From positions 1 through 64,000 of the forward strand of contig NZ_JARXWN010000011.1 of the NCBI RefSeq assembly GCF_029892965.1: 64,000 bases of DNA, written 5' to 3'. The stretch's first letter is position 1. Each line of letters opens with the position of its first letter. Both the position numbers and the translations under genes were made by a program. The notes under the pieces were generated by a model. The model searched no databases. It was given only the letters and a program-made list of their open reading frames with translations, and was not told the DNA's origin. The DNA comes from Dysgonomonas sp. PF1-14 (GTDB lineage: Bacteria > Bacteroidota > Bacteroidia > Bacteroidales > Dysgonomonadaceae). Shown in pieces: positions 1 through 64,000 of the stretch.

Positions 1-90
<90 letters not shown>

Positions 91-100
91 TTTAATGAAG

Positions 101-134
101 AGTCCTCATACTTGATAGTATGGGGACTTTTTTG
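101..134 (+). terminator. Intrinsic terminator of the rRNA operon
   Basis: An inverted repeat (AGTCC-CATACT paired with AGTATG-GGACT, with a small bulge) is followed directly by a run of six T. It lies about 10 bases after the 5S rRNA. Confidence 0.85.
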
Positions 135-269
135 TTTAGATATAGTTGATCAAGGGGGAATAAGTGAAATATGGATGTATTAGTGTTTATTAACTAAATG
201 TCTGTATACTTTTTTCTCGCTCGTTCGTATTATATATAGGCACATATTGTTGAATATAAAAACGAAAAT

Positions 270-1352
270 ATGGAAAAATCGAAATCTGGTATCCTAAAAA
301 AAATACGAGAGAAGAGAAATCCCGAAGAATATATTGAGGCTTTGAATAAAATGGCACCTCAGTCTATGGAAGAAGCTGTAGAGCAAGGAAAAAAGAGCAG
401 GATAAGAAGATTATCGAGGCAAGCCAATAGATTTGAAAGCACTAAAAATAATAATATGAGTACACGAGCTAAAGGCAAATTTACATCACTTGATCCTGAT
501 CATGAAATATTCACTGTATTAGCTATTCATGGAAATCCGCCTAAATGGTGGATTGATATTCTTGAAGATAAAGAATTGTATATTGAAATCAGAAAGGATA
601 ACTATATCAACGTTTATTATTATGGTGGCTGTCTTATCAAAATTACATATAATAGTAATTCAAAGAAATTGAGAGCTGAAACCCATCAAAAATATATAGG
701 AGATATTAAGGACAAAGATGGAAATAATGAGTCCAAATACTGCAATTGTATCGAAGAATTAGAAACGCCTGGTTATATCCGGCTTTTGAAGAAGAATATC
801 AAAGAGATATATTTAAAAGATAATGATAAGGGAACTAAAAGGCTAAAGGAAGATAAGTTAACCGTTTCTTCTGAAAAAAAGGTACAAGGCGAATTTATTT
901 TGAATAACAGAGATTTATACATTGATTCCGAATTTGCCTATGCCCTTCCTTTACAAGAAGTTGAAAATGAAAATAAAATCATCCGCTTCGATCTTGTTCG
1001 TTTGAAAGAGGGTGTTTTGAGTTTTGTAGAATTAAAATTAATTAGTGATCCGCGCCTTCGGGGCAAGAATATTGACATCATAAAACAAATGAAGAAATAT
1101 TCTGACTACATTAATGATAATAAGGATTTGTTTGTGTATTATTATTTGAAAGTTGCTAAAATAAAGTATAAAATCGGGATATTGAAAGAAGAGCCCTCCA
1201 TTATAAGAATAAGCAAAAAGCCAATACTTTTACTTGTTAATAATTATTCGGAATTAACGGATGGGCGTATAGACCGTATTAAAGATATTGAGAGTATTTT
1301 GAGAAACGAAAAAATTGATTATACAATTTTAGATTATTCGAAATGCGAGTAA
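270..1352 (+). CDS. Unrecognised protein with PD-(D/E)XK nuclease-like core
   Basis: A 360-residue, lysine-rich, cytoplasmic-looking protein with no signal peptide or membrane segment. I do not recognise the full-length family. The second half has the spacing of a PD-(D/E)XK nuclease core: an acidic residue in the helix IDSEFAYA (about residue 219), then an Asp in IRFDLVRL (about 239), then ELK in SFVELKL (about 254-256), followed by an amphipathic helix. The N-terminal 70 residues are highly basic and could bind nucleic acid. It overlaps the next gene by 10 bases, so the two are very probably cotranscribed. It sits right after an rRNA operon, a common landing site for accessory genes, and is AT-rich. 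Nuclease activity is inferred from motif spacing only. Confidence 0.6.
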   Translation: MEKSKSGILKKIREKRNPEEYIEALNKMAPQSMEEAVEQGKKSRIRRLSRQANRFESTKNNNMSTRAKGKFTSLDPDHEIFTVLAIHGNPPKWWIDILEDKELYIEIRKDNYINVYYYGGCLIKITYNSNSKKLRAETHQKYIGDIKDKDGNNESKYCNCIEELETPGYIRLLKKNIKEIYLKDNDKGTKRLKEDKLTVSSEKKVQGEFILNNRDLYIDSEFAYALPLQEVENENKIIRFDLVRLKEGVLSFVELKLISDPRLRGKNIDIIKQMKKYSDYINDNKDLFVYYYLKVAKIKYKIGILKEEPSIIRISKKPILLLVNNYSELTDGRIDRIKDIESILRNEKIDYTILDYSKCE

Positions 1353-2560
1353 CAATTCATCGGGGGCAAAACCAGATTGGGGGTAATTGTATTGAAATAT
1401 CTTCGAGTCAGGTACGTATAATATTAGATATAGGGGACGAGTTGCCCGAAATTAATGCAGATAAATCGGAAAGGGTAATTCCTGATGTGCCGGATTTGTT
1501 TTTGTCTTCTTTGGATACGGAAAAGCCTATTGATGCCATATTTATTTCTCATATGCATGGCGATCATATCGGACTTATTAATGAAATACGGAAAGATATC
1601 CCTGTTTATATGGGTAAATATGCGTTCCGGATATGGGATGTGATTCGAGAATTTACCAATCAACCTAAAACGCATAATCCTATTCATTATGTGTTGAATG
1701 AAAAGCCGGTGACAATAAAAGATATTACTGTTACGCCTTTTCTGATCGACCATTCGGTATTTGATGCTTACTCTTTTTTGATCGAAAGTGAAGGAGAGCG
1801 AATTTTTTATACGGGGGATTTTCGCTGTCATGGCTTTGCTAAAAAATATACTATTGCAATACAAACTAATCCTTTGTTGAAGGATATAGATACATTGCTG
1901 ATTGAGGGTACAAACCTATATAAGGATGAATATATAGCAAAACCGGAATATGATATTAGTAAGGATGCTGTAGATATAATGAATAATACATCGGGGAATG
2001 TATTTGTGTTGCAATCATCGGCAAATATTGCCCGTATGCAGGCGATTTACAATGCAGCAAAACAAACAAAACGAATTTTGCTTGTGGATATATTCACAGC
2101 AAATATTCTATACGGATTGCCCAGAATATTGCCTAATCCGTTTACTTTCGATGATGTTTTTTTATTTTTTCCTATGGCTCTGACTGAGAAAGCAATAAAT
2201 GAAAAACCTCATTTATTTAAGCCTTTTGGAAAATTTAAAATAGCGACAGAAGAATTACATAATAGGAGAGATATGGTAATTCTCATTCGGGAAAGTATGA
2301 TATACGAAGTCCTGAAACGGATAAAAACCGATGGAGCATGTCTGATTTATTCTAAATGGAACGGACACAAAGAAGAATACAAGACTACTCAATTTTTGAA
2401 AAATTTTGAAGAGGTTATTGATCTGCATACTTCCGGACATGCTGATATTTCTACAATCAAAGAATTCGTAACAGCGCTTAACCCTAATACAATAATCCCT
2501 ATTCATACAACAAGACCGGAAAAGTATATAGAATTGTTTGGAGAGAAAGTGAAAATTTAA
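1343..2560 (+). CDS. MBL-fold metallo-hydrolase, beta-CASP/RNase J-like
   Basis: A 405-residue metallo-beta-lactamase-fold protein. Motif II, SHMHGDHIG, lies near residue 69. Further metal ligands are in LIDHSVFDAY (His) and YTGDFR (Asp). The C-terminal half has beta-CASP-type motifs: HTSGHADI (motif B-like) and IPIHTTRP (motif C). Beta-CASP enzymes such as RNase J and CPSF-73 act on RNA or DNA, so a nucleic-acid hydrolase is likely, though the protein is shorter than RNase J (about 550 residues) and lacks its C-terminal domain. It starts inside the end of the preceding nuclease-like gene. Its stop codon lies inside a copy of a transposable-element terminal repeat (2553-2569), so its native C-terminus may have been altered. 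Confidence 0.8.
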   Translation: MRVTIHRGQNQIGGNCIEISSSQVRIILDIGDELPEINADKSERVIPDVPDLFLSSLDTEKPIDAIFISHMHGDHIGLINEIRKDIPVYMGKYAFRIWDVIREFTNQPKTHNPIHYVLNEKPVTIKDITVTPFLIDHSVFDAYSFLIESEGERIFYTGDFRCHGFAKKYTIAIQTNPLLKDIDTLLIEGTNLYKDEYIAKPEYDISKDAVDIMNNTSGNVFVLQSSANIARMQAIYNAAKQTKRILLVDIFTANILYGLPRILPNPFTFDDVFLFFPMALTEKAINEKPHLFKPFGKFKIATEELHNRRDMVILIRESMIYEVLKRIKTDGACLIYSKWNGHKEEYKTTQFLKNFEEVIDLHTSGHADISTIKEFVTALNPNTIIPIHTTRPEKYIELFGEKVKI

Positions 2561-2572
2561 ACAGGCTCTAAA
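2553..2572 (+). repeat. Solo terminal repeat of the 182-bp MITE family
   Basis: AAAATTTAAACAGGCTC followed by TAA is identical to the right end, plus target duplication, of the miniature elements at 4888-5069 and 35996-36177. No matching left end or internal sequence is seen here. The stop codon of the upstream MBL gene (TAA, 2558-2560) is part of this repeat. Confidence 0.65.
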
Positions 2573-2643
2573 CCTCTAATGTCTCGTCCTAAAAAACTGT
2601 AACGCTATTTCAGAACAAGACAATTTGGGGAGAGCTACATAAT

Positions 2644-2677
2644 AAAACATCCCGTCTGACAACAAGCGGGACATTTT
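2644..2677 (-). terminator. Intrinsic terminator between convergent genes
   Basis: An inverted repeat pairing GTCCCG with CGGGAT around a loop of about 12 bases, followed on the minus strand by TTTTATT. It lies just after the stop of the MuiA-like gene, between convergent genes, and has A/T tracts on both sides, so it may act in both directions. Confidence 0.6.
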
Positions 2678-2691
2678 AATAGCCTATTTCT

Positions 2692-4554
2692 TTACAGATT
2701 CAAATTACTCCCTTTCGGATATTTCACTGTATAATTTATCTGATAAGTCTTTGTTTCTCCTGCTTTGATCTCTTCTTCCCATGTGATTACACCCAGATCT
2801 TCCTTGTTGGCAGTCCAAGCAGTAGTTTCTTTAAGCAGTTCTACCTCGATAGCCTTCTGTGTAGAGATCGGATACTGGTCTTTCAGCACCATCTTCACCG
2901 GCTTGTTTTGTCCGTTACGTACAGTCAGGCGGTATGCAAATGCCTGTTTGGTATCGCTGCCTAAGAATTTGGTACTGCTGAAATCCTGCATTTTTTCACG
3001 TTTTACAGTCACACGCTTATCCGTACCCAGTGTCAGCGTCAGTTTGTCCTGAATAGAACGCGCATTGATAAACGATTCTCCTACATAAGTACCATCATAA
3101 GTAATGTTTGCCTTTCCACTTAGCAGATTCAACTGTTCCCAGTTAGAAATCTCAGCAAGCAGGTAAGTTTCGGGATCGAGCTTAGGCGCACAATAGTATT
3201 TATATTCGGCTGTAGTTTCTCTTGTTTGCAGGTCTATTGTCTGTTCCTTGCCATTGCCGGGTATGGTATATGGCATATCTATGTTGTACACCATCGTCAG
3301 CTCGTTTTCTTTCTGGCTTACATAGTCGTCCATACTTTTCAGCGAAACCTGAACCACACCGTTTGCACCTTGTGAGCCGTATATAGCTGTAGACGAAGCA
3401 TCTTTCAGTACGTTTACATCTTTTATCATATTCTGATCGAGCGAAGCCATGTAGTCAGCATCCACAGGCGCACCGTCTACAACATAAAGCGGTTGAGATG
3501 CCTTACTATCTCTATAATCCATATAACCTTTATTATCTCCCACAGCCATATTCGCTCCGGCAGCTAAACTAAGGAACCAAGTATCATTTTTAAATTTCTC
3601 ATTTTCTTTATAAGAATAGCTATTTTGTGCAAGAGACCGCCTGTCAAAATATGCACTACTTGACTCCGTTCTTGCCTGTGGGCGATAATAATCGAGGAAC
3701 CAAGCATTAAACAGAGGAGCGACTTTTCCGTTGCTCGGCACTGCCGACGACAGTGTAAGTTTAACTCTTTCCCAGTCGAGTCCGGTAGTTTGGCGTACTT
3801 TCGATTTGGCAGCTATTTTGATCGGTTTGTCGGTAGATGCAATATTGATGTCATAATACGGAGTCCATCCGGCAGCAGTGGTATAATAGGAAATGGTAAA
3901 ATTACAGTTGGCTGCGACCGGAGCTGATAAAGCCAGTTTGATAATCCCCGATGTCTTATTATTCTTCAACGACTCCTGATCGAGCTGTTTCCTCAATCTG
4001 CTGATAGCACCCGAACATTCGTCTCTTTTCTTTTCGTTAGCGGTCTGTACATTATACAGATCCAGCGATTTACTTTTATAGTAATCCATCGTTTTCATCA
4101 GTTCGTCTATCCCCATTCCTTTATCAGATCCCGAAACATTTTTCTCGGTTCCCTGTTGCAGGAGGTCTATCAGATTTGCCGTAATTTTGATTTCGGTTTT
4201 CACCTGATCGAGTTTCTTCTGGTAAATATCTATTGAGTCTGTCAGCTTCTTTGCAATGGTATTCGACGATTTCCCTTCGGTAAGGTAGTCCACCGAAAAC
4301 TCATAAGCAGAAACAATTACTCCGTTAGTGGTCTTTATTTTCAGGCTGTTTTTATCTATATTCGGGCTTAGCCCCTCTATGTAGATTTCATTGTCTCCTT
4401 TCACTAATGTGGCTGTAGCTGTATGTAGCAGTTCTGCCCCCTGAAAAAACACAGTGGCATCGTTCAGTTTCGACTTGATTGTTTTCTTTTCCTGTGCAAA
4501 ACTGTTCAGACATAAGGCAAGGGCTGCGGTAATAATCAGTAGTCTCGTTCTCAT
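2692..4554 (-). CDS. MuiA-like DUF4139 secreted protein with TonB-plug-like insert
   Basis: A 620-residue protein with a signal peptide (MRTRLLIITAALALCLNSFAQ). The N-terminal part resembles the DUF4140 domain (SKLNDATVFFQGAEL), followed by a coiled-coil stretch (about 100-200) and the DUF4139 beta domain (about 210 to the end), the arrangement of mucoidy-inhibitor MuiA-like proteins. Unusually, residues of about 340-410 carry a SusC/RagA plug signature inside DUF4139: PLYVVDGAPVDADYM, then IKDVNVLKDASSTAIYGSQG and GANGVVQVS. Plug domains normally sit at the N-terminus of TonB-dependent receptors; here there is no barrel. The function is unknown; a periplasmic or surface role is inferred. The next gene upstream also encodes a plug-like protein. 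Confidence 0.8.
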   Translation of the reverse strand: MRTRLLIITAALALCLNSFAQEKKTIKSKLNDATVFFQGAELLHTATATLVKGDNEIYIEGLSPNIDKNSLKIKTTNGVIVSAYEFSVDYLTEGKSSNTIAKKLTDSIDIYQKKLDQVKTEIKITANLIDLLQQGTEKNVSGSDKGMGIDELMKTMDYYKSKSLDLYNVQTANEKKRDECSGAISRLRKQLDQESLKNNKTSGIIKLALSAPVAANCNFTISYYTTAAGWTPYYDINIASTDKPIKIAAKSKVRQTTGLDWERVKLTLSSAVPSNGKVAPLFNAWFLDYYRPQARTESSSAYFDRRSLAQNSYSYKENEKFKNDTWFLSLAAGANMAVGDNKGYMDYRDSKASQPLYVVDGAPVDADYMASLDQNMIKDVNVLKDASSTAIYGSQGANGVVQVSLKSMDDYVSQKENELTMVYNIDMPYTIPGNGKEQTIDLQTRETTAEYKYYCAPKLDPETYLLAEISNWEQLNLLSGKANITYDGTYVGESFINARSIQDKLTLTLGTDKRVTVKREKMQDFSSTKFLGSDTKQAFAYRLTVRNGQNKPVKMVLKDQYPISTQKAIEVELLKETTAWTANKEDLGVITWEEEIKAGETKTYQINYTVKYPKGSNLNL

Positions 4555-4811
4555 AAGTCGTTTTTATTAATGTAAGTAACAGAAAGTTTTTAATGATATA
4601 CTTTTAGGACAGAATCATCTTTAGTTGTTATGCTTACAAAAGAAATAAAGAGGTCTGTGACCTTAAGATTCTTGTTTGATGCCAAATGTATGTATTTAAC
4701 AAATAATATTTTAGTCAAGAAGGGTGAAAGAATGTTTTGAATTGGTAAAAGAAGAAGTCGGGTTGATAAAAAAAGAAAAAGATGCCTCCAAAAGTGCTCA
4801 TCTGCTTCAAT

Positions 4812-5120
4812 CAATTGCCTCCACTCTTAAGTGGAGGAGTAAGTTTGATAATTGTGATATGGCGTTAGCCAAAACAGTTTTGACTAAGAGCTTGTTTAAA
4901 TTTTACCAAAACATTTTGTTATCGTTCTTTTTTCGTTCATTTTCAGTCTCTTTTTGTCCGATTTTCCCCTTTCTTCAGCTTGAATAGCCCGCTATTCGCG
5001 CTTCAGATAAGAAAAAATCATTCCAAAAATAGTGCTGAAAACCTAAACGAATAAAATTTAAACAGGCTCTAAAGTCTTCTCAGAGGTTACTTTCAAACCA
5101 CGCCTTAAAAGGCGTGGCAA
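4812..5120. repeat. Three-hairpin repeat R1, copy A, split by a MITE
   Basis: One end is the palindrome CCTCCACTCTTAAGTGGAGG (4819-4838) and the other is the perfect palindrome CCACGCCTTAAAAGGCGTGG near 5098-5117. Between them lie short GGCGTTAGCC- and TTTGACTAAAGTC-type repeats. The same arrangement is present uninterrupted at 36353-36475, and in diverged form at 37345-37468. In this copy the middle is interrupted by the 182-bp element at 4888-5069. The rest of the 4555-5129 gap holds no gene I can support. Confidence 0.7.
4888..5069 (+). mobile_element. MITE-A copy 1 (182 bp) with TAA target duplication
   Basis: Left terminal repeat GAGCTTGTTTAAATTTTA and right TAAAATTTAAACAGGCTC are inverted and differ by one base. 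TAA is present directly on both sides (4885-4887 and 5070-5072). The interior has no ORF and a central imperfect palindrome around GAATAGCCCGCTATTC. The copy at 35996-36177 is the same length, in the opposite orientation, and matches except for one base. TAA duplication and GAG-type ends resemble IS5-family (IS1031/IS427-like) elements, so a non-autonomous derivative mobilised by such a transposase is likely. The transposase is not in this window. Confidence 0.85.
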
Positions 5121-5129
5121 CTTTTTCTT

Positions 5130-5798
5130 TTACCTCGTCAGCCGCCCATCATCGATCAGCGACATGCGATGCTCTTTCTCCATAAAACGGAAGAACATAT
5201 ACAGGCGGTATTCTACTTCTAGTCCGTAATCTGTTTGCGGATTGTAGTCGATAGAGACTTCATAGATATTGGGATCGTATAGTAAAGGCAGGCTATGACG
5301 CGCGTTCCATTCTGTCACCATCAATACGTTTTTTGTCTTCAGATATGTTTCGGAATAAAAATCTTTTGATGTTTGTGTGAGTAGGAAACTCTCAAAACCG
5401 GGATCGAGAACAATAGCTTCATATTCATCTTTATCCTTCTCCATAAACTGCTTCGTATAAATAACGAGAGTTTGTGTGTTGACAGGAGGATTTCCGTAAA
5501 TGCCGATCATAGAAGAATCTTTCAATATGGATATGGAAGCGATATCCTCCACCTTGATATTTTTCAGATCATAGACCAGCTCGTTATCTATCAGTATTGC
5601 CTTCCATGTTTTCGCACTATCTGTAATAACAAAAGTATTGAGGGTGTCGCCATGAAGCTTATCTTGCAAGAGCAACAAGGAGCTGTTTGGTGTACGCCTG
5701 ACTTCTTTCACTGCTTCATCATTCATACTTTTTATTATCGTGTCTTGTGCGAAACACAACACAGGTAATACTAATAATAACAACAGAATTTTTCTCAT
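5130..5798 (-). CDS. Small secreted protein with TonB-plug-like motif
   Basis: About 222 residues from the start chosen here, which begins a clean signal peptide (MRKILLLLLVLPVLCFAQ); a start 33 bases upstream would put 11 polar residues before it. The middle has a plug-like stretch, VEDIASISILKDSSMIGIYG followed by QTLVIYTK, reminiscent of the SusC/RagA plug motif (..I..I.VLKDASA.AIYG..). No barrel follows. It is in the same orientation as the DUF4139 gene that also carries a plug motif, but repeats separate them. I do not recognise the family of the rest of the protein. Confidence 0.6.
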   Translation of the reverse strand: MRKILLLLLVLPVLCFAQDTIIKSMNDEAVKEVRRTPNSSLLLLQDKLHGDTLNTFVITDSAKTWKAILIDNELVYDLKNIKVEDIASISILKDSSMIGIYGNPPVNTQTLVIYTKQFMEKDKDEYEAIVLDPGFESFLLTQTSKDFYSETYLKTKNVLMVTEWNARHSLPLLYDPNIYEVSIDYNPQTDYGLEVEYRLYMFFRFMEKEHRMSLIDDGRLTR

Positions 5799-5949
5799 AC
5801 TAAATGGTTTTGTAAAAGTTATACTTCTCAAATATAGTAAAATCCCCGTATAAATTATCTGAACAAAAATGAAAAAGTTTATCTATATGTCAGTTAACAG
5901 TTAACAATGAAAAGCGATCTTTGAAAGATTATGAAAAAAGAGTGAGAGA

Positions 5950-6085
5950 TGTCAGGTTTTAGTTAAAATATCTGGGCTTGCCGTAGGGGCGGATTATCAT
6001 CCGCCCGATAATCGATAAAACGGGCTAATGATTATTAGCCCCTACATATTAGAAACTTGTAATTTCTGTCAGGTTTTAGTTAAAA
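5950..6085. repeat. Palindromic GTAGGGGC element flanked by 19-bp direct repeats
   Basis: A stem-forming element at 5983-6045 starts GTAGGGGC and ends GCCCCTAC, with internal CGCCCG/CGGGC matches. It is flanked by two exact copies of TGTCAGGTTTTAGTTAAAA at 5950-5968 and 6067-6085. A third copy of the 19-mer lies at 35952-35970 on the minus strand, and another GTAGGGGC palindrome lies at 39947-40006. No coding potential is seen in this stretch of the 5799-6124 gap. Confidence 0.65.
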
Positions 6086-6124
6086 GTTTCTACAGAGAAG
6101 TAAAGACGAATTATCTGATATTGC

Positions 6125-7750
6125 CTATTCCGTTTCTTCTTTTACATCTGAATAGAAAGAATAGGACTGGTCGGCATGACGGACATACTGTCCATCGGAG
6201 AGGGCTTTTTCCACAAGCTTTTGTGGAATATTATATCCCATCATTTCAGCCAAAATGAAGATTGTGTTTGTATTGTTGATAACACCTTTTTCGGGTTGAG
6301 TATACTTTTGCATAACCGTCTCAATATTGCCGGCATGTTTATTGATTGTTATCAGCGGAATATCGAATTGGGCTATGCCGTTTTTCCAAGGGCCATGCCC
6401 TTTACCGATGATTTCACCATGATCGGAGAAGTGGAAGAACAGAGCCGTAGAGTCCTGATGCATTATGTCGTATATGGCATGCAGCACCCTGTCGGTATGA
6501 TGAATAGAGCGGTCGTAATGATTGAGCAGCGAGTTTTCGCCCGGTATTGCCTGTACATCTTTGAGGTCGTACCTGTCGGAATAGTTGTTATGGCTGCCCA
6601 CAAGGTGGATGACAAAGAATTGCTTGCCGGATGGCTTATGCTCCTCTTTTATCATAGGGATCAGCACAATATCATCATTTGCCAGATAGCTACCCTTCGA
6701 GAATACGGCCTTATCCGTACCGGCAGCCAGATAACCCAGATAGGAGTCCTGTATGCCGGAGTTCCCTTGGTTGGATATCCAGAGGGTTTCATAACCTGCG
6801 TCCTTAGCCATGTTGATCAGAGTCTTTTCTGTATAAAAAGGTTCCAGATCGGTAGGCGAGGCAAACGACAGAGCCATACGCAGGACATTGCGGGTAAAAG
6901 GTGCGGCGGCGACTCCATTATAGAAGCTGAGCTGTTTCGGTTCTACCTGTGACAGGCTGTCGACAAACGGAGTGGTCTTTACCGGATAGCCATATAGTGA
7001 CCAATGATTGCGGTAGGCACTCTCGCCGATTACCAGATATATCTTTTCCGGAACGGCTACTGTATCGTTGAGGGTAATGCCTTCGGGCAGGGTTTTGTCG
7101 CTCTGATCGGCAAATGTACGGAGTTTACTCATTTCCACCTGATATGCGACAATTGTCCAGATATTACCGTATAATATGGGTGCATATAAGTTTACCTTAT
7201 CTTGTATCACCCTTACAGGCTCTTCGGTAAAGAGCTCTTCTTCTTCCATCCATTTTATGCGTTTGTAGCAGACGAATGGCAGGAACAGGAGCAGATATCC
7301 GGCAAGGCATAGCAGGGATACTTTTATAGAGAGTTTCGACTCTTTCAGTTCTTTCTCCGTAAAGTACAACAGAGCTGTAGTTGCAACCAGTCCGATGAGC
7401 CCGCCAAACAATACGCCGCCTTTAAGCATACTTACAGCTTCGGCCATATGTGTCTCAAATATGGAGGCCATGATTTCCAACGATACATCGCTTCTGAGGA
7501 TGAAGGCAAAATAGGCGTTGAATGTGAGAATAAAGGCAAGGAGGAAAGTGAGTACAAATGTGTACTTCGTTTTAGCCAGAACATTGAGCAGGAACAGGAA
7601 CGATACGATAAGTAACATCATGGATACGCTGAATGCGAACCCGATGGGAATAAAGGCTATAAGTCCTATATACAGTAAAGTGAGGATAGTGAACTTATAT
7701 TTGTAAATGGATTTACCACCTCGCTTTATATTATCCTGTAACTTTGACAT
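6125..7750 (-). CDS. Phosphoethanolamine transferase-like membrane sulfatase
   Basis: A 541-residue protein with about five N-terminal transmembrane segments (residues 15-165) and a periplasmic sulfatase/alkaline-phosphatase-fold domain. Motifs typical of EptA/CptA-like enzymes: IGESAYRNHWSLYGY (metal-ligand Glu), APFTRNVLRMALSF (Thr likely the nucleophile), and FSDHGEIIGKGHG (Asp/His metal ligands). Such enzymes move phosphoethanolamine from phosphatidylethanolamine onto lipid A or another glycan at the outer face of the inner membrane. The acceptor is not predictable here. It lies just downstream of the trp operon on the same strand; a gap of about 95 bases suggests a separate unit or read-through. 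Confidence 0.8.
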   Translation of the reverse strand: MSKLQDNIKRGGKSIYKYKFTILTLLYIGLIAFIPIGFAFSVSMMLLIVSFLFLLNVLAKTKYTFVLTFLLAFILTFNAYFAFILRSDVSLEIMASIFETHMAEAVSMLKGGVLFGGLIGLVATTALLYFTEKELKESKLSIKVSLLCLAGYLLLFLPFVCYKRIKWMEEEELFTEEPVRVIQDKVNLYAPILYGNIWTIVAYQVEMSKLRTFADQSDKTLPEGITLNDTVAVPEKIYLVIGESAYRNHWSLYGYPVKTTPFVDSLSQVEPKQLSFYNGVAAAPFTRNVLRMALSFASPTDLEPFYTEKTLINMAKDAGYETLWISNQGNSGIQDSYLGYLAAGTDKAVFSKGSYLANDDIVLIPMIKEEHKPSGKQFFVIHLVGSHNNYSDRYDLKDVQAIPGENSLLNHYDRSIHHTDRVLHAIYDIMHQDSTALFFHFSDHGEIIGKGHGPWKNGIAQFDIPLITINKHAGNIETVMQKYTQPEKGVINNTNTIFILAEMMGYNIPQKLVEKALSDGQYVRHADQSYSFYSDVKEETE

Positions 7751-7845
7751 CTCGTTCCAGAAAGAGTTATACTTATTATGGATGCGAAGATACTACTTAG
7801 TTGCGAGTTATAAGCGACAAGCGACAAGTTTTTAGCATTTAATAG

Positions 7846-8619
7846 CTAATTGGTTAGTGCTTCTTTCAATGCTTGTACTGCTTCCTTTATATCCGGACTG
7901 TCTTTCAGTAGTGTGATAAACTTGCTGCCGATAATAGCTCCGCTTGCGTTTTCCTGTGCCGCTTCCAGTGTAGCTTTGTTTGATATACCGAAGCCTATCA
8001 GACGCGGATTACGTAGGTTCATACTGTTTATCCGGCGGAAGTATTCCTGCTTTTTCTCATCGAAGCTTTTCTGCGCACCTGTAGTAGCAGCAGACGATAC
8101 CATATAGATGAAGCCATCGGTATGTTCGTCTATCAGGCGTATGCGTTCGTCAGAGGTTTCGGGAGTAATGAGCATAACTACCTTGATGTCGTACTTATCG
8201 GCAATAGGCTTGTATTCATTGATGTAATCATCGAATGGCAGATCGGGAATGATAGCTCCGTCTATGCCTGTCTCTTTGCACTGTTTGCAAAAGTTCTCAA
8301 AGCCATATTGCATAATCGGATTGAGGTAACCCATCATTATTAATGGCATCTTCACATCCTTACGGATATCTTTCAGTTGCTCGAAGAGTACTTTTAGAGT
8401 CATACCGTTGTTGAGGGCGATTGTACCGCTCTCCTGTATAGTAGGCCCATCTGCCATCGGGTCGGAGAAAGGGATGCCGACTTCTATCAGGTCTATGCCA
8501 TTGGCTTCCAGTTCTCTGATAACGTTACATGTATCGTCCAGATGCGGGAATCCGGCAGTGAAATAGATAGAGAGTATATCTTTTTGCTTGTTCTCGAATA
8601 GTTGCTTAATCCTGTTCAT
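7846..8619 (-). CDS. trpA: Tryptophan synthase alpha chain
   Basis: A 257-residue TIM-barrel protein that cleaves indole-3-glycerol phosphate to indole and glyceraldehyde 3-phosphate in the last step of tryptophan synthesis. The motif [16 protein letters not shown] contains the catalytic acids at Glu46 and Asp57 (Glu49/Asp60 in the Salmonella enzyme). The phosphate-binding end, [11 protein letters not shown] and GAIIGSKFI, is present. It is the last gene of the operon; its start lies 14 bases inside trpF, indicating translational coupling. The length is normal for the family. Confidence 0.97.
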
Positions 8620-9235
8620 CTCTTAGTGCTTTTATGAATTGTTGTAATTGTTCTATATCCTTTAATCCGGGTGCTATCTCAAATTTGCTGTTGAGGTCTA
8701 TACCATAGAATTTAGGGTGGTTTATTTGCTTTATACTGTCGGCATCTTCTACAGATATTCCTCCGCTGAGGAAGAAGGAGGTATTACCTCTGTACTCACT
8801 CAGAATCTCCCAGTCGAACTTTTGCCCCGAGCCTCCATATTGAGGTGTTTTCGTATCGAAGAGAAAGTAGCTGCAAGAATCTTCATAGCTTTTTGTCTGC
8901 TCAAAATCAGCAGGTTTGGAAACATTGAATGCCTTTATTATTGGCATTGCCTTACTTAGCTCTTCGCAGAACTCGACCGATTCGTTGCCATGAAGTTGTA
9001 TCAGGTTGAGGTTATACAGATTGGTTTTTTCTATAATGTACTCGATACTTTCGTTTACAAATACACCTACACGCTCGATATAGGGAGGAAGCGCACTGTT
9101 CAGATCACTCAGCGTAAGGCTGCCGACAAAGCGGGGAGACTTCGGGTAAAAGATCATACCCATAAAATGAATAGGCAGTTTACCCAGCTCTTTTATATTG
9201 TCGGGGTACTTCATCCCGCAGACTTTTATATTCAT
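8606..9235 (-). CDS. trpF: Phosphoribosylanthranilate isomerase
   Basis: A 209-residue (beta/alpha)8 protein for the third committed step, isomerising phosphoribosylanthranilate to CdRP. The N-terminal KVCGMKYP holds the catalytic Cys at residue 6. The catalytic Asp lies in [14 protein letters not shown], with FDW following as expected. The C-terminal phosphate loop LSGGIS is present. Its start overlaps the stop of trpC by 4 bases (ATGA) and its end overlaps trpA. It is a separate gene here, not fused to trpC as in enterobacteria. Confidence 0.96.
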
Positions 9236-10017
9236 CGTAGTTGTGTTATAAAGTCTTCCAATGCCTTACCCGGATTTGCAGTCTTCATAAAGTTCTCGCC
9301 CATAAGGAATCCTTTATAGCCTACCGATTGCAGGTCTATAACGGTCTGTGGTTGTGATATACCGCTTTCCGATATCTTCACAAATTCGCTTGGTATCTTA
9401 TCTGCCAGATCGAAGGATATCTGTACATCGGTTACGAAGGTTCCCAGATTGCGATTGTTGACTCCGACTACATCCACTTGGTCGTTGATATGAGCAAGTT
9501 CTTGTTCGTTATGTATTTCAAGCAGAACATCCAAGCTTAGCTCTTTGGCTTCTTTGGCTAGTTGCTTTGTTTGCTCTATGCTAAGAGCCGAAGCAATAAG
9601 TAATATGGCACTCGCACCTTTCCATGCAGCCTGATAGAGTTGGTACTCATCTATCACGAAGTCTTTACGTAACAGTGGTGTTTTGGTCAGGCTTCTGGCT
9701 TTTTCCAGATCAACCAGATTACCACCAAAGAAGTCCATATCGGTCAGAACAGAAATAGCACTTGCCCCGTTTTGTGAGTAGAGAGGTATGACGTCTTCCA
9801 CCTTGGCATCCTTAAATATCCAGTCACGTGAGGGCGAGCGGCGTTTAAACTCGGCAATGATACCCGTAGGTGAGCTTATCAATGCTTCTTTGAATGACTT
9901 TGGCTTTTCGACGGAATCTACAATAAAGCGCATTATGTCATTGATGCTATACTGCTGTTTCTGTCTTTCGACTTCAAGCCGTTTGTTTGCTATGATCTTA
10001 TCTAGTATGTTTACCAT
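9232..10017 (-). CDS. trpC: Indole-3-glycerol phosphate synthase
   Basis: A 261-residue TIM-barrel protein that closes the indole ring. Family motifs seen: IIAEFKRRSPS near residue 53 (catalytic Lys), LLRKDFVIDEYQ, LLEIHNEQEL, VGVNNRNLGTF and ISESGIS. The length matches monofunctional TrpC. It overlaps trpF by 4 bases and follows the MFS gene across a 54-base gap holding a palindromic repeat (10030-10118). Confidence 0.97.
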   Translation of the reverse strand: MVNILDKIIANKRLEVERQKQQYSINDIMRFIVDSVEKPKSFKEALISSPTGIIAEFKRRSPSRDWIFKDAKVEDVIPLYSQNGASAISVLTDMDFFGGNLVDLEKARSLTKTPLLRKDFVIDEYQLYQAAWKGASAILLIASALSIEQTKQLAKEAKELSLDVLLEIHNEQELAHINDQVDVVGVNNRNLGTFVTDVQISFDLADKIPSEFVKISESGISQPQTVIDLQSVGYKGFLMGENFMKTANPGKALEDFITQLR

Positions 10018-10029
10018 AATAATGTTTTA

Positions 10030-10118
10030 GCCCCTCCAACCTCCCCAAGGGGAGGCTATCTGAGAGAGTATTTATATACTATTTTGAGGATTTCCCTCCT
10101 CCGGGGGTAAGGGGGCCT
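10030..10118. repeat. Palindromic intergenic element T, copy 1 (trpC/MFS)
   Basis: Left half GCCCCTCCAACCTCCCCAAGGGGAGGCT and right half of GATTT/GGGGG type form inverted C-rich and G-rich arms around an AT-rich centre. The same layout recurs at 13451-13561 and 15948-16055, always between trp operon genes and in the same orientation. Here the right half is translated as the C-terminal tail of the MFS protein (EAPLPPEEGNPQ). Confidence 0.75.
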
Positions 10119-11289
10119 CTTTTCTAAAGACTTTGATAACGGAAGCCAGTACTACAATGCAAATACCGAACAATCCGATGAGTGCATAAGAGTATCTTAG
10201 ATTGGTGGCACTCGAAATATAACCGATCAGTGGCGGCCCCATCAGAAATCCTAAGAAGCTAACGCTGGAAACGATAGTCAATGCTATACTGGTCGGTATT
10301 CTGGTCTTTTGTCCCGCTATACTGTAAATGGTTGGAACAATTCCCGCAGTACCGAATCCAATGATCATAAAGGCTATGATAGTAGTAATAAAATGAGGGA
10401 AAGCAACGGCTGTGAACAACCCTGTTGCTATGAGGATTCCTCCTGTCTGCACAATTCTCTTGCGCCCCCACTTTTGGGTAGCTTTATCTATCATAAAGCG
10501 TCCCGAAGCCATAGTCACCATATAGGCAGCCAACCCTATCGGTGCAAGATGTTTAGGTGTACCTACTACGTCTATCAGATACAGTCCGCTCCAGTCAGCC
10601 ATCGCTCCTTCGGCAGCCATTCCGCAGAAAGCAACCATTCCGAGCAGAAAGAGGAAGGTTTCGGGTTTACACTTCTTTTTCGCTGCAATCTCGGCAGGGT
10701 CTTTCTCTTTTTTATGGTCGGGTTGCAGATATCGTTTGTTGACAATCAGGGTAATGATGACAAGGACTCCGATAATGCCGAAGTGATATACTGGCTTGAG
10801 ATGCAGTGACGACATCAATAAACCGATTGCTGCCCCTGTTAGTCCGGCAAGGCTCCACCCACCATGAAAGGAAGCCATGATAGGTTTGTTGTACATAGCT
10901 TCTACGGTAACAGACTGTGTATTTATAGATATATTGCAGAAGTTACCAAAGAATCCGAAGACAATGAGGCTGATAATCAAAGCATATTCGCTGGAAGAAA
11001 CCCCTACAAGTAAGAGGGCTGCTACATAACCGATGAGCGCGACGGGCAGTATACGTTTACTTCCCAGTTTGGATACCAGAAAACCCGATATAGCCATCCC
11101 GCAGACTTGTCCGATGGGTATCATCAGCAAGATTGTTCCCCATGCGGCATCTCCTAATCCCAATGTAGTCTTAATATCGGGTATTCGGCTTGCCCAACTG
11201 GAGAAGCAGATTCCCGTACAAAAGTACAGGCAAAAGATTGCCATACGAATGCGGCTGTTAGAAGCTGTAATTGTGTTGTTTGATTCCAT
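10072..11289 (-). CDS. MFS transporter, 12 membrane segments
   Basis: A 405-residue major facilitator protein with about 12 hydrophobic segments. It resembles the YbjJ-like group, with GICFSSWASRIPDIKTTLGLGDAAWG at the N-terminus, a glycine-rich loop (GFLVSKLGSKR) after TM2 and a GRFMIDKATQKWGRKR loop between halves. The substrate is unknown; the trp operon position may suggest an aromatic compound, but this is inference. The last 15 or so residues (RKEAPLPPEEGNPQNSI) are encoded by a palindromic repeat element, so the native C-terminus was probably extended. Its start codon abuts the stop of the quinone reductase gene. Confidence 0.85.
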   Translation of the reverse strand: MESNNTITASNSRIRMAIFCLYFCTGICFSSWASRIPDIKTTLGLGDAAWGTILLMIPIGQVCGMAISGFLVSKLGSKRILPVALIGYVAALLLVGVSSSEYALIISLIVFGFFGNFCNISINTQSVTVEAMYNKPIMASFHGGWSLAGLTGAAIGLLMSSLHLKPVYHFGIIGVLVIITLIVNKRYLQPDHKKEKDPAEIAAKKKCKPETFLFLLGMVAFCGMAAEGAMADWSGLYLIDVVGTPKHLAPIGLAAYMVTMASGRFMIDKATQKWGRKRIVQTGGILIATGLFTAVAFPHFITTIIAFMIIGFGTAGIVPTIYSIAGQKTRIPTSIALTIVSSVSFLGFLMGPPLIGYISSATNLRYSYALIGLFGICIVVLASVIKVFRKEAPLPPEEGNPQNSI

Positions 11290-11861
11290 TATTTTTGTGC
11301 TATTCTCTCTATTTTATCCAACCATTTCTGTCTCTGTTCGGCAGTCGATGTTTTTATTGTTGCCAGATAGGTGGTTCGTATGTTCTTAATACCGCAAAAA
11401 GCGCCGATGTTCTTACGTATCATTTTGCCACCAATGTCTTTCACTATCCATTTGTAGTAGAATACAGGCGCATCCATTGTACTGATTATTTCGGATGTCT
11501 TTCCCGTAAATAATTTCTTCGGAAACGGCGATTTCTCCTGATACTCGAAGGTAAAGCCCGGCAGAAAGATGCGTTCGATAAAGCCTTTCAATAAAGCAGG
11601 AGGAGAAGCCCACCATGTAGGATATATCCAAACTATATGTTCAGCCCATTGTAATTTCTCCCATGCTTCTATCAAGTCGGGTTCAAGTTCGGTTCTCTTG
11701 CGATAGCCATATTGCAGGATCGGGTTGAAATCCATTTCTGCCAAAATGATTTCTTTTACTTCATTGCCTTTAGACAAAGAGCCTTTTTTATAGCTTTGGT
11801 GCAGCCCGAAGCAGAAGCTTTCTTTGTCGGGGTGACCGTTGATGATAAGTACTTTTTTCAT
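11289..11861 (-). CDS. Flavodoxin-fold NAD(P)H:quinone oxidoreductase
   Basis: A 190-residue protein of the MdaB/YwrO/KefF-like NAD(P)H dehydrogenase family. The N-terminal VLIINGHPDKESFCFGL is the FMN phosphate-binding region. WIYPTWWASPPALLKGFIERIFLPGFTFEY is the characteristic substrate/FMN loop of this family. A cytoplasmic two-electron quinone reductase is expected. Its start overlaps the preceding Sel1 gene by ATGA, so it is translated as part of the trp transcript. No direct role in tryptophan synthesis is known for the family. Confidence 0.85.
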   Translation of the reverse strand: MKKVLIINGHPDKESFCFGLHQSYKKGSLSKGNEVKEIILAEMDFNPILQYGYRKRTELEPDLIEAWEKLQWAEHIVWIYPTWWASPPALLKGFIERIFLPGFTFEYQEKSPFPKKLFTGKTSEIISTMDAPVFYYKWIVKDIGGKMIRKNIGAFCGIKNIRTTYLATIKTSTAEQRQKWLDKIERIAQK

Positions 11862-12442
11862 TGTTTATTTTGTCCTATAAGCCATAGTAACTCTTGTGCT
11901 GAACGATGATCAGAATCTTTGTTTGCCAAAAGAAGATATTCACGCGCTTTTTCAATATCCTCCTCTAACTCAATACCAGACAAATAAAGTTGTCCTAATA
12001 TAAAATTAGCTTCATCTATTTCATAAGGATAATTAGTCTCATCGTCATTCTTCCGTGAGATTGCTTCAAATATATCTACTGCTTTTGAAGTATCCTTTTC
12101 TATCCCTATTCCATATAAGTAGCATAAGCCTACACTAAAAGATAGAACAGGTCTGTTCCATTCTTCAGAGGATAACTCTTGTGATTTCTGATATAAAGTG
12201 AAAGCCTTTTTATAATCGCCTATATCTCTATATATAGTGGCGAGATTATGACTTGCTGTACTTGAACCTTTTTCTATTGCTTTTGTATAGTACTCTATAG
12301 CTAAAGAAATATCTTTTTCAATAATGATTTCTCCATTATCGTCCTTATAGCCACCATCATAAATATAGGCTAATTCATTTAAGGATTCTATATCTCCTTT
12401 ATTTGCATTCTCTTTCAGAATCTCAAAGCTAATCTTATCCAT
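11858..12442 (-). CDS. Sel1/TPR-repeat protein inside the trp operon
   Basis: A 194-residue soluble protein made of Sel1-like helical repeats: ESLNELAYIYDGG, SLAIEYYTKAIEKGSSTASHNLATIY, YKKAFTLYQKSQEL, SFSVGLCYLYGIG, and EANFILGQLYLSGIELEEDIEKAREYL. Such repeats mediate protein-protein contacts. No enzymatic motif is seen. The gene is AT-rich and sits tightly between trpD (4-base gap) and the quinone reductase (ATGA overlap). With the SUKH gene it looks like an accessory insertion in the operon. Confidence 0.8.
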   Translation of the reverse strand: MDKISFEILKENANKGDIESLNELAYIYDGGYKDDNGEIIIEKDISLAIEYYTKAIEKGSSTASHNLATIYRDIGDYKKAFTLYQKSQELSSEEWNRPVLSFSVGLCYLYGIGIEKDTSKAVDIFEAISRKNDDETNYPYEIDEANFILGQLYLSGIELEEDIEKAREYLLLANKDSDHRSAQELLWLIGQNKQ

Positions 12443-12446
12443 CGTC

Positions 12447-13445
12447 TTACGTGTTCAATACTAAAAACTTCCCAAATGTATCTTTCAATCGTCCGCTGTC
12501 TATCGATTCTCTCGCTTCTGCTATTGCATCGGTAAAAGATTTTCTAGGATCGATTGTCTGTATGGCTGTTGCCGCATTAGCTATTACCGCATTCTTTTGA
12601 GCCTCCGTTGCTGTATTATTAATTATATCATCAAATATCTTCGCTGCATCTTCGGGTGTTTCACCACCATATAATTGGGGTTCGGTTACTCTCGTGAAGT
12701 CTAACTGTTCGGGTGTGAAGATATTCTCTTCAAATTTATTAATAATTTTGAAATCTCCGGTCAGGGATATCTCATCATATCCATCGAGACTATGAACGAT
12801 AGCATAATCGACATCGGTTTGCTGATACATATACGAATAGAGCCGTGCCATTTTCAGATTGAAAACACCCAATACAGTGCGTTTCGGTTTAATAGGATTC
12901 ACTACAGGTCCCAGCATATTAAAGAATGTGCGTACACCTAATGCTTTACGAACAGGAGCGACTACTTTCAATGCATTGTTAAACAATGGAGCATGCATGT
13001 AAGCGATATTAGTCTGATCGATAGATCGTTCCAGTTTGCTTACATCCGAAGTGAATTTTACGCCATGTTGTTCCATCACATTTGATGCGCCGCTCACCGA
13101 TGTGGCACCATAGTTTCCATGTTTAGCTACTTTATATCCTGATGCCGCCACTACAAAGCAGGCGAGGGTGGATATGTTGAATGTGTTTTTGTTATCACCT
13201 CCCGTACCAACGATATCTATCGGATTATAGGCGGCAAGTGCATCAACATTTGCCCGTAAGTCGAGCAATGCATCAGAGAATCCGAGAAATTCATCCACAC
13301 TGATACTACGCATCAGGAATACACTAATGAATGCGGCAATTTCGGAATCGTTGTATTTACCATCCGCCATATTGGTCAGTATTCCCTTTGCCTCGTTGCG
13401 GTTGAGGTATTGGTGTTCGAAGAGTCTGTTGAGTATCTGTTTCAT
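12447..13445 (-). CDS. trpD: Anthranilate phosphoribosyltransferase
   Basis: About 332 residues from the ATG chosen here (MKQILNRLFEHQ). A TTG start 24 bases upstream would add eight residues encoded by a palindromic repeat and is rejected. It transfers phosphoribose from PRPP to anthranilate. Motifs: IVGTGGDNKNTFNIST (PRPP binding), KHGNYGATSVSG and MLGPVVNPIKP. It is monofunctional, with no fused TrpG domain. It follows trpB2 across an approximately 115-base gap filled by repeat element T copy 2. Confidence 0.96.
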   Translation of the reverse strand: MKQILNRLFEHQYLNRNEAKGILTNMADGKYNDSEIAAFISVFLMRSISVDEFLGFSDALLDLRANVDALAAYNPIDIVGTGGDNKNTFNISTLACFVVAASGYKVAKHGNYGATSVSGASNVMEQHGVKFTSDVSKLERSIDQTNIAYMHAPLFNNALKVVAPVRKALGVRTFFNMLGPVVNPIKPKRTVLGVFNLKMARLYSYMYQQTDVDYAIVHSLDGYDEISLTGDFKIINKFEENIFTPEQLDFTRVTEPQLYGGETPEDAAKIFDDIINNTATEAQKNAVIANAATAIQTIDPRKSFTDAIAEARESIDSGRLKDTFGKFLVLNT

Positions 13446-13450
13446 AAGCG

Positions 13451-13561
13451 GCCCCTCCAACCTCCCCAAGGGGAGGCTTCAAAGAGGGTGTTTTTTCTGT
13501 TATTTAATTCTTTATATAGTAGGCGTTAGCTCAAAAGTCCCCTTTGGAGGATTTAGGGGGC
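13451..13561. repeat. Palindromic intergenic element T, copy 2 (trpD/trpB2)
   Basis: Left arm GCCCCTCCAACCTCCCC with AAGGGGAGGCT at 13451-13478 and right arm AGTCCCCTTTGGAGGATTT with AGGGGGC at 13536-13561 enclose about 57 AT-rich bases. The right arm ends at the TAG stop codon of trpB2; the left arm ends 5 bases before the trpD start codon. It fills the entire gap between the two genes. Confidence 0.8.
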
Positions 13562-14925
13562 TAGGCCAATTTTTCCAACGCATCTGTTGTCTTGGCAATT
13601 TCCTCATCACTTAGTTCATGATTAGTCAGTTCGCCATCGAAATAACGGTCGTAAGCAGCCATGTCGATAAGTCCATGACCAGACAGGTTGAACAGGATCG
13701 TTTTTTGACGTCCTTCTTCTTTTGCTTTCAGTGCCTCCTGAATAGCGGCACAGATAGCGTGTGATGATTCGGGAGCAGGGATTATGCCTTCTGCTTTTGC
13801 AAACAGAATACCTGCTTCGAAAGTATCGAGTTGTTTCACATCTACCGCCTCTATATATCCGTCTTTCTTCAATTGGCTAACGATGGTTCCTGCTCCATGA
13901 TAACGAAGTCCTCCCGCATGAATATTAGCCGGTGCGAAGTTGTGTCCTAATGTGTACATTGGTAGGAGTGGGGTATATCCAGCCTCGTCGCCAAAATCAT
14001 ACTCGAATTTTCCACGCGTTAATTTGGGGCATGATGCAGGTTCTGCTGCGACAAGACGTACATCTTTGCCCTCGGTCAGTTTATGACGCAGGAATGGGAA
14101 GGTAATACCTGAGAAGTTAGAACCTCCGCCGAAGCAACCGATCACTACATCGGGATATTCGTCTGCCATTTCCATTTGCTTTTCTGCCTCGAGGCCGATG
14201 ATGGTCTGGTGAAGTGCAACGTGATTCAATACACTACCTAGTGTATATTTACAGTTTGGAGTATTCAAGGCAAGTTCGATAGCTTCTGAAATAGCTGTGC
14301 CAAGACTTCCCTGATAAGTCGGATTTTCGGTAATAATTTTACGCCCGGCTTTTGTACTCATACTCGGTGAGGCTATTACCTCCGCACCGTAAGTCTGCAT
14401 GATAGAACGGCGGTAAGGCTTTTGGTGATAGCTGATCTTCACCATATAGACTGCCAGATCCAAACCAAAGTGATTCGCAGCATATGATAAAGCTGCACCC
14501 CATTGCCCTGCACCGGTTTCAGTTGTGATATTTGTTACTCCCTGTTCTTTACAGTAATATGCCTGTGCTATTGCCGAGTTCAGTTTGTGTGAACCGACAG
14601 GGCTAACGCTTTCGTTCTTAAAATAGATATGTGCCGGAGTATCCAGTGCTTTTTCCAGACCGTAAGCACGTACCAATGGAGTAGGGCGATAGTTTTTATA
14701 TAACTCGCGTATTGGTTCAGGAATTTCTATCCAACGGTCGGTATAGTTTAATTCCTGCTTAGCAAGTTCAGTTGCAAATATTGGCTCCAGATCGCTCACT
14801 TCCAATGGCTTTTTTGTTGCCGGATGAAGTGGAAGCAGTGGCTTGTTTTTCATATCGGCTACAATGTTGTACCAGCTTCTTGGAATGTCATTTTCGCTTA
14901 ATAAGATTTTTTTGTTCATGGTCAT
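13561..14925 (-). CDS. trpB2: Tryptophan synthase beta chain, type 2 (TrpB2)
   Basis: A 454-residue PLP enzyme, about 60 residues longer than classical TrpB and matching the TrpB2/TrpB-like family. The PLP lysine is in SPVGSHKLNSAIAQ (about residue 110); the phosphate-binding glycine loop is GCFGGGSNFSG. The N-terminal extension (WYNIVADMKNKPLLPLHPATKKPLE) is typical of TrpB2. TrpB2 can convert indole or serine substrates without the alpha subunit in some organisms. A classical trpB lies at the head of the same operon, so the cell carries both. A second ATG two codons downstream is also a possible start. Confidence 0.93.
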   Translation of the reverse strand: MTMNKKILLSENDIPRSWYNIVADMKNKPLLPLHPATKKPLEVSDLEPIFATELAKQELNYTDRWIEIPEPIRELYKNYRPTPLVRAYGLEKALDTPAHIYFKNESVSPVGSHKLNSAIAQAYYCKEQGVTNITTETGAGQWGAALSYAANHFGLDLAVYMVKISYHQKPYRRSIMQTYGAEVIASPSMSTKAGRKIITENPTYQGSLGTAISEAIELALNTPNCKYTLGSVLNHVALHQTIIGLEAEKQMEMADEYPDVVIGCFGGGSNFSGITFPFLRHKLTEGKDVRLVAAEPASCPKLTRGKFEYDFGDEAGYTPLLPMYTLGHNFAPANIHAGGLRYHGAGTIVSQLKKDGYIEAVDVKQLDTFEAGILFAKAEGIIPAPESSHAICAAIQEALKAKEEGRQKTILFNLSGHGLIDMAAYDRYFDGELTNHELSDEEIAKTTDALEKLA

Positions 14926-14941
14926 TTATTTTATATTATTA

Positions 14942-15367
14942 TTAGATTCTTAAATCATTGCCTTGCTCATCCATTAATATTTGTCCTCGTATATACTCTT
15001 GGAAAGTTTTATTTGTATAATACAATTCTTCGGAATCATGCCAGAATTCAACAACTTCATCCTTTGGGGTAGATAAATCGAATCCTGCAAAGTCTCCGCT
15101 ATAATTGTCACCAAAGAATTTAATGTCTTTCGATAAATCACTTATATGATCTAATCCTAAGTCATCAAAATCAAACAAATCATCATATACTCTAAATTGA
15201 ATTTCTCTCAAAGTACCTGCACCTATTTCTTTCAGAAAATCTATATATCCTCTGGGGATATTTGGACAGTTATTTTCCAAGTCCTTAATTTGATCATTAG
15301 AAAAAACTTCTCGGTCATTTGATTTTTCATATTTACATAGAAATTCTATTTCTTTTTCGAAACTCAT
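14942..15367 (-). CDS. SMI1/KNR4 (SUKH) family protein
   Basis: A 141-residue acidic protein with the SUKH fold signature: IPRGYIDFLKEIGAGTL near residue 37, followed by DLFDFDDLG and FAGFDLSTP with a C-terminal VVEFWHD segment. In bacteria SUKH proteins are mostly immunity proteins against polymorphic or nuclease toxins. No toxin gene is adjacent: it lies between trpG and trpB2 with gaps of about 13-16 bases. An orphan immunity gene captured by the operon is an inference. Confidence 0.8.
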   Translation of the reverse strand: MSFEKEIEFLCKYEKSNDREVFSNDQIKDLENNCPNIPRGYIDFLKEIGAGTLREIQFRVYDDLFDFDDLGLDHISDLSKDIKFFGDNYSGDFAGFDLSTPKDEVVEFWHDSEELYYTNKTFQEYIRGQILMDEQGNDLRI

Positions 15368-15380
15368 AGGAATGTATTGT

Positions 15381-16016
15381 CTAATTATTTAATAGAAACT
15401 TCTTTACTATTGTTTCTCCAACAGGAGTTAGTACCGATTCGGGATGGAATTGCACGCCATGAATATCGTATTCTTTATGGCGGAGAGCCATAATCTGCCC
15501 ATTATCATCGACTGCTGTAATTTCAAGACAATCGGGAACATTCTTATTATCCACTATCCATGAGTGATAGCGGCCGACTTCGATCTCATTCTCCAAACCA
15601 TCGAATATATAATCGGACTTTGATATATTTATCTTTGTTGCAACACCATGATAAACATCTTCCAGATTGGTAAGTGTTGCTCCGAAAGCTTCCCCTATTG
15701 CCTGATGTCCTAAGCAAACTCCAAGTATCGGTTTTTTACCAGCATATTCTTTTATCAATGGCAAAAGCAATCCTGCTTCGGATGGAATACCCGGACCGGG
15801 AGATAAGATAATCTTATCATATTTTTCTATCTCTTCCAAAGATATTTTATCGTTTCTGTAAACATCCACGTCTGTATATTCTAGTTCTTTTACCAGATGA
15901 ACAAGGTTGTATGTAAATGAGTCGTAGTTGTCGAAGATGAGAATGCGGCCCCTCCTGACCTCCCCGGAGGGGAGGGACTGATCAGATTGATTCATTGTAT
16001 TTATAATTTTATTCAT
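15381..16016 (-). CDS. trpG: Anthranilate synthase glutamine amidotransferase, N-terminally extended
   Basis: A 211-residue class I glutamine amidotransferase that supplies ammonia to TrpE. Catalytic motifs: GVCLGHQAIGEAFG (nucleophile Cys) and HGVQFHPES (His/Glu). TrpG proteins usually begin directly at ILIFDNYDSFTYN; here about 24 residues precede it, and SLPSGEVRRGR is the translation of a palindromic repeat element (15948-16055). No ATG, GTG or TTG lies between the repeat and the conserved start, so the repeat appears to be translated. The start may be codon 1 or the in-frame ATG at codon 8. Confidence 0.95.
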   Translation of the reverse strand: MNKIINTMNQSDQSLPSGEVRRGRILIFDNYDSFTYNLVHLVKELEYTDVDVYRNDKISLEEIEKYDKIILSPGPGIPSEAGLLLPLIKEYAGKKPILGVCLGHQAIGEAFGATLTNLEDVYHGVATKINISKSDYIFDGLENEIEVGRYHSWIVDNKNVPDCLEITAVDDNGQIMALRHKEYDIHGVQFHPESVLTPVGETIVKKFLLNN

Positions 16017-16055
16017 TTTTTGTTGCTTAAGTCCCCCTTGGGGGATTTAGGGGGC
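15948..16055. repeat. Palindromic intergenic element T, copy 3 (trpG/trpE)
   Basis: Left arm GCCCCTCCTGACCTCCCC with GGAGGGGAGGGA and right arm AGTCCCCCTTGGGGGATTT with AGGGGGC enclose about 50 AT-rich bases. It starts inside the trpG coding region and ends two bases before the trpE stop codon. The start codons of trpG lie in its AT-rich centre. Confidence 0.8.
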
Positions 16056-16057
16056 GT

Positions 16058-17467
16058 CTAATTCTTTAATTCAACAGCTACTTTTACAGCTTTGGTTAAT
16101 GCTCCCAGTTTGTTTTTTACTTCCATAACTTCGGTTTCGGGATTCGATTTGGAAACGATTCCTCCTCCTGCCTGATAGTACAATGTATTGTTACGGCTAA
16201 GGAAAGTACGGATCGTAATAGCCTGATTTAGATCGCCGTTGAAACCGATATATCCGATGCAGCCGCCATATACACCCCGCATCTGTTTTTCTATATCACG
16301 TATCAGTTGCATAGCTCTTACTTTCGGTGCGCCCGAAAGTGTTCCCGCAGGAAAGGTATCGGCAAACACCGAAATATTATTGTGCTCTTTATTTACGATT
16401 CCGCTAACACGAGAAACGAGATGAATGACGTGGGAATAGAATTGTACATTTTTGTAGAACTCAACTTTTACGTCGTGGCAATTGCGACTCAAGTCGTTAC
16501 GAGCTAGATCGACAAGCATCACATGCTCGGCGTTTTCCTTTTCGTCTTTCAAAAGATTTTCGGATAATATACGGTCTTTTTCATCATCTCCTGTACGGAA
16601 ATAAGTGCCTGCGATTGGATCGATGTAAGCTTTACCTTTTGTTATTTTGCAATGTGTTTCGGGTGATGATCCGAAGATACGGAACGATCCGAAATCGAAA
16701 TAGAAAAGATAAGGAGAAGGATTAATGGAGCGGAGAGAACGGTAAACTTTAAAATCGTCTCCTGTAAATTTTTGAGTGAAGCAGCGAGAAAGGACTATCT
16801 GAAATACATCGCCACGTTTGCAATGGACGATTCCTTTCTTTATCATTTCCTGATGTTCTTCATCTGTAATCATCGATTGTTCGTGGCCGATGGTTTCAAA
16901 ATTGTAAGATGCTATATTGTTATTAGTAAGTATGGCTTCGAGTTCATGCATCCTTTCAGCTGTGCCATCTACAACGTTTTCTACTATTGTTAGTTCATTT
17001 TTCAGATGGTTGATAACAAGTATAAAACGATAAAGTATATAATAGAATTCGGGAATATCAGAGTTATTCAACTTGTTATTTCTTGGGTCAACAGCTTCGA
17101 AATAACGAATGGCATCATAAGAGGTGTAGCCAAAGAAACCGTTAATATTCGTTTTGTTTTCTCCCTGTACATCAAATTGATGAATGAAGTCATTAAATTT
17201 ATCAGTCAGCTTTTCTGATTGGGATAGCTTTTCTTTCTTTATAGTATTATCCGGATAAGTACATGTTATTTCATCATTATCCATTTTGAATCTAGCTATC
17301 GGGCTGATACCTATAAAAGAATAACTGTTTTCGCCACCATGATAATCTGAACTCTCCAGTAAGGCCGATTCGGGATAGATATCCCTGACCTTCAAATAAA
17401 GACCAACTGGGGTTTGGAGATCGGCTAGGAGGTTCTTGGTTCTGACATTTATCTTATATCGTTGCAT
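16058..17467 (-). CDS. trpE: Anthranilate synthase component I
   Basis: A 469-residue chorismate-utilising enzyme making anthranilate with TrpG. The N-terminal region has QTPVGLYLKVRD and ALLESSD, the LLES motif known as part of the tryptophan feedback site. The C-terminal catalytic domain has DPIAGTYFRTG, VDLARNDLSR, PAGTLSGAPKVRAM and GGCIGYIGFNGD. The length is in the normal range. It starts 8 bases after trpB and ends at repeat element T copy 3. Confidence 0.97.
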   Translation of the reverse strand: MQRYKINVRTKNLLADLQTPVGLYLKVRDIYPESALLESSDYHGGENSYSFIGISPIARFKMDNDEITCTYPDNTIKKEKLSQSEKLTDKFNDFIHQFDVQGENKTNINGFFGYTSYDAIRYFEAVDPRNNKLNNSDIPEFYYILYRFILVINHLKNELTIVENVVDGTAERMHELEAILTNNNIASYNFETIGHEQSMITDEEHQEMIKKGIVHCKRGDVFQIVLSRCFTQKFTGDDFKVYRSLRSINPSPYLFYFDFGSFRIFGSSPETHCKITKGKAYIDPIAGTYFRTGDDEKDRILSENLLKDEKENAEHVMLVDLARNDLSRNCHDVKVEFYKNVQFYSHVIHLVSRVSGIVNKEHNNISVFADTFPAGTLSGAPKVRAMQLIRDIEKQMRGVYGGCIGYIGFNGDLNQAITIRTFLSRNNTLYYQAGGGIVSKSNPETEVMEVKNKLGALTKAVKVAVELKN

Positions 17468-17475
17468 ACTATCGG

Positions 17476-18666
17476 CTATTTATTATTTTCGAAATGTTGA
17501 ATATATGTTTCCATATCCTTATCTCCTCTGCCGGATAAGCAAAGTACTACTACGTCATCTTTCTCAAAACTCATTTTATCTAAGGCTCCAAGTGCATGAG
17601 CCGACTCAATAGCAGGGATAATTCCTTCCAGTTTTGTCAACTCGAATGCTGCTCCCAGAGCTTCATCATCAGTAACAGCTAATACTTGCGAACGGCCTGT
17701 TTTTGCCAGATGGGCATGCATCGGGCCGATACCAGGATAGTCGAGACCCGCCGAGATGGAATAAGGCTCTTCAATTTGTCCGTCTGCTGATTGCATGATC
17801 AGCGTCTTACTCCCATGTATGATACCCATTTTTCCGAGATGGATAGTTGCAGCCGATTCACCGGTGTCTATACCTTTACCTGCTGCCTCAGCCAATACTA
17901 TCTTTACATTGGGTTCGTCTATAAAATGAAAAATTGATCCCGCCGCATTGCTCCCTCCGCCTACGCAAGCCATAACATAATCAGGAGTTTCACGCCCTTC
18001 TTTTTCCAATAATTGTTTGCGGATTTCTTCGCTGATAACCGATTGAAGGCGGGCTACCATGTCGGGGTAGGGATGAGGGCCTACCACAGAGCCGATTACA
18101 TAATATGTATCGGACGGGTTACTGCACCAGTCGCGTATAGCTTCATTCGTAGCATCTTTCAATGTCATATTACCGCTGGTTACAGGGATAACCGTTGCTC
18201 CCAGCATTTCCATTTTCTGTACATTCAGCTTCTGGCGTTCTATATCTGTTTTGCCCATATATACAATACATTGCATATTCATCAGTGCGCAGACTGTTGC
18301 TGTTGCTACACCATGCTGTCCGGCTCCTGTTTCTGCTATAATGCGGGTTTTCCCCATTCGGCGGGCAAGAAGTACCTGCCCTATAGCATTATTTATCTTA
18401 TGCGAACCTGTATGGTTGAGGTCTTCCCGTTTCAGATAGATTTTGCAGCCGTATTTTTCTGATAATCTGTTTGCAAGATAAAGGGGTGAAGGACGACCTA
18501 CATAGTCTTTAAGAAGTGCATTGTATTCTTCTTGAAATGTAGAGTCGTTAATTACTTTCATGTAAGAATTTTTCAATGTTTCCACATTATCGTAAAGTAT
18601 CTCAGGGATATATGCCCCTCCAAACTCTCCATAAAAACCGTTGGTGTCTACTGCAAATTTTTCCAT
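17476..18666 (-). CDS. trpB: Tryptophan synthase beta chain (classical TrpB1)
   Basis: A 396-residue PLP enzyme that joins indole and serine. The lysine forming the Schiff base is in [15 protein letters not shown] (about residue 87). The phosphate-binding loop is [21 protein letters not shown] and the C-terminal CLSGRGDKD are also present. It is the first structural gene after the leader peptide and attenuator. The position of a trpB at the front, with trpA at the far end about 10 kb away, is unlike the enterobacterial order. Confidence 0.97.
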
Positions 18667-18692
18667 TTTATATTGTTTTATTTTTCTCTTAC

Positions 18693-18725
18693 AAAAAAAG
18701 CCTGTCGTGAGTTACGACAGGCTTT
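18693..18725 (-). terminator. trp attenuator (intrinsic terminator in the trp leader)
   Basis: A perfect 12-bp stem (AAAGCCTGTCGT with ACGACAGGCTTT, loop AACTC) is followed on the minus strand by a run of seven T, 26 bases before the trpB start. It lies after a leader peptide rich in Trp codons. The segment CTCACGAC (18704-18711), which forms the loop edge and 3' arm, can instead pair with GTCGTGAG (18766-18773) at the end of the leader peptide gene. The two pairings are mutually exclusive, as in classical attenuation. Confidence 0.88.
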
Positions 18726-18766
18726 GTATTTTATACTTTCCATTCATTAATACATACCGGCTTTGC

Positions 18767-18826
18767 TCACGACCTTTTGAGTTGAGAGTGCCACCACCAA
18801 AATGTATTTGTTAATAGAAAATTCAT
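18767..18826 (-). CDS. trpL: trp operon leader peptide (WWW)
   Basis: A 19-residue ORF reads MNFLLTNTFWWWHSQLKRS with three consecutive Trp codons (TGG TGG TGG). It begins about 15 bases downstream of the predicted transcription start. Its stop codon overlaps the antiterminator arm GTCGTGAG (18766-18773). By the classical mechanism, ribosomes stalling at the Trp codons when Trp-tRNA is scarce would free that arm to pair with the terminator's 3' side and let transcription into trpB proceed. The mechanism is inferred from sequence. Confidence 0.88.
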   Translation of the reverse strand: MNFLLTNTFWWWHSQLKRS

Positions 18827-18847
18827 TCTTCTTTCTTTTTGTTTTTG

Positions 18848-18877
18848 CAAAGGTATAAAAAAAATCAAATATACAAA
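18848..18877 (-). promoter_or_regulatory. trp operon promoter (Bacteroidota type)
   Basis: On the minus strand the -7 box TACCTTTG (18848-18855) and an upstream TTTG (18874-18877), separated by 18 bases, fit the Bacteroidota primary sigma consensus TTTG-N19-TAnnTTTG. It is placed correctly upstream of the trpL leader peptide. Confidence 0.75.
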
Positions 18878-18896
18878 TAGTAAGTGTATGAATTTC

Positions 18897-19328
18897 TTAT
18901 AATTCTACTTCCTCATATTCTGAAATGACCTTTCTCCAGTCATCCGGTATAGGCATCGACGACTGTGTCTGTGCATTATATGTAACGAAGACCGACTGGC
19001 AGCGGCACTTGATCTCTCCATTTTTTACATTCCTTATCTGTTGCAGAAAAACACCGCTCTTATCCCCCAGTTTGATAACTTTGGTATCGACCGCTATTTT
19101 CTCTTTATAATAGATCGGCGAAAAGAAATCGACCTCTATGTGTGCTACTACAATTAATCCCTCTGTCCAACTGACAGATGCCGGTCTGATATTATCGAAA
19201 TAGGTAGTTTTACCCAAATCGAAATAGCTGAAATATATATTATTATTGATATGTCCGAGGGCGTCGATATCCCCAAAACGTATTTGGATAGGAAGCGAAG
19301 CCTTAAATGTTTCCGGTTTAATTTCCAT
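18897..19328 (-). CDS. Acyl-CoA thioesterase, hotdog fold (4HBT/YbgC-like)
   Basis: A 143-residue hotdog-fold protein. IQIRFGDIDALGHINNNIYFSYFDLGKTTYF carries the family's conserved Asp/His/Asn region for thioester hydrolysis. EVDFFSPIYYKEKI and VFLQQIRN continue the fold. It probably hydrolyses an acyl-CoA or acyl-ACP in the cytoplasm; the substrate is unknown. It is the third gene of the recF-DUF721-thioesterase unit (8-base gap). Confidence 0.88.
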   Translation of the reverse strand: MEIKPETFKASLPIQIRFGDIDALGHINNNIYFSYFDLGKTTYFDNIRPASVSWTEGLIVVAHIEVDFFSPIYYKEKIAVDTKVIKLGDKSGVFLQQIRNVKNGEIKCRCQSVFVTYNAQTQSSMPIPDDWRKVISEYEEVEL

Positions 19329-19336
19329 AATTTATT

Positions 19337-19630
19337 TTATCTGAATACTATATCGTTTACAACATGCAATCCCGCATGTTCATTAATCTTACTTATCAAT
19401 CTTTCTTTTGCCATTATCAGTTCCGACCGTAGTACCGAAGAACTTAATGACACATAGAGAACCCCATTGCGCAGATAGATGTTCGTGGTGTATGAGTTTA
19501 TCATCGAGCCGAGTAACTGCCCCCATCCGGTTACAGCCCTGCTTTCGGCAAGCTTTTGTCTGAAGAACGGATTCTCTTCAAAATACTGCCTCAATACTTC
19601 ACCTATGCTTTCAGTATTCCGTTTTCTCAT
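19337..19630 (-). CDS. DUF721 (DciA-like) protein
   Basis: A 97-residue basic protein. The N-terminal SIGEVLRQYFEENPFFRQKLAESRAVTGWGQLLGSMI and the later YLRNGVLYVSLSSSVLRSELIMAKERLISKIN match the DUF721/DciA domain (KH-like fold). DciA acts in loading of the replicative helicase in bacteria lacking DnaC. The overlap with recF (4 bases) fits a replication/repair link. Confidence 0.85.
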   Translation of the reverse strand: MRKRNTESIGEVLRQYFEENPFFRQKLAESRAVTGWGQLLGSMINSYTTNIYLRNGVLYVSLSSSVLRSELIMAKERLISKINEHAGLHVVNDIVFR

Positions 19631-20733
19631 AGCGTTGTATTCTTTTTTGCCACCCCTCCTTTTTCAACGTCATACAAGTGATAGTCACTGTTTGTCTGCG
19701 ACAGGATATCGGATAGATGTTCCCTGTTGGTATCGGTGATGAAAATCTGACCGAAATCTTTATCCAATACCAGCTTAACGATCTGTTCTACACGTGATGA
19801 ATCCAGCTTGTCGAATATATCGTCCAGCAATAATATAGGAGTTGTTGAAGTCGCTTTTCGTAAAAAGTCAAATTGGGCGAACTTGAGTGCAACTACGTAT
19901 GTCTTATTCTGCCCTTGCGAACCTACGCGCTTGATAGAATAACCATCCATCTGCATATCCAGATCGTCTTTGTGGATGCCTACAGTAGTGTAGCCTAATG
20001 TTTTATCTCTTTCTTTTCGCTGTTTCAACAATGTGGCAAAATCCTCAGTATCGAAATGAGACTCGTAAGTGAGAGCTACCTTTTCGTTCGACAGGCAAAT
20101 GAAATCGTAGAACTTCTGGAAGATAGGAATAAACTTGTCTATAAAGCCCTTTCTCTTGTTGTATATAATCGTGCCCTCTTCTGTAAGCTGTTCATCCCAC
20201 AGGTCGAGCAGTGTGTCGTCTATAGCCCCGTCTGTCTTCAATAGGGCATTCCTTTGCAATAATGCTTTGTTGTAGCGGATAAGAGAATGGAGGTATTCCT
20301 TGTCGAACTGAGACAGGAATAAATCCATAAACTTGCGGCGTTCGTCGCTGCCTCCACTTATAAGCTCGGTATCGGAAGGAGAGACCATAATGAGAGGCAG
20401 CAGCCCGATATGGTCTGAGAAGCGTTCGTATTCCTTCTTATTGCGTTTAAACTGTTTTTTTTGCCTGCGTCTGAGACTGCAAAAGAACTCTTCCTGTTTG
20501 TTGCTTATGTCGTACCAACCTTGTATAACGGCAAAGTCAGCATCGTGACGGATATTCTGAGTGTCGGTCGGATTATTGTGACTTTTACAAAACGAGAGGT
20601 AATAGATTGCATCCAGCAGATTCGTTTTACCCATACCGTTACTTCCCAAAAAACAGTTGATCTTGGGCGATAGTTCCAGTTCGGCCTGTTCTATGTTTTT
20701 ATAATTGAGTATGGATAGGCGTTCTAATATCAT
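19627..20733 (-). CDS. recF: DNA replication and repair protein RecF
   Basis: A 368-residue SMC-like ATPase that helps load RecA at single-strand gaps. Walker A is GSNGMGKTNLLDAIYYLS (from about residue 30), the ABC signature region is KRVGSQGQNKTYVVALK, and Walker B is PILLLDDIFDKLD followed by the D-loop Asp/Ser. The C-terminal FITDTNREHL is typical. The stop overlaps the DUF721 start. The length is normal. Confidence 0.96.
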   Translation of the reverse strand: MILERLSILNYKNIEQAELELSPKINCFLGSNGMGKTNLLDAIYYLSFCKSHNNPTDTQNIRHDADFAVIQGWYDISNKQEEFFCSLRRRQKKQFKRNKKEYERFSDHIGLLPLIMVSPSDTELISGGSDERRKFMDLFLSQFDKEYLHSLIRYNKALLQRNALLKTDGAIDDTLLDLWDEQLTEEGTIIYNKRKGFIDKFIPIFQKFYDFICLSNEKVALTYESHFDTEDFATLLKQRKERDKTLGYTTVGIHKDDLDMQMDGYSIKRVGSQGQNKTYVVALKFAQFDFLRKATSTTPILLLDDIFDKLDSSRVEQIVKLVLDKDFGQIFITDTNREHLSDILSQTNSDYHLYDVEKGGVAKKNTTL

Positions 20734-20756
20734 GTATGCAAAAATCGTTTTGATTA

Positions 20757-20764
20757 CAAAAGTA
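20757..20764 (-). promoter_or_regulatory. Candidate -7 promoter box of recF
   Basis: TACTTTTG on the minus strand matches TAnnTTTG and lies 24 bases before the recF start codon; no clear -33 TTTG was found. The rest of the 20734-21074 gap holds a terminator for the SusCD operon (20981-21011) and no gene. Confidence 0.5.
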
Positions 20765-20980
20765 CGATTTTTTACGAAGCTCAGAAATTAAAAAGTAGCT
20801 GATTGTTATAAATTGCAACCAGTTTCAAATCTACTTGTCGTTACAATTTATTACATCTCTTTATCGATCTTCGCTACAAATCCTCCTCCTCCTGGAGCCA
20901 TTTTTGTTTTGATCTGCTTATCAGAAGCAATTTAAATATCTGTATATTATGTATTTGTGTTTTCGTCTGGAGGGGTAACG

Positions 20981-21011
20981 AAAACACCCTCCACTAGCGT
21001 AGTGAAGGGTG
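20981..21011 (-). terminator. Terminator after the SusCD-associated operon
   Basis: CACCCTTCACTA and TAGTGGAGGGTG pair around a 3-base loop on the minus strand and are followed by TTTTCG. It lies about 65 bases after the stop of the BACON-domain gene, the last gene of the operon. Confidence 0.8.
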
Positions 21012-21074
21012 CCTCAAGTAGTGTTCTTGTAAAAGAAAATTTAGAAATAACTATATCACATAGTCATTTATTTA

Positions 21075-22157
21075 TCACTTCTTTACTATTGAAATGTTAC
21101 AATGGTGTAAAGAAGACAAAGCAGAGTAGGTACCGGAAGCGACAGGTATAACAGAAGTGTGAATTCCATACAAACCAACTATGACTTTACCAGCATAAGT
21201 TCCACTATCGGTAAAGGTAAAACTCAGATCAGAGGTATTACTGTTCTTGACTCCCTTATAATAATTAGCCGCTCCCCACGAGATGTAACCATCGGCAGTC
21301 CATACCAGTATTGAAAGTTTCCTGCTGGTATCGGCCGGATATGGCCCCATATCTTGTGATGGATATATCTCAAGGTTTTTGTTTGTGGTATTATATATCA
21401 CTCTCAACGTACTATTCAGGCCTAATCCTGTAACATCATACTGATTATTAACATTCGCTTCATTGAAAACAATATCTTTTTTATTCACAACAGTAGATGT
21501 ACTGCTCGGATTGTAGGTCATTTCCCATTCACCTAATAAGTCAGCATAGTCAAGATCTTGTGTAATATTTATTGTAATTTCTTTCTTATGCCCGTCTTCG
21601 AATGTTACAGAAGCAAATACCTTCGATGTCCTTTTTGCAGTATAAGGATCGACTGTAATTTTAATTATTCCATCATTCGCTGATATTGCTTTCACCCAAG
21701 TATCCTGAGAAGAAAAAGAGAGAGGGAGATTACCTACATACGGAATTTCTAATGTACTACCCTTAAGAGGGAATAAAAGAGAATAATCTTCTTCATTTTC
21801 AAGATAAAATAAGGATGATAGCTGTATTACAGACATTTCAATTTTTTCACTTCCCGATTTGATCGTAACAATACCGCTACGGCCTCCAATGTTATTATTG
21901 GGTCCAACTGTAACATTTACCGTTTTATTCGAAATGTTGATATTTATCCAGTCTTGTTCGGTCGTGGCTGAAATATTTTCCTCTGCCTCGACTTTGATGA
22001 AGCCAGATCCCCCTTCCTGATCAAAAAGTACATTCGATTCTATGACTTTTAGTTTTGGGGCGGGAATATCTACTCCGGTATCTTTCTCACAAGAGACTAT
22101 AAATAATCCCAATGTGACAAAAAGTAATATATTAATTATTTTTTTCATAATTATCAT
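21075..22157 (-). CDS. BACON-domain lipoprotein
   Basis: A 360-residue lipoprotein; the likely start is the ATG at codon 4 (MKKIINILLFVTLGLFIVSC), with lipidation at the Cys of IVSCEKD. Two BACON-like beta domains follow: VLFDQEGGSGFIKVEAEENISATTEQDWI at about 42-70, and SLLFPLKGSTLEIPYVGNLPLSFSSQDTWVKAI. The C-terminal half (about 205-350) looks like an independent beta domain, similar in theme to that of the neighbouring DUF4302 protein (GEWEMTY, SWGAANYYKGV). A surface-exposed ligand- or mucin-binding role is inferred from BACON. Confidence 0.82.
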   Translation of the reverse strand: MIIMKKIINILLFVTLGLFIVSCEKDTGVDIPAPKLKVIESNVLFDQEGGSGFIKVEAEENISATTEQDWININISNKTVNVTVGPNNNIGGRSGIVTIKSGSEKIEMSVIQLSSLFYLENEEDYSLLFPLKGSTLEIPYVGNLPLSFSSQDTWVKAISANDGIIKITVDPYTAKRTSKVFASVTFEDGHKKEITINITQDLDYADLLGEWEMTYNPSSTSTVVNKKDIVFNEANVNNQYDVTGLGLNSTLRVIYNTTNKNLEIYPSQDMGPYPADTSRKLSILVWTADGYISWGAANYYKGVKNSNTSDLSFTFTDSGTYAGKVIVGLYGIHTSVIPVASGTYSALSSLHHCNISIVKK

Positions 22158-22170
22158 CTTAGGGGTTAGT

Positions 22171-23505
22171 TTATTTTTTTGTCAGAGTAAAGTTATAGAA
22201 TTGATAATTACCTTGGTAGTATCCAATATATGTACTACTTGAATGACCTCCCAGTACAGAATTAAATCTCCTTAATAGGAATCCTGTTGCTTTATATGAG
22301 ATCCATACTCCGTTATCTGCAAAAGTAAATACAATATTGCCTTTTTCCAGTTCTGTAAGATTCATCTTATTAACTAGACCAATTCCTACTGACCATGTTA
22401 AGTAACCAGCATTTGTATCCCAAGGGCAAAGTGCTACAGTGTAACCATCAGAAGATATACCTACATCCTGAGAGATCATACTAATAGTGCCTTCCATTTT
22501 GTTGAATTTGAGCTCGATGTCAAAATCTGAAAGTCCTTTCAATGTGAATGAAGCTCTTTGAACTTTTGGTTCAATAGTAACATCTTTAGTTCCCAGATTA
22601 TAGTTCAATGTATATGTTCCTATAAACTGGTCATAATACAGGAATGAAGGATCAAGTATAGGAATGAGTACTACCGAGCCTAATTCCGGATCAGTATTTA
22701 TAAATGTTTTTGTGTCAGCATCCCACCTGAAATTTTGTAGTTTTTTGTTGTTGGCTTCTAATGGATCTATAAACTTCAGCCCATCTCTTGTGTATATAGC
22801 ATTTGATGCACTTTGCTTATTATCATTCAAAGTAAGGGTAAACCTGTTATTTGTGGTTCTTGTAATTTCACCTATACTTAGACCTTCTGCCTGTATGTCA
22901 AATTTACTGTAAAAGTCAGTGTCGTAAGTGATTTTATTCACATCCTTCAAATAATCTTCCCAAGTGACATCTGTCGCCAAACGGCGCATTTCCATTATAT
23001 TGCCATATTTTTTACCTCTGAGAATTATCAGATCCTCATAAGCTTCCATGATAGTAAACTCAAAATCACCCTTAAGTGTGGTATAGCTGCCATGTGGTTC
23101 ATGGAAGTAATGCAGAAACAGATTGTCTGTGTCAAATGATAAGGTTACTCCCATATCCTGTTCTAATTTGAACTGCGATGTTATAGTTTTATATGGTTCT
23201 GTAGATGTAGGATCAATTACATCTAATGCCATAGCATCAACTGAGGCTGTAACTTCTCTATTTTCAAATTTTAAAAGGAAATTATATGCTCCTTTTCTGT
23301 TTGAATTGGCGTCACCTGCCATATATTCAAGTATCCATCCGTTAGGTGCATCTGTCAGGATTTTCTGATAGAGCAACTGTGCTTCATTCAGCCTTTGCGC
23401 AGCAGATTTTCCAAAGATATCTTCCTCTTCATGCAAACATGATGGCAGTAGTAGAATACCAATGAAAAATAATATATAATATTTCAAATTTTTCATAATA
23501 TACAA
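22171..23505 (-). CDS. DUF4302 lipoprotein
   Basis: A 444-residue lipoprotein; the ATG at codon 4 starts a lipoprotein signal (MKNLKYYILFFIGILLLPSC). The region QRLNEAQLLYQKILTDAPNGWILEYMAG and the NFLLKFENREVTAS strand are characteristic of DUF4302, which is found with SusCD pairs. The C-terminal GTYTLNYN and YLTWSVGIGLVNK strands suggest beta structure. Function unknown. It lies 14 bases before the BACON gene and 2 bases after the metallohydrolase gene. Confidence 0.82.
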   Translation of the reverse strand: MYIMKNLKYYILFFIGILLLPSCLHEEEDIFGKSAAQRLNEAQLLYQKILTDAPNGWILEYMAGDANSNRKGAYNFLLKFENREVTASVDAMALDVIDPTSTEPYKTITSQFKLEQDMGVTLSFDTDNLFLHYFHEPHGSYTTLKGDFEFTIMEAYEDLIILRGKKYGNIMEMRRLATDVTWEDYLKDVNKITYDTDFYSKFDIQAEGLSIGEITRTTNNRFTLTLNDNKQSASNAIYTRDGLKFIDPLEANNKKLQNFRWDADTKTFINTDPELGSVVLIPILDPSFLYYDQFIGTYTLNYNLGTKDVTIEPKVQRASFTLKGLSDFDIELKFNKMEGTISMISQDVGISSDGYTVALCPWDTNAGYLTWSVGIGLVNKMNLTELEKGNIVFTFADNGVWISYKATGFLLRRFNSVLGGHSSSTYIGYYQGNYQFYNFTLTKK

Positions 23506-23506
23506 T

Positions 23507-24406
23507 TTATTTATAAAGGGTGTTTAAATCGATATTCTCTATCTCTTTCTTACGTCTGTTCACAATAGATCTCATCTCGTAGAGGTCTATTCCCCAACTC
23601 TCTTTATAATAATTATAAACGATCTCAAACTTTTTATTTATCAGATTTGCTCCCTCTACAGGGTTACCACTGGCATCAGTTGAAGCGTTTTTCAACATTT
23701 GCTCCCACCATTCCGGCGTATTTACTACAAATATGGAATAGACCTCGACAAAATCTTCTGTGGGTGCACTTGCTCCGTACTTAGATATACAACCACCTCT
23801 TTGTGCCTCAAGCTCAGAACTAATACTAGTCCAGTTGTCGCTCACATACATTTCGGGTGTAAGTTGATCGAATGCAGGATCTGTAGCTTTCTTTTGCTGA
23901 AAAATATGGGCATATTCGTGATGCATAGTTTTAACGAACCGCATCAATGTTTCAGGATTATCCAATTCAATGGCATTCACATTATAGAACGATATGCGTA
24001 ATCCTCCTTCGGCCTCACCTAAAACAATTGAGTTATTACTTTTCCAACCCGGATTTCCGACATAATGTAATACCCGTGGTGCATATTGCCTGAAAAAGGC
24101 AGAGCTTATGTGTTCTTCATAAGGTTCAATCCATAGATATCGTGCAGCAATTGTCAGAGCCTTTGATTTTTCGAATTCGGCAGGTATAAGGTCATAGTCA
24201 TAATTGGAATAAGTATCCACATAGTTATATATTACACGTATGTTATAAGGCTTTACGTAATATTTGTCTAACCATTTATCAAATTCTGTCTTTTCCTGAA
24301 TAAGAGAATCATCAAAAATACTATAACTGGTATCTAAATCATCGCCACAAGAAAAAAATGACAATGTCAAAAATGAGATTGATAAAAATATAAATAGCTT
24401 TTTCAT
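23507..24406 (-). CDS. Substrate import-associated zinc metallohydrolase lipoprotein
   Basis: A 299-residue lipoprotein (signal ending LSFFSC at about residue 20). The zinc motif HEYAH lies near residue 163 in MHHEYAHIFQQKK, with a downstream acidic segment (VEVYSIFVV) that may supply the third ligand. The layout matches the SusD-linked family of HExxH lipoproteins known from Bacteroidota import loci. A surface peptidase or amidase acting on the imported substrate is inferred. It sits between SusD and DUF4302 in a tight operon. Confidence 0.85.
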   Translation of the reverse strand: MKKLFIFLSISFLTLSFFSCGDDLDTSYSIFDDSLIQEKTEFDKWLDKYYVKPYNIRVIYNYVDTYSNYDYDLIPAEFEKSKALTIAARYLWIEPYEEHISSAFFRQYAPRVLHYVGNPGWKSNNSIVLGEAEGGLRISFYNVNAIELDNPETLMRFVKTMHHEYAHIFQQKKATDPAFDQLTPEMYVSDNWTSISSELEAQRGGCISKYGASAPTEDFVEVYSIFVVNTPEWWEQMLKNASTDASGNPVEGANLINKKFEIVYNYYKESWGIDLYEMRSIVNRRKKEIENIDLNTLYK

Positions 24407-24432
24407 ATTGTTCGTTTTTTTGTTTTACAACC

Positions 24433-26037
24433 TTATCTAGGGTTAGCTGGACAACCTGCGTTTATGATTTCCTGAGGTATCTGCATAGCCCGTCGCTTAT
24501 CATTATAAGGTATAGAGTCTGTCACTCTTATGACTTTATGTCCAACATCTACAACTCGTCTGTGTACTGTTATTCCGTATCGTTTCACATCATGCCAGCG
24601 CTGTCCTTCACCCATCAGAAGAATACGTCTTAAATGTAAGACATAGTGTAACCACCATTCCTGTTCCTGCCCATAATCAATTTGATACAATGGCGGACGT
24701 AAAGGTTTCTTCGGTGTAGGGTATTGTATTTCAGTTTCTGATCCATCAGGATTCTGCTGAGTTACTACTTCATAATGGTAATAAGCCATATCCTTATAGA
24801 AATCAAGGATTTCCTCCCTGCTAGGATTACTCCTTGTATAATTAGTAATAAATGTAGTCAGATCTTGATATGCTTTGTCATATTCTTTTTTAAGTATATA
24901 GGCTTCGGCACGGTATAGCAGGACTTCATCTGTGGTGAAATGAACGATACCTGTATGTTGGTATCCTGTGCGGGCTACTGGATCGGTATATTCAAAATAA
25001 TAACCTATTTTTTTATGGAATAATTTATTTGTATTTGTATTCCACCACGTTCTTATGTAGATTTGGCTATGATTACCCCACGGACCATTAGATTGAAGAG
25101 TTTCATATCTTGCCACTAACTGGGAATGGGAATATTTATTACCTGTACTGTAATTATTAGGTCCGCGCGTAGACCAACCCGAAGTGGGATAAGACATTAA
25201 TAGTGTAGCCGGATTGTTTTTTTGCATATATGCGTCCGGTTGCTCTGAATTGTCCATACTCATAGTTACTGTCGCCTGCCAGTCTCTTAAAACCTGTTTA
25301 GGGGAAGATCCTAATACTCTGTTTGCACATGAAATTGCTTTATCAAATTCACCAATGGTCATATAAAATTTTGTAGCGAAAGCATAAGCAGCACTAGTAT
25401 TGAAATGAAATTTAGGTTGCGAATAAAGGCTGTTGTCAATATCCGGTAGACCAGCTTCAATATCCTCTTGTATTTTTTTATAAAATTCGGCAACTGTTCC
25501 CCTCGTATAATCGGGCTTAACTGTTGTTTCAGGCTGTGTCATATATGGCAATCCCATATCTGTACTACTTGATTCCCCGTATGGAAGAAGGAAAAGCATG
25601 GCCAACTCGAAATGGTTCCATGCTCTGGCAACTAATGCCTCGGCTCTGGCGGCACTTAATGAAGCCGGACTGCCCATTTCTTCTATCACACTTAATACTT
25701 CATTACAGGTGGCTATTGATTTGTAACATAATTCCCAAGAGCGGAAATGAGTGTCATTCCCTTCTCTGTTTGGCTGATCTTTCAGGTTCCACAAATCTTC
25801 CATATAATTATTAGTGTTCAGGTTGGCCCATTCGTGACTATCCCAGTTGTCACTCCAGTATTCACTCATCATGGCACTAGTTGCATTTGGGTATGCCGAA
25901 ACGAGTAAGCTTATTACTTTATTTTCCGAATCCAGCTCGGCCCGGTTGTCGGGAAGCGTATCCAGATAATCGTCGCAAGATGGCATTAAAATAATAACAG
26001 ATGCCAAAAAGAGTCCAAATTTCAATATATTTTTCAT
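24433..26037 (-). CDS. SusD/RagB family outer-membrane lipoprotein
   Basis: A 534-residue SusD-like lipoprotein (signal MKNILKFGLFLASVIILMPSC). TPR-like helical motifs are seen: RAEALVARAWNHFELAMLF (a SusD hallmark) and DEVLLYRAEAYILKKEYDKAYQDL. The C-terminal RRILLMGEGQRWHDVKRYGI is the usual SusD tail. SusD forms the lid over the SusC barrel and captures the ligand. It is located directly after SusC (21-base gap). No glycoside hydrolase is in the locus. Confidence 0.95.
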   Translation of the reverse strand: MKNILKFGLFLASVIILMPSCDDYLDTLPDNRAELDSENKVISLLVSAYPNATSAMMSEYWSDNWDSHEWANLNTNNYMEDLWNLKDQPNREGNDTHFRSWELCYKSIATCNEVLSVIEEMGSPASLSAARAEALVARAWNHFELAMLFLLPYGESSSTDMGLPYMTQPETTVKPDYTRGTVAEFYKKIQEDIEAGLPDIDNSLYSQPKFHFNTSAAYAFATKFYMTIGEFDKAISCANRVLGSSPKQVLRDWQATVTMSMDNSEQPDAYMQKNNPATLLMSYPTSGWSTRGPNNYSTGNKYSHSQLVARYETLQSNGPWGNHSQIYIRTWWNTNTNKLFHKKIGYYFEYTDPVARTGYQHTGIVHFTTDEVLLYRAEAYILKKEYDKAYQDLTTFITNYTRSNPSREEILDFYKDMAYYHYEVVTQQNPDGSETEIQYPTPKKPLRPPLYQIDYGQEQEWWLHYVLHLRRILLMGEGQRWHDVKRYGITVHRRVVDVGHKVIRVTDSIPYNDKRRAMQIPQEIINAGCPANPR

Positions 26038-26058
26038 ATTTATATCCTTTTTGTGTGA

Positions 26059-29000
26059 TTAAAAACCTAATCTAACAGACATAGTAAACTGCCTAGGTAC
26101 AGGTGCTGCAACTCCTCCTGATTGCACAAACTCCGGATCTTGTCCGTTCAATTTCTTATCTGCATACAATAGAAATAGGTTTGTTGCTAAGAATCTGAGT
26201 GACGCGTTTTTAACGTGAGGTCCTAACCATGCTTTTGGTACATCATAATTCAATGAAATATCTTTCAAGCGAATGAAGTCTCCTTTGGCTACGCGTGCGC
26301 TTGAGTAGTTGTATGTGCTATAAGCATTGGTCATATTGTTGTACTTACTGTATTGACGAGAGCTCAATATTACAGGAATATCGGTGTATTCTTCATCACC
26401 TGGTATTATCCAGCGGTTCTTAAATTCTTTTGGTGTTGCTGTTAAATCGGTATAACGTGCTCTGAATACAGGGTTTAACCGTATAATGTTTCCAAACGAA
26501 TAGGTGAAAAATATTCCAAACGAAAAGTTTTTATAACGGAATGTATTCTGGAATCCACCGTGTGTAGTAGGTTCTTTGGGACCTTCATATTTCAAGTATC
26601 CGAGTTTGTCCGGATCACTCATTTGCAGGTTTATACCTGTAGTTGTCTCTTTGCCATTTTCGTCTAAGAATATAGGTAGACCAACCTCATTCAATCCGAC
26701 AAACGGAACAGAGAATATACCGCGTTGAGGATACCCCTCAAGTGGTGCTACACCTCTAACCAGACTGAAAACTCTGGTGCCGGAAGTTATAAGTTTTGTA
26801 ATTTTAGTTTTGGAGTGACTGAATATAAAGTCTGTAGTCCAACTAAAATCTTTCGTCTGTATATTCTTGGTTTTTAATGTCGCCTCAATTCCCCATGTGC
26901 TCATTTCGGCATCATTAGCACGTTTCATAATTTCTCCACCTACACCCCAAGAATTGACATATCCGATAAGGTCATAGTTGTTTCTATCGTACCAACTAAA
27001 ATCTAGATTTATGCGGTTATTGACAAATCCGGCCTGAAGGTTTAAACTCAACTCGTGTTTCTTTTCATAGGTCAGTTCTGTATTGGCCAGATAATTTATT
27101 CTTAAACCGGTTTCCCGTATATCTGTAAACGGACGATATGGATTATATGCACCAATTTCAATTTCGCTACTGGACATAGAGCCCGGAGGTAAATCCCCGG
27201 TCATACTGTAGCTACCTTTGATTTGTAAATGGGAAACAGCAGGTTGCCATTTTTTGAAGAATTCTTCTTCATAAATATTCCATCCTAAACCAATATTCCA
27301 TGTTGGAAGCCAACGGGCGCTTTTTGATCTACCCAATCTGTTGGATCCCTCGTAGCGTACTGTCCCCGATAATACATATTTGCCTAAGTAGCTATACGTT
27401 CCCTGAGCAACATACGCGGCATTTCTTGTTCGTCCGTTAACCATTCCGTAATATGAGCTGCCTTGTTCTATTCCTTGTTTGAAATACTCATATACATAAA
27501 ATGGAATTTCACCCATTGAATATTGCATTCCCCATCCTGTAAAATTAGCTTCCGATCTGTTTGCTGAATTCAGCTCCATACTGGCAAATGCGTTAATAAT
27601 ATGTACATCGTTAATTGTTTGATTCCAATCGGCTGATAAGCGCATGTCATAACCGATCATTTTGTTATCATTACGGTACCAGATACCGCCATTAGGCAAA
27701 ATAGTAACCGGAAGTTCGTATGGATAATCAGGATTCTTATACAGTAGCGGATTTGTTTTTTGTATAGTAGGATCATCCATTGCTCTATATGATTTTGCCT
27801 GATTTGAGTCATCATAAATATGATGATCTCTAGTGGTCAGGTCATATTTGAATGCACCCAGTCCTCTTAATGTAAGGTTTGATATTGGACTGTAAGTAAT
27901 TTCAGCCTGTAATTTTAGTGTTGACACATCATATTCCATCCTGTTATTCTCCAATTCATGTATAATATTGAAAGGAGCATAGTTTGATTGATAGAATTCA
28001 TTCGCATCCAAAGCTCTTGATGTATTCAGGGCGTAACTATACGGGTTAATATCAAAATCTCTCTTTACCTGTCCTGTCACAGCATTTACATCAGATGATA
28101 TTGTTCCCGGTGCTTTTTGGTTACGGTATTGTCCCATAGCGCCGATCTTGAAAGATAGGTTATGCAAAACTTTATGTGTTGCATTTATATTGGCTGTATA
28201 ACGTTTTACATTACTTTGTTTGTACCATCCCGGATCAAGCATAGCTCCTAGAGATGCGTATATCGTAGATTTTTCGGAGCCTGTTGAAATACTTATTGTA
28301 TGATTGTGCATAACACTATTTTGAAAAAGCTCATCAAACCAGTTTGTATTCCTCATCTCAGCCTGTCTGAGGTAAGCGTTTGCCGCTTCCTGTGAATGGT
28401 CGAGCATGAAAGTGCCGGTAGCAGGATTGTATGTGTTCATTAACTGATACATTTTTCCATATATTCCACTGTCTGCAGAACGAAACGACTGAGCAAAACT
28501 TAGCCATCCTTTCGATTCCATTTCCCTGTAAATACCCATCTGTTGCTGAGAATCCATTATATTGAAATCACGGTACATAGGCTTAACCCTTATAGAGAAT
28601 TCTCCTGTATAATTAATGGAATGTTGTCCAGGTACTCCTCTCTTCGTGGTAATAACGATCACACCACCCATAGCTCGTGCTCCATATACTGAAGTTGCAG
28701 ATCCATCTTTCAGAATTTGGATATCGGCAATGTCTTCAGCATTTATCCCCGCTATGGCCGAACTGATCAATGTATTGGCATTCCCTGAGGATAAATCGTC
28801 AGCACTCACATTGATAGCATCTTCCATAATAACTCCGTCAACAACCCATAATGGTTTTGAGTCTCCATAAATGGAAGTGGCTCCACGCACTCGGATAACC
28901 GGAGCAGCACCGAATGTCCCCGATACATTTTGAATAGAAACCCCTGCTGAACGGCCTTCTAATGCACGGGTTATTTCAGGCATACCGTCTATCTTAATAT

Positions 29001-29385
29001 CTTCGCTTCTCAACCGGTCTGTAGCTCCTGTAAATAAACGTTTATCCATAGCTGTCATTCCGGTAACGACAACTTCACTCAGTTCTGTTGCAGAAGATTT
29101 CATCTGAACTTTCATATCAGGGCTTATTTTCACATCTATTGTTTCGTAGCCCACATAAGTAAATGTTAATGCAGTCACTGATCTTGCGACTGATAACTGA
29201 AACTTGCCATCAACGTCTGTCATCGTTGCAGTAGTAGTCCCTTTCACTGCTACTGTCGCACCAATAATAGGATCTCCGGACTCATCTACTACAGACCCTT
29301 TCACTACTTGAGTTTGGGCTAGGGTTATACCTATTCCCAAAAACAAAAATAGGGTAATAATTCCCAATTTTTTCATAAGCGCCAT
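26059..29385 (-). CDS. SusC/RagA family TonB-dependent outer-membrane transporter
   Basis: A 1108-residue transporter. A signal peptide (the ATG at codon 4, MKKLGIITLFLFLGIGITLAQ, is an equally likely start) is followed by a carboxypeptidase-like domain (VVKGSVVDESGDPIIGATVAVKG), a plug domain (PLWVVDGVIMED, IQILKDGSATSVYGARAMGGVI) and a 22-strand-type barrel ending in FTMSVRLGF with terminal Phe. It imports a bulky substrate with SusD using TonB energy. There is no N-terminal STN domain, so direct anti-sigma signalling is unlikely; a divergent TPR-HTH regulator probably controls it. Confidence 0.96.
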   Translation of the reverse strand: MALMKKLGIITLFLFLGIGITLAQTQVVKGSVVDESGDPIIGATVAVKGTTTATMTDVDGKFQLSVARSVTALTFTYVGYETIDVKISPDMKVQMKSSATELSEVVVTGMTAMDKRLFTGATDRLRSEDIKIDGMPEITRALEGRSAGVSIQNVSGTFGAAPVIRVRGATSIYGDSKPLWVVDGVIMEDAINVSADDLSSGNANTLISSAIAGINAEDIADIQILKDGSATSVYGARAMGGVIVITTKRGVPGQHSINYTGEFSIRVKPMYRDFNIMDSQQQMGIYREMESKGWLSFAQSFRSADSGIYGKMYQLMNTYNPATGTFMLDHSQEAANAYLRQAEMRNTNWFDELFQNSVMHNHTISISTGSEKSTIYASLGAMLDPGWYKQSNVKRYTANINATHKVLHNLSFKIGAMGQYRNQKAPGTISSDVNAVTGQVKRDFDINPYSYALNTSRALDANEFYQSNYAPFNIIHELENNRMEYDVSTLKLQAEITYSPISNLTLRGLGAFKYDLTTRDHHIYDDSNQAKSYRAMDDPTIQKTNPLLYKNPDYPYELPVTILPNGGIWYRNDNKMIGYDMRLSADWNQTINDVHIINAFASMELNSANRSEANFTGWGMQYSMGEIPFYVYEYFKQGIEQGSSYYGMVNGRTRNAAYVAQGTYSYLGKYVLSGTVRYEGSNRLGRSKSARWLPTWNIGLGWNIYEEEFFKKWQPAVSHLQIKGSYSMTGDLPPGSMSSSEIEIGAYNPYRPFTDIRETGLRINYLANTELTYEKKHELSLNLQAGFVNNRINLDFSWYDRNNYDLIGYVNSWGVGGEIMKRANDAEMSTWGIEATLKTKNIQTKDFSWTTDFIFSHSKTKITKLITSGTRVFSLVRGVAPLEGYPQRGIFSVPFVGLNEVGLPIFLDENGKETTTGINLQMSDPDKLGYLKYEGPKEPTTHGGFQNTFRYKNFSFGIFFTYSFGNIIRLNPVFRARYTDLTATPKEFKNRWIIPGDEEYTDIPVILSSRQYSKYNNMTNAYSTYNYSSARVAKGDFIRLKDISLNYDVPKAWLGPHVKNASLRFLATNLFLLYADKKLNGQDPEFVQSGGVAAPVPRQFTMSVRLGF

Positions 29386-29466
29386 TAAGTTTAAGGTTTA
29401 AAAACTCGTGTATTTAGTATGTGATACTTAACATATTTTGTACCTTACTCTATTTTTTAAAACAAT

Positions 29467-29504
29467 AAAGGATAACCGTCTATTTCTATAGACGGTTATC
29501 CTTT
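29467..29504 (-). promoter_or_regulatory. Strong hairpin in the susC leader (terminator-like)
   Basis: A perfect 17-bp stem (AAAGGATAACCGTCTAT and its complement, 4-base loop) lies about 80 bases upstream of susC. On the minus strand it is followed by TTTATTGTTTT, so it could terminate transcription before susC. A possible -7 box, TAAATTTG, on the minus strand at 29775-29782 would give a leader of about 390 bases. The remaining 29505-30045 sequence is AT-rich with no gene I can support. Confidence 0.6.
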
Positions 29505-30045
29505 TGCATATACTGTGTGTAAATAAGGGTTTTATCTCTCTCTAGTAAAATAGCTCTAACTCCCAAATTTTCAATAAGAAAGTTTGGGTAGTGTGTTGAA
29601 TTATTTATAGATATATTTGATGTTTTCATATTATCTTAACACTTATTTTCAGATTTGATTATTTATAAGGAGTATTGATAATAGATAAGAATACTTTTAG
29701 TTGCTTGCTACTTGATAAATTGAAAGATAATAGATGTTCTTGTTTCAACTATTTATGTTGGAGTCTCGTTTATACAAATTTAATCATATTTTCAGGTTAA
29801 TTAACGGATATACCATGCAAAGTAGATGTTGAAAATTCAAAAAAGCAATAAATGTATTGATTAGTAGGTGAATACGAGAATGGGGTTTGTGTAATAAAGT
29901 AGATTTTTATTTGGGAGGTAATGTAAAAAAAACTAAATTTAAGGTCTCGGATTGGATTTTTCATACATGCAATTTGATAGCAAAGTAGTGATTATTGTAT
30001 AAAAATAGCTCGTTTCAATATTTAAAATTTATCTATAATTATAAT

Positions 30046-31650
30046 ATGAAGAACATCGTCATTGCAATATTATTTATATTCGGATCTTTCAATTTTCATT
30101 CAAGAGGATCAGATCTCCTTAGAACTCTTGATAAAGAAATTTCCCGACGCCATGTATATATGGATATAAAAGAGTCCAGAATAGATAGCCTGAAGAGATT
30201 GATAAAAAAAGGTATAACATTAAATGATGAATATAATATCAATAAGCAAATATTCAAAGAATATTATACGTACAAATATGACTCAGCCATATATTATATA
30301 AGCAAAAATAGGGAAATTGCAGATCGGCTCGCAAACAACAATTATAAAGACGAGAGCAGAATATATATATCCAAATTACTATCGACAGCCGGCCTGATCA
30401 ATGAATCAATGGTTAATATTTCTCAACTGGACCGTGCAAAATTAGACAGTTCGTTACTCCTTACCTACTACGAAACTATGGAAGGTATATACTATATCGC
30501 GAAAAGTTATTCAAACGACAGTATATTTGCTCCTCAATATGAAAAAATAGAACGAACATATATAGATTCTGTATATAGCTTGCTGCCTGAAGGTTCTACT
30601 ATGCAAGCATACTACAACGGATATAAACTATTTAAGGATTACCGGCTGGAAGAAGCGAAGGAGGTACTTCTTAATTTACTGAACGAGCTGCCTGAAAATG
30701 TAAGGTCGCATGCTATTGTATGTAGTAACTTGGCCTCTATAAATAGATTGCAGGGAAACTATGGCGATTATGAAAAATACCTTATACTGGCTGCAATATC
30801 CGATCAGATATGTGCATTGAAGGAGAACATAGCTCTGCAAAGGCTGGCTGTCTTTCTATCGCAAAACAACCCCGAAGAATTATCCCGCGCATATCAGTAC
30901 ATCAACTATTCGATGGAGGACGCTAACTTCTATAACAATCGGTTACGTACTGTACAGGTGGCTCAGAATATGCCTGTCATCATCAAGGCGTACCAATTGG
31001 TAGGTGAGAATAAGAATCGTAATTTGCGTGCATCATTGGTGACAATAAGTATTCTGTTTCTGGCTTTGATAGGACTGTTGGTATATGTGTACAGACAAGT
31101 ACAAATAGTAAAGAAGAATAAGAAGAATCTGCATGCTCTGAATGAAGAGTTAAATAAACTAAACGATAGGCTGCAAAGCGCAAACCGGGTCAGGGAAGAA
31201 TCTATCAGTCTTTTTATTGACCTGAGCTCTTCATACCTTAATAAGATGGACTCATTCAGGGAAACTGTAAAAAGGAAGATACTGGCTAAACAGATTGATG
31301 ATCTCTATTCAATGAGTGATACATCTGAATCAGTACAGTCTGTACAAAACTCATTCTTACAGATTTTTGACAATGCCTTTCTAAGGCTTTACCCCGATTT
31401 TCTGGAAAAATTTAACAGACTGCTTTCCGACAAAGGGAAAGTTAAGCTGAAAAAGGGTGAACTTCTAAACTCCGAACTACGTGTATTCGCTTTAATAAAA
31501 CTAGGTATATGCGACAGTTCCAAAATAGCATCACTTCTGCACTTCTCGCCGCAAACCGTATACAATTACAGGAATAAGATCAAGAACAACTCTGTAGTAG
31601 ACAGGAATAACTTTGAGAAATATGTACAGGAGATAGGGGAGATAATGTAA
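30046..31650 (+). CDS. TPR-TM-HTH membrane regulator (DUF6377-like)
   Basis: About 534 residues from the ATG chosen here, which starts a signal peptide (MKNIVIAILFIFGSFNFHSRG); a TTG 51 bases upstream would precede it with AT-encoded residues. The periplasmic part is helical TPR-like. A membrane segment, LVTISILFLALIGLLVYVY, lies near residue 345, followed by a coiled coil (NKKNLHALNEELNKLNDRLQ) and a C-terminal HTH, LGICDSSKIASLLHFSPQTVYNYRNKIKN. This layout matches SusCD-linked membrane transcription regulators. Its divergence from the SusC locus suggests it senses the substrate and controls that operon. Confidence 0.85.
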   Translation: MKNIVIAILFIFGSFNFHSRGSDLLRTLDKEISRRHVYMDIKESRIDSLKRLIKKGITLNDEYNINKQIFKEYYTYKYDSAIYYISKNREIADRLANNNYKDESRIYISKLLSTAGLINESMVNISQLDRAKLDSSLLLTYYETMEGIYYIAKSYSNDSIFAPQYEKIERTYIDSVYSLLPEGSTMQAYYNGYKLFKDYRLEEAKEVLLNLLNELPENVRSHAIVCSNLASINRLQGNYGDYEKYLILAAISDQICALKENIALQRLAVFLSQNNPEELSRAYQYINYSMEDANFYNNRLRTVQVAQNMPVIIKAYQLVGENKNRNLRASLVTISILFLALIGLLVYVYRQVQIVKKNKKNLHALNEELNKLNDRLQSANRVREESISLFIDLSSSYLNKMDSFRETVKRKILAKQIDDLYSMSDTSESVQSVQNSFLQIFDNAFLRLYPDFLEKFNRLLSDKGKVKLKKGELLNSELRVFALIKLGICDSSKIASLLHFSPQTVYNYRNKIKNNSVVDRNNFEKYVQEIGEIM

Positions 31651-31660
31651 TTTCCTCCTT

Positions 31661-32272
31661 TCACAATAACTTAAAAGTGTAGCCTTGTTCCTTGAGCCAT
31701 TCTATACTCTTAGGCAGGGCATACTTCATGTTCACCTCAGCTTTTAGTGAGTCGTGGAATACAATGATAGACCCGTCGCGGGTATATTTTTTTACATTCC
31801 CGAAAACCTTTTCCGGCGTTTGCCGCTTACTGTAGTCGCGGGTCACCACATCCCACATGATGATCTTGTAATGTCTGCGAAGAGCAAAGAACTGAGTTAT
31901 CCGCATGTGTCCGTGTGGCGGACGAAACATATCAGACTCTATATAATCGGATGCTTTGAAAGTATTATCTATATACCGCTTCGAGAATTTGCGGACACCC
32001 TGTACATGGTTGAAGGTATGATTGCCTACACGATGTCCCCTGTCGAGCACCATCTTATAAATGTCGGGATGCTTCCGTACATTGTCGCCTACACAGAAGA
32101 ATGTCGCTTTTATGCCATATTTATCCAGCAAGTCCAGTACCCAAGGTGTTACTTCGGGTATGGGGCCGTCATCAAATGTCAGATAAACTGTCTTTTCGCC
32201 CTCTACAGGTTTTCTCCAATATGCTCCGGGAAAGAGCAGTCTATACAATTTAGGAGGTTGTTCTATAAACAT
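31661..32272 (-). CDS. Polysaccharide deacetylase (NodB domain)
   Basis: A 203-residue carbohydrate esterase 4-type protein. YLTFDDGPIPEVTPWVL carries the catalytic Asp and metal Asp; ATFFCVGDNVRKHPD and VGNHTFNHV supply the metal His residues; FRPPHG is motif 3; the late motif IIVFHDSLKAE has the catalytic His. There is no clear signal peptide, so it may act in the cytoplasm or be anchored otherwise. Likely substrate: N-acetylated sugar in peptidoglycan or a surface glycan. Confidence 0.88.
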   Translation of the reverse strand: MFIEQPPKLYRLLFPGAYWRKPVEGEKTVYLTFDDGPIPEVTPWVLDLLDKYGIKATFFCVGDNVRKHPDIYKMVLDRGHRVGNHTFNHVQGVRKFSKRYIDNTFKASDYIESDMFRPPHGHMRITQFFALRRHYKIIMWDVVTRDYSKRQTPEKVFGNVKKYTRDGSIIVFHDSLKAEVNMKYALPKSIEWLKEQGYTFKLL

Positions 32273-32338
32273 AACAAACCATTATAAAGCAATGGATCTC
32301 AATAGGTTTTCCCGTTAAGATCCATTGTCCTATATACT

Positions 32339-35300
32339 TTATTTAGTATTGTAATATTTCTGTAATAGTTCGGGGTTATATTTCTGCATCAATCCGGCAG
32401 TACGCTCCATCAATGCCTCATCTTCTTTCTTTATGGCCGAGTCTTGACTCAGGATAGCGCCCCTCATTGTCATCTGCATCAGATGGTCGAGTGGATGGCT
32501 TCTATCCCCGAAGCTAACCCTGTTGTTCATAAACACTTCTGTCTGGTTGAAGATGTTGTCCATAAAGGCTTTATACTTAGCCCTGTCGTAGCGGCGATAT
32601 ATATCCAATATTTGTATCTTCATATTGGTCAGCTCCCGGATGTCGTTGCTACAGCTGGTCATATCGCTTTGCCTCATGCTGGCATACCATTGCAGGCTTC
32701 CATCTGCCCTGTATAGGATTTCGTCTATTATTTTCTGTCCTTTCTCAGGGTGTCCGAGCTGATAATAAGCATCGGCAAATGTAATAGACTCTCCACCTCT
32801 GGGCACTGTATTACCCGGAAGCACTTCGACACATCTGTCGAGAGCTATTAATGCACGTTCGTTATCACCTTTTTCCAGTAAGGCTGTAATCAGGTAAGAG
32901 AACATCATTCTGAATGTGCGGCACATTCTCAGGTTATTTTCATCCAGATATACCTTCGGATTTTCGATCCCCCCCCATTTATATTTGTTCACCAGATTGT
33001 CGAACGACGCATCTACATTTACAGCAGTACTGTCTATGATGCCCGGAGTAATGCGGTAGTTGATACCCTCCAGCATCGACTGGTCTATCAGTTGCAGAGG
33101 AGCCTCGCCAATAGTGATGGCGTAATACATAGGGCGTTTCCAGTCATCCTTATTTATGTTGTTCAGCATTTCCAGTATCATGATCTCCTGTCTGTAGATG
33201 CCGCCTTTATTGTCGCCCATGTTAAATACCATCTCAGTCTGAGGTTTTGCACCCAGAGCCTTCCAGTCTACTTTGGCTGTATCGATAGGCATTTTGAAAA
33301 TACTGCTCGGAACCACCACGCCTTTGTCGATCCAAGGATTACGCGGAGCATAGTTGTCTTTTGTTCTCAGTATATCCAGTACATCGTCCAGAAGCATGGT
33401 GTCTTTAAACGCTTTGACGTCATAAAAATCATTGAAGTTTATACGGCTCAGCATATTTTCGTTCGAGCCTCTGAATTCCCTCATGATAACGCTCTCTATA
33501 TCTTTTTTCGACAATACGTATGCCGATTGGCCTTTCGATCCCTGATAACGGTCTTCTTCCCATTCGATAGGCAGAGGAGGCGAGTCGTAAGCCTGACGGC
33601 GCATCTGGTCTACATACCAGTCTGTTTGCAGGTAGCTGAGGTTGGTTACACGTACATCGGTGCGGAAACCTTCTACTTCCTGTGCATACCACAACGGGAA
33701 TGTATCGTTGTCACCCATTGTAAACAATATACTGTTAGGCTCGCAACCACGCAGATAGTTCTGTCCGAAGTCGCGCATTGTATATCTGCCCGAACGGTCG
33801 TGATCGTCCCAGTTCTGACTTGCCATCTGTATAGGGATAAAGAGTGTAACCACTGTGGCTACAGCCGCCGCAGGTATCTCCGGCAATACCTTTTTCAACA
33901 GATTCCAGACGAATGCAACTCCGAACCCTATCCATATACAGAATGCATAGAACGATCCGGCATAAGCATAGTCGCGTTCGCGCGGCTCGAATGGTTGCTG
34001 GTTGAGGTACACGATGATGGCTATACCTGTCATAAAGAACAGCATAAAGGTAACAAGGAATTGTTGCTCACCTTTCTTACCCCTTGTCAGCTGGAATGCA
34101 ATACCCAGAATACCCAGAATCAGCGGGAGCATATAATATTTATTGTGACCTTTGTTCTCGGCTATATCGGGCGGCAGATTACCTTGAGGCCCGCGTCCCA
34201 GTAGTTCGTCTACGAAACTGATACCTGTAATCCAGTTACCGTTGCTCAGGTTTCCGACCGATTGTACATCGTTCTGGCGGCCCGAGAAGTTCCACATGAA
34301 ATAGCGGAAGTACATAAAGTTGAGCTGATAATCGAAGAAGAATCTCAGATTTTCCATCATGGTAGGAGCCACAGAAGTGTCTTTGATTCCTGCCCATATC
34401 TGATATCCCATAACATGTCTTCTTTCGGTCGAGTACATACGAGGCATAAACATCGTTTTGTCGTATCCGTAAGTCGGGATCGTTCCGGTTACAACATACT
34501 CGTCTTTCTGATCAGGTGATTTCTTCACCACTTTGTCGTAAGTCTTCTTTTCACTTACCGGTGCTTCCAGTCTGCCTTCGTTGTTTCTGAGTTCGCTCGA
34601 AGCATAAGTTTTACCATAAAACAATGGTCTGTCGCCATACTGCTCGCGGTTGAGGTAACTTGCCAGTGTAAACACATTCTCCGGTGAGTTCTGATCCATC
34701 GGAGTATTAGCTATAGAGCGTATCGGTATCAGTGCAAATGACGAATATCCGATAAGGATAACCATCAGGCAAAGTATAGTTGTATTCAGAAATCTGACAT
34801 TAACGCCTTTGTAAACAAAAAGAAATGCTGCAAGAGCGATGAACAGGACAATCCACAATAGAGCATTGTCTCCGATGAAAATTACGCCCCCTAGCGACAT
34901 ACAAAAGATAAAGGCAATTTTAGCGCGGTTCATATCGCCTTTTGGCGATAACGTTTCGTATAATCCCCATGCAATGGCAAGCACTACTAATAGGATGTAC
35001 ACAAGCGATCCGCTATTGTACGACATTCCTAAAGAGTTTACAAACAGCATTTCGAACCAGCCGCCTACTCTTGTAAATCCCGGTATGATACCGTACATCA
35101 GCACAACAATGAGGAATACTGACACTACTAATGCTATCACTGTACCTTTCAGGTCGATGTCTTTTGCTTTCTTGAAATAATATACCAGTCCTATTGCCGG
35201 AATACAAAGTAGGTTCAGCAGATGGACTCCGATAGACAATCCCATTGCGTAGGCTATCAGCACCAGCCATTTGTCCGAACCCGGCTGGTCGGCTCTGTTT

Positions 35301-35797
35301 TCCCATTTCAGTATCAGCCAGAATACAAGGGCTGTAAACATGGACGAGTAGGCGTAAACTTCACCCTCTACGGCCGAGAACCAGAATGTATCGGTAAAGG
35401 TATATGTAAGTGCACCGATCAGACCACTACCGATGATAGCGATTGTCTGACCAAGAGTCATTTCTTTTTCAGTATCGGTATATATGAGTTTCTTTGCAAG
35501 ATGTGTTATAGTCCAGAACAGAAACAGTATTGTCAATGCACTCAATATCCCCGACATGGCATTCACCATCATTGCCACCTGGCTGGGATCGGATGCAAAC
35601 AGTGAGAAAAATTTACCTGTTAACATAAAAAACGGAGCGCCCGGCGGGTGTCCTACTTCGAGTTTGTATGCCGATGTGATAAACTCTCCACAATCCCAGA
35701 AGCTGGCTGTAGGCTCTATAGTCATCAGGTAAACGACCGCAGCCACAGCAAAACTGAACCAACCGAAAATGTTGTTTATCAGGTTATATTTTTTCAT
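32339..35797 (-). CDS. DUF2723 membrane protein (GT117/TMEM260-like)
   Basis: A 1152-residue integral membrane protein. The N-terminus has the DUF2723 signature FWDCGEFITSAYKLEVGHPPGAPFF in the first loop, whose Asp/Glu are thought to be catalytic in this GT-C-like family. About 12 membrane segments follow, to residue 650, then a large soluble C-terminal part with TPR-like helices (about 960-1150). In Bacteroidota the family is widespread and linked to protein O-glycosylation; human TMEM260 is an O-mannosyltransferase. The specific donor and target are unknown. Confidence 0.88.
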   Translation of the reverse strand: MKKYNLINNIFGWFSFAVAAVVYLMTIEPTASFWDCGEFITSAYKLEVGHPPGAPFFMLTGKFFSLFASDPSQVAMMVNAMSGILSALTILFLFWTITHLAKKLIYTDTEKEMTLGQTIAIIGSGLIGALTYTFTDTFWFSAVEGEVYAYSSMFTALVFWLILKWENRADQPGSDKWLVLIAYAMGLSIGVHLLNLLCIPAIGLVYYFKKAKDIDLKGTVIALVVSVFLIVVLMYGIIPGFTRVGGWFEMLFVNSLGMSYNSGSLVYILLVVLAIAWGLYETLSPKGDMNRAKIAFIFCMSLGGVIFIGDNALLWIVLFIALAAFLFVYKGVNVRFLNTTILCLMVILIGYSSFALIPIRSIANTPMDQNSPENVFTLASYLNREQYGDRPLFYGKTYASSELRNNEGRLEAPVSEKKTYDKVVKKSPDQKDEYVVTGTIPTYGYDKTMFMPRMYSTERRHVMGYQIWAGIKDTSVAPTMMENLRFFFDYQLNFMYFRYFMWNFSGRQNDVQSVGNLSNGNWITGISFVDELLGRGPQGNLPPDIAENKGHNKYYMLPLILGILGIAFQLTRGKKGEQQFLVTFMLFFMTGIAIIVYLNQQPFEPRERDYAYAGSFYAFCIWIGFGVAFVWNLLKKVLPEIPAAAVATVVTLFIPIQMASQNWDDHDRSGRYTMRDFGQNYLRGCEPNSILFTMGDNDTFPLWYAQEVEGFRTDVRVTNLSYLQTDWYVDQMRRQAYDSPPLPIEWEEDRYQGSKGQSAYVLSKKDIESVIMREFRGSNENMLSRINFNDFYDVKAFKDTMLLDDVLDILRTKDNYAPRNPWIDKGVVVPSSIFKMPIDTAKVDWKALGAKPQTEMVFNMGDNKGGIYRQEIMILEMLNNINKDDWKRPMYYAITIGEAPLQLIDQSMLEGINYRITPGIIDSTAVNVDASFDNLVNKYKWGGIENPKVYLDENNLRMCRTFRMMFSYLITALLEKGDNERALIALDRCVEVLPGNTVPRGGESITFADAYYQLGHPEKGQKIIDEILYRADGSLQWYASMRQSDMTSCSNDIRELTNMKIQILDIYRRYDRAKYKAFMDNIFNQTEVFMNNRVSFGDRSHPLDHLMQMTMRGAILSQDSAIKKEDEALMERTAGLMQKYNPELLQKYYNTK

Positions 35798-35951
35798 AAT
35801 GCAACAGGTGTATAATATTAAATTGCTTAATTAAGCTGTTGTTTTTTATATATTTGGGTGCAAAGATAGTTAAAAGGCTGAAAGTATTGTTTCACCTCGC
35901 TTTGTTTTTACTTTTTAAATTAAAAAACTTCTTAAAATGTCAGGGTCGAAA

Positions 35952-35970
35952 TTTTAACTAAAACCTGACA
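35952..35970 (-). repeat. 19-bp repeat, third copy
   Basis: On the minus strand TGTCAGGTTTTAGTTAAAA is identical to the two copies at 5950-5968 and 6067-6085. Just upstream TGTCAGG (35938) faces it, forming a short inverted pair. It sits 25 bases before MITE-A copy 2. Confidence 0.6.
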
Positions 35971-35995
35971 TTCTTCACAAATTTATTAGTCTTAA

Positions 35996-36177
35996 GAGCC
36001 TGTTTAAATTTTATTCGTTTAGGTTTTCAGCACTATTTTTGGAATGATTTTTTCTTATCTGAAGCGCGAATAGCGGGCTATTCAAGCTGAAGAAAGGGGA
36101 AAATCGGACAAAAAGAGACTGAAAATGAACGAAAAAAGAACGATAACAAAATGTTTTGGTAAAATTTAAACAGGCTC
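35996..36177 (-). mobile_element. MITE-A copy 2 (182 bp)
   Basis: It is the inverted counterpart of the element at 4888-5069, same length, differing by one base (GAGCC here, GAGCT there, at the same end). Flanks are TAA on the left and TTA on the right, so this copy does not show a perfect direct duplication. Terminal repeats GAGCCTGTTTAAATTTTA are perfect in this copy. No coding potential. Confidence 0.85.
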
Positions 36178-36352
36178 TTAGTTTTAGTTACACTCTGTTT
36201 CGCTGAGCGATGTTTCTAGCCTGCTAGTTTATAATCGGCTTTTGTCAGGGCATCCCTTGCGGGTTCGCCCCTATAGCATTCCCTTTTTTTATATCCTAAT
36301 TGCTCTCTTTGTCGCTTCCCTCTGAGGCAGGGCTGTTTTTAAGCTCTACATG

Positions 36353-36475
36353 TTGCCACGCCTTTTAAGGTGGATTGGAGGTAATACCTAAAACGACTTT
36401 AGTCAAAATCTGTTTTGGCTAAAGCCATTTCGTAATGATCTACCTTATTCCTCCACTTAAAAGTGGGGCCAACTG
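36353..36475. repeat. Three-hairpin repeat R1, copy B (uninterrupted)
   Basis: It runs from TTGCCACGCCTTTTAAGG through GACTTTAGTC and GGCTAAAGCC-type short repeats to CCTCCACTTAAAAGTGGGG. It is the reverse complement in layout of copy A and lacks an insert, giving the empty site TTTTGACTAAAGTC. MITE-B starts 5 bases after its end. Confidence 0.7.
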
Positions 36476-36480
36476 ATTAA

Positions 36481-36620
36481 GTAACTGTTTAAATTTGACC
36501 GAAAACATTTCATATAACTGCTTCTGATTATTCTTTGGCCCCTACAGAATTGAAAACGACAATAAATATTATGTATTACTTAATGCAAAATAAAATTGCC
36601 AATCAAATTTAAACAGTTAC
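36481..36620. mobile_element. MITE-B (140 bp) with TAA target duplication
   Basis: Perfect 18-bp terminal inverted repeats GTAACTGTTTAAATTTGA, flanked by TAA on both sides (36478-36480 and 36621-36623). The inner part of the ends, CTGTTTAAATTT, is shared with MITE-A, so the same transposase family may mobilise both. It has no ORF. Confidence 0.8.
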
Positions 36621-36675
36621 TAAAAAGAAATTAGAACTTAACAAGCCTGCCCTTTGGAGAGGTCGGCAGGGGCTG

Positions 36676-37248
36676 TTATTCATCCTTCTTATAGGCGGTC
36701 TCGTCAACCTTTTCTTTATCAGACCAGATGCCGCCGGGAGCATATTTCTCGTCTATCATCTTCTGACGCTTATCCCAGTAGTCGGGCTCATCCATCGCAC
36801 GCAGCATGTCGGCTGTATGCTGGTCGGGTACATTGATGATCATCGGACGGCGTGAAGGGCTGTTGTCGGCTTCGCGGCGTTTGTCGTTGCGGTCGAGCAC
36901 GTATTTGATGGCGCGCAGGTCGGGCGGACATTGTTTCTTACGGACGGTACGGGTTTTTAGTATTTGTACTTCCGAGTTGCTTCTGGCGGGTTCATACACA
37001 CAGCGTTCTTCGGTGAGTACACAGCCTTCGAGTTTTTGTTTCAGAGACCGGCGGGCAATGACAACCAGTGCATCGTCGCGGCGGTCTATGGCTTCGTCTA
37101 TCTTACGGCGAAAGTCGGGCTTGGTGTTCCGCCATTCATAGTAGGTGTGTCGGCTGATCTTCAGGGCTTCGCATATTTCGGTGATGGTGTAGGTATCTTC
37201 TTCTATCAGGCGGATCATTTTTTCAACTAAACGGTCTGAGTATTTCAT
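36676..37248 (-). CDS. phBC6A51-like HTH protein (phage terminase small-subunit-like), orphan
   Basis: A 190-residue soluble protein. The N-terminal TITEICEALKISRHTYYEWRNTKPDFRRKIDEA is a helix-turn-helix resembling phBC6A51/terminase small-subunit DNA-binding domains. The central part (DLRAIKYVLDRNDKRRE) fits the oligomerisation region. No large terminase, portal or other phage gene is near. It looks more G/C-rich than its surroundings and is bounded on both sides by repeats and miniature elements, suggesting a transferred or stranded gene. Confidence 0.7.
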   Translation of the reverse strand: MKYSDRLVEKMIRLIEEDTYTITEICEALKISRHTYYEWRNTKPDFRRKIDEAIDRRDDALVVIARRSLKQKLEGCVLTEERCVYEPARSNSEVQILKTRTVRKKQCPPDLRAIKYVLDRNDKRREADNSPSRRPMIINVPDQHTADMLRAMDEPDYWDKRQKMIDEKYAPGGIWSDKEKVDETAYKKDE

Positions 37249-37344
37249 AATTTCAAAAAATTTATTGGTTTATACTTTTCAGGTATAGATAAAGTTCCGG
37301 GAAAGTGATAAAAAGGAAAGTAAAACCATTGCCTCCAGTAGAGG

Positions 37345-37468
37345 TTGCCACGCCTTTTGAAGCGTAGGTTAAAGTAGCCTGAAGAATAGCTTTAGCTAAA
37401 AATGGCTTAGATAAAGCCTTTCGTTCATATATTCTTATTCCACCTCTTAATTAAAAGTAGAGGCAATT
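37345..37468. repeat. Three-hairpin repeat R1, copy C (diverged)
   Basis: TTGCCACGCCTTTTGAAGCG at one end and CACCTCTTAATTAAAAGTAGAGGCAATT at the other, with TAGCTTTAGCTA and GGCTTAGATAAAGCC between. It has the same order of hairpins as copies A and B but with many changes. A partial end (ATTGCCTCCAGTAGAGG) lies just before it at 37328-37344. The remainder of the 37249-37659 gap shows no gene. Confidence 0.6.
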
Positions 37469-37659
37469 GAAAGATCAATGATTCTCACTGATCGTACATC
37501 CTGTCCTGTCTTTCCCGAGAGGCAAGTGATCTTTTGTTACATAACACACAGACCGGAAGTCTATATGAGCAAGATATCGTCCTTTACAAACATTACACAC
37601 CACCGATCTCTAAAAGTCAGTGTATTTTAATACCTTTGTAGCCGATAACGAGATAACGA

Positions 37660-39102
37660 ATGGCAGATTCTCTAAAAAGAAAAACAGGCTTGGCATTATT
37701 CTGGAGCTTTGTCGATAAGGGCGGGCAACAGGTGATCCAGTTTGTTTTTGTGTACATACTGGCTCGTCTGGTTATAAAAGAAGAGTTCGGGCTGGTAACG
37801 GTTCTGGCCATATTCACTGCTATAGCCAACATATTGCAGGAGAGCGGCTTCTCTTCGGCACTAATCCGAAAAAAGGAAGTTCAGCCTCAGGAATATTCAT
37901 CTGTTTTCTATTTCAACATATCGGTCAGTCTGGGCTTATATATTCTCTTCTTCTTTTGTGCGCCGCTTATCAGCAGTTTTTACGGAAAACCTGTACTCAC
38001 CGATTTATCCCGCTTTATTTTTCTGGCTTTTGTATTCAACTCCTTTGGCATTATTCAGAATGTTCATCTGATAAAAAGCCTGAATTTTAAGATTAATACC
38101 CGCATTACACTTCTGGCAGGTATTATATCCGGACTGATTGCCATCGCATTGGCTTATAATGGCTTCGGCGTATGGAGCCTTGCTGCCCAACAGGTGATGC
38201 AAAGTTTTATAAGAAGCCTGCTGCTGTGGATATTTGTTAAATGGAGACCTGTTGCAGGAGCTTCATTTATCCACATTAAAGAGATGTCCTCTTTCAGCCT
38301 GAAACTACTGTTGACCTCCCTGCTCAACCAGATTTGCGCCAATATATTCCCGTTGATCATCGGTAAAAAATTCTCGTTCGCACAGGTCGCTGCCTATGGG
38401 CAAGGTGTGAAGCTCAGCAGTATACCTCAATCTGTGATAAGCGATGGTATAAAAAGCGTAGCGTATCCTTTGCTATCCAATATAGGAGAAGACAATCAAC
38501 GGGGGAAAAGAATATACCGAAAGATCATACGCATTACGGCTTTCATTTCGTTTCCGGTAGCTTTGTCATTTATTACACTGGCTAAGCCGATTGTATCTAT
38601 ATACCTGCCTCCTGAGTGGAGCGATGTAATCCCTATACTGCAAATACTCGCTATCGGAGGGGCATTCTATCCACTATACGGACTGGTAGGCTCATTGCTG
38701 CAATACAAAGGACGTTCGGGGCTACTGCTCAAGATAGAAATATTCAGAAATATATTACTCCTGCTATCTATATTGCTTACTTTCCGGTACGGAGTGTTGG
38801 GCTTGGTTGGCGGAATCAGTCTGGTAAATGTGGTATCCTTCTTTACAGGAATATATTTTTCCGGAAAAACAATTGCCTATACACTGAAAGAGGCATTAAT
38901 GGATATAACACCCTATATGGGTATTGCTATAGTATCTTTCCTGCCTTTCTTGTTCCTGTACAAAATCGGTATAGAAAACATATATCTCCTGTTGCTGATT
39001 CCGCTGATTGCCGGAAGTTGCTTATATTTGCTGATAGTTAAAATACTGGGATCGGTAATTATTCAGGAAACAATAGATTTTATAAAGCAGTCTCTTAAAT
39101 AA
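37660..39102 (+). CDS. Polysaccharide flippase, Wzx/MOP family
   Basis: A 480-residue membrane protein with about 14 predicted helices. The N-terminal ADSLKRKTGLALFWSFVDKGGQQVIQFVFVYILARL and RKKEVQPQEYSSVFYFNISVS match WzxC/TuaB-like lipid-linked oligosaccharide flippases. It would flip undecaprenyl-linked glycan repeat units across the inner membrane. It is the first gene of a five-gene glycan cluster on the plus strand; the DUF268 gene follows after 4 bases. Confidence 0.88.
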   Translation: MADSLKRKTGLALFWSFVDKGGQQVIQFVFVYILARLVIKEEFGLVTVLAIFTAIANILQESGFSSALIRKKEVQPQEYSSVFYFNISVSLGLYILFFFCAPLISSFYGKPVLTDLSRFIFLAFVFNSFGIIQNVHLIKSLNFKINTRITLLAGIISGLIAIALAYNGFGVWSLAAQQVMQSFIRSLLLWIFVKWRPVAGASFIHIKEMSSFSLKLLLTSLLNQICANIFPLIIGKKFSFAQVAAYGQGVKLSSIPQSVISDGIKSVAYPLLSNIGEDNQRGKRIYRKIIRITAFISFPVALSFITLAKPIVSIYLPPEWSDVIPILQILAIGGAFYPLYGLVGSLLQYKGRSGLLLKIEIFRNILLLLSILLTFRYGVLGLVGGISLVNVVSFFTGIYFSGKTIAYTLKEALMDITPYMGIAIVSFLPFLFLYKIGIENIYLLLLIPLIAGSCLYLLIVKILGSVIIQETIDFIKQSLK

Positions 39103-39106
39103 ATAT

Positions 39107-39883
39107 ATGCTAAAATCAATACAGCTCATATTCGGATTTTATCCGCGACGCATTATCCGTAGTCTCTCGGCAATACCTTGGTACAGACGCACCCGAAAGG
39201 AATTTAGAAAGCAGGTAAAGGAGAAAAATAATCCCTTCCCTCTGGCCGGAAACTATCCCTGTCTGACCGACAAAAACGAAGAAGGAGGGTATGCCTCAGG
39301 GCATTATTTTCATCAGGATTTCTTTGTGGCACAGGAACTTTTCAAAGCCAATCCACGCAGGCATGTAGATATAGGTTCCCGTATAGCCGGTTTTGTAGCC
39401 CATGTAGCTTCATACAGGGAAATAGAGGTGATAGACATACGCACACTTAGCAACACACTGCCCAATATCAAGTTTGTACAAGCCGATATGATGAACCCGA
39501 TAGGCGACAAGCTGAAAGGTTACAGTGATTCGGTTTCGTCTCTGCATGCTGTCGAACATTTCGGACTGGGCAGGTACGGAGATCCTATAGATGTGGACGG
39601 ACACCTGAAAGGCTTGAATAATATCTATGACATATTGGCTACGGGCGGTACATTTTATTTCTCGGTACCCATCGGGCCTCAGCGTGTGGAGTTCAATGCT
39701 CACCGTGTTTTTTCTATACGGTATCTGCTCGATTATTTCAACGATAAATACACCTTGCAGTCTTTTTCTTTTGTAGACGACAAGGGTGATATACATCGCA
39801 ATATAAAACTGGATGAAGAAAAAATAAATAACAACTGCGGTTGTAAATATGGTTGTGGTATATTTATTCTGGAAAAGAAATAA
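39107..39883 (+). CDS. DUF268 protein, methyltransferase-like
   Basis: A 258-residue soluble protein. HVDIGSRIAGFVAHVAS is a Rossmann glycine-rich loop like that of SAM-dependent methyltransferases, then VIDIR (acidic), FVQADMMNP, and SLHAVEHFGLGRYGDPID, a DUF268 hallmark. The C-terminal has a cysteine cluster (NNNCGCKYGCGIF). Its place in a glycan cluster suggests modification of a sugar or polysaccharide, but the activity is not established by sequence. Confidence 0.8.
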   Translation: MLKSIQLIFGFYPRRIIRSLSAIPWYRRTRKEFRKQVKEKNNPFPLAGNYPCLTDKNEEGGYASGHYFHQDFFVAQELFKANPRRHVDIGSRIAGFVAHVASYREIEVIDIRTLSNTLPNIKFVQADMMNPIGDKLKGYSDSVSSLHAVEHFGLGRYGDPIDVDGHLKGLNNIYDILATGGTFYFSVPIGPQRVEFNAHRVFSIRYLLDYFNDKYTLQSFSFVDDKGDIHRNIKLDEEKINNNCGCKYGCGIFILEKK

Positions 39884-39946
39884 GGTTTTTCAAATTTCTT
39901 ATTAAATAAATGATGAGAATTAACGTAATATCTCCGGTGAGAGTCT

Positions 39947-40006
39947 GTAGGGGCGAAAAATCTTTCGCCCGAAATTATCAGCGGGCGAAAGATTTTTTGC
40001 CCCTAC
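39947..40006. repeat. 60-bp palindrome, GTAGGGGC family
   Basis: A near-perfect 25-bp stem begins GTAGGGGCGAAAAATCTTTC and ends with its complement ...GCCCCTAC, with a 10-base centre. It shares its ends with the element at 5983-6045. It lies in the 157-base gap between the DUF268 gene and the fucosyltransferase and may also act as an RNA hairpin in the transcript. Confidence 0.7.
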
Positions 40007-40040
40007 TCATACTGATATTGCATCAAATATAATACAACAA

Positions 40041-40916
40041 ATGGTCACACTGTTATTATCGGGAGGATTGGGGAATCAGATGTTTCAGTATGCTGCGGCA
40101 AAAGCACTGGCAAAACGTCTCGATACCTCTTTGCGCATCGACACTTACAGTCTGACTAAAAAAACACAGGCGACAGCCAGAGCATACGAGCTCGATATCT
40201 TCAATATAGATGTACCACTCGTATCATCACTGCGAGGTAAATGCCTTATAAAACTGCGTCCATATGTGCAACAGCACAGGGCATTTTTTCAGAAATTCGG
40301 ATTCCTTACCGATACGTACGCAATTCTTTACCAGCCTGTGATAGAGACTATGAAAGGGAATATTACAATGTCGGGGTATTTTCAGAATGAGAGGTATTTC
40401 AATAATATAGCATCTGATATACGGCGCGATTTCACGTTCAGAAAACCATTGGCTGACAGCAATCTTTCTTTATCAGAGAGATTAAAGAGGATAAATTCCG
40501 TTTCTGTACATATTCGCAGAGGTGATTACCTTTCAAACAAAAGTGCATCGGCAAACTTCATTACCTGCGATAGCTGTTATTATGAAAAAGCAATAAAAGC
40601 AATAGCAGAGAATGTGAAGACTCCGGAATTCTTCGTGTTTTCGGACGATCACGACAGGGTAAGGGGAAATATCAGTTTTGCCGGTTATCCGGTGACGTTT
40701 ATCGACTGGAACAAGGGAAGCGACAGCTACATAGATATGCAGTTGATGAGTCTCTGTAAACACAATATTATAGCCAACAGTAGCTTCAGTTGGTGGGGAG
40801 CATGGCTCAATGCAAATACTGAAAAGATTGTGATCGCTCCCGAAAAATGGTTTCAGGACAATAAGAAGAATGCACTATTGGATAATTTCTATCCCGAAGG
40901 ATGGAGAAAAATGTAA
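40041..40916 (+). CDS. Alpha-1,2-fucosyltransferase (GT11)
   Basis: A 291-residue GT11 enzyme. Family motifs: LSGGLGNQMFQYAAAKALA (motif at the N-terminus), SVHIRRGDYLSNK (HxRRGD nucleotide-sugar binding), FFVFSDD and IIANSSFSWWGAWLN. It transfers L-fucose from GDP-fucose to galactose-type acceptors. In Bacteroidales surface fucosylation is common. It lies between a DUF268 gene and a GT2 gene in the glycan cluster. Confidence 0.95.
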   Translation: MVTLLLSGGLGNQMFQYAAAKALAKRLDTSLRIDTYSLTKKTQATARAYELDIFNIDVPLVSSLRGKCLIKLRPYVQQHRAFFQKFGFLTDTYAILYQPVIETMKGNITMSGYFQNERYFNNIASDIRRDFTFRKPLADSNLSLSERLKRINSVSVHIRRGDYLSNKSASANFITCDSCYYEKAIKAIAENVKTPEFFVFSDDHDRVRGNISFAGYPVTFIDWNKGSDSYIDMQLMSLCKHNIIANSSFSWWGAWLNANTEKIVIAPEKWFQDNKKNALLDNFYPEGWRKM

Positions 40917-40959
40917 TTATGAATTACAATGAACTTGTAACTCGTAACTCGTAACTAAA

Positions 40960-41943
40960 ATGATTAAAGTTTCCGTTTTGATGCCAGTTTATAATGCTTC
41001 GCAATATCTTGCCGAAGCCATAGATAGTATTCTCGCTCAGACTCTTGAGGACTGGGAGCTGATTATCATCAATGACGGATCTACAGACTCCAGCGACGAA
41101 ATTATTCGTTCGTACACCGATCCGAGAATCCGGTATTTCCGGAATGATGGCAACAAAGGACTTATTTACACCCGCAATAAACTGATCGGATTAGCTACAG
41201 GCGAATACATTGCTTTTCTGGACAGTGACGATATATCCATGCCCGAAAGGCTGCATCAGCAAGTCGATTTTCTCGACAACAATTCCCATTACGGATTATG
41301 TGGTACATGGAGCCATATGATAGATGTGAATGGTAACAGGATAAAAAAAATAAATATGCCCGTTTCGGATGAAGAGATCAGGTGTTCGCTGTTATTCATC
41401 AACACATTCGTGCAATCGAGTATTATGATCCGTAGAAAAATATTGCTCGGCCACCCTTACGATAAAGATTATCCATTGGCAGAAGATTACGAGTTGTGGT
41501 GCAGGTTATCCAGACTATATAAACTAAAAAATCTGCCCGTACATCTTACCCGCTACCGTTGGCACAATACCAATATCAGCAAATCGAAGAAAGAACAATT
41601 GGACAATCTTGTAAAAAATATTTACAAACGAGAGCTTAGCTATATCGGCGTAAATGCTTCGGATGAAGAACTTACGTTGCATTCGGTGATCCGCGACAAA
41701 ACAATCTCCTATCTGCCATCAAAACAACTGTTGCAACAGATAAGAGTGTGGTTAAAGAAAATATCCGAAGCAGCGACCCAAAGCAACAAATATGATGATA
41801 CTACTTTATTGGCTATAATCGCTTTCAGATGGATATTTGCCTGCAAAGGACAAAAATCTTACCTCAAAGCTTTATCTTTACCGGTAAAGCTGAATATGAA
41901 AGGATACCGATTATTACTAAAAATGCTGCGCGAGCGGTTATAA
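40960..41943 (+). CDS. Glycosyltransferase family 2
   Basis: A 327-residue GT-A fold enzyme. SVLMPVYNASQYLAEAIDSILAQT opens the domain, IIINDGSTDSS holds the nucleotide-binding Asp, and AFLDSDDISMPERL is the DxD-type metal site. EDYELWCRLS provides the likely catalytic base region. The C-terminal 100 residues are helical. The sugar is unknown; a role in the local surface glycan is inferred from position. Confidence 0.93.
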   Translation: MIKVSVLMPVYNASQYLAEAIDSILAQTLEDWELIIINDGSTDSSDEIIRSYTDPRIRYFRNDGNKGLIYTRNKLIGLATGEYIAFLDSDDISMPERLHQQVDFLDNNSHYGLCGTWSHMIDVNGNRIKKINMPVSDEEIRCSLLFINTFVQSSIMIRRKILLGHPYDKDYPLAEDYELWCRLSRLYKLKNLPVHLTRYRWHNTNISKSKKEQLDNLVKNIYKRELSYIGVNASDEELTLHSVIRDKTISYLPSKQLLQQIRVWLKKISEAATQSNKYDDTTLLAIIAFRWIFACKGQKSYLKALSLPVKLNMKGYRLLLKMLRERL

Positions 41944-41954
41944 TATAAAATCTG

Positions 41955-42767
41955 ATGCACCCACAGACAGAAGAATTAAGGAAAATATATAATCCGGACG
42001 GATCGGAATTGAGATCACTGCAATTGAAAATGCTTGAGATACTCAAAACGGTGACGGCTATCTGCGACAAGTATGGGCTTCCCTACTGGCTTAGTGGTGG
42101 TACGCTTCTGGGTGCAGTGGTGCATGACGGATTTATCCCCTGGGACGATGACATAGATATAGAAATGCTACGCTCAGACTACAAGAAGCTGTTGAAAATA
42201 CTACCGGAGGAATTACCTGCACACCTGTATCTGCAAACACCCAAGAATAAGCATTACACTCTTCTTTTCTCGAAGGTCAGGGATCGCAATTCTATCGTAT
42301 ATATGAAAGACGAAGATACATCGCGGTACGAAGTGAAAGGGTTTTATATAGATATCGCCCCTGTAGAAAGAAGCTATATGTGGATGAAGAAGGCATTAGA
42401 TAATCTCTATGGCAGGGCATTCAGAAGAATAAAAAGAGGTCAGCCATTCCATTCCGGTCGTTATTTTTTCGAGTATGGCACCTCACTTGTTCTATACCCT
42501 GTCAGTATCGTTTTAGTTGCCTTAGCTAGAGCCGTTTGTGCCATTACAAAACCCGATTCGCTGGTGTATAGCTATGGCATAAATGCCCGCCATGCGCAAA
42601 AGACGGCAGACATACTACCTGTAAACCATATCAAATTTGAAGGAATGGAATTCTCTGCACCACACAATCCGCACAACTATCTGTATTCACAATATAAATG
42701 TGATTATACAATAATACCTCCCGAAAGCGGACGCCCTCAGCATTTTCTTAAAGTAGAATATCTCTGA
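41955..42767 (+). CDS. LicD-family phosphotransferase
   Basis: A 270-residue LicD-like protein. YWLSGGTLLGAVVHDGFIPWDDDIDIEM is the nucleotidyltransferase-like core with the DDDID metal motif. LicD proteins add phosphocholine or related phospho-groups to cell-surface glycans. It starts 12 bases after the GT2 gene and is the last gene of the plus-strand glycan cluster; its stop meets the stop of the convergent HU-LysM gene. Confidence 0.9.
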   Translation: MHPQTEELRKIYNPDGSELRSLQLKMLEILKTVTAICDKYGLPYWLSGGTLLGAVVHDGFIPWDDDIDIEMLRSDYKKLLKILPEELPAHLYLQTPKNKHYTLLFSKVRDRNSIVYMKDEDTSRYEVKGFYIDIAPVERSYMWMKKALDNLYGRAFRRIKRGQPFHSGRYFFEYGTSLVLYPVSIVLVALARAVCAITKPDSLVYSYGINARHAQKTADILPVNHIKFEGMEFSAPHNPHNYLYSQYKCDYTIIPPESGRPQHFLKVEYL

Positions 42768-44144
42768 CTACTGTGCCAGACTGGTAAACAACTGAGATTC
42801 TTTAGCCTTAGCCTTATCTACCGATTCTTTATTCTTAGGGTCTATACCGTATTTTGCCGGATTAGGGAGTACAAGTTTAGTTCCCAACGGTACATTGTTC
42901 GGATTCTTTATCGCATTCTTATTGTCTTCGTAGATATATACCCAGAACGACTTGTGGCCATAATGTTCCAACGCGATATTGCGTAACGTATGTCCCGGAC
43001 TTATTGTTACCGTAGTCAGTGGTGCAGTCGTACTTGTTGATGACGCAGGAGGTGCCGACGTTTTTTCCTGCTGCGGTACAGGCTGAGTCGTTTCAGCTTT
43101 TGGTGTTGCCACCTGTGGCTTCTGCTGCACAGGTTTAGCTGCTGTTGACGAATCTGTTCTCTGCGCTGTTGACGACAAACTATCTGCAATGATGGTATTA
43201 TTATCCTGAGGCTTATTATTATCGGCTACTACAGCCTTAGGGCTTTTTCCGTCAGGGCCGGTGGTAAGAAATCGTGCAATCTCCTGAAAATACAATGCTC
43301 CTACGGCAAAACCGGCAATGATAAGGAATATAAAAAAGCCCAGAGAAATATATTTTCGGCGATTTGACTTTTTCCGTTTCCTTTCCAACAACTCCTCTTC
43401 TGTCTCTTCCTCGTGTTCGGTAACGACCAGCACAATGTTTTCTTTATCAACATTTTTCAGCAGGGCTTCTTCCTCTATCTTATTAATGATGCCTTGCGGA
43501 ACATTGTGTTCGTTTATTGTCTCTTCCTGTTTTTGGGGATCGGCTGTCTCTTCCTCCTTATCCTGTTCCTGTAATTCCTCTGTATTATGAGCAGTAAGGA
43601 TTTGTTCTTCTGCCGGAGCAACTATACTTTCTTTTTCGGTAGAGTTGTCTTCTTTGGCAGATTCGGCTTCTGTTATCTCTATCTCTTCTTCTCTCAGTAC
43701 CTCTTCTACAGCTTGCCCTATCAGTATTTCATCACCGGCAAACGATTCTGCTTCGTCTGCATCATCCTCCGCCTCTACAGCATTTGTTTCAGCACTTAGC
43801 TCTATATTATCAAAAGAAACACCCTCTTCGAGTACCACGCTTTCGAAGTGTGCGAACGGGCGGTTAATAGCTTCTTTAAGTGACTTGTCAGGGGTAAAGC
43901 TGAGCTTATAATGTGCAGCTATCTCGATAGCTTCACCTGTATTTACATCTACGCTTTTACGCGCATTGACTTTCACAAGCTTAAACGTACCGAAATCCTT
44001 TATCTTTACCGATTCGTTTTGCTCTATTGTTTCCGAGACTATCGTAAACAATTCCCGAAGGAAGGTTTCGGCATCCTTTTTTGTCAGATCCTGTTTCTTT
44101 GCCAGAAGATCAATTAAATCCTGAAGACTAAGCCGCTCATTCAT
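42768..44144 (-). CDS. HU-domain / TM / LysM fusion protein
   Basis: A 458-residue protein. Residues of about 1-90 form an HU-like DNA-binding domain (LTKKDAETFLRELFTIV, VKIKDFGTFKLVKVNARKSVDVNTGE). A long acidic Glu-rich stretch (about 100-255) follows, then a membrane segment, YISLGFFIFLIIAGFAVGAL, near 270, a Ser/Thr/Pro/Gln linker and a C-terminal LysM (TISPGHTLRNIALEHYGHKSFW, about 385-435). If inserted N-in, it could link DNA inside to peptidoglycan outside; this is inference. Its start overlaps the end of the HU gene upstream by 8 bases. Confidence 0.85.
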   Translation of the reverse strand: MNERLSLQDLIDLLAKKQDLTKKDAETFLRELFTIVSETIEQNESVKIKDFGTFKLVKVNARKSVDVNTGEAIEIAAHYKLSFTPDKSLKEAINRPFAHFESVVLEEGVSFDNIELSAETNAVEAEDDADEAESFAGDEILIGQAVEEVLREEEIEITEAESAKEDNSTEKESIVAPAEEQILTAHNTEELQEQDKEEETADPQKQEETINEHNVPQGIINKIEEEALLKNVDKENIVLVVTEHEEETEEELLERKRKKSNRRKYISLGFFIFLIIAGFAVGALYFQEIARFLTTGPDGKSPKAVVADNNKPQDNNTIIADSLSSTAQRTDSSTAAKPVQQKPQVATPKAETTQPVPQQEKTSAPPASSTSTTAPLTTVTISPGHTLRNIALEHYGHKSFWVYIYEDNKNAIKNPNNVPLGTKLVLPNPAKYGIDPKNKESVDKAKAKESQLFTSLAQ

Positions 44145-44427
44145 TTACTTCCAGTTTTTTAAGGTTATCTTTTATTGTCTGTCCGGGACGGAACGCCAGA
44201 GAAATTTTTGGAGGAACCAGAAACCGCTGTTTCGAAACAGGGTTTACGGATATGCGTTCACCTTTTTTCTTTGTTTCAAACAAGCCGAATCCCTGTATAT
44301 TTACAGAGTTACTCTCTTCCAGATTGTTATTGATAATGGAAACGGCAGATTCCAGAACTTCAGAAGTCTGCTTCTGAGTCCATCCCATGCGTTTCGCCAG
44401 TGCTGCTATCAATTCCTGATTTGTCAT
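44137..44427 (-). CDS. HU family DNA-binding protein
   Basis: A 96-residue HU/IHF-type histone-like protein. KRMGWTQKQTSEVLESAVSII forms the dimer helices, VNIQGFGLFETKKKGERISVNPVSKQRFLVPP covers the beta saddle and DNA-binding arms (arm has ERISVNPVSK), and the C-terminal helix follows. It binds and bends DNA. It lies between rimO and the HU-TM-LysM gene in one transcription unit. Confidence 0.92.
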   Translation of the reverse strand: MTNQELIAALAKRMGWTQKQTSEVLESAVSIINNNLEESNSVNIQGFGLFETKKKGERISVNPVSKQRFLVPPKISLAFRPGQTIKDNLKKLEVNE

Positions 44428-44443
44428 AGGAAGTATATTAAGG

Positions 44444-45739
44444 TTAAATTACTTCTGCATATAAGTCGAATGGTTGTGCTCCTATTACTTTTGCTTCGTA
44501 AAACTCCCCAATATTAAGCATTTTATTTTTCTTTATCAATACTTCGGGGTCAACTTCGGGCGAATCATACTCCGTACGCCCTATATAATAGTCGGGTTCT
44601 TCCCTGTCTACAATCACTCTGAAAGTCTGTCCTATCTTTTGTTCGTTGATCTCAAGCGCTATTCTTTCCTGCAATGCCATCAGTACATCCATACGCTCCT
44701 GCTTCACTGTATCGGCTATCTCATCCCTGTAGTGGGCGTAGGCATACGTACCGTCTTCGTGTGAATAAGGGAAAGCCCCCATCCGTTCGAAACGGACTTC
44801 TTTCACAAATTGCAGCAATTCCTCAAAATCTTTATGTGTTTCGCCGGGATGCCCTACCATAAGTGTTGTACGCAGATGAATACCGGGAACTTCTTCCCTG
44901 ATGCGCTTTATTAAATCGAGTGTCTGTTCTTTAGATATATTGCGTCGCATTTTTTTCAGCATATTATCGCTGACATGTTGCAATGCTATATCGAGGTACT
45001 TGCACACATTATCATTTTCGCGCATTACCCTTAGCAAATCGTATGGAAAGTTTGCAGGATATGCGTAATGCAGGCGGATCCATTCCACACCTTCTATTTT
45101 CGCAATACGTTCTATCAGTTGGGGTAATCTGGCTTCTTTGTAATTATCGAGTCCGTAAAAAGACAGATCCTGTGCTATTACCTGAAACTCTTTTACACCG
45201 GAGGCAACAAGTCCTCTCACTTCTTCTTCCACTTCCTCTATCGAACGCGACTGGTGTTTACCTGTCATGATAGGAATGGAACAATACGAACATGTACGGT
45301 TGCAGCCCTCCGATATTTTCAGGTAAGCATAGTGCTGTGGGGTAGTAATGCTACGCTCGAGCGCCATATCCTGATGGTAAGATTTACCCAGATCGGAGAT
45401 CAGTGCCTTCCAGCCGAATTTTCCGTAAAAATTATCGACTTCGGGTATTTCTGTCCGCAGCTCATCCATATACCTTTCGGTAAGACAACCCATTACAAAG
45501 AGCTTATTCAGCTTACGTTCTTTTTTAGCTTCGGCAAATTCGAGTATCATATTGATAGACTCTTCTTTGGCATCACCTATAAAGCCACATGTATTGATCA
45601 CTACTATTTCGCCCTCCGACACTACGGGGTCGTGCTTTACGGTGTAGCCGTTCGCCAAAAGCTGTTTCATTAACAACTCGGAGTCTACAAGATTTTTAGA
45701 ACAACCGAGTGTTATTACATCTATTCTGTTTTTTTTCAT
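44444..45739 (-). CDS. rimO: Ribosomal protein S12 methylthiotransferase RimO
   Basis: A 431-residue radical-SAM enzyme that methylthiolates the conserved Asp of ribosomal protein S12. The N-terminal UPF0004 domain has GCSKNLVDSELLMKQL with further cluster cysteines (VINTCGFIG, VMGCLTERY). The radical-SAM motif is GCNRTCSYCSIPIMTG (CxxxCxxC). The C-terminal TRAM domain covers about 370-431. Its start lies 3 bases after a remnant copy of the ftsY stop, so it was probably once directly coupled to ftsY. Confidence 0.95.
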   Translation of the reverse strand: MKKNRIDVITLGCSKNLVDSELLMKQLLANGYTVKHDPVVSEGEIVVINTCGFIGDAKEESINMILEFAEAKKERKLNKLFVMGCLTERYMDELRTEIPEVDNFYGKFGWKALISDLGKSYHQDMALERSITTPQHYAYLKISEGCNRTCSYCSIPIMTGKHQSRSIEEVEEEVRGLVASGVKEFQVIAQDLSFYGLDNYKEARLPQLIERIAKIEGVEWIRLHYAYPANFPYDLLRVMRENDNVCKYLDIALQHVSDNMLKKMRRNISKEQTLDLIKRIREEVPGIHLRTTLMVGHPGETHKDFEELLQFVKEVRFERMGAFPYSHEDGTYAYAHYRDEIADTVKQERMDVLMALQERIALEINEQKIGQTFRVIVDREEPDYYIGRTEYDSPEVDPEVLIKKNKMLNIGEFYEAKVIGAQPFDLYAEVI

Positions 45740-45742
45740 TAC

Positions 45743-45762
45743 TTATTCTCCAAACAGGCTGT
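45743..45762. repeat. 20-bp direct repeat, left copy (ftsY 3' end remnant)
   Basis: TTATTCTCCAAACAGGCTGT is identical to 46377-46396, which is the last 20 bases of ftsY (codons for SLFGE and stop). On the minus strand the remnant frame reads EEYNSLFGE then stop, just before rimO. The two copies bound a 634-bp unit holding parDE. Confidence 0.85.
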
Positions 45763-45772
45763 TATATTCTTC

Positions 45773-46075
45773 TTAATAATCAGTCAGCCGGTTTTCAACA
45801 TCCATACTTTCATGCAATATCCTTACCACTTCCACGATCCCGTCTTTGGATTTTTTATAAAAGATCAAATGTGATTTTACCTTAGAACTTCTATAACCTT
45901 CCTTGATATATCCGGAATCACGTCCTGCGGAAAAAATTAGCGAAAGATATTCAATTTCGTCCATTATTAACCTATAGTATCTGTCAGCTTGTTCTACAGA
46001 CCAGTTTTCAAAAGTGTAAAGCCAGATGTGTTCGATATCCTTAAGCGCCTCTTTGCTTATTTTATAAGATGGCAT
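45773..46075 (-). CDS. parE: ParE-type toxin (RelE/ParE superfamily)
   Basis: A 100-residue ParE-like protein. YKISKEALKDIEHIWLYTFENWSVEQADRYYRLIMDEI is the two-helix start of ParE toxins; SAGRDSGYIKEGYRSSKVKSHLIFYKK and IVEVVRILHESMDVENRL form the beta sheet and tail (RILHESMD is a family hallmark). ParE toxins poison DNA gyrase. The start codon overlaps the stop of parD (TAATG). Confidence 0.92.
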   Translation of the reverse strand: MPSYKISKEALKDIEHIWLYTFENWSVEQADRYYRLIMDEIEYLSLIFSAGRDSGYIKEGYRSSKVKSHLIFYKKSKDGIVEVVRILHESMDVENRLTDY

Positions 46076-46320
46076 TATTTCAGGTATTTTGTATGGATAT
46101 CTGTCAAATACCTATTTCTGTCAAAATCTTTTACAAACCCACTTTTTTCACCTTTCTTAAGCTCGTTTACAATGGCTTTTTCTTTGCTTTCTTCCTGTTC
46201 AAAGCGTCTTAGTGCCGCCCTGACAACTTCGCTAACAGAACTATACTTTCCTGATGCGATTTGCTCTTTGATGAAATTCTCAAAATATTCACCTAGCAGA
46301 ATGGATGTATTTCGTGCCAT
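46075..46320 (-). CDS. parD: ParD-type antitoxin
   Basis: An 81-residue ribbon-helix-helix antitoxin. ARNTSILLGEYFENFIKEQIASGKYSSVSEVVRAALRRFEQEE matches ParD N-terminal DNA-binding region (GxYxSxSEVVRxALR). The C-terminal part would bind the toxin. The pair probably represses its own promoter in the 46321-46376 gap. Located between ftsY and rimO, where an insertion is inferred from flanking repeats. Confidence 0.92.
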   Translation of the reverse strand: MARNTSILLGEYFENFIKEQIASGKYSSVSEVVRAALRRFEQEESKEKAIVNELKKGEKSGFVKDFDRNRYLTDIHTKYLK

Positions 46321-46376
46321 AGTTTTTTTATCAAAAATACCATTTTCTGGTACATTTTCAAATTATTTCAGAGATT

Positions 46377-46396
46377 TTATTCTCCAAACAGGCTGT
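46377..46396. repeat. 20-bp direct repeat, right copy (ftsY 3' end)
   Basis: TTATTCTCCAAACAGGCTGT here is the functional 3' end of ftsY, including its stop codon. The second identical copy is at 45743-45762, on the far side of parDE. Confidence 0.85.
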
Positions 46397-47330
46397 CGAC
46401 AAACTCTTTGCGTCTGAAAACCTGAAGGTCATCTATACCTTCTCCTAAACCTATATATTTCACCGGTATCTTGAACTGATCGGATATACCGATCACAACA
46501 CCGCCTTTTGCCGTTCCGTCCAGTTTGGTTATAGCTAGCGCCGTAACGTCAGTAGCTGCCGTAAACTGAGTTGCCTGCTCAAATGCATTCTGTCCGGTAG
46601 AACCGTCAAGTACGAGCAACACCTCCTGTGGTGCTCCGGGAACGATTTTATCCATTACTTTCTTTATCTTAGACAGCTCGTTCATCAATCCCACTTTATT
46701 ATGAAGGCGGCCTGCCGTATCTATAATCACCACATCGGCTCCGTTTGATTTTGCCGAACTCAATGTATCGAAAGCCACCGATGCGGGGTCTGATCCCATT
46801 GCCTGTTTTATAACAGGAACACCTACACGCTCACCCCATATCACCAGCTGTTCTACTGCCGCAGCACGGAAAGTATCGGCAGCTCCCAGATAGACAGACT
46901 TACCTGCTTTCTTAAACTGGTTGGCTAGTTTTCCTATTGTAGTGGTCTTTCCTACTCCGTTTACTCCGACAACCATAATCACATATGGCTTCGAATCTTG
47001 GGGCAGGGTAAAATCTTCTGTGTCGATTGTATTATTCTCGGTAAGCAGATTTGCGATTTCTTCGCGCAGAATGGAATTTAATTCATCTGTACCTACATAT
47101 TTATCTTTTGCTGCACGCTTCTCGATGCGCTCTATAATCTTCAGTGTAGTATTCACCCCTACATCAGAAGTTATAAGCACTTCTTCCAGATCGTCCAACA
47201 CATCGTCGTCTACCTTCGACTTCCCTGCAACGGCACGCGACAGTTTAGAAAACATTGATTCTTTGGTCTTTTCCAGTCCTTTGTCAAGTGTTTCCTTTTT
47301 TTGTTTCGAAAAGAAATCAAACAATCCCAT
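46377..47330 (-). CDS. ftsY: Signal recognition particle receptor FtsY
   Basis: A 317-residue SRP-receptor GTPase that delivers ribosome-nascent chain complexes to the Sec translocon. Motifs: VVGVNGVGKTTTIGKLANQ (G1), AADTFRAAAVEQL (G2 region), IIDTAGRLHNKVGLMNEL (G3), AITKLDGTAKGGVV (G4). A short N domain is present and the acidic A domain is nearly absent, as common in Bacteroidota. Its last 20 bases are duplicated beyond parDE. A -7 box (TATCTTTG on the minus strand, 47375-47382) lies about 45 bases upstream. Confidence 0.96.
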   Translation of the reverse strand: MGLFDFFSKQKKETLDKGLEKTKESMFSKLSRAVAGKSKVDDDVLDDLEEVLITSDVGVNTTLKIIERIEKRAAKDKYVGTDELNSILREEIANLLTENNTIDTEDFTLPQDSKPYVIMVVGVNGVGKTTTIGKLANQFKKAGKSVYLGAADTFRAAAVEQLVIWGERVGVPVIKQAMGSDPASVAFDTLSSAKSNGADVVIIDTAGRLHNKVGLMNELSKIKKVMDKIVPGAPQEVLLVLDGSTGQNAFEQATQFTAATDVTALAITKLDGTAKGGVVIGISDQFKIPVKYIGLGEGIDDLQVFRRKEFVDSLFGE

Positions 47331-47517
47331 AAATGTCCTTATATTTCAAATATGCTACTAATACTTGTAACCATCAAAGATAGTGAATTTCAGACTATAC
47401 ATATCAAATAATGAAGCAAAAAAAGCATTTCTGTAAAGTGAAGTATGCTTTAATCTTTTATCGGTTCAACTGATAGTATCAACAAGGTAAATCTTCTGGT
47501 TTTCTTCTTTAAGACAC

Positions 47518-47551
47518 AAAAGCCCCTCTGTTCGGAGACAGAGAGGCTTTT
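47518..47551 (-). terminator. Terminator of the rpmB-rpmG-DUF4295 operon
   Basis: GCCTCTCTGT and ACAGAGGGGC pair around a CTCCGA loop on the minus strand with one mismatch, flanked by A and T tracts. It lies 20 bases after the stop of the DUF4295 gene. Confidence 0.85.
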
Positions 47552-47570
47552 GTATTTCTTTATTTTGTGA

Positions 47571-47732
47571 TTATTTGCTGAAATAATCTTTTACTGATTC
47601 GTTTGGAACCATTTCTTCTTTAAATGTATAAGCACCTGTCTTAGGCGACTTCTCCATTTTTATTACTTTTGCATAGTTACGACCGTCTTTCGATGAAGCA
47701 TCGCGATAACCGGCCACTGCTTTCTTTGCCAT
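47571..47732 (-). CDS. DUF4295 small protein
   Basis: A 53-residue basic protein beginning MAKKAVAGYRDASSKDGRNY and ending VPNESVKDYFSK. This short family lies directly after rpmG in nearly all Bacteroidota and is thought to be ribosome-associated; the function is not established. It is 13 bases after rpmG and shares the MAKKA start with it. It is too short for a usual length cutoff. Confidence 0.9.
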   Translation of the reverse strand: MAKKAVAGYRDASSKDGRNYAKVIKMEKSPKTGAYTFKEEMVPNESVKDYFSK

Positions 47733-47745
47733 GGTCTATATATTT

Positions 47746-47934
47746 TTACTTAATTTCTTTATGAACAGTCATTTTTCTAAGAACCGGATTGTATTTTTTC
47801 AATTCGAGTCTTTCTGTCGTATTCTTTCTGTTTTTTGTAGTGATGTAGCGCGATGTGCCTGGCATACCGCTTTCTTTGTGCTCTGTGCACTCAAGTATCA
47901 CTTGGATTCTGTTTCCTTTTGCTTTCTTTGCCAT
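47746..47934 (-). CDS. rpmG: 50S ribosomal protein L33
   Basis: A 62-residue protein: [20 protein letters not shown], then [20 protein letters not shown] and [16 protein letters not shown]. It is the zinc-free form, having a single Cys and no CxxC pairs. It sits between rpmB and DUF4295, the usual Bacteroidota order. Confidence 0.96.
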
Positions 47935-47952
47935 CGTGTAGGTCCTCCTTTA

Positions 47953-48192
47953 TTATGCGTTCAAATACCCGTCTGTAGCAGCTTTTTTCAAAGCAGCATC
48001 CAAACCAATTTTGTTAATTGTGCGAAGACCGGCAGCTGAAATATTAAGGCTGATCCAACAATCTTCTTCTACCCAGTAGAATTTTTTTCTGAAAAGATTG
48101 ACATTAAATTTTCTCTTAGTCTTTCTGTTCGAGTGAGAAACATTATTGCCAACCATAGCTTTTTTTCCTGTAATTTGACAAATCTTGGACAT
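47953..48192 (-). CDS. rpmB: 50S ribosomal protein L28
   Basis: A 79-residue protein. [29 protein letters not shown] is the L28 signature, with [21 protein letters not shown] at the C-terminus. It is the first gene of the small ribosomal operon; its promoter at 48250-48280 is a good match to the Bacteroidota consensus. Confidence 0.96.
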
Positions 48193-48249
48193 CGCTATCG
48201 TAATTTTTTATGTTTATTTTATTCTTTAATCGTGTGCAAAATCGGGTTG

Positions 48250-48280
48250 CAAATTTAGTGATATTTTTCAAACTTACAAA
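48250..48280 (-). promoter_or_regulatory. rpmB operon promoter
   Basis: On the minus strand TTTG (48277-48280), a 19-base spacer and TAAATTTG (48250-48257) match the Bacteroidota primary sigma consensus exactly, about 57 bases before rpmB. Confidence 0.8.
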
Positions 48281-48374
48281 TATTTATAACGTTAAAGTTC
48301 TCACTATTGAATAAATAATTTCGGAGGCCTCACGTATAGTACATCCGGAATAATGATTAAATTTGCACCTTGAT

Positions 48375-49388
48375 ATGAACAACAAACGCATACTTATCAC
48401 CGGAGCCAGTGGATTTATAGGGAGTTCTCTTATAGAGAAAGCACTGAAAAAAGGATATGACACATGGGCAGGTATTCGCAAAAGCAGCAGCCGCGAATAT
48501 TTGCAGGATGAGCGTATTCGCTTTATCGACCTCGACTTCGGCGATAAGGCTAAGCTGGAGGAGCAGCTACGCGAATTTGTGTCAGAGCATGGCAAGTTCG
48601 ACTACATCGTACACAATGCGGGTGTTACCAAATGTCTGAATGCCGAAGACTTTGATAGGGTAAATTTTGGATACACAGCCAACTTTATAGATGCTCTACA
48701 GGCTGTGAATGCCGTACCGGAGAAGTTCATATTGATGAGCAGCCTGAGCGCCATAGGCGTGGGGGATGAAGTGAATTACGCCCCGCTAAAGCTGAATGAT
48801 ACACCTAATCCGAATACTGCATATGGGAAGAGTAAATTAAAAGCAGAACAGTATCTGCAAGCGACAAACGATTTCCCTTATATAATATTGCGTCCGACAG
48901 GGGTGTATGGGCCACGCGAAAAAGATTACTTCCTGATGGTGAAGACCGTAAAGTCGGGATTGGATGTCGGCGCAGGTTTCAAACCTCAGCACCTCACCTT
49001 TATATATGTAAGGGATCTGGTGGACGCCGTATATCTGGGATTGGAAAGTGATGTTCGCGACAAGGCATATTTTGTGGCCGACGGAGATGTGTATACCGAT
49101 AAGGAATATACCCGGTTGGTGAAAGAGGTAATCGGCAAAAAACATGTACTCAGTCTGAAAGTGCCTTTATGGCTACTCAAAGGCATTTCTGTAATAGCGG
49201 AAGAAGTATCCAAGCTAACGAAGAAGCCATCTACTCTGAACAGGGATAAGTATAAAATAATGAAACAGCGCAACTGGGAATGCGACATTACACCATTGGT
49301 TAACGATCTCGGATTTTCGCCTAAGTACAATCTTAGAAGAGGGCTGGAAGAATCGGTGCAATGGTATAAAGAAAATAACTGGCTGTAA
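48375..49388 (+). CDS. NAD-dependent epimerase/dehydratase
   Basis: About 337 residues from the ATG chosen here (MNNKRILITGASGFIGS); a TTG 12 bases upstream is rejected because it overlaps the -7 box. It is an extended SDR: GASGFIGSSL binds NAD, VHNAGVTK and MSSLSAIG carry the active-site Ser, and AYGKSKLKAEQYL is the YxxxK motif. A nucleotide-sugar or similar substrate is likely. TAAATTTG at 48358-48365 resembles a -7 promoter box only 9 bases before the ATG, so the mRNA may be leaderless or nearly so. Confidence 0.88.
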   Translation: MNNKRILITGASGFIGSSLIEKALKKGYDTWAGIRKSSSREYLQDERIRFIDLDFGDKAKLEEQLREFVSEHGKFDYIVHNAGVTKCLNAEDFDRVNFGYTANFIDALQAVNAVPEKFILMSSLSAIGVGDEVNYAPLKLNDTPNPNTAYGKSKLKAEQYLQATNDFPYIILRPTGVYGPREKDYFLMVKTVKSGLDVGAGFKPQHLTFIYVRDLVDAVYLGLESDVRDKAYFVADGDVYTDKEYTRLVKEVIGKKHVLSLKVPLWLLKGISVIAEEVSKLTKKPSTLNRDKYKIMKQRNWECDITPLVNDLGFSPKYNLRRGLEESVQWYKENNWL

Positions 49389-49429
49389 TCAAACATCATC
49401 CTTTTACTTACATTAAATAAAGAATACAA

Positions 49430-50335
49430 ATGCGTATCAATAAATACATCAGCGATAGCGGCTACTGTTCGCGCCGCGAAGCAGACAAACTCATCGAAGA
49501 GGGTGCTGTAACTATAAACGGCAGAAAGGCCAGAGTCGGTAGTCAGGTATTGGCAGGGCAAGAGGTGAAAATATACGGGGAAGTAGTGTCCGGCACCAGC
49601 AAGACAGTTTTTATTGCCTACAATAAACCTCTGGGCATTGTAACCACGACTGACGCAGACGATCCCGGTAATATCATTCGCGCCATAGGGCACGAAGAAC
49701 GGATATTTCCCGTAGGGCGTCTCGATAAGGATTCTATAGGCCTGATAATACTCACCAATGACGGAGATATTGTAAACAAAATGCTGCGTGTCAACAATGA
49801 CCATGACAAAGAGTATGCTGTAACTGTTGATAGATTGGTAAATGAGGATTTCATCAAAAAAATGGAGAATGGTGTGCCGATATTAGGTGTGGTTACCCGC
49901 AAATGTGAAGTAAAAAAGACCGGGACACATTCTTTTAACATTGTACTACGACAAGGACTCAACAGACAAATACGGCGTATGTGCGACCATCTTGGCTATA
50001 AGGTGCTCAGGCTCGAACGCATACGGGTAATGCACATCAAACTGGGAAACATCAAACTGGGGAAATGGCGCAATCTTACATCGGAAGAAGTGGAAACACT
50101 GTACCAAAAAACAGCTTCGTCTGTAAAAACGGAGGAAGCTTCGAAAAAGAAATCAAGACCAAAGCCTCAATCGCCGGGTGCAAAAACGCCGACATCGAAA
50201 AACAGACCTGCTAATAGTAATTTTAGCAAGAGGGAGGTGAATAAGTCTACCGGAAATGATAACCGCAGAATTGGCAAAACGAACCCTCAAAAAGAAAAGG
50301 CAAATGCGCCATCGCGCAGACGGTCGCAGAGGTAA
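49430..50335 (+). CDS. rluF: 23S rRNA pseudouridine synthase, RluF-like, with basic tail
   Basis: A 301-residue protein. An N-terminal S4 RNA-binding domain (MRINKYISDSGYCSRREADKLI) is followed by the RsuA/RluB-type catalytic domain with FPVGRLDKDSIGLIILTNDGD (catalytic Asp). GLNRQIRRMCDHLGYKVLRLERIRVMHI resembles RluF. The last 65 residues are a low-complexity basic tail rich in Lys, Ser, Pro, Arg, common in Bacteroidota homologues. RluF versus a related RluB/RluE role is not certain. Confidence 0.85.
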   Translation: MRINKYISDSGYCSRREADKLIEEGAVTINGRKARVGSQVLAGQEVKIYGEVVSGTSKTVFIAYNKPLGIVTTTDADDPGNIIRAIGHEERIFPVGRLDKDSIGLIILTNDGDIVNKMLRVNNDHDKEYAVTVDRLVNEDFIKKMENGVPILGVVTRKCEVKKTGTHSFNIVLRQGLNRQIRRMCDHLGYKVLRLERIRVMHIKLGNIKLGKWRNLTSEEVETLYQKTASSVKTEEASKKKSRPKPQSPGAKTPTSKNRPANSNFSKREVNKSTGNDNRRIGKTNPQKEKANAPSRRRSQR

Positions 50336-50543
50336 TAACGTAAATGAGATTAGCATATTTTAACAGATTTTTGTCTATAAAATCAGGCTTTTTTGCCAAC
50401 TCTGATTTATGCGATTACAACTAAAACCATCAAATAGTCAACTCGACCTTACAAAACAGCCAAAAATGTGATTATCAAGAGATAAAACCTACTTTTTGTC
50501 ATTAAAAAAAGCTAAGTAGTTAGACAAATAAGAATATTTTTGC

Positions 50544-50551
50544 TACCTTTG
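50544..50551 (+). promoter_or_regulatory. Candidate -7 box of gap
   Basis: TACCTTTG fits TAnnTTTG and would give a gap leader of about 110 bases. No good -33 TTTG at 19 bases was found. The rest of the 50336-50669 gap is AT-rich; an AAATCAG/CTGATTT inverted pair near 50380-50410 is a weak terminator candidate for the upstream gene. Confidence 0.6.
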
Positions 50552-50663
50552 TACTGCCTTTTGGAAATCATGTTTTATAACATAAATATTTACAGATATT
50601 TACTTCCATGTAAGGTGTTTAATTAGGATGGATATACTCGAATTTTTTAACTATAAAAATTAA

Positions 50664-51674
<1,011 letters not shown>

Positions 51675-51702
51675 TCTCAGGATATTTACAATATCTATAT
51701 AG

Positions 51703-51734
51703 AAAAGAGCTGTCGTATGGCAGCTCTTTTTTTG
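51703..51734 (+). terminator. Intrinsic terminator of gap
   Basis: AAAAGAGCTG and CAGCTCTTTT pair perfectly around an 8-base loop, followed by further T, about 30 bases after the gap stop codon. Confidence 0.92.
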
Positions 51735-51863
51735 TTTTGGTAAAGGAGTTGGTTCTCTTTTTATTAATACGATCTCTCAAAGATTACTTGCGAAAATTAG
51801 AATAACGGGTAGCCTTACATACTAGTGTCTAAAAACAGATGCGAATTACAATAAAGATCCGTA

Positions 51864-53003
51864 TTACATAGGCGACACCATATATGAGGGAACTCTTATT
51901 TTTCCCTTTTTCAGTTTGATGCCGAAATTATATAGCAGGTCTTCTTCCATCAAGTTGTCGTATAGATAATGAAAGCTCCAATCGTGCAACTGGGTGTCTT
52001 GACCTCCGTAATAAAAAAATGTCTTTTTTACATCGCTCAGCAGGTTCGCTACCTGCCTAATGGTAATATTGTCGGCATCTATCCGATCCGATCCGATGAT
52101 ATATCCCTGCGAGTTTTCGGCTCCCCAACTTATCTGCTCGTCGTTCCAAAGCCTTTTGGCGTCAGCGACTTCCACTATTGTGCCTTCGATAGTTTTGGAT
52201 TGCGAGCGTATATCGAGCCTCAATGCTCCGGATATCCGTTCCAGTATTTTATTTTTATCTGTTGCCATTTCGTTTTCGCTGCAAGTCATGGCAACTTCAT
52301 AATCGTTCATATTCTGCAAGCTCACTTGCCACGATGAGCAATCTGTCATATATTCGATCAGTTCTGAGATACGTCCTGTGAAATTAAAAATGCCGTTTTC
52401 GCTATATATCGATTTCGAGACTCCGGGTTTCCGGCTGATATTGAATCCTACATTTTTAGCTTTGTAATTTGTTGTGTTATTTGCCACACGATCTGCCATA
52501 GAGGTAAATAAATCGTCCCATTCCTTTTTGCCTTTCGACTTTAGCCGCGATGCATGTTTTTCTATCAGTTCAATGGTTATACCCGACGGATGTCCACTGT
52601 ACAGGACTTCTCCGGTGGTGGTTAAAAGTACTGAATAAGGTCTTCTTTCCACATTAAACAAGCTTATCATACTATTAGGGGGATAGTCTCTGATGACGGT
52701 CAACCTGATCGGTTTCTTTTGTAAAAAAGTGCTTATTACATCTTCTTTTTCGTCCGATACCGAAACTATAAACACATCGTTGGGTTTTGTTTCCTGAATT
52801 ATCTCTAACTGTTTGGTAGCCGGCACACAAGGTCCGCACCAAGTAGCCCAAAAATCAATTACCAGAAGCTTCTGGTTTGTGAAGGTGGTTATCTGATTTT
52901 TAGAGATCACCTTGTCTATAAGGAAAGGGGGCTGGCTCATCGACGATAGCGAAAGCATAAGACCGGCTATTGTCAAAATATATTTTAGGTTCATACTGTT
53001 CAT
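51864..53003 (-). CDS. Secreted TlpA-like thioredoxin-fold protein
   Basis: A 379-residue protein with a signal peptide (alternative start at codon 4, MNLKYILTIAGLMLSLSSMS). The thioredoxin-like domain (about 30-150) has the redox motif FWATWCGPCVPATKQLE and cis-Pro region RRPYSVLLTTTG. The C-terminal 220 residues (about 155-379) are a separate domain not recognised; the extended layout is common in Bacteroidota TlpA/AhpC-like proteins. It probably acts as a periplasmic thiol oxidoreductase. Confidence 0.85.
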   Translation of the reverse strand: MNSMNLKYILTIAGLMLSLSSMSQPPFLIDKVISKNQITTFTNQKLLVIDFWATWCGPCVPATKQLEIIQETKPNDVFIVSVSDEKEDVISTFLQKKPIRLTVIRDYPPNSMISLFNVERRPYSVLLTTTGEVLYSGHPSGITIELIEKHASRLKSKGKKEWDDLFTSMADRVANNTTNYKAKNVGFNISRKPGVSKSIYSENGIFNFTGRISELIEYMTDCSSWQVSLQNMNDYEVAMTCSENEMATDKNKILERISGALRLDIRSQSKTIEGTIVEVADAKRLWNDEQISWGAENSQGYIIGSDRIDADNITIRQVANLLSDVKKTFFYYGGQDTQLHDWSFHYLYDNLMEEDLLYNFGIKLKKGKIRVPSYMVSPM

Positions 53004-53118
53004 AGCTTTTATGGTAATTTCGTTGCAAGATATAAAACTTACTGCCTGCCTCTATCTTTATTTTAATTTTTTAGCTTTTTGGAAGGATTTGGTATGTGGT
53101 GTTTTTTTCTATAAAACA

Positions 53119-53154
53119 AAAAATCACCCCTCTGTAGGGAGGGATGATTCTTTT
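53119..53154 (-). terminator. Terminator of the OmpA-family gene
   Basis: GAATCATCCCTCC and AGGGGTGATTTT pair imperfectly around a CTACAG loop on the minus strand, followed by TTTTTTG. It lies about 20 bases after the stop of the OmpA-family gene. Confidence 0.75.
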
Positions 53155-53172
53155 GTTTATACAGCATTCCGC

Positions 53173-54285
53173 TTATTGGATAATTCTAAATTCGGTTCTT
53201 CTGTTTTGCTGATGTTGGTCTTCTGTACAATCAACACCGTTTCCACATTTGTTTTTAAGTCTTGTTTCGCCATATCCTTTAGCTACAAGTCTGTTGCGTG
53301 AAATACCATGATCTACCAGATAGTTTACAACCGATTGAGCTCTTTGTTGCGACAATGCAAGGTTGTAATCGTCATTTCCGCGCGAGTCGGTATGCGACAT
53401 GATTTCTATTCTTAATCCTGGTTTGTCTTTCATTAGTTTCAGAAGGTGCTCGTCGATAATTCTTTCCGATTCAGGAGTCAGACGTGCGCTATTCAGTTCG
53501 TAGTAAATAGGTAAGATATTAGCTGTTCCTACTAAGTTACAATCAACTTCTTCCCAAGTAGTGATTCCACCTTTTTTCACTAACTCTCTCTTAGTAACAG
53601 TTTTTGTAACAGCTGGTACAACTGTTTCACTTACTCCTGCCGGTTTATCAACAACTGTTTTCTTAATTATTTTGTACTCAGCCGGAATTTCAATTTCTTC
53701 TACTCTTGCAGGTGTTTTAATTACCTGTTTTGTATAAGTAGCATTCTTTCCGGGGATAACTGTTTTGCTTGTAGATGCAGCAGCGTTCAGTACTGAAATA
53801 GGATAAGTTTCGTTAACTTCGGGATATTCCACATAACATGCTACCATACAATCTTCACTATTAGCTGAAGGGCAGTCTGCCAATTGAGTGTATTCCCAAC
53901 GACCCGATTTAGGTTGCACCTGTATAGTTTTGCTTGAATTGCCGAATGAAGCAGGTTGTACAGTAAGTTTAGTTTCTTCGGCTTTACTTTCGTAAGTTAC
54001 CGATACTGTTTCATAAACAGCCGGGTGGAGCACGTATTTCTTCGATGCTTCCTTAACCAATACTCTTTCTTCGATAGTTTTGTAAGTAGCAGGTGTTGTC
54101 TTGAGTACTTTATACTCAGGTTTTACTACGATAACCTCAGTTATGTCTCTATACTCATCAGGTGTGATACACTTTACATAACATTTTCCAGGTTGAGCTG
54201 TTGTGGGCAACTCTTGTGCTACCGATACCACCGACAATAGCAAGGCTGGCGCAGCCAACATCATTACGAGCTTTAAACGTTTCAT
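53173..54285 (-). CDS. OmpA-family outer-membrane protein with repeated N-terminal segments
   Basis: A 370-residue protein with a signal peptide (MKRLKLVMMLAAPALLLSVVSVAQ). The C-terminal OmpA/MotB peptidoglycan-binding domain has YYELNSARLTPESERIIDEHL, EIMSHTDSRGNDDYNLALSQQRAQSVVNYLVDHGI and RTEFRI. The N-terminal 250 residues have repeated segments of the pattern PATYKTIEERVLVKEAS / PAVYETVSVTYESK / PAEYKIIKKTVVDKPA / PAVTKTVTKRELVKK, rich in Val, Lys and Thr. It likely links the outer membrane to peptidoglycan. Confidence 0.9.
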   Translation of the reverse strand: MKRLKLVMMLAAPALLLSVVSVAQELPTTAQPGKCYVKCITPDEYRDITEVIVVKPEYKVLKTTPATYKTIEERVLVKEASKKYVLHPAVYETVSVTYESKAEETKLTVQPASFGNSSKTIQVQPKSGRWEYTQLADCPSANSEDCMVACYVEYPEVNETYPISVLNAAASTSKTVIPGKNATYTKQVIKTPARVEEIEIPAEYKIIKKTVVDKPAGVSETVVPAVTKTVTKRELVKKGGITTWEEVDCNLVGTANILPIYYELNSARLTPESERIIDEHLLKLMKDKPGLRIEIMSHTDSRGNDDYNLALSQQRAQSVVNYLVDHGISRNRLVAKGYGETRLKNKCGNGVDCTEDQHQQNRRTEFRIIQ

Positions 54286-54616
54286 GCAAAAAAAAATTAA
54301 GTTAAATTAATGGATTCAATAGTTTCTTAAAGTTTCAAAGTACCTACTTCCTCATTGTCTTGAATATTTGGAAGGGTGTCTTCTGTGTAAATTTTAGACA
54401 AAGTAACTGCATAAATGTTATAAAATACTATTGTTTTAATAAAATTAAGTATTATCAGGCAATCTTATATATGGTATTTTATGATAATCGTTGCTTAATA
54501 ATCACATTTTCAGTAAAATTATAAATTCGGATATTTTTATCGGTTAATTTACATTAACAATGATTTGGTTAACTAAGGTTAATTTAAAATAAAAGAGCAA
54601 GTGTTTTCATGTTCTC

Positions 54617-54718
54617 TTACTCATTCAGTCCGGCAATGAGTTTACCATAGACTTTCACAATATCGCGGACAAGATTTGCCCCGTCTGCGTCTGGGTAGCT
54701 TCCGGGGCTTATTTTACC
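54617..54718 (-). pseudogene. Gene remnant, C-terminal fragment
   Basis: On the minus strand a 33-codon open stretch ends in TAA and reads ...SPGSYPDADGANLVRDI... and ...VKVYGKLIAGLNE. It looks coding in composition, unlike its AT-rich surroundings. Directly upstream is an in-frame TGA, preceded in the same frame by VAEVKTIPYHITQY and more stops, so any longer gene is broken. I do not recognise the family. The remaining 54286-54818 gap is AT-rich with no gene. Confidence 0.35.
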
Positions 54719-54818
54719 TCAATATTGTGTAATGTGATATGGTATAGTTTTGACTTCGGCTACACTATTTTTTCATTTACACGTTGGTGTCTGTAGATAA
54801 AAGGGCTGTTAACTTCAC

Positions 54819-55403
54819 TTAATTTCTTGCACGATCATTCTGGTTTCTTCCCGAACTGTTAGATGTCTGCCTGTTATTGGTGCTTTTGCTATTGTTGTTA
54901 TTCCTATTATTATTGATATTACCTTCTTTTTTATTACTGGTTTTGCTGTTAATATTGGTCGAACGTCTATCGTTACTCACCCAGCTACGGTTATTATTTT
55001 TGCTTGTGTCATATTTGCTGTTATTACTGTAGCGGATAGGCTCTTGTGTCCTGTCACCCTTGTATTGTGAATATGATTTTTTGTGAGTCTTATTCTGCGA
55101 CCAAGGCTGTTGCTCGTTTATCACTACCTTGTACATGCTGTACAAATCATATTTTCTGTATCTATCAGGCAGGTACTGGTTTGATATCCAGTTGCTCCCC
55201 GATAGGTAATAGAATAGCGAATTAGCTATATCGTAATAAACATTGAGATCGGGTATATAGTAATACCCTGCATAATCATATCCTGTAGGTCCCCATGAAG
55301 GTTGCTTGTCCAGATTGATGTTAATATTTATATTCTGTGCCGGAGCCAGACTGATAAGTCCTGTTGCGAAGAATAGGCTTATTGCTATTATTATCTTTTT
55401 CAT
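54819..55403 (-). CDS. Secreted Asn-rich protein of unknown function
   Basis: A 194-residue protein with a signal peptide (MKKIIIAISLFFATGLISLAPAQ). The middle has aromatic-rich segments (YDYAGYYYIPDLNVYYDIANSLFYYL) resembling short beta repeats found in many Bacteroidota secreted proteins. The C-terminal 60 residues are low complexity, dominated by Asn, Ser, Lys and Arg (NNNRNNNNSKSTNNRQ). I do not recognise the family. Confidence 0.75.
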   Translation of the reverse strand: MKKIIIAISLFFATGLISLAPAQNINININLDKQPSWGPTGYDYAGYYYIPDLNVYYDIANSLFYYLSGSNWISNQYLPDRYRKYDLYSMYKVVINEQQPWSQNKTHKKSYSQYKGDRTQEPIRYSNNSKYDTSKNNNRSWVSNDRRSTNINSKTSNKKEGNINNNRNNNNSKSTNNRQTSNSSGRNQNDRARN

Positions 55404-55528
55404 AATGCTTTGTTTTTAAATTGTTTACTCAAAATTAATAACCACTGATCATCCGCACAAGGCAAATCGACAAAGAGGACAGTATGATCGACAAAAAGTT
55501 AAAATATATCCTCTGAGTCTTTTTGTAT

Positions 55529-56149
55529 TTATATCAAAGGAGCTTCTATTACCTTCACAGGATTGCCCCGTTCGAGGCTGTTATGATTGCTCCAGTTGCT
55601 TTGTGCTATGCGCATCGCCTGTTCTACGTTCCATGCAGCAAGCTTTACCAACAGGCGTTCGGTAGCCAGTTTTTTGTTTTGTAGTTGCGACCGTTGATCC
55701 GAAGCTGTAACAGACAGACCTGTAGGTATATGCACAGCCCTTACAGCCGATTCAGTCTTGTTTACGTGTTGCCCACCCGGTCCTGATGCACGTAACGTTT
55801 CGTACCGGATTTCCTTTTCATTAGCTTGTATGTTTTCACTAACGGAGAATGTGCGGACGCCGATGAACCAGTTCTTACGTTTATGATAGATTCTGTATGG
55901 GCTCTTCGATATCCACAATACTGTTCCTTCCCATTCTTTGATGAATTCGTCGGGCTTTTCACCTTCTATGGATAATGTTGCAGACAGGAGGGTGCGGTTT
56001 ATCTCACCCTCTTCCCTGTCTAAAACATCAGCTTTCAGACCTTTTTCTTTAGCTTGCCTAAGTATTCTCTCTAACACCAGAGCCACTACACGACAACATT
56101 CGGCAGGCCCTCGTCCCGAGGTTATTTGTATGTATATTTTAGTTTTCAT
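55529..56149 (-). CDS. prfH: Peptide chain release factor H (RF-H)
   Basis: A 206-residue release-factor-like protein. The catalytic loop is RASGPGGQHVNKTESAVRAVH (GGQ), which hydrolyses peptidyl-tRNA. The codon-recognition domain of RF1/RF2 is missing, as in PrfH. In other bacteria RtcB2-PrfH pairs have been reported to rescue and repair ribosomes whose 16S rRNA is cut in the decoding centre by ribotoxins. It is 7 bases after rtcB in the same operon, which supports that role here. Confidence 0.93.
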   Translation of the reverse strand: MKTKIYIQITSGRGPAECCRVVALVLERILRQAKEKGLKADVLDREEGEINRTLLSATLSIEGEKPDEFIKEWEGTVLWISKSPYRIYHKRKNWFIGVRTFSVSENIQANEKEIRYETLRASGPGGQHVNKTESAVRAVHIPTGLSVTASDQRSQLQNKKLATERLLVKLAAWNVEQAMRIAQSNWSNHNSLERGNPVKVIEAPLI

Positions 56150-56156
56150 CGTTTCA

Positions 56157-57554
56157 TTACTCTTTATTCATTCTTACTATTTTCGGCATGAAACGCCCAT
56201 GAATATCCACTAACGCTTCCTGTGCCGGCATCACTCTGTCAATATCCTTGTATGCCAGAGGCATCTCTTCTACACTGCCGCCGATGAGCGTTACTCCCTG
56301 TTGGCTTAACAGCTTTTTCAGTGCCGACTGGGTGAATTGCTCTTTTGCCTTTTGGCGCGACATGGCACGACCTGCCCCGTGTGAGGCCGAATTTAATGAT
56401 TCACTGACACCCTTTCCGCACACAAGGTATCCTGCTGTAGCCATGCTACCCGGTATAAATCCGGCAATACCCTTTCCGGCAGGAGTAGCTCCCTTTCGGT
56501 GTACGATGGCATATTTTCCGGCAGCAATCTCTTCCCGCCAGGCAAAGTTGTGATGATTGTTCACATTTGCCAATGCTTTCAATCCCAACGCTTTGGATAG
56601 GTTGATGTGTATGCGTTCGTGGCATGCCTGCGCAAAATCTCCGGCAAGATTCATGCTCAGCCAGTATTCCTGCCCTTCTTCGCTATCTAAGCCTAGCCAA
56701 GCAAAGTGCTGTGCCTGACGTGGAAGTTTACACACTTCGCGGGCTATGTTGCTGTAATGCCTTGCTATGGCCGCCCCCATGCCGCGCGAGCCGGAGTGGG
56801 AGAGTAGGGCTACGTAGTTCCCTGCTGGAAGTTTCAGTACATTGCTTTCGGTCAATTCTATTTCTCCGAACTCAACGAAATGGTTTCCTCCTCCCGATGT
56901 CCCCAGTTGCCGCACCACTTTCCCATGAAGCATTTTTAGCAATGGAGTCCGTTGAAACTCGCTTCTGTCAAGTATCTCATGCTCTTGTGCGAAGGGTAGC
57001 CCTCCCTCCATTCCGAAATGTGTGTATCCCTTCAATGCTTCTTTTATCTGGTGCGAATAACGTTTCAGATAATCTGACTTTGCATCGAATACGGTCAGGC
57101 TCATCCTACAACCGATGTCTACACCCACTGCATAAGGTATCACTGCATTGTCTACAGCCAGTACACCACCAATGGGTAAACCATATCCGGCGTGTGCATC
57201 GGGCATCAGTGCGCCCGATAGTGTTACCGGTAGCCGCATAGCCAGCTCCATCTGTTGCTTGGCAAGGCTCTCTATAAATTTGCCACCGTAAGTTTTGAAT
57301 GGTAGCGGATTATCGAGCAGGTCATACACTGTATATTTCTTTTCGTATGTGGTAGGAGCGAAATGCTCGGCAAGTTTGCACCACACCTCATTGTCTTTGT
57401 ACTTTTCGGGATTTGCCAACAGGTCACACAGCAGTTTTGTTATTTGATCCTTGCTGTCGTGCTTGCAGTGTTTGCTTATGATATTTATAGCGAGGCTGCG
57501 AGCCACATTGTTAGTGTATCCCAGTTTGCTTAATTCTTTTGTTCGTATTTTCAT
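56157..57554 (-). CDS. rtcB: RtcB-family RNA ligase (RtcB2-type, linked to prfH)
   Basis: A 465-residue GTP-dependent RNA ligase that joins 2',3'-cyclic phosphate or 3'-phosphate ends to 5'-OH ends. Metal and active-site motifs: MPDAHAGYGLPIGGVLA, AVGVDIGCRM (metal Cys), GTSGGGNHFVEFGE, LLSHSGSRGMGA, NNHHNFAWRE, and HRKGATPAGKG with PGSMATAGYLV (guanylylated His region ending SHGAGR). It overlaps the first gene by 4 bases and is followed by prfH, fitting the RtcB2-PrfH repair module. Confidence 0.94.
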   Translation of the reverse strand: MKIRTKELSKLGYTNNVARSLAINIISKHCKHDSKDQITKLLCDLLANPEKYKDNEVWCKLAEHFAPTTYEKKYTVYDLLDNPLPFKTYGGKFIESLAKQQMELAMRLPVTLSGALMPDAHAGYGLPIGGVLAVDNAVIPYAVGVDIGCRMSLTVFDAKSDYLKRYSHQIKEALKGYTHFGMEGGLPFAQEHEILDRSEFQRTPLLKMLHGKVVRQLGTSGGGNHFVEFGEIELTESNVLKLPAGNYVALLSHSGSRGMGAAIARHYSNIAREVCKLPRQAQHFAWLGLDSEEGQEYWLSMNLAGDFAQACHERIHINLSKALGLKALANVNNHHNFAWREEIAAGKYAIVHRKGATPAGKGIAGFIPGSMATAGYLVCGKGVSESLNSASHGAGRAMSRQKAKEQFTQSALKKLLSQQGVTLIGGSVEEMPLAYKDIDRVMPAQEALVDIHGRFMPKIVRMNKE

Positions 57555-58366
57555 AATTCTTTTTCTTCGTAAAAATATTCTTCTGTTATCTGGTGCAACG
57601 GCGCATTCCTTAACGAGTTGTAACTGTATTTTTTCCTGTCTTCCTGTTCATTTATTACTTTTTTCCATGAATACGTGTTGCCACCTTGTAATTTAATCAA
57701 TCGTCCTCGATTTTTATGCTTGTCGAGGTAGTCGCCCAGTTCGTCACGATATTGTTCCAGTTCCGAATCTTTGATCTGAACTTTGGTTATCATGTGCGGC
57801 TTTGTCTGCAACACAAAACGCCATTGTTCTATAAATATGTATTTGATCTTATGTAATTTACTCGGATAGTGGTAGTATTCTACCGGATAGAAATATTTCC
57901 TTTCTTCTTCCGTAAAGTTCTTTACTTTGTCGAATACGTAGCTGTCTATCTCCTGCAATGTCTGTTCGTTACGAATTCTGAACTTCCATTTTCCGATTCT
58001 TCTTTTCTTTTGTTTAAATGTTTTGTGCGGACTATACCATACTGTATTTATCTTATCCAGTATCGTCTGATAAAAGTCGGCGCATTTACTGTATTTGGTT
58101 TCCTCAGTCAGTACAAATAACCTTTTGTAGCCTCGTTGTATAGGTGGATTCAGATACTCATATCCCAGATCCCTTATCTGGCATTCCACACGCCTGTACT
58201 CTTTGTTGAGCCAAAGTATTTCTTTGTCCCTAGCGGTGCGGATACGCCTTGTTTTCCAACGTCGCGACGGCAGGTTATTTTGCACAATGAGTTCCTGTTC
58301 ATTCGCAAAATTGCCCATGACAATTAGTTTATCCGATACAGCGCGACAAAAGGCACAACAGGCCAT
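57551..58366 (-). CDS. Unrecognised basic protein, first gene of the rtcB-prfH operon
   Basis: Up to 271 residues, strongly basic and aromatic, with no signal peptide or membrane segment. Notable segments: NNLPSRRWKTRRIRTARDKEI, KKRRIGKWKFRIRNEQTL, and YFYPVEYYHYPSKLHKIKYIF. This composition suggests RNA or ribosome binding. I do not recognise the family. An internal ATG at codon 17 (MGNFANEQELIVQNN, position 58318) may be the true start, since the first 16 codons are Cys-rich and look unlike the rest. It overlaps rtcB by 4 bases, so a role in the same RNA/ribosome repair process is inferred. Confidence 0.7.
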   Translation of the reverse strand: MACCAFCRAVSDKLIVMGNFANEQELIVQNNLPSRRWKTRRIRTARDKEILWLNKEYRRVECQIRDLGYEYLNPPIQRGYKRLFVLTEETKYSKCADFYQTILDKINTVWYSPHKTFKQKKRRIGKWKFRIRNEQTLQEIDSYVFDKVKNFTEEERKYFYPVEYYHYPSKLHKIKYIFIEQWRFVLQTKPHMITKVQIKDSELEQYRDELGDYLDKHKNRGRLIKLQGGNTYSWKKVINEQEDRKKYSYNSLRNAPLHQITEEYFYEEKEL

Positions 58367-58410
58367 GATGCCGATATATCAGCAGTAAAAAATTCGATAA
58401 ATTGTGATTG

Positions 58411-58502
58411 CAGGACTAATCAACGTCTGCCAACAGCAGTTTTTGGCATTTGACTATATAAGTTGTAAAGGCTTTTCGTCCCGATAAGCCAACTTAGTCC
58501 TA
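58411..58502 (-). promoter_or_regulatory. Candidate structured leader RNA of the rtcB-prfH operon
   Basis: Within the predicted 5' leader (promoter 58583-58613, first ATG 58366) the RNA can fold into a three-stem shape: P1 AGGACTAA (58494-58501) with TTAGTCCT (58412-58419) closing about 90 bases; P2 GGCTT with AAGCC; P3 TGCCAA with TTGGCA. No matching known riboswitch was recognised. A regulatory role is inferred from base pairing only. Confidence 0.5.
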
Positions 58503-58582
58503 GTTTTTGATTTTATTTTCGTTCAAACATAATTGTACCCTTTCTCTATGTTTTTAAAGGGTTAATACTCTTTTTACGGCAG

Positions 58583-58613
58583 CAAAGATAATATGAGTTT
58601 TTGAATTAACAAA
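58583..58613 (-). promoter_or_regulatory. Promoter of the rtcB-prfH operon
   Basis: On the minus strand TTTG (58610-58613), a 19-base spacer and TATCTTTG (58583-58590) match the Bacteroidota consensus. The predicted transcript has a leader of about 210 bases before the first gene. Confidence 0.75.
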
Positions 58614-58643
58614 TATTTAGAATAAAATTATTTTTTGACAGGC

Positions 58644-59312
58644 TTACCTGCTCCGCAGTATATTTATATCTCCCCGTTTCCTGTATTTTACTCCGTCAGA
58701 GCCCTGAGCTTCTATTACATAGAAATATACTCCGGTATTTACATATTTGCCTTTGTGGCGTCCGTCCCAGCCTTTTGCCGGATCGGTAGATTCGTACATT
58801 TTTACACCCCATCGGTTGACGATTGCCATCCGGAATTTGACAATCGACTTATACGCCACTCTGAATTCATCATTCGAGCCGGGTGAATCGCCCGGTGAAA
58901 AATAGTTGGGTACATCGAGAAACGACTCTGTAATGGTAAATGAATATTGGGCTTGGTCCACATTCTCATCTTTGTCGGCTACTTCGAGTACAACAACGTA
59001 TTCGCCGCTTTGCTCAAATGTATAGTATATATTTTCGTCGGTATAACGTGCAATAGCATTGTCAGTATCACTTTTTCGGTAGATGTACCATGTGTAATAA
59101 ACAGCATCTTCGCCTCCTGTACCGTAAAAATGGATAACAGCAGGGGCAGAAAATATTCTGTCTTCGATTTCTGTTTCGGTTATCTTTTCATTCAGGGCAT
59201 CCCTTCTTTCCAGTTCGGCTTCTATCTGTGCCTTTATACCTCCACCTGTATCCTGAGAAAAGGCGTATATATATGCGGTTAGCATCAATAGTAAAAGAAA
59301 CGATTTTTTCAT
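58644..59312 (-). CDS. Secreted protein with gliding-type C-terminal (type B) sorting domain
   Basis: A 222-residue protein with a signal peptide (MKKSFLLLLMLTAYIYAFSQ). The middle (about 55-130) resembles a PKD/Ig-like domain (YTWYIYRKSD, YTFEQSGEYVVVLEVAD). The C-terminal 90 residues match the gliding motility-associated C-terminal domain: VPNYFSPGDSPGSNDEFRV, VNRWGVKMYE, GWDGRHKGKYVNTGVYFYVIEA. In T9SS organisms such domains direct secretion. It is short for this class and has no adhesive repeats. Confidence 0.85.
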   Translation of the reverse strand: MKKSFLLLLMLTAYIYAFSQDTGGGIKAQIEAELERRDALNEKITETEIEDRIFSAPAVIHFYGTGGEDAVYYTWYIYRKSDTDNAIARYTDENIYYTFEQSGEYVVVLEVADKDENVDQAQYSFTITESFLDVPNYFSPGDSPGSNDEFRVAYKSIVKFRMAIVNRWGVKMYESTDPAKGWDGRHKGKYVNTGVYFYVIEAQGSDGVKYRKRGDINILRSR

Positions 59313-59412
59313 AAATGATGTTTTTCTAAAAAAGTAAACCCTCTATCTTTTAACGGAAAGAGGGCTATCTTATTATAAGGCAAACAGTGTTATGTCACTC
59401 TGTCCTGTTTAT

Positions 59413-60618
59413 TCAGGGATGCAGAACAACACCTACCTGTTTGAATATTTTCTCTATTTTCTCCAGAGCAATATCAACCTGCTCTTTTGTATGGGTTGCC
59501 ATCAGGGAGAAGCGAATAAGTGTATCAGCCGGAGCAACTGCCGGAGATACAACCGGATTTACGAAAACGCCTTCTTCGAAAAGCATTTTGGTAATCATGA
59601 ATGTTTTTTCGTTATCTCTGATAAACAATGGAATGATAGGAGTCGAAGTATGTCCTATCTCGAATCCTCTTTGCCGGAAACCATCGAGTGAATAGTGGGT
59701 GATATCCCACAGGGCCTTAATCCTTTCCGGTTCTTGAGTTATGATGTCCAGAGCTGCACTGGCTGCCGCAGTTGCTGCCGGCGTAGCACTGGCTGTGAAT
59801 ATGTATGCTCGTGAATTGTGACGCAGATAATCGAGTATTGTTTCGCTTCCGGCAATGAATCCGCCGATAGAAGCCAGTGATTTGCTGAATGTACCCATTA
59901 TAAGCTCTACATCGTCTACCAGTCCGCATTGGTCTACCAGTCCTTTGCCGCTAAAGTCTTTTCCGAATACGCCCAGGCTGTGGGCTTCGTCGACCATAAC
60001 ACTGGCATTGTATTTCTTCGAAAGTCTTACTATTTCCGGTAGGTTTGTCACATCGCCTTCCATGCTGAATACGCCGTCTACAACAATGAGCTTCACCTTA
60101 TCCGGCTCGCATCTCAATAGTTGTTTTTCGAGAGACTCCATGTCGTTGTGGCGAAACTTCAGTTTGGTAGAGTATGAAACTCTTGCACCTTCGATAATAG
60201 ACGCATGATCCAACTCATCCCAAAGGATATAGTCTTCGCGCCCTGTCACGCAGGAGAGAACACCTTCGTTAACGCCAAAACCTGTAGAATAGACGATTGC
60301 ATCTTCTTTGCCTACAAATTTTGCCAGCTTTTTCTCTAGTTCGACGTGTATATCTAGTGTACCATTCAAAAAGCGAGAACCCGCCATACCTGTACCATAT
60401 TTTTTTACGGCATCGATGGCTGCTTCTTTCACTTTCGGGTGATTGGTTAGTCCCAGATAGGCATTTGATCCGAACATTAACACTTTTTTTCCGTTGATAA
60501 CGACCTCGGTATCCTGATCGCTTTGGATTTCTCTAAAGTATGGGTAAATGCCGGCAGCGCGGGTGTTTCTTGCTGCGTCGTACCGATATAACTTATCAGT
60601 TAATAAACTCATATTCAA
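59413..60618 (-). CDS. Serine palmitoyltransferase-like alpha-oxoamine synthase
   Basis: A 401-residue PLP enzyme of the alpha-oxoamine synthase family. GSNAYLGLTNHPKVKEAAIDAVKKYGTG and GSRFLNGTLDIHVELE open the fold; ASVMVDEAHSLGVFG binds PLP, and GTFSKSLASIGGFI has the Schiff-base Lys. The close resemblance to Bacteroides Spt suggests it condenses serine with an acyl-CoA in sphingolipid synthesis; 2-amino-3-ketobutyrate ligase is an alternative. The ATG at codon 3 is another possible start. A -7 box, TATTTTTG on the minus strand, lies at 60684-60691. Confidence 0.87.
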   Translation of the reverse strand: MNMSLLTDKLYRYDAARNTRAAGIYPYFREIQSDQDTEVVINGKKVLMFGSNAYLGLTNHPKVKEAAIDAVKKYGTGMAGSRFLNGTLDIHVELEKKLAKFVGKEDAIVYSTGFGVNEGVLSCVTGREDYILWDELDHASIIEGARVSYSTKLKFRHNDMESLEKQLLRCEPDKVKLIVVDGVFSMEGDVTNLPEIVRLSKKYNASVMVDEAHSLGVFGKDFSGKGLVDQCGLVDDVELIMGTFSKSLASIGGFIAGSETILDYLRHNSRAYIFTASATPAATAAASAALDIITQEPERIKALWDITHYSLDGFRQRGFEIGHTSTPIIPLFIRDNEKTFMITKMLFEEGVFVNPVVSPAVAPADTLIRFSLMATHTKEQVDIALEKIEKIFKQVGVVLHP

Positions 60619-60867
60619 TTTACAACAAATGTTGATTATTATAACTGCACATGATACTTCTGTATCCTACAAATTGCAGGATGCAAAAATAGCTAAAAAA
60701 AACCACAATGAAGAGCTTTTGGAATAAATATTTAAAAAAAGGATATTTTAATGTTTTCTTGTCACACATCTTCTAAAGTATAGTGCTTTTTTCTTAAATT
60801 TGCGACTTGGTCGTTATATGTACCAAGATATGTAAAAGTTTGATAGCCACTTAGTGGCTTGAGTTAC

Positions 60868-61734
60868 ATGGCAAAGAATAAAAAGAACAAACATAATTTC
60901 TGGAAACGTCTGCATTTCAAATACAGGCTTTCTGTAATGAATGAGAATACACTGGAGGAAATATGGAAGATAAAAGCTTCTATATTTTCCGGTGCTATGC
61001 TGCTGCTCGTTTTCGCGTTTTTTCTGGTGACGATTACGTCCGTTATCATTATTGCCACGCCTATACGTTACTATCTGCCGGGATATCTCGATTCCGAAGT
61101 ACGCGAAAAAGCTTTACGATCAGCTATCAAAACCGATTCCCTCGAACGAAGGCTGAGATATCAGGAAGCATATATCGACAATCTGCGTGATGTCTTTGCA
61201 GGTGTACGTCAACTCGATTCTATAAAGATAATAGATACCATATCCGTATCAGAGAATGATCCTTCCCTGCAAAAGTCAGAGTTGGAAAGGGAATATACAA
61301 AACGATATGAGGAAGAAGAACGCTACAATCTGTCTGTTCTTTCGTCTACTGCAACCAATCCGATGGAGGGGCTGGTCTTTTTCAAACCCGTCAAAGGAGC
61401 GATCGTAAATAAATTTAATCCGAATAACGAAAACTTTGGCGTGACGGTGAAAATTGCTTCAAAAGAAACAGTGTCGGCCTCACTCGAAGGCGTGGTGATG
61501 TTTGCCGGATACGACCTGAAAACAGGTTATACGATACAGATACAGCATAAGAATGGATTTATATCTACCTACAAGAATAATACGATGCTTCTGAAAAAGA
61601 CAGGAGACAAGGTGCGAACCGGTGAGGCTATTGCAGTAGTTGAGGCAAATGGAACAGCAAAGGAGACCTCATTCGAATTTGAATTGTGGTATAAAGGAAA
61701 TGCTATGAATCCCGAAAATTACATAACCTTCTGA
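60868..61734 (+). CDS. Membrane-anchored M23-like protein with degenerate active site
   Basis: About 288 residues from the ATG chosen here (MAKNKKNKHNFW); a TTG three codons upstream is rejected. A cytoplasmic basic tail precedes one membrane segment (ASIFSGAMLLLVFAFFLVTITSVIIIATP), then a coiled coil and a C-terminal LytM-like domain. The zinc ligands are missing: the HxxxD position reads NFGVT and the HxH position reads FEFEL. A non-catalytic LytM factor that activates a partner (as EnvC does) is more likely than an endopeptidase. A -7 box TAAATTTG lies at 60795-60802. Confidence 0.85.
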   Translation: MAKNKKNKHNFWKRLHFKYRLSVMNENTLEEIWKIKASIFSGAMLLLVFAFFLVTITSVIIIATPIRYYLPGYLDSEVREKALRSAIKTDSLERRLRYQEAYIDNLRDVFAGVRQLDSIKIIDTISVSENDPSLQKSELEREYTKRYEEEERYNLSVLSSTATNPMEGLVFFKPVKGAIVNKFNPNNENFGVTVKIASKETVSASLEGVVMFAGYDLKTGYTIQIQHKNGFISTYKNNTMLLKKTGDKVRTGEAIAVVEANGTAKETSFEFELWYKGNAMNPENYITF

Positions 61735-61770
61735 CATTAGAGTAGGTTTGCAGCAAAAAGAGAATATTAT

Positions 61771-62919
61771 ATGAAACGAAATATTATTATCTTAGGTTCT
61801 ACAGGTTCTATCGGTACACAGGCACTGGATATCGTACGCGAGCATCCCGACAATTTTGAGGTGTATGCCCTTACCGCTAACGAAAATGTAGACTTGCTGA
61901 TAAAACAAGCCAGAGAATTCTCACCCGAAGTTGTCGTTATTGCCAACGAAAACAAATACGATCAGTTAAAGGAAGCATTAAGAGACATGCCTGTAAAGGT
62001 GTGGGCGGGAAGCGAATCTATCGCACAGGTGGTGGAGAGTAGTCCTGTGGATATGGTGCTTACGGCTATGGTAGGTTATTCGGGACTGAAACCTACGATA
62101 AATGCAATAAAGGCCGGAAAAGCGATTGCTCTGGCTAATAAAGAAACACTGGTAGTTGCCGGAGAGCTGATAACAGCATTAGCTGTGGAAAACAAGGTGC
62201 CGATATTGCCGGTAGATTCGGAGCATTCGGCTATTTTTCAGTGCCTGACAGGAGAGCGTGCACCAATTGAGAAAATCATACTCACCGCATCGGGCGGGCC
62301 ATTCCGTAATCATACCAAAGAGCAGTTGGCAAAGGTAACTAAAGCTGAAGCCCTGAAACACCCTAACTGGGATATGGGGGCGAAGGTAACGATCGATTCT
62401 GCATCTCTGATGAACAAAGGGCTGGAAATGATCGAAGCCAAATGGCTGTTCGATGTTACTCCCGACCAGATAGAAGTGGTGGTGCATCCGCAGTCTATTA
62501 TACACTCGATGGTGCAATTCGAGGATTCGTCTATCATAGCACAACTTGGGTTGCCGGATATGCACCTGCCGATACAATATGCACTGGCTTATCCTATGCG
62601 ATTGAAATCGAACTTCGAAAGGCTGGATTTCTTCAAACTGAAGACTATGACTTTCGAAAAACCGGATACTGACCGCTTTCGTAACCTTACGTTCGCATTC
62701 GAGGCAGCGCGCATCAAAGGGAATATGGCCTGTATAATGAATGCGGCTAATGAGATAGCTGTTGCGGCATTTCTTCAGGACAAAGTCGGATTCCTCGAAA
62801 TGAGCCATGTGATAGAAAAGGCAATGCAGAAAACGAGCTTTGTAGCTGCACCGTCTTACGAAGACTATGTGAGCACCGACATGGAAGCACGTCATATAGC
62901 AATGGAGTTTATAAAATAA
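61771..62919 (+). CDS. dxr: 1-deoxy-D-xylulose-5-phosphate reductoisomerase
   Basis: A 382-residue enzyme of the MEP isoprenoid pathway, making MEP from DXP with NADPH. ILGSTGSIGTQALDIVREHPD binds NADPH, ALANKETLVVAGEL and LPVDSEHSAIFQCL hold catalytic acids, and TIDSASLMNKGLEMIEAKWLF the metal and substrate site. The length is normal. It lies 36 bases after the M23-like gene and 18 bases before rseP, a common Bacteroidota order. Confidence 0.97.
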   Translation: MKRNIIILGSTGSIGTQALDIVREHPDNFEVYALTANENVDLLIKQAREFSPEVVVIANENKYDQLKEALRDMPVKVWAGSESIAQVVESSPVDMVLTAMVGYSGLKPTINAIKAGKAIALANKETLVVAGELITALAVENKVPILPVDSEHSAIFQCLTGERAPIEKIILTASGGPFRNHTKEQLAKVTKAEALKHPNWDMGAKVTIDSASLMNKGLEMIEAKWLFDVTPDQIEVVVHPQSIIHSMVQFEDSSIIAQLGLPDMHLPIQYALAYPMRLKSNFERLDFFKLKTMTFEKPDTDRFRNLTFAFEAARIKGNMACIMNAANEIAVAAFLQDKVGFLEMSHVIEKAMQKTSFVAAPSYEDYVSTDMEARHIAMEFIK

Positions 62920-62937
62920 AACTATATAAAACTTTTA

Positions 62938-64000
62938 ATGGAAACATTTTTAATCAAAGCATTACAATTAATACTGAGTTTATCCATACTGGTTGTCATT
63001 CACGAGTTCGGGCATTTTCTATTTGCGCGACTCTTCAAGATAAGAGTTGAAAAGTTCTATCTGTTTTTCAATCCCGGTTTTTCCCTATTCAAGTATAAGC
63101 CAAAGAACAGCGATACCGAATACGGTATAGGCTGGTTGCCATTGGGCGGATACGTAAAAATATCGGGGATGATAGACGAGTCGATGGACAAGGAGCAAAT
63201 GGCGCAGCCTGCCCAACCTTGGGAATTCCGTTCTAAACCTGCATGGCAACGCTTGCTGGTAATGGTGGGTGGTGTGCTATTCAATTTTATACTGGCTATC
63301 ATCATTTATGGAATGATACTGTTTGCATGGGGAGATAGTTTCTTGCCTACGCGTAATATAAAGACCGGGTTTGTGTTTTCTCCGACAGCTAAAGCACTGG
63401 GAGGCTATCAGGACAAAGATGTCATAATCAGCGTAGACGGTAAGGATATGGCAGAGCGTAGCGGTGTGTTACGCAACAATACATTCATGCAATTCCTCGA
63501 TGCAAAAGAGGTAGTAGTAGAACGTGGCGGAGAACTAGTAACGCTGCATATGCCCGATGATTTCGGAAATAAGATAGCTGCTGCCATAAAGGAAGAGAAG
63601 CGGATGCCTTACGATATGTGGATGCCTTGCAAGGTAGACAGTGTATTCTCGTGGGCTAAGATCGCCGATGTGCGCCCCGGTGACAGCATATTGTCTCTGA
63701 ATGGTGTACAGGTAGCATCTTTTATGGATGTGGTAATGGAAGCCGGAAAAGAAGAAAATTGGAATAAACTTGTGCCGTTAGTTGTTAGCCGCAAAGGGGT
63801 TATCTATTCCGGTAAAATACATATCGACGGTAAGGGTAAAATGGGAATACAGGTTAAAGTTCCTCAATCTAAATGGGAAAAGAATACATACGGCTTCTTC
63901 GCTGCTATTCCGGCAGGAGCTAAAATGGGAGTGGAAACCCTGAAGGCCTATGTGTCGCAAATACGTTTCGTCTTTACCAAAACAGGAGTGCAGAGCCTTG
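62938..64000 (+). CDS. rseP: RseP-type site-2 protease, cut by the window end
   Basis: The first 354 residues of an intramembrane zinc metalloprotease; the gene runs past the window edge. ILVVIHEFGHFLFARLF has the HExxH zinc motif in the first membrane segment. GIGWLPLGGYVKISGMID is the membrane-reentrant loop. PDZ-like segments are seen (ADVRPGDSILSLNGVQV). RseP family proteases cut anti-sigma factors and signal peptides. The ATG chosen, METFLIKALQLILSL, starts the first membrane helix directly. Confidence 0.95.
   Translation, partial: METFLIKALQLILSLSILVVIHEFGHFLFARLFKIRVEKFYLFFNPGFSLFKYKPKNSDTEYGIGWLPLGGYVKISGMIDESMDKEQMAQPAQPWEFRSKPAWQRLLVMVGGVLFNFILAIIIYGMILFAWGDSFLPTRNIKTGFVFSPTAKALGGYQDKDVIISVDGKDMAERSGVLRNNTFMQFLDAKEVVVERGGELVTLHMPDDFGNKIAAAIKEEKRMPYDMWMPCKVDSVFSWAKIADVRPGDSILSLNGVQVASFMDVVMEAGKEENWNKLVPLVVSRKGVIYSGKIHIDGKGKMGIQVKVPQSKWEKNTYGFFAAIPAGAKMGVETLKAYVSQIRFVFTKTGVQSL

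What the first reader, a model, noticed from the sequence alone, without database searches (positions are those of the whole stretch)
18693..18877. Complete trp attenuation region with WWW leader peptide in a Bacteroidota operon
A consensus promoter, a 19-aa leader peptide with TGG TGG TGG, an antiterminator arm (GTCGTGAG, 18766-18773) overlapping the leader stop, and a 12-bp terminator whose loop and 3' arm (CTCACGAC, 18704-18711) can pair with it all occur in 180 bp. This is ribosome-mediated attenuation read directly from sequence, in a phylum where it is less documented than in enterobacteria.
Basis: partly seen in the sequence, partly recalled or inferred. Interest (0 to 1): 0.7.

Follow-up and report, generated by a model that had tools for sequence, protein, structure and literature searches.

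The report
Tryptophan attenuator with mirror-image antiterminator
A short stretch of RNA in front of a bacterium's tryptophan genes looks like a switch that stops transcription when tryptophan is plentiful; this kind of switch is already catalogued in this phylum, although the pairing that would keep it switched on seems to be arranged the opposite way from the textbook E. coli version.

Summary
On the minus strand before trpB lie a Bacteroidota-type promoter, a 19-codon ORF (MNFLLTNTFWWWHSQLKRS), a 12-bp terminator with a T-run, and a strand GTCGTGAG across the leader stop that pairs perfectly with the terminator's loop and inner 3' arm (CTCACGAC). It is a member of Rfam RF01692 'Bacteroid-trp' (53.5 bits, cut-off 49), published for Bacteroidetes in 2010, so the phenomenon is not new.

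Relatives support the reading: 72 of 81 trpB-upstream loci have tandem Trp codons, and TGA stops face CTCA-type loops, TAA stops mostly CTTA/CTTG, though on the trpB tree the loop base changes only once. Folding with ribosome footprints gives three states for the window: naked or at stop, the terminator; stalled at Trp, the antiterminator, until the stem is nearly complete. This depends on strand A; 62 of 116 leaders switch likewise.

Less expected is the topology. The his, phe and ilv leaders of the same genome, and E. coli trp, use a strand that captures the terminator's 5' arm; this trp family captures loop plus 3' arm. I did not find that in print in nine searches; supplements were not readable. 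A member of a known kind with one testable twist. No experiment was possible.

The parts
18874..18877 (-). -33-type promoter element TTTG
   Evidence: sequence; 18-nt spacer to the -7 element; consensus TTTG / TAnnTTTG quoted in PMC7366714
18848..18855 (-). -7-type promoter element TACCTTTG (TAnnTTTG)
   Evidence: TAnnTTTG present before the leader in 68 of 68 testable loci, window included (of 71 parsed), 3.1 expected by shuffling
18767..18826 (-). leader peptide ORF MNFLLTNTFWWWHSQLKRS*, three consecutive TGG codons at 18799-18791
   Evidence: WW(W) leader in 72 of 81 trpB-upstream loci and 45 of 45 phylum loci
18716..18849 (-). match to Rfam RF01692 Bacteroid-trp, including the hairpin (P1) over the Trp codons
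   Evidence: 53.5 bits, cut-off 49
18766..18773 (-). antiterminator strand A, GTCGTGAG, overlapping the leader stop codon
   Evidence: pairs with 18704-18711
18697..18725 (-). intrinsic terminator hairpin, 12 bp, loop AACTC; T-run 18699-18693
   Evidence: double changes at 12 of 12 pairs in 73 aligned leaders
18704..18711 (-). CTCACGAC: loop (CTC) plus inner 3' arm (ACGAC) of the terminator, partner of strand A
17476..18666 (-). trpB, first structural gene of the controlled operon
   Evidence: TIGR00263, 588.6 bits, cut-off 392.45
7846..17467 (-). rest of the trp gene cluster on the same strand: trpE, trpG, SMI1/KNR4-like, TrpB-like PLP enzyme, trpD, Sel1-repeat, flavodoxin-like, MFS, trpC, trpF, trpA
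   Evidence: Pfam and NCBIfam; ORFs; that all are one transcript is inferred

Best explanation
It is a tryptophan-specific, ribosome-mediated transcription attenuator of the trpB-first operon, a member of Rfam family Bacteroid-trp. With enough Trp-tRNA the ribosome runs to the TGA and covers strand A (GTCGTGAG); the terminator hairpin forms and transcription stops before trpB. When Trp-tRNA is short the ribosome stalls on TGG TGG TGG, opening the P1 hairpin but leaving strand A free; A then pairs with the terminator's loop and inner 3' arm (CTCACGAC) as these leave the polymerase, so the hairpin cannot start and the operon is read. Without translation P1 forms and the terminator wins. Shown here: the sequence elements, their conservation, and the computed pairing states. 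Inferred: stalling, timing, and tryptophan dependence in cells.
For: RF01692 over its cut-off. A short ORF with tandem Trp in 72 of 81 trpB-upstream loci (54 with TGGTGGTGG). Over 116 parsed leaders the stop-region strand pairs better with loop+3' arm (mean score 17.1) than with the 5' arm (10.3); at most 5% of shuffles did as well in 84 of 116 against 3 of 116, and in 47 against 2 of 73 non-redundant ones. TGA stops go with CTCA/TCAC loops in 65 of 66, TAA stops with CTTA/CTTG in 26 of 44. Loop-only pairs, which the terminator does not use, covary: 24 cells changed on both sides, shuffled mean 8.9, 0 of 500. Window folding at 5 nt before stem completion: maximum terminator probability 0.001 or less with the ribosome at Trp 1-3, 0.999 or more at stop or naked. 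Complementing strand A lowers the stalled leaders with terminator probability under 0.5 from 63 to 7 of 116, 34 to 6 of 73 non-redundant; shuffled octamers give 63 of 580.
Against: No transcript or reporter data. With the whole stem exposed the terminator wins in 113 of 116 even when stalled, so the model needs a kinetic window; E. coli trp behaves alike (0.967). Only 62 of 116 leaders (33 of 73 non-redundant) switch between stall and stop under my fixed rule, and the stalled terminator is suppressed in only 12 of 39 of the TAA/TAG trpB set. On the trpB tree the loop base changes once and the stop's middle base 7 times; among 56 clean loci the G-C/A-U switch is one change. The measures least affected by relatedness are unremarkable: pairs with double changes 87 of 500 shuffles (A:B) and 217 of 500 (loop only), pair types 14 and 36 of 500. 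RNAalifold on the A-to-B region predicts the inner terminator stem, not A:B. The Rfam model ends in the terminator's 5' arm, so it does not test A:B. 19 of 116 leaders lack an ungapped A:loop helix.
Confidence: 0.88

Rival explanations
1. Same attenuator, but the antiterminator that matters is a conventional one: the 3' part of P1 (GGTATGTATT) pairs with the sequence at and just before the terminator's 5' arm (AATACAAAGCC), and A:loop pairing is an accessory clamp.
For: The stalled-state fold of the window contains both A:B and an upper helix that joins these two stretches.
Against: The upper helix is not in the consensus fold of 48 relatives, but neither is A:B. The stop-region strand (stop -15 to +18 only) pairs with the 5' arm beyond shuffles in 3 of 116 loci. 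Changing A alone abolishes the switch in the window (192 of 200 shuffled octamers).
Confidence: 0.15
2. The A:loop pairing does not block the terminator; it is a loop contact that coexists with the hairpin (pseudoknot) and tunes termination, or a by-product of strand A being a near-copy of the 5' arm.
For: In L064, L074, L076 and L082 the match is mainly to the loop plus two or three 3'-arm bases; A resembles the 5' arm GTCGT.
Against: In the window 5 of 8 A:B pairs use bases that the terminator stem needs (sequence), and stall/stop states switch in folding. ViennaRNA does not model pseudoknots, so this is not excluded.
Confidence: 0.1
3. The leader peptide is a functional small protein, or the terminator is a constitutive end of the upstream transcript, with no attenuation.
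For: A trans role is reported for peTrpL of Sinorhizobium meliloti (PMC7298713, start of abstract in search listings). A thioesterase-like gene ends at 18897 on the same strand (TIGR00051 below its cut-off).
Against: A promoter motif precedes the leader in 68 of 68 testable loci, Trp codons and the stop-strand pairing are conserved, and leaders with His, Phe/Tyr and Ile/Leu/Val codons precede the matching genes in the same genome.
Confidence: 0.03

Closest known systems
Rfam RF01692 Bacteroid-trp (Weinberg et al. 2010, PMC2864571)
   Same: Same phylum, same place, leader region and P1 hairpin; 53.5 bits over a cut-off of 49.
   Different: The Rfam model stops in the terminator's 5' arm, so terminator loop, 3' arm and the A:B pairing are outside it. 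Only the table entry was seen in the paper; its supplement was not readable.
E. coli trp attenuator (trpL)
   Same: Trp codons in a short leader, terminator, and the same order of states in the folding test (stalled 0.129, naked 0.999, stop 0.998 at 3 nt before stem completion; at 5 nt all three are low).
   Different: In E. coli the leader strand (searched from stop -15 to up to +60) pairs best with the terminator's 5' arm (score 15, loop+3' arm 9.5); here with loop+3' arm (21, 5' arm 8.5). trpB is first here, trpE in E. coli.
his, phe (prephenate dehydratase) and ilvD leaders of the same genome
   Same: Short leader with the matching codons, a strand at the leader stop, terminator, stall/stop switch in folding.
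   Different: Strand pairs with the terminator's 5' arm (conventional); no Rfam match. Structured hisG and pheA 5' elements without Rfam hits are mentioned for Flavobacteriaceae in PMC9723704 (passages).

Membership tests
Rfam RF01692 Bacteroid-trp | covariance-model score at or above the gathering score | tested here: met
   53.5 bits against 49; full model 1-131; one match in the genome
Rfam RF01692 Bacteroid-trp | lies upstream of tryptophan synthesis genes in Bacteroidota | tested here: met
   trpB starts 30 nt after the terminator stem; nearest trpB relatives are Dysgonomonas
ribosome-mediated amino-acid attenuator | short ORF with tandem cognate codons | tested here: met
   WWW in 19 codons; tandem Trp in a short ORF in 72 of 81 trpB-upstream loci
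ribosome-mediated amino-acid attenuator | intrinsic terminator before the first structural gene | tested here: met
   12-bp stem, T-run; 98.7% of cells paired, double changes at all 12 pairs
ribosome-mediated amino-acid attenuator | alternative pairing that excludes the terminator and is freed by a stalled ribosome | tested here: met
   met in silico for the window before the stem is complete; 62 of 116 leaders under one fixed rule; consensus fold does not show it
ribosome-mediated amino-acid attenuator | antiterminator uses the terminator's 5' arm (as in E. coli trp) | tested here: not met
   not the main pairing: strand A pairs with loop+3' arm; an upper helix touches the 5' arm in the window's fold but not in the consensus of 48. 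This is a feature of the E. coli design rather than of all attenuators
ribosome-mediated amino-acid attenuator | tryptophan-dependent termination in vivo | not testable with these tools
   needs transcript or reporter data

The most novel reading that the evidence does not exclude
Bacteroidota trp leaders use a mirror-image antiterminator: a near-copy of the terminator's 5' arm, placed across the leader stop codon, seizes the terminator's loop and inner 3' arm just as they leave the polymerase, so that the stop codon itself is part of the switch. The same genome's his, phe and ilv attenuators use the conventional 5'-arm design.
Probability: 0.55. Interest if true: 0.5.

Novelty: new member of a known kind. 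Interest (0 to 1): 0.35.

Why it matters
The switch itself is catalogued, so the window adds one more member. If the mirror-image pairing is real, it shows that attenuators can work by capturing the terminator's later half, which demands that folding beats the polymerase within a few nucleotides, and it offers an in-genome comparison with three conventional leaders. Together with those leaders it suggests that leader-peptide attenuation is a routine way of controlling amino-acid operons in this group.

Tried and rejected
Rejected: conventional 5'-arm antiterminator as the main pairing (3 of 116; window 8.5 against 21). Rejected: other Rfam leader families; Thr_leader and Phe_leader score 22.2 and 20.4 bits against cut-offs of 55.

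Negative or mixed: RNAalifold of the A-to-B region in 48 relatives gave only the inner terminator stem. Stop/loop covariation counts overstate independence. The sigma-70-type promoter scan was no better than shuffles (30 found, 34.4 expected) and uses the wrong consensus for this phylum. For the naked ilv leader the terminator probability at 5 nt was only 0.430. No leader was seen by eye upstream of three of four aspartate-kinase matches; the fourth was not looked at.

Dropped rows: 10 of 81 trpB loci were not parsed (L034, L053, L057, L073, L078, L091, L093, L098, L106, L107; L053, L078 and L098 have under 150 nt upstream; L034 reads Trp-Arg-Trp; L073 has a distant stop). The 116 parsed leaders (71 + 45) hold one duplicate, L072 = L198. 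For some searches, 73 of 116 were kept (under 85% identity, stop-terminator gap 70 or less); for, 48 of those 73 (window and L031-L110 rows with a full strand A). In some of the 116 the stop that the script found lies outside strand A (for example L050, L080), which counts against my totals. his: 31 loci examined (the window's own plus the 30 returned of 54 matching genomes); 26 gave a His leader (four none, one false pick), 25 of 26 favour the 5' arm (L160 does not, 18.5 against 19). phe: 30 loci (of 56 matches); 23 gave a leader and favour the 5' arm, five gave none, L169 and L174 were mis-parsed. The strand windows differed: stop -15 to +18, -18 to +24, -15 to +60.

Literature searches; in the listings and passages seen I found no description of the loop+3'-arm antiterminator; supplements were not available.

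Full report
What is there. On the minus strand, between a thioesterase-like gene (ends 18897) and trpB (18666-17476), the window holds a TTTG / TACCTTTG promoter, a 19-codon ORF with TGG TGG TGG, a strand GTCGTGAG across its TGA, and a 12-bp terminator with a T-run 30 nt before trpB. The leader folds far better than shuffles (z -6.1), and a pairing as strong was reached in 35 of 20000 shuffles.

What it is. Rfam's Bacteroid-trp family RF01692 matches 18849-18716 over its full model with 53.5 bits, cut-off 49. The family is in the table of Weinberg et al. 2010 as a cis-regulatory candidate of Bacteroidetes (PMC2864571, table passage). PMC6414381 (one passage) already likens it to the E. coli trp leader, and PMC9723704 (passages) reports strong clues for leader-peptide attenuation before amino-acid operons in Flavobacterium psychrophilum. 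It is the only match in this genome. In the window's family 78 of 101 genomes match at E 0.1 or better (37 over the cut-off); in the phylum sample 46 of 392 match at E 0.001 (42 over the cut-off); both searches used filters that lose weak matches. The nearest trpB genes are from Dysgonomonas (92-93% identity). The gene order is trpB, E, G, SUKH-like, TrpB-like, D, Sel1-like, flavodoxin-like, MFS, C, F, A.

Comparative evidence. Of 81 trpB-upstream loci (window plus 80), 72 have a short ORF with tandem Trp and 54 carry TGGTGGTGG; of the 9 without TGGTGG, 3 are cut by contig ends. TAnnTTTG precedes the leader in 68 of 68 testable loci, window included (3.1 expected). Leader plus terminator could be parsed in 71 of 81, and in 45 of 45 phylum loci, giving 116, of which two (L072, L198) are the same sequence. 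Among these the stop-region strand pairs with loop+3' arm far better than with the 5' arm (84 against 3 of 116; 47 against 2 of 73 non-redundant). TGA stops face CTCA/TCAC loops in 65 of 66; TAA stops face CTTA/CTTG in 26 of 44, CTCA/TCAC in 6 and other loops in 12; non-redundant: 35 of 36, and 16, 6 and 10 of 32. On the non-redundant alignment of 73, 88.8% of A:B cells pair (shuffled 84.4, 0 of 500; slid versions 58.6 or less), and loop-only pairs show 24 double-changed cells (shuffled 8.9, 0 of 500). The terminator shows double changes at all 12 pairs. A helix of 6 bp or more that uses at least 3 loop bases overlaps the stop in 93 of 116, lies elsewhere in 4 and is missing in 19. In a few leaders the frame no longer stops at strand A, yet the strand or its core is still there: L077, L084, L226, L227, L050 with the GTGAG core only, and L080. 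That points to selection on RNA rather than on the stop codon. In L080 and other leaders with an ACCT loop the pairing needs a bulged A, which I see by eye only. Two family-f4 loci (L240, L241) look conventional.

Limits of this evidence. On a trpB tree of 71 loci the stop's middle base changes 7 times and the loop base once; among the 56 clean loci the switch from TGA/CTC to TAA/CTT is a single change. L097 looks like a second, reverse change by eye, but the script scored its loop '?'. The two measures least swayed by relatedness do not stand out: pairs with double changes were reached in 87 of 500 shuffles for A:B and 217 of 500 for the loop pairs, pair types in 14 and 36 of 500. RNAalifold on the A-to-B region finds the inner terminator stem, not A:B. 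So the covariation is there but rests on few events.

Mechanism. I folded the RNA left free by a ribosome (3' edge taken as P-site first base +16, an assumption from general knowledge) at successive polymerase positions. For the window, 5 nt before the stem is complete, the maximum terminator probability is 0.001 or less with the ribosome at any of the three Trp codons, and 0.999 or more with no ribosome or with the ribosome at stop. With the whole stem exposed the terminator wins in every state, so the switch must act in the short time before the stem is complete. Under one fixed rule 62 of 116 leaders switch between stall and stop, 60 of them also terminate when naked; 33 of 73 non-redundant ones switch. 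Complementing strand A lowers the count of stalled leaders with terminator probability under 0.5 from 63 to 7 of 116 and from 34 to 6 of 73; shuffled octamers give 63 of 580. The window with a shuffled octamer kept antitermination in 8 of 200. E. coli trp gives the same order of states 3 nt before completion (0.129 stalled, 0.999 naked, 0.998 stop); at 5 nt all three are low (0.033, 0.285, 0.292), at 0 nt all are high. The position of the crossover thus differs between leaders, and I chose 5 nt from the window.

Topology. In E. coli trp the same pairing function finds its best helix with the terminator's 5' arm (15 against 9.5). In this genome the hisG leader (MNKTMHHHHFILLPCGK), the prephenate dehydratase leader (MKNFSYTYFFFFYFYFKR) and the ilvD leader (MTNCFLHIVLVIDILLVGQNK) likewise place a strand at the leader stop that pairs with the 5' arm. 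Among relatives, 26 of 31 his loci gave a leader and 25 of these favour the 5' arm; 23 of 30 phe loci gave a leader and all 23 favour the 5' arm; ilvD was not compared. None of L111, L112, L196 has an Rfam match. The trp leaders are mirror-image: the strand is a near-copy of the 5' arm and captures loop plus inner 3' arm. Rfam's model does not reach that part. My nine literature searches did not show it in print; supplements were out of reach.

Verdict. What is worth a bench test is the pairing partner, which can be checked with one mutation and its compensating partner.

Noticed in passing
L111 (G000:C2, upstream of the hisG match that starts at 350829, minus strand): His leader MNKTMHHHHFILLPCGK* with GGTAAGT at the stop pairing with the terminator 5' arm; no Rfam match.
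   Followed up: yes
L112 (G000:C4, upstream of the prephenate dehydratase match at 266779, plus strand): Phe/Tyr leader MKNFSYTYFFFFYFYFKR*; GACAGGATTTTGTA after the stop pairs with the terminator 5' arm (14 bp with wobbles); no Rfam match.
   Followed up: yes
L196 (G000:C5, upstream of the ilvD match that starts at 27535, minus strand): Branched-chain leader MTNCFLHIVLVIDILLVGQNK*; TGAGAAAGG pairs with terminator 5' arm CCTTTCTCA; conservation not tested.
   Followed up: partly
window 13561-14925 (-): A second, TrpB-like PLP enzyme (TIGR01415, 608.6 bits, cut-off 518.85) sits inside the trp cluster between trpG and trpD.
   Followed up: no
window 10072-12442 and 14942-15367 (-): Non-trp genes within the trp cluster: SMI1/KNR4-like, Sel1-repeat, flavodoxin-like and MFS genes; whether relatives share them was not examined.
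   Followed up: no
window 18697-18725 (+): The terminator also scores as terminator-like on the plus strand.
   Followed up: no
L034, L107: L034 leader reads Trp-Arg-Trp (TGGCGGTGG); L107 keeps a terminator-like hairpin before trpB without tandem Trp codons in the 330 nt searched.
   Followed up: no
window 1-92 (+): 5S rRNA cut at the window edge (RF00001).
   Followed up: no
G006:C2:35488-35587 (+): A second, weak RF01692 match (35 bits, E 0.048) in one same-genus genome.
   Followed up: no
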